From the NCBI GenBank assembly GCA_023819365.1, contig JAMWBP010000007.1:1-11304 (forward strand): a stretch of 11,304 nucleotides of DNA, in the 5' to 3' direction. The notes beneath the pieces were generated by a model. It saw nothing but the letters and a program-made list of their open reading frames with translations. It was not told the origin of the DNA and searched no databases. The stretch is from Candidatus Omnitrophota bacterium. GTDB taxonomy: Bacteria; Ratteibacteria; UBA8468; B48-G9; JAFGKM01. Positions within the stretch are counted from its first letter, which is position 1, and the number at the start of each line of letters is the position of its first letter. Positions 1 through 11,304 of the stretch are shown piece after piece. The position numbers were made by a program, and so were the translations under genes.

Positions 1-1150
1 TTTCCATTACTGTTCTTGCTGTGTTAATCATCATATCAAGACCATATCCTTTCATAAATTTGTTGTTAACATACCAGGTGAATGAAGGAAAATACTTTGG
101 CAATATCCCTCCTGCTGTGATATTACACATCAACCCTGCAACAGTCCCTGTATTAAAAAGTGTGCCAATGCTTGTCTTTGTATGGTCTCCAATGAAAGAA
201 CCTATCTTCAAACTACCTGTGTCCTGTGGCTTTCCATTAAGATAGACAGAGACACTACTATAGTCATTCTTTAAGTCGCTGTTGGTTGTGAGTGCCCCTA
301 AGTTTACAAACTCTCCTATATAACTGTGTCCTATAAATCCATCGTGGTATTTATTGGAATAGGAATAGAATATTGACTCCTCAACCTCTCCACCAATTCT
401 ACATACATCCCCGAAACTATTACCTTCCCTGATATTCGCTCCTGGCATAATCTGTGTCTTCTTCCCTATATAGCATGGTCCCTCTATCCTTACAGAAGGG
501 AATATCTCCGCATCTTTATCTATGTAAACAGGTCCATGGTTAGTGTCAAGGACAACAAATGGATGAACTTTTGCTCCTTCTTCAATATACACTCTATCCT
601 TGTCTCCCACTATAACTGCCATAGAATGTATCTCCCCCTTAATCCCCTTTTTCCCATATCTTTTAAAGTCCTCTCTCAATACATCAGGATTATAAATAAT
701 TATGTCCCAGGGATAGTTAATACATCTTAACTGCCTCTCCTCTGACTTAATATTTTCTTTAACATTACTGAGAAATTTTGTAATATCACCATCCCAGAAC
801 TTCTGTACACTTTCTCTTTTCACCAGTCCATAGATTATATTTTCTTTACTTTTTACAATCTTCTCTTCTGAAAGAGATACCTTATCTTCTAATGATGGCA
901 ACCATCTTCCATTTACAAGAAGTATGTCATCGCTAAAAAAGGTATTGTCATTCACAGGAAGATTATGTTTTTTTGATATAAGGGGCTTAAGATAGTCCCT
1001 TACCCATAGCCCTTTTTCTCCTTCAGGAACAACTGCCAAAATTTTATCTATAAGCGGACTATATCCACATCTGATTTCAAAACATGCTTTGATAAATGTC
1101 AATGGCAAAAGGTCTCTCCACTTTTCATCTTCATATATTAATACCTTCAT
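1..1150 (-). CDS. GlmU-like sugar-phosphate nucleotidyltransferase/acetyltransferase, 3' end off the window
   Basis: Reading the minus strand from an ATG at 1148-1150 gives 383 open codons with no stop before the window edge. The N-terminus (MKVLIYEDEKWRDLLPLTFI) and the central INYPWDII motif (about residue 160) match the alternative, Bacteroidetes-style GlmU family, UDP-GlcNAc diphosphorylase/GlcN-1-P acetyltransferase (TIGR03991 type). The second half, about residues 190-370, has the repeating small-hydrophobic pattern of a left-handed beta helix, with GGEVEESIF, GEFVNLGA, GDHTKTSIGTLFNTGT and PSFTW stretches typical of that family. Family length is near 390-400, so little should be missing. 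An AGAGGG ribosome site lies 6 nt before the ATG. By family it would make activated amino sugar for cell-wall or LPS precursors from acetyl-CoA and a sugar phosphate. The canonical GlmU N-terminal motif is not obvious, so the exact substrate is unsure. It is last in the visible minus-strand operon. Confidence 0.8.
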   Translation of the reverse strand, partial: MKVLIYEDEKWRDLLPLTFIKACFEIRCGYSPLIDKILAVVPEGEKGLWVRDYLKPLISKKHNLPVNDNTFFSDDILLVNGRWLPSLEDKVSLSEEKIVKSKENIIYGLVKRESVQKFWDGDITKFLSNVKENIKSEERQLRCINYPWDIIIYNPDVLREDFKRYGKKGIKGEIHSMAVIVGDKDRVYIEEGAKVHPFVVLDTNHGPVYIDKDAEIFPSVRIEGPCYIGKKTQIMPGANIREGNSFGDVCRIGGEVEESIFYSYSNKYHDGFIGHSYIGEFVNLGALTTNSDLKNDYSSVSVYLNGKPQDTGSLKIGSFIGDHTKTSIGTLFNTGTVAGLMCNITAGGILPKYFPSFTWYVNNKFMKGYGLDMMINTARTVME

Positions 1151-1190
1151 CTATACCCTCTTCATAATTTCCGGTACTGTCAAAAGTTTC

Positions 1191-1224
1191 GCTACATTCG
1201 TCGGATAAATCCGACCGCTACATT
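1191..1224. repeat. REP-like palindrome with flanking direct repeats
   Basis: A perfect 7-bp inverted repeat (GTCGGAT at 1200-1206, ATCCGAC at 1209-1215, 2-nt spacer) is flanked by direct copies of GCTACATT at 1191-1198 and 1217-1224. The right copy runs into the first base of the pta stop codon (1224-1226). It lies in the 73-bp gap between pta and the GlmU-like gene. There is no following T run, so it is not a clear intrinsic terminator. It could act as an mRNA 3' stabiliser or be a small mobile palindrome of the REP/MITE kind. Only one copy is seen in this window. Confidence 0.6.
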
Positions 1225-2195
1225 TATACAAGACAGCAAACTATTGCTGTGATTACCACTATATCTTCTACCTTTGCTCCTCTTGAAAGGTCGCTCACTG
1301 GTTTCGCAAATCCCTGAAGTATAGGACCAAAGGCAGATGCCCCTGCAAGGTACTGAGTAAGTTTATATGCGATATTTCCTGCATCAAGGTCAGGGAATAT
1401 CAAGACATTTGCCTGTCCTGCGACAGGAGATGGTTCTTTTATCTTTTTACTTGCCACTGCCTCTACAAGTGCGGTATCTGCCTGGAACTCTCCATCTAAA
1501 AGAATCTCTTTATCTGCCATTCCCTTTGCAAGAGAAACTGCCTGCCGTACCTTATCCACAAAAGGATGGGAAGCAGAGCCCTTTGTAGAAAATGAAAGAA
1601 GTGCTGTCTTTGGTTGTTGCCCCATTATCTTTTGAAAACTGATGGATGTTGAAATAGATATCTCTGCTAACTGTTGTGCAGATGGGTCAATATTTACTGC
1701 ACAGTCAGCATAAAAAAGGATCCTGCCATCAGGAAGTTCCATAATGAAAAAACTTGAAGGGGTGGATAGACCAGATGCATAACCAACAGTAAGGGCAGAT
1801 GTCTGTATTACACTTGCTGTGGTGCTGGCAGCACCTGCTACCATACCATCAACCTTACCGGCAGCAAGAAGCATCCCGCCAAATACAAGTTCTTTTTTCA
1901 GGAGTCGTTCAGCAACTCCCTTTTTAACCTTCCTTGATTCAGAATAAAGATTTACCAGTTCCGGTAGTTCAGGATAGTCCAACGGGTCAACAATCTCAAG
2001 ATTTGAGCAGTCAATCCCTCTCTGAGAGGCAAGAGATGTTATCTCATCTCTGTTCCCTACAACCACAGGGACTGCAATACATTCTTTTTTTAACACCTCC
2101 GCTGCTTTCTGAATTCTCTCATCTCTCCCTTCAGGTAATACAATTTTTTTACAGGTATGTCTTGCCTTTTCAAAAAATTTTTCTTTCAGTCCCAC
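1224..2195 (-). CDS. pta: Phosphate acetyltransferase (Pta, short form)
   Basis: Encodes 323 residues, the usual length of the short, catalytic-only phosphotransacetylase that interconverts acetyl-CoA plus phosphate with acetyl phosphate plus CoA in the cytoplasm. Family stretches are clear: the LPEGRDERI N-terminus, DGMVAGAAST, YADCAVNIDPSAQQLAEI, LLSFSTKGSA, LLDGEFQADTAL, NVLIFPDLDAGNIAYKL and GPILQGFAKPVSDLSRG. The start is GTG (2193-2195), supported by AGGAGGA at 2201-2207 that overlaps the nagB stop codon, which suggests translational coupling. The last residues (VVITAIVCCLV) differ from the common end of the family (VVAITA plus a few residues), right where the palindromic repeat begins. 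No acetate kinase gene is visible. Placement between nagB and the GlmU-like gene suggests a link between acetyl-CoA supply and amino-sugar acetylation, which is inference. Confidence 0.93.
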   Translation of the reverse strand: MGLKEKFFEKARHTCKKIVLPEGRDERIQKAAEVLKKECIAVPVVVGNRDEITSLASQRGIDCSNLEIVDPLDYPELPELVNLYSESRKVKKGVAERLLKKELVFGGMLLAAGKVDGMVAGAASTTASVIQTSALTVGYASGLSTPSSFFIMELPDGRILFYADCAVNIDPSAQQLAEISISTSISFQKIMGQQPKTALLSFSTKGSASHPFVDKVRQAVSLAKGMADKEILLDGEFQADTALVEAVASKKIKEPSPVAGQANVLIFPDLDAGNIAYKLTQYLAGASAFGPILQGFAKPVSDLSRGAKVEDIVVITAIVCCLV

Positions 2196-2205
2196 AGGGG
2201 TCCTC

Positions 2206-3000
2206 CTAAAAAAGTTTCATTCCAATCTTTTCTTCTGCCTCTGCAGCAAATTTATAGAAAGAGACCCTGCTCAACATCTTTGCAGCGCCTTCATCAAGGA
2301 TAACTGTAACCTTTGGATGAAGTTGTAAGGCAGAGGCAGTTATAGATGATGTTATAGGTCCTTCAATCGCCTTTGCGACAACTTCTGCCTTTTTCTCGCC
2401 GTTTGCAAGGAAAAGTAGTTCTTTCGCTTCAAGTATAGTCCCAACGCCCATTGAAAGGGCATATTTAGGAACATCATCAACACTACTGAAAAATCGTGAG
2501 TTGTCCTTTATTGTCTGCTCATTGAGGGCAACAAGCCGTGTCCTTGAAGAAAGGGAAGAACCGGGTTCATTGAAAGCGATATGCCCATCTCCACCGATAC
2601 CCAGTACCTGCAGGTCTATACCTCCTGCCTTCTTTATCTTTTCTTCATACTCCTTACAAAACTTCTCTATATCTTTAATAGGGACCTTACCGTCAGGGAC
2701 AAGAGTGTTTTCCTTTCTGATATTTATTCCGTTAAAGAGTTTTTCATTCATAAAATAACGGTAACTCTGCGGATGGGTACCGGGCAGTCCATAATACTCA
2801 TCAAGGTTAAAGGTAATAACCTTTGAAAAATCAAGCCCCTCTTCTTTATGTCTCCTTACCAGTTCACTGTATAATCCTTCAGGGGTGCTGCCTGTTGCAA
2901 GACCAAGAACACAATTTGGTTTCCTCTTTACAAGTTCTGCCACTATATCTGCTGCTTTTTTTGACATCTCATCATAGTCCTTAACTATCAGTACCCTCAT
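2206..3000 (-). CDS. nagB: Glucosamine-6-phosphate deaminase/isomerase (NagB)
   Basis: Encodes 264 residues, the normal size of NagB, which reversibly converts glucosamine-6-phosphate to fructose-6-phosphate plus ammonia. Visible signatures are LGLATGSTPEGLY near residue 32 (phosphate loop), FNLDEYYG with Asp67, and GIGGDGHIAFNEPGSS with Asp138, His140 and Glu145, matching the catalytic Asp72, Asp141, His143 and Glu148 of the E. coli enzyme. I chose the ATG at 2998-3000 because an AGGAGG sits 4 nt upstream and MRVLIVKDYDEM is the usual family N-terminus; an upstream start at 3027 would only add a Lys/Arg-rich leader. The gene overlaps the end of the S1 gene by 20 nt and is followed by pta after 10 nt. 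With the downstream GlmU-like gene it makes an amino-sugar cluster; direction (catabolic or synthetic) cannot be read from sequence. Confidence 0.95.
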   Translation of the reverse strand: MRVLIVKDYDEMSKKAADIVAELVKRKPNCVLGLATGSTPEGLYSELVRRHKEEGLDFSKVITFNLDEYYGLPGTHPQSYRYFMNEKLFNGINIRKENTLVPDGKVPIKDIEKFCKEYEEKIKKAGGIDLQVLGIGGDGHIAFNEPGSSLSSRTRLVALNEQTIKDNSRFFSSVDDVPKYALSMGVGTILEAKELLFLANGEKKAEVVAKAIEGPITSSITASALQLHPKVTVILDEGAAKMLSRVSFYKFAAEAEEKIGMKLF

Positions 3001-4351
3001 TCTCTCCTCCTTTCTCCTTGTCTTCATTCTGTTCTTTTTTGCTCTTTATATCTCCTATCTGCTTCATCCCTAAAGAAATTCTTTTATTATCCGGGTCTAT
3101 CTCAAGCACCATCACATCTATCTTCTGCCCTTTCCTTAAAACCTCTGATGGATGCTTGATAGCATCATCTGTGATATTTGAAATATGTAAAAGCCCGTCT
3201 ATCCCGGGTTCAAGTTCAATAAATGCACCAAAGTCAGTGATGTTATAAACCTTACCTTTTACTATACCTCCTACAGGATACCTTCTTACTATCTCAGGCC
3301 AGGGGTTTGGTTCTAAACTCTTTAAACTGAAAGATATCTTCTGTTCATCCTTCTTTATATCTATTACCTGGACTCTTATCGTATCTCCCATTGCAACAAT
3401 ATCTGATGGCTTCTTAATCCTGCCGGTCCATGAAAGCTCTGATATATGGAGAAGACCCTCTATCCCATCCTCTATTTTGACAAATGCACCATAATCAGTA
3501 ATGTTAACAACCTTCCCTTCAACCACAGTCCCCACAGGATACTTCTCTTCAATGTTATCCCATGGGTTTGGTGTCTTCTGTTTAAGACCGAAGGAAAGAA
3601 CCTGCCTTTCTCTGTCAACAGAGAGAACCACAACCTCCACCTCCTGCCCTGTGTTCAGAATCTGAGAAGGATGGCTGATTCTACCCCAACTCATATCATT
3701 TATATGGAGAAGACCAACAACACCATACTCCAGTTCTATAAAGGCGCCATAGTCAACGATATTCCTGACTATCCCTGTAACCAGTTGTCCCTCTTGGATA
3801 CCATCTAAAAGTCCCTTTTTCTTTTCTTCTCTCTCCTCTTCAAGATACCTCTTCCTTGAAACAACAACATTTTTTCTTGCATGGTCAAGGTTAATAATTT
3901 TAAATTTAGAGCACATCCCAACTAAAGATGAAGGATTTGTTAAGGGGTTTATGTCTGCCTGGGAGGAAGGAAGAAAAGCAATAATACCGATATCTACTTT
4001 ATAACCACCCTTAACACTTCTAAAAATTTTTCCTTCTATCCATTCACCTGTTTCATAACATCTTTCTATCTTTTCCCAGTTAAGTATTACATCTGCCTTT
4101 TCTTTTGATAATGGGATAAAACCATGTTCATCAGGGTCAAGGGATTCGACAATAACATCTACCTCGTTCCCCTCTAAAATATTCCCTCCTTTGAATTCTT
4201 CTTTCGGCACAACCCCTTCTGATTTATATCCTATATCTATTACTACCTCCTCTTCCATAACTCTTACAACTCTACCTTTAACCAGTGAGCCTGGTTTAAA
4301 ACCCGATATTTTTTCTTCAAGTAATTTTCCTATATTAAGCTTTTCTGTCAT
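2981..4351 (-). CDS. rpsA: 30S ribosomal protein S1, five S1 domains
   Basis: Encodes 456 residues with five consecutive S1 (OB-fold) RNA-binding domains at about residues 20-83, 103-168, 187-258, 272-344 and 358-431. Domains 3-5 carry the strong pattern DYGAF(I/V)..E.G..GLLHI. The N-terminal two are more divergent, as in ribosome-docking domains of bacterial S1, and domain 2 lacks the usual aromatic DYGAF motif (it reads GGYKVDIG). The tail from 432 is Lys/Glu-rich and looks disordered. E. coli S1 has six domains and many Firmicutes proteins have four, so five is intermediate. The protein helps the 30S subunit bind and unfold mRNA. The ATG at 4349-4351 has a GGAGGT 8 nt upstream and lies inside the end of ispH (17-nt overlap). 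IspH and S1 are neighbours or even fused in several bacterial groups, so the linkage is expected. Confidence 0.93.
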   Translation of the reverse strand: MTEKLNIGKLLEEKISGFKPGSLVKGRVVRVMEEEVVIDIGYKSEGVVPKEEFKGGNILEGNEVDVIVESLDPDEHGFIPLSKEKADVILNWEKIERCYETGEWIEGKIFRSVKGGYKVDIGIIAFLPSSQADINPLTNPSSLVGMCSKFKIINLDHARKNVVVSRKRYLEEEREEKKKGLLDGIQEGQLVTGIVRNIVDYGAFIELEYGVVGLLHINDMSWGRISHPSQILNTGQEVEVVVLSVDRERQVLSFGLKQKTPNPWDNIEEKYPVGTVVEGKVVNITDYGAFVKIEDGIEGLLHISELSWTGRIKKPSDIVAMGDTIRVQVIDIKKDEQKISFSLKSLEPNPWPEIVRRYPVGGIVKGKVYNITDFGAFIELEPGIDGLLHISNITDDAIKHPSEVLRKGQKIDVMVLEIDPDNKRISLGMKQIGDIKSKKEQNEDKEKGGENEGTDS

Positions 4352-5207
4352 TATATTGCACCTCCATGTATCCTATTTTTTTTATATATCTTTTAATCTC
4401 TGCTATAAACTCCTCAGAGGTTGATGTCCCTGATATCAACCCTATAGATTTAACTTTTGAGAGAGGTACATCTTTAATATCTTCCAGGCGCTCAATATAA
4501 AAAGCATTTCTGTTGTATCTTTTAACTGTTCTATAAAGTTTTGCGGTATTGGAACTATTTCTACCACCCAGAACAAAAACTGTGTCCACATTCTTGCTTA
4601 TATCTACTGCCTCTTTCTGCCTCTCGCCAGTTACCTTACATATAGTATTATATACAACCATCTCTCTTGCAATAGACAATCCTATGAGATATCTCACCTT
4701 TTTTATGTACTCCTCAAAAGAAAGAGTGGTCTGTCCTATTACTGCCACCCTTTCTAATTTCTTTATTTTTTTAGAGAAACCACTGCCACCAAAAACAAGA
4801 GTATGTCTTCCGTATCCCTTAAGGCCTATTACCTCAGGATGTTTTTCATCCCCTATTATTATAATAAAAAATTTCTGGTTGTCCAGTTTTCTTATCAGCG
4901 ACTGTATTCTTTTTACTAAAGGACAGGTGGCATCAAAGACATAAACGCCTTTCTTCTGGATACACCCAAGGACATCCGGCCCTATCCCGTGCGAACGGAT
5001 AATAAACCTTTTGCCTCTTATTGCATCAGTAGAATTCACAACCTTTAATCCCTGTGATTTTAGTTTCTCCACAACCAGGGGGTTGTGGACAATATCCCCT
5101 ATACTATAAACCTCACCATATTTCTTCAAGAGACGTTCTGCCATCTCTACTGTTCTTCTCACTCCGAAACAGAAGCCAATATTTTTTGGGACAAGTATTT
5201 TTTTCAT
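4335..5207 (-). CDS. ispH: 4-hydroxy-3-methylbut-2-enyl diphosphate reductase (IspH/LytB)
   Basis: Encodes 290 residues, close to the family norm. IspH is the iron-sulfur enzyme that makes IPP and DMAPP in the last step of the MEP isoprenoid pathway. The three cluster-binding cysteines are present: Cys13 in GFCFGV, Cys95 in DATCPLV and Cys190 in NTICKVT. Other active-site residues follow the E. coli pattern: His41 (IVHN), His73 (RSHG), His123 and Glu125 (KHPEV), Thr160/161 (GQTTLS), the RNSSNT stretch at 216-221, and GTSTSEEF near the C-terminus. The ATG at 5205-5207 overlaps the plsC stop by 4 nt (ATGA), and the gene's end overlaps the S1 start by 17 nt, so the three genes should be translated in a coupled way. 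Its presence implies the MEP rather than the mevalonate route. Confidence 0.96.
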   Translation of the reverse strand: MKKILVPKNIGFCFGVRRTVEMAERLLKKYGEVYSIGDIVHNPLVVEKLKSQGLKVVNSTDAIRGKRFIIRSHGIGPDVLGCIQKKGVYVFDATCPLVKRIQSLIRKLDNQKFFIIIIGDEKHPEVIGLKGYGRHTLVFGGSGFSKKIKKLERVAVIGQTTLSFEEYIKKVRYLIGLSIAREMVVYNTICKVTGERQKEAVDISKNVDTVFVLGGRNSSNTAKLYRTVKRYNRNAFYIERLEDIKDVPLSKVKSIGLISGTSTSEEFIAEIKRYIKKIGYMEVQYNDRKA

Positions 5208-5800
5208 TGTTCTTTAAGTTCCCTTATGGCATCCATAACCTTTCTTGCTATATATTTATAGTCATTCCCCCCTATCTCAATCTTATTTCCTATAAAAACT
5301 TTTATTTTGGTAATCCTTATCCATTTAGCACCGACAGGCAGTGCCTTCCCTGCTCCGGAAATATAAACAGGGATAATAGGAGCGCCTGTCTTATAATGTA
5401 AAAACCCGATACCTTCCTTTGGTTCAAGGAGTTCCATAGTTCTGCTCCTTGTCCCTTCAGGAAAGATTACAAGCCAGTTGCCTTCCCTTATTATTTTTAC
5501 ACCCTGCCTCATTGTCATAGAAGACATCTCATCTCTATCTATTGGGATTGCCCCTAAATGCCTTATCAGGAAAGAGAGAAAAGGAATAGAGAACATCTCC
5601 CTTTTAGAAAAATATCTCAACCTACGTGGAAATGCAATACCAAGTATAAGCGGGTCTAAATAACTCTGGTGGTTAGATGCAATAATACATGAACTGTCTA
5701 TATCTTTTAAATTCTCTTTTCCTTTTACTTCAATGCAGAAAAAAAGTTTAAAAAGAATAGTGCCAAGAACCTTAGCACATAGATAAATGAATCCTTCCAT
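5204..5800 (-). CDS. plsC: 1-acyl-sn-glycerol-3-phosphate acyltransferase (PlsC)
   Basis: Encodes 198 residues, typical for a short PlsC that acylates lysophosphatidic acid to phosphatidic acid at the inner face of the membrane. The catalytic HX4D motif is at His44 and Asp49 (NHQSYLD), GAIPIDRD at 83-90 is the second motif, FPEGTRS at 113-119 is the substrate-binding motif, and PIIPVYISG at 141-149 is the fourth. The first 22 residues are hydrophobic and probably sit in the membrane. The ATG at 5798-5800 has a GGGAG close upstream (short spacing). The gene start overlaps the preceding small membrane-protein gene by 29 nt, and the end shares ATGA with ispH. plsC next to ispH and rpsA is a familiar arrangement; the cmk gene often found there is absent. 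Confidence 0.92.
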   Translation of the reverse strand: MEGFIYLCAKVLGTILFKLFFCIEVKGKENLKDIDSSCIIASNHQSYLDPLILGIAFPRRLRYFSKREMFSIPFLSFLIRHLGAIPIDRDEMSSMTMRQGVKIIREGNWLVIFPEGTRSRTMELLEPKEGIGFLHYKTGAPIIPVYISGAGKALPVGAKWIRITKIKVFIGNKIEIGGNDYKYIARKVMDAIRELKEQ

Positions 5801-5993
5801 CTACTCCCAACAACCCCCTTGTAGTAATAAGTAAGAGAGTGATTAATAAACCAAGAACAATAAGAAATAAGATCAACTGGATAATATATCTCTTACCTAC
5901 TGAACTATTCTTTGTAAACATCCAACCTATAAAAGAATACACTATAAGCCCTGAAACAAGTCCTAAAAGGATAGCAAAAAATTTCTCTTTCAT
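5772..5993 (-). CDS. Small two-helix membrane protein, unknown function
   Basis: Encodes 73 residues with two predicted membrane spans, about residues 5-25 and 38-58, separated by a short charged loop (TKNSSVGKR). I do not recognise a family. It appears to be a real gene because its ATG (5991-5993) overlaps the stop of the upstream gene by 4 nt (ATGA) and its end runs 29 nt into plsC, the same tight packing as the rest of the operon. Its hydrophobic profile also makes sense only in this frame. The neighbouring phospholipid acyltransferase suggests an envelope role, but that is a guess from position. Confidence 0.65.
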   Translation of the reverse strand: MKEKFFAILLGLVSGLIVYSFIGWMFTKNSSVGKRYIIQLILFLIVLGLLITLLLITTRGLLGVDGRIHLSMC

Positions 5994-6262
5994 TTGGTAA
6001 GTATATCATCAAGGAGTGTTATCCCTGTAACTATTGCCTTGAGAACAAGCACCTTTTTTCTATTTGGTGCAATCCCATCCTTTTTCACCATTATTACATA
6101 CTCATGTTTACTCAGCGCAGTATCTGAAATATCAAGAGCATCTGCATCTTCTAATACAAAAAATGTATTATTCTCCTCTTTTAACGTCCCTATATACACC
6201 CATTTTGTAGAAGTATCCAAGACAACTACTTTGTTTAAATATCCTTTCATCTGTTCTACCAT
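5990..6262 (-). CDS. Sm-like (LSm fold) small protein, uncharacterised
   Basis: Encodes about 90 residues. The N-terminal pattern, GYLNKVVVLDTSTKWVYIGTL then a turn and FFVLEDADALDIS, looks like the first strands of an Sm-like beta barrel, and the ending NRKKVLVLKAIVTGITLLDD fits the Sm2 side. I recall similar short proteins of unknown function in Planctomycetes-like genomes, so the fold is probable and the function open (RNA binding is possible). I place the start at the ATG 6260-6262; a GTG at 6266-6268 and an ATG at 6248-6250 are alternatives, and none has a strong ribosome site (AGAG about 7 nt before 6262). It is the first gene of the minus-strand operon and shares ATGA with the next gene. 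Company with ribosomal protein S1 further down makes an RNA-related role worth testing. Confidence 0.65.
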   Translation of the reverse strand: MVEQMKGYLNKVVVLDTSTKWVYIGTLKEENNTFFVLEDADALDISDTALSKHEYVIMVKKDGIAPNRKKVLVLKAIVTGITLLDDILTK

Positions 6263-6275
6263 AGGCACTCTTTTC

Positions 6276-6304
6276 AGTTTACCTCAAAACCCTGTTTTTG
6301 ACAA
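6276..6304 (-). promoter_or_regulatory. Weak candidate promoter for the minus-strand operon
   Basis: On the minus strand TTGTCA (6304-6299) is followed after 17 nt by TAAACT (6281-6276). This is five of six and four of six matches to the sigma70 boxes with ideal spacing. Transcription would start near 6268, only a few bases before the ATG at 6262 or 18 bases before the ATG at 6250. This is a candidate only. Confidence 0.25.
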
Positions 6305-6411
6305 ACCTTTATTAATCTGGACGAGGTAATGAAGAAGTTGAGAAAGGTAGTGAACAGTTTCTATATATTTGAAAACTTATGACTTTGTTCATTGGCTGTA
6401 TCTTTCCTCTA

Positions 6412-6462
6412 CCCCCTCACCCACACCCTCTCCCCGCTGTGGGAAGAGTGTGGGTGAGGGGG
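6412..6462. repeat. GC-rich palindromic repeat, copy 1
   Basis: A 14-bp perfect inverted repeat (CCCCCTCACCCACA at 6412-6425, its complement at 6449-6462) encloses an imperfect inner stem, giving a 51-bp hairpin. The left arm 6413-6435 matches 10329-10351 at 21 of 23 bases, so this is a dispersed repeat family. Similar pyrimidine/purine palindromes are scattered between genes in many bacteria. It lies between divergent genes, so it is not acting as a terminator for either in the usual place. It also explains why a spurious reading frame, rich in Ser-Pro-Thr, extends upstream of the HAMP-like gene. Confidence 0.75.
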
Positions 6463-6480
6463 AATTGAATGTGCGGGGTA

Positions 6481-6509
6481 TTGACAAAAATATCTATGTG
6501 AGGTATCAT
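6481..6509 (+). promoter_or_regulatory. Candidate sigma70-type promoter for the signalling block
   Basis: TTGACA at 6481-6486 is a perfect -35 box; TATCAT at 6504-6509 (five of six) follows after exactly 17 nt. A TATAAT at 6510-6515 is also present but is 23 nt from the -35, too far to be its partner. The start point would be near 6516, which is also the GTG chosen for the next gene, so the message could be leaderless or the true start may be different. Confidence 0.45.
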
Positions 6510-6515
6510 TATAAT

Positions 6516-7076
6516 GTGAAGATAAAGGGGCGACTAAGGTTATGGGTTGACAGAGAGATACAGTTAAAGATTGTATTGTATGCATTGATTTCCCTCGCTA
6601 TTGCCTGTGCGGTTGTAAGCATCGTAACATTTTATAGCATCTGGTCAGATGTAGGATATAAACTGCTACGCCCAGAAAATTTTGAAAAGATATACATATC
6701 TTCTTTAAGAAGATTTACTCTCACAAACTTCCTTCTTGTAATTCTTCTTGGAATTCTTACTGCATTAGGGATGATTGTTATTACACACAGAATCGCAGGA
6801 CCTGCATATCGTATAAAGACCATCATTAAAGACCTTTATGAAGGTAAGACACCCACATTTGCCCTCAGAAAAGGAGATGCGTTCAAACCAATGCTGGAAG
6901 AGATAGAAAAACTTGCAGCAAGATATGATGAGATAGGTAAAAGCGCTCTTGCAGTTATTGAAAGATGGAAGAATACAGAGGTAAGGGATATGAGTTTGAA
7001 CCTTGCACTAAAAGAACTTGAGAATAAACTTGTATATCTCTCTATCTCAGAAGGAAGAGAAAGGAGGGAACAATGA
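6516..7076 (+). CDS. Two-helix membrane protein with HAMP-like region
   Basis: Encodes about 186 residues from GTG 6516-6518. A short basic cytoplasmic start (KIKGRLRLWVDREIQ) leads into a membrane span at about 19-41, an external loop of about 28 residues, and a second span at 70-91. Then comes a HAMP-like stretch beginning HRIAGPAYRIK and containing LYEGKTPTFALRKGD, followed by a long helical tail (about 125-186). This is the layout of a signalling or docking membrane protein with no output domain. GTG starts at 6471 (with GAGGGGG upstream, inside the repeat) and 6498 and an ATG at 6369 are alternatives. The 6369 start would translate the palindromic repeat and is unlikely. The stop TGA overlaps the ATG of the prepilin-like gene (ATGA), with AGGAGGG nearby, so the two are coupled. 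A partner role for the CHASE2 sensor downstream is inferred. Confidence 0.7.
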   Translation: MKIKGRLRLWVDREIQLKIVLYALISLAIACAVVSIVTFYSIWSDVGYKLLRPENFEKIYISSLRRFTLTNFLLVILLGILTALGMIVITHRIAGPAYRIKTIIKDLYEGKTPTFALRKGDAFKPMLEEIEKLAARYDEIGKSALAVIERWKNTEVRDMSLNLALKELENKLVYLSISEGRERREQ

Positions 7077-7711
7077 AGAAAAGTAAAGTGGGATTCAGTT
7101 TGATAGAGATCCTTATCTTCTGCTTCATTGCTGTTACCCTGCTTATGCTTTTTGTAGGACTTGCTTTTAATTCCAGGGAGTTTTCACGGACTATGGGCTG
7201 CATCAACAATATGAAGAATCTTGCACAGGCGATTGAAAACTTCCAGGCAGACAACAGAGAGACACCAAGAAACCTTGCCGACCTTTATCCACAGTATATA
7301 ACAAGCAACAGAACATTTAAGTGCCCTACCGACAGAACTTCTGACACCAACAGTTATGAGCGGTTCTATATAGGGAGGTTTTTTGCTGAAGAAGATGGGC
7401 AAAAGGTATTCCTTGTATGTCCACGGCATAACAGGGGAAGCAAAACCGTAGCTGCATACCTATCATATGCGGTTGATATAGGAAGAAACAGTAATGTCTT
7501 GTGGAGCGGGCTGCCTGCTACATTCGGTGAGGTATACACTGGTGGAACACTCCAATTCGTAGATGGGACTACTGTGGAGATTACTTCAGGTAGGGTAGGA
7601 CTGCTTGCCTCCTTCACAGACAATGAGGGGAAACTCTACCACATCATATACACACCGGAAGGAGAGGGGGGGGAGTTTAATAGTAAACCATCAGGGGAAC
7701 TCAAGGTTTGA
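7073..7711 (+). CDS. Prepilin-like protein entering a FecR-like region; frame broken at a G8 tract
   Basis: Encodes 212 residues as read. The N-terminus KKSKVG|FSLIE is a type IV prepilin/pseudopilin cleavage and methylation site: Gly7 before the cut, Phe8 as mature +1 and Glu12 at +5, then a hydrophobic helix to about residue 31. The globular part has single cysteines at 43, 84 and 116 in CPTD- and CPRH-type motifs. From about 150 (TFGEVYTGGTLQFVDG onward) it resembles the first half of a FecR-like domain (VDGTTVEITSGRVGLL). At 7666-7673 eight G occur, and after them this frame yields only EFNSKPSGELKV and stops. The FecR-like sequence continues in another frame. Start: ATG 7073-7075 with AGGAGGG 5 nt upstream, overlapping the previous stop by 4 nt. 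I read it as the front part of one 295-residue protein. Expected location is the inner membrane or periplasm. Confidence 0.8.
   Translation: MKKSKVGFSLIEILIFCFIAVTLLMLFVGLAFNSREFSRTMGCINNMKNLAQAIENFQADNRETPRNLADLYPQYITSNRTFKCPTDRTSDTNSYERFYIGRFFAEEDGQKVFLVCPRHNRGSKTVAAYLSYAVDIGRNSNVLWSGLPATFGEVYTGGTLQFVDGTTVEITSGRVGLLASFTDNEGKLYHIIYTPEGEGGEFNSKPSGELKV
7666..7673 (+). repeat. G8 homopolymer tract inside the prepilin-FecR gene
   Basis: Eight consecutive G within the codons for PEGEGG. With eight G the frame terminates at 7711; with seven G the frame continues to 7961 through FecR-like sequence (addition of two G would do the same). Runs of this length are known slip sites in phase-variable genes, for example in Campylobacter, and are also common sequencing-error sites. 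Confidence 0.9.
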
Positions 7712-7961
7712 GGTTATCACACCTGCTGTGATTGCAGGGGTTGAAGGCACAAAGTTTATAGTGAGAAATATCTTGAAGGATAACTATATTACTTCATCTA
7801 TTATTGTACTGGAGGGGCTGGTTAAGGTCCAGGATAGAAGTCAGGATACATCTGCATCTGTTGTCAAGCCAAACCAGATAAAAGCAGTAAGTGTTATAAC
7901 CGCGCCAACAGATAGTAGTGTTAGAAAGAAGGGTGTGCCAAGAAAGCCGAAAAAGCATTAG
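7674..7961 (+). pseudogene. C-terminal FecR-like part, out of frame with its N-terminus
   Basis: The frame open to 7961 (stop TAG 7959-7961) contains SRFEVITPAVIAGVEGTKF, close to the FecR hallmark 'F.V.TP.a..gVRGT.F', then IIVLEGLVKVQDRS and VVKPNQIKAV, the usual end of that domain. The C-terminus is basic (RKKGVPRKPKKH). Upstream of the G8 run this frame is not FecR-like; it could begin at TTG 7605 or ATG 7623 but has no convincing ribosome site. So the meaningful sequence starts after the G tract and belongs with the prepilin-like gene. FecR-type periplasmic domains are often encoded beside CHASE2 sensors, which fits the next gene 22 nt downstream. It is unclear whether this is a true pseudogene, a phase-off state or a sequence error. 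Confidence 0.7.
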
Positions 7962-7983
7962 CACTTTTTTATGAAAAAACTGG

Positions 7984-10239
7984 ATGAAAGCAGCCATTAA
8001 GGTTTTAGTAGCAGTTATTGTTTCTCTTGTAGTCCTTTTTATATTCTCTAAAAAAACCCTTGAAAAGGCAGAACTTATTTTTTATGACTGGCGGCTGAAG
8101 AACTCTTACAGCGATATAACATCACTCCCTTTTGTTGTTATAGGAATCACACAAAACTTTGAACAGGTGGTTGGAGAGCCATTTTCAAGAAAGCACTTTA
8201 CAGAGATATTAAAGGTTCTTGAAAGAGAAGGTGCCTCTGTTATTGGTTTTGATATATTCTTCCCACAGATAACAGACAAAACAACTGACAGGGAATTTAT
8301 AGAAGAAATCAAAAAAAGTCAGAAGGTTGTCCTCCCTGTTTTCTCTCCTGTAAGGATTAGTAATAGGGAGGTCATATTTTATCTTGCTGATGAAATAAGA
8401 AGCAGTGCACATGAATTTAACAATGCAGCATTATCTTTAGGGCATATAAATACACTAATTGATTCAGACCAGGTAATAAGAAGGGTGCCTGCCTTTATAA
8501 AAACAAAAGATACGGTCTATCCTCAAATATCCCTTGAGATGGTGCGTATATATAAAAAAGAAAGAGAAATCCGCAGTATATACCCTCTGCTTAATGATAT
8601 TATGTCTTCCATTTTCAGAAGTGATGGCAGTATATATGTAAGGATTATGCCTCCCGAAGTAATAGAAAAATACTTTATACCATTTGAAGATGTTCTTACA
8701 GAAAAATATCCTCCAGGCCACTTCAACAAAAAACTTGTACTTATAGGACAAACCGTCGTCGGGGCAAAGAATGCAGACCTTATACCAACACCACTTGGAA
8801 CACAGTTTGGTGTCATCTTTCAGGCAGCGGTCTTACATAATGCACTATCAGGAAATTATATCCATAGATTTAAGCCATCCTTTATTTCTATGGGAATTAC
8901 AGCAACAGGTATTATTACAGGGTTTGTCTTTTTATCATCAGGGGTTATAGGCAGCAGTTTCCTTCTTCTGGGTTTAAGTGCTGTACTTATATTTTTTTCC
9001 CTTTTTCTGATGCGAAACGGAATTTTCCTTGATACTATCCCATTCCTTATACTGTTTTTTTCTATGTATCTCTGTTCCCTTATATATTCCCTGGTAAACG
9101 CACTTAAAAAATTGTTTCAGAAAGAAGAGACCCTGAAGGTCATACACCAGGTTGAAGAAGAAATAACCGATACACTTAACCCTTCTGAGATTACAGGACT
9201 ATCAGGGGAGATACTCTTTTCAGGAATTGAAGGGGAAGAGTTGATAAAACAGACCCCTATTTTTACAATGAGAACACTTCTTGCTTCTTTAGGTATTGAG
9301 GCAGGCGCCTTTATCCATCTTCTCTCATCAAAAAAACATCAGATTATCACCCTGTATGGAGATATATTACCTGAAGATATAGAAAAACTTGTGGATGAAT
9401 ATCTCGGAGAGAAAAAAAATATTTTGATAAAAAGCCGGGTGGCGTCAGAGAAAATTCGTAACCTCCTGTTTTTACCTGTTATCTCTCTTCCGACATTTAA
9501 GATACTCGGCATTTTTATTAATAAGCAGCCATCATTTTTTTCAAGGACACAATCATTCTCTCAGGAAGATATCCCTCTCATACAGACACTTTCTCTTCAG
9601 GCACTACTTGCTATCCAGAACTCACGGCTTAACCTTGCACTCAAAGAGACACAGAAGGAAACTATATTCCGTCTTTCTGTTGCCATTGAGTACAGAGATA
9701 GAGAAACAGGTGTTCATATACACAGGGTAAGTTCATATGCCGCGCTTATAGCAAGAAGCATAGGGCTTTCTTCAAGTGAGGTGAACCTGATAAGAAATGC
9801 TATGCCACTTCACGACATAGGAAAAATAGCCATACCCGACCATATACTTCTGAAACCAGGAAAACTCACACCCCAGGAGAGGAGCATCATAGAGCAACAT
9901 CCTGTCATCGGAGCAAGGATGCTTGAGGGTTCAAACTCACTGGTTCTTAAAGTAGCTGAAAGCATTGCTCTTTACCACCATGAGCGATATAATGGTTCAG
10001 GATATCCTTTCCATCTCAAAGGTAATAGTATTCCAATATATGGACGGATTGCAGATGTCTTTGATGCTATGACATCTCAACGGATATACAAGGCATCCTC
10101 GGATATGGAAGATGCTCTCTCTCTGTTAAAAAGAGAGGCAGGAAGCAGTTTTGACCCTGTAATGGCAAATAGTTTTATAAAGTGCAGGGATGAAATTATT
10201 AGGATACAGGAGATATACAGGGAAGATGTAGTAGGTTAA
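7984..10239 (+). CDS. CHASE2-GAF-HD-GYP sensor, predicted c-di-GMP phosphodiesterase
   Basis: Encodes 751 residues. A membrane anchor at 5-22 is followed by a periplasmic CHASE2 domain (about 28-290): FYDWRLKN, VVIGITQ, FSRKHFTEIL, ASVIGFDIFFPQ, LGHINTLIDSDQVIRRVP, LVLIGQTVVGAKNADLIPTPLG. Three spans follow at about 303-320, 322-342 and 350-372, then a coiled linker, a GAF-like domain (about 400-550, ending FSQEDIPLIQTLSLQALLAIQNSRL-like), and an HD-GYP domain (560-745). The HD-GYP residues look complete: His580 region (HIHRV), His610-Asp611 (HDIGK), KPGKL, His639 (EQHP), His665-His666 with HHERYNGSGYP, and Asp691 (IADVFDA). HD-GYP enzymes hydrolyse cyclic di-GMP, so the protein likely converts an envelope signal into lower c-di-GMP. 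The ATG at 7984 lacks a clear ribosome site and follows the FecR-like frame by 22 nt. Last gene of the three-gene block. Confidence 0.92.
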   Translation: MKAAIKVLVAVIVSLVVLFIFSKKTLEKAELIFYDWRLKNSYSDITSLPFVVIGITQNFEQVVGEPFSRKHFTEILKVLEREGASVIGFDIFFPQITDKTTDREFIEEIKKSQKVVLPVFSPVRISNREVIFYLADEIRSSAHEFNNAALSLGHINTLIDSDQVIRRVPAFIKTKDTVYPQISLEMVRIYKKEREIRSIYPLLNDIMSSIFRSDGSIYVRIMPPEVIEKYFIPFEDVLTEKYPPGHFNKKLVLIGQTVVGAKNADLIPTPLGTQFGVIFQAAVLHNALSGNYIHRFKPSFISMGITATGIITGFVFLSSGVIGSSFLLLGLSAVLIFFSLFLMRNGIFLDTIPFLILFFSMYLCSLIYSLVNALKKLFQKEETLKVIHQVEEEITDTLNPSEITGLSGEILFSGIEGEELIKQTPIFTMRTLLASLGIEAGAFIHLLSSKKHQIITLYGDILPEDIEKLVDEYLGEKKNILIKSRVASEKIRNLLFLPVISLPTFKILGIFINKQPSFFSRTQSFSQEDIPLIQTLSLQALLAIQNSRLNLALKETQKETIFRLSVAIEYRDRETGVHIHRVSSYAALIARSIGLSSSEVNLIRNAMPLHDIGKIAIPDHILLKPGKLTPQERSIIEQHPVIGARMLEGSNSLVLKVAESIALYHHERYNGSGYPFHLKGNSIPIYGRIADVFDAMTSQRIYKASSDMEDALSLLKREAGSSFDPVMANSFIKCRDEIIRIQEIYREDVVG

Positions 10240-10246
10240 ATAAATT

Positions 10247-10267
10247 CCCCTCTTATGGTAAGAGGGG
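10247..10267. repeat. Hairpin after the HD-GYP gene
   Basis: A perfect 9-bp stem (CCCCTCTTA at 10247-10255, TAAGAGGGG at 10259-10267) with loop TGG begins 8 nt after the HD-GYP stop codon. Position suits a transcript 3' end, but no T run follows on the plus strand, so it is a hairpin of uncertain terminator activity. Confidence 0.6.
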
Positions 10268-10304
10268 TTAGGGGAGGTAGGAAGGGATTCATAACCCCCT
10301 TTAT

Positions 10305-10323
10305 CCCCCTTATCTTAAGGGGG
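10305..10323. repeat. Second hairpin in the 10240-10498 spacer
   Basis: A perfect 8-bp stem (CCCCCTTA at 10305-10312, TAAGGGGG at 10316-10323) with loop TCT. It has the same pyrimidine-arm, purine-arm make-up as its neighbours; followed by AAAAG rather than T, so not a standard plus-strand terminator. Confidence 0.6.
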
Positions 10324-10328
10324 AAAAG

Positions 10329-10390
10329 CCCCTCACCCTGACCCTCTCCCCTCTGGGGAGAGGAAAAAGGAGAGGGGGGGGTGAAGGGAA
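10329..10390. repeat. GC-rich palindromic repeat, copy 2
   Basis: The left arm 10329-10351 matches 6413-6435 at 21 of 23 bases in the same orientation. Its core is a perfect 9-bp stem (CCTCTCCCC at 10343-10351, GGGGAGAGG at 10355-10363) with loop TCT; the outer purine arm runs to about 10390 and includes a second G8 run at 10374-10381. The rest of the 10240-10498 spacer holds a small stem (GCCAGA 10455-10460, TCTGGC 10464-10469) but no gene that I can support. I see no strong promoter for the downstream gene. Confidence 0.7.
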
Positions 10391-10498
10391 GAGGGACAAA
10401 GGAGAGGGAACCCGTTACATTAAGAAGGAAATAAAAGCATTGTAATTCATAGTAGCCAGAGTTTCTGGCAGTACCTCAAATAACGGAGGGGAAAAGAT

Positions 10499-11304
10499 AT
10501 GGAGAAAATAAGAAGACCTGTGGTAGCAGGATATTTCTATCCAGAAGAGAAAAGGGAGTTATTGAGGATGTTAGAAAGGTTTATAGATAGTACAGTTGAG
10601 CCTGAAAAAGTAACCGCATTAATTGCTCCACACGCCGGTTATGTCTATTCAGGAAAGACAGCAGGTGCTGTATTCAGCAGGGCTATAATTCCGGATACTG
10701 TTATTCTTATAGGACCAAACCATACCGGCTATGGAGAGCCCTATGCTGTTGATGGGCATACCATCTGGTCCACACCACTTGGAGAAGTAAAGGTAGATAC
10801 AGACCTTGTGGATGCCTTTGTAAAAAAAAGCAGATATCTCCAAAAAGACACTGTTGCCCACATTAAAGAACACTCACTGGAGGTTGAACTTCCTTTCATA
10901 CAGTTTCTCAAAAAGGATGTAAAGATTGTGCCTGTGGTACTGTCCGGCTATGTGGATGACCCTGTATGGTATGAGATAGGTGAATCTCTTGCAGAAACAG
11001 TCATTGAAAAAGGGATAAGAGAAAAAACCCATATCGTGGCAAGTACAGATATGACACACTATGAAGAGCAGTCAATAGCAGAAGAGAAGGATAACTACGC
11101 AATAGAGGCAATCCTGGCACTTGACGAACTCCTTCTTATTGACCGGCTGGCAGAAAAAAATATCTCTATGTGTGGATATGGTCCTGTGATAACATCCATT
11201 ATTGCGGCAAAAAAATTAGGTGCAAAAGAGGCAGAACTTGTAAGATACACAACAAGCGGAGAGACAACTAAGGACTACGCACAGGTGGTTGGATATGCCG
11301 GCAT
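10499..11304 (+). CDS. amrB: MEMO-family protein (AmmeMemoRadiSam system protein B), 3' end off the window
   Basis: From ATG 10499-10501, with GGAGGG at 10485-10490 and 8-nt spacing, 268 codons are open to the window edge. The N-terminus (IRRPVVAGYFYP) is the standard start of the MEMO family. Metal-site-type residues of this LigB-related fold are present: His45 in APHAGYVYSG, His75 in GPNHTGYG, and Asp184/His187 in STDMTHYE. HSLEVELPF at 125-133 and Cys225 in MCGYGPV are also family signatures. Nearly full length, since family members are about 260-290 residues. In bacteria this protein is often encoded with an AMMECR1 protein and a radical SAM enzyme, whose genes may follow to the right; the joint function is not established. 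It is separated from the signalling block by hairpin-rich DNA, so probably a separate transcript. Confidence 0.92.
   Translation, partial: MEKIRRPVVAGYFYPEEKRELLRMLERFIDSTVEPEKVTALIAPHAGYVYSGKTAGAVFSRAIIPDTVILIGPNHTGYGEPYAVDGHTIWSTPLGEVKVDTDLVDAFVKKSRYLQKDTVAHIKEHSLEVELPFIQFLKKDVKIVPVVLSGYVDDPVWYEIGESLAETVIEKGIREKTHIVASTDMTHYEEQSIAEEKDNYAIEAILALDELLLIDRLAEKNISMCGYGPVITSIIAAKKLGAKEAELVRYTTSGETTKDYAQVVGYAG

Follow-up and report, generated by a model that had tools for sequence, protein, structure and literature searches.

The two pieces of the prepilin-FecR gene

The window (the whole analysed stretch of 11,304 nucleotides) corresponds to contig C212 in a MAG of 1.08 Mb, which is 54% complete and consists of 220 contigs. 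It carries a prepilin-FecR gene in two pieces, located between a membrane-protein-like gene and a gene for a CHASE2 - HD-GYP-type protein (Table 1). The frames of the pieces are offset by one base and cross at eight consecutive G, which were read directly from the sequence. The N-frame ORF ends at a stop 38 bases past the G run. The C frame has its upstream stop at 7596, and both frames are open together only over 7599-7711. Begun at TTG, the C-frame ORF of the ORF list (7605-7961) encodes 118 aa; the gene caller's start is the GTG at 7728, and its product has 77 aa (P0039). In the ortholog alignment, the N frame was matched up to the tract and the C frame beyond it. Thus the ORFs, the tract and the ortholog frames agree with the earlier note, which had placed the prepilin and FecR halves in frames one base apart with the break exactly at G8.

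Table 1. Features around the frame break in the window
Feature	Position	Strand	Description
Membrane-protein-like gene, upstream	6369..7076	+	overlaps the N-frame ORF start; neighbour in 19/19 ortholog loci
N-frame ORF	7073..7711	+	212 aa (ORF list); prepilin-type N-terminus (G-F-S-L-I-E, long helix), DUF1559-like part, first FecR half
C frame	7599..7961	+	second FecR half after the tract; open from 7599
Shine-Dalgarno-like AAGGAG	7659..7664	+	immediately 5' of the G run; putative, from sequence only
G8 tract	7666..7673	+	turn in the FecR beta fold, about ortholog residues 198-200
CHASE2 - HD-GYP-type (HD_5) protein, downstream	7984..10239	+	751 aa; in 17/19 ortholog loci

In 61 of the 220 contigs of this genome (412 kb), the probability that a randomly chosen site is 25 bp or less from a G/C run of at least 8 is about 0.0006; for any run of at least 8 it is about 0.012. 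Therefore, chance does not account for the coincidence of frame break and tract. Compared to the nearest ortholog, the two pieces contain neither a second shift nor a stop. In the predicted model of the nearest intact ortholog, the tract position falls between the strands 188-193 and 200-205. The window also contains a second G8, at 10374-10381, which is intergenic between 10239 and 10499.

The N piece matches Pfam PF07596 (DUF1559) at 24.2 bits, over the cut-off, and the C piece matches PF04773 at 26.0 bits (cut-off 24) over profile positions 47-97. Four of five relatives also exceed the PF04773 cut-off (P0001, 31.7; P0002, 28.8; P0008, 33.4; P0034, 33.1 bits), and P0007 stays below it at 22.5 bits. 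The fold is that of a periplasmic FecR/PupR domain. Prepilins have a Gly before the cleavage site, Phe at +1 and Glu at +5, with a long hydrophobic helix after them. The prepilin-FecR family has this arrangement: G7, F8 and E12 are invariant in 34 relatives, and the nearest intact ortholog is modelled with a helix at residues 10-61. The methylation motif model PF07963 did not reach its cut-off (19.3 bits in the best relative, against 21.2), and no match to it was reported for the window N piece or P0007. The match to the geopilin profile is weak (E 0.032).

One reading frame in the relatives and conservation of both halves

All 19 full-family orthologs, which come from related genomes of the Omnitrophota type, have both FecR halves in the same frame. 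A G run of at least five within 144 bases at the tract place was absent from all 18 readable orthologs. Where the window has only G, the relatives have GAA or GAG followed by GGA; the two orthologs of the same genus read GAA GGA GAA GAA GGA AAT and GAA GGG GAA GAG GGA AGT. It follows from the common frame and the missing G run that the gene is a true fusion, as the earlier note had supposed, and that the break is specific to this lineage or to this assembly. Two separate genes, which that note had allowed for as relatives with their own starts, are ruled out for the orthologs examined. Relatives with seven G, the other case it had named, were not seen either; they have no G run there at all.

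The relatives from the protein search belong to Candidatus Omnitrophica / Omnitrophota and Ratteibacteria MAGs, and the host is therefore most likely an uncultured bacterium of this group. Both motifs are within one protein in 35 of 37 of the relatives, gapped rows being used in this count for the 34 proteins of structure alignment A1, from which P0003, P0032 and P0037 were excluded. P0032 (198 aa) keeps the prepilin part, and its sequence departs from the family earlier than the tract, perhaps by a frame break at another site. P0037 is without the prepilin part. The genome G023 has only family residues 142-294, in an open frame of 170 codons. No ortholog was found in G003, G004, G006, G011, G015, G020, G021 and G027, where G003 and G004 are members of the genus. 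A near-identity DNA match in five genomes of the genus was found only to the window itself.

Compared to the sister, dN/dS is 0.12 (bootstrap 0.05-0.23) in the N part and 0.23 in the C part (bootstrap 0.10-0.46, which overlaps the N range). The neighbours have values of 0.16 (CHASE2 protein) and 0.13 (upstream gene), and the C half is nominally above both. When the changes were assigned to branches with five protein outgroups, the window and the sister had 5 and 5 in the N part and 5 and 6 in the C part, with no excess on the window branch. The low dN/dS in both halves and the even branch changes rule out an old pseudogene. The absence of a second shift or stop and of extra changes on the window branch bears out two further points of the earlier note, that the gene has no other damage and is not an old decaying pseudogene. 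Judging from the sequence, neither half appears clearly decayed. The break is young, apparent or tolerated.

Broken genes at G runs and elsewhere in the genome

The assembly of 1.08 Mb contains 20 distinct G/C runs of at least 7, of which 12 have length 7, seven length 8 and one length 9. In 412 kb we observed 3 G8 and 1 C8 runs, and 4.1 and 3.4 were expected. G runs are thus scarcer than the first-order expectation and not enriched. Four G/C runs of at least 8 are inside long open frames. Two of them (on C63 and C187) do not break the frame; the other two are the run in the prepilin-FecR gene and one in a zinc alcohol dehydrogenase on C38. The latter gene is broken at G8 (L130:3667-3674, own contig C38) with the other offset. 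None of its five fetched relatives is broken, and none has more than four G at this place. In G002, a homolog of this piece contains two stops. For the alcohol dehydrogenase, unspecific slippage or error is a better fit than a switch.

For the frameshift scan, 412 kb of the own genome (61 of 220 contigs) was compared with 591 kb of the sister (61 of about 130 contigs, which total about 1.5 Mb). In the own genome, 4 of 12 first candidates were kept, and the rest included overlapping frames of one place and short frames. Broken homologous stretches amounted to 4 of 163 in the own genome, one of them at a gap of N, and to 4 of 162 in the sister, that is, about 2% of the compared genes in both MAGs. 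Only the window's break among the four own ones has a run of at least 6 nearby; in the sister, two of four breaks have A6 or T6 nearby. A second NagB-like gene (L100, near 490) has a one-base break in a conserved stretch, and its sister copy is unbroken. A scaffold gap of ten N lies inside a gene at L106:2724-2736, and 60 other own contigs contain 15 runs of N. In the sister, a C8 (L190:12133-12140, contig C46) lies where an open frame of 252 codons meets one of 250 codons on the same strand, which may be a further frame break or simply two neighbouring genes. MutS was detected in this genome, where it is in two pieces, and in all four other genus genomes searched. Loss of mismatch repair is therefore not supported, and general hypermutability through MutS loss is not indicated.

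These data bear on the possible phase-variable switch of the earlier note, which had named transcript slippage and an assembly error as its other options. With such a switch, slipped-strand changes of the G run would alternate the FecR sensor between on and off states within the population. Such an explanation agrees with a break located exactly at G8 in the gene of an exported, surface-type sensor, with halves that both look conserved, and with the possibility that this state is shared by more than one strain (see below). Slipped-strand frameshifts at homopolymeric tracts are known in bacteria (phase variation; surveyed for example in PMC2831843 and PMC3711429), and in the window, too, the frame of a coding sequence breaks exactly at a mononucleotide run. 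However, the run is not conserved in the readable orthologs, the two of the same genus included, and G runs are not enriched in the genome. MutS is present throughout the genus members searched, and the other gene broken at G8 encodes a metabolic enzyme, an unlikely switch target. Eight G is also short for a contingency tract. A conserved contingency tract should recur or vary among relatives, and it does neither. Thus, a switch of this kind is unlikely. The part of the earlier proposal that stands is a broken fusion gene without long decay; a conserved contingency switch is not supported. Overall, a recent slippage mutation or a sequence error is most likely, over a built-in on/off switch.

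It is possible, though doubtful, that the break is a sequence or assembly error and that the organism has a run of another length and an intact gene. This is the main rival. The incompleteness and fragmentation of the MAG and its runs of N are consistent with it, as are the 2% of broken genes in both MAGs, with the one-base break of the second NagB-like gene among them, and the fact that two of the four long G/C runs in long open frames break the frame. According to an excerpt of PMC3711429, unclustered, BLAST-validated frame transitions are expected to be mostly sequencing errors. On the other hand, the runs on C63 and C187 left their frames unbroken. Only one of the four own breaks adjoins a run of at least 6, so homopolymer errors are not the general pattern here.

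A second contig also speaks against error. The search with the C piece returned a second 77-aa protein, P0040, which differs from P0039 at 2 of 77 positions, has the same GTG start and is encoded on a separate 2758-bp contig. Since the start residue is the same, the N-half frame is apparently not open there, for otherwise the caller would not begin at this place. The window CHASE2 protein forms a one-member cluster, and no near-identical protein of at least 413 aa is among the matches listed. Little of the CHASE2 gene can therefore lie on the 2758-bp contig, which by arithmetic leaves at least 1.26 kb upstream of the GTG. Judging by the protein matches, the tract is probably on this contig as well, and P0040 thus suggests that the split is also present in a second strain. 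Two assemblies could, however, share one platform error. The P0040 contig nevertheless shifts the balance towards a real allele.

Our tentative explanation, to which we give a probability of about 0.45, is that the break is an ordinary recent slippage frameshift in a true fusion gene and not a maintained switch. Substitutions in this lineage would have created the G run, on which replication later slipped and changed the frame by one base, and the frameshift allele may be fixed or segregating in the species. If so, the DNA is correct, replication slippage is the cause, the allele is young and the product would be truncated within the FecR fold. Broken genes are the normal background in both genomes, and the single-frame orthologs, P0040 on a separate contig and the lack of clear decay also fit this explanation. 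However, the second broken G8, in the alcohol dehydrogenase, could mean that G runs are unreliable in this assembly, and the C half has a nominally larger dN/dS than the neighbouring genes. In addition, a frame change in two strains without decay would also be expected from a tolerated tract, whether recoded or switching.

Tolerance by recoding would mean that the ribosome or RNA polymerase slips on the run and gives some full-length protein. The AAGGAG immediately before the run is suggestive, and matters only for this reading; the lack of decay is also consistent with it. There is a precedent in another system, where, according to an excerpt of PMC5009743, low-level frameshifting on a run of Gs offsets an indel. 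However, the orthologs have neither the tract nor a shift site, which rules out a conserved programmed site. The folding of the stretches around and downstream of the run was no better than that of shuffled sequences (z 0.58, -0.45 and 1.89), so that no stimulatory RNA structure beyond chance was found. The Shine-Dalgarno-like string may mean nothing, because purine-rich codons are usual at this place in the relatives. We consider recoding improbable. Its strain-shared form, in which G8 would be a real allele tolerated by use, with AAGGAG and the G run shifting ribosomes in a fraction of passes, is more improbable still. If it were true, one gene would give a pilin stub with half a FecR domain as well as the full sensor; the full sensor would serve the neighbouring CHASE2-HD-GYP protein, and the run length would tune the ratio.

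A prepilin-type FecR protein beside a CHASE2-HD-GYP protein

When intact, the gene encodes a prepilin-FecR fusion and is next to that of a CHASE2-HD-GYP protein, a variant of a known pairing of FecR and CHASE2. The two loci without a complete pair are L005, which has no CHASE2-HD-GYP gene in the stretch examined, and L019, which stops at the contig end. In the sister, the CHASE2-HD-GYP homolog is in two pieces 1.4 kb apart (L063:8403-11987; residues 23-717 and 715-750), which looks as though other sequence were interposed.

An excerpt of PMC5192318 describes the BiofilmReg operon of Burkholderia, in which a LysM-FecR protein is next to a CHASE2 histidine kinase. As in that operon, the FecR-domain protein is here encoded directly before a CHASE2 membrane protein. 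In contrast to what the excerpt describes, the FecR domain here shares its protein with a prepilin-like N-terminus, and the CHASE2 partner has a C-terminal HD-GYP-type domain in place of the kinase. Compared to the FecR/PupR-type periplasmic signalling domain (PF04773; PDB 6ovk, 4m0n), the prepilin-FecR protein has a prepilin-type tether and no anti-sigma domain, and in the window it is split. Among the paper titles listed for this combination, we found no description of a prepilin-FecR fusion. The pilin-tethered FecR domain most likely senses the state of the envelope and passes the signal to the CHASE2 domain. The HD-GYP-type domain of the partner would break down cyclic-di-GMP.

A real G8 would add another case of slippage at G runs in uncultured bacteria. 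It would also caution that breaks at homopolymers in MAG genes should be checked in reads before they are labelled as switches. The more lasting result is the intact prepilin-FecR family, which is kept beside CHASE2-HD-GYP across related Omnitrophota genomes. This combination may point to an envelope sensor feeding a cyclic-di-GMP-type output.
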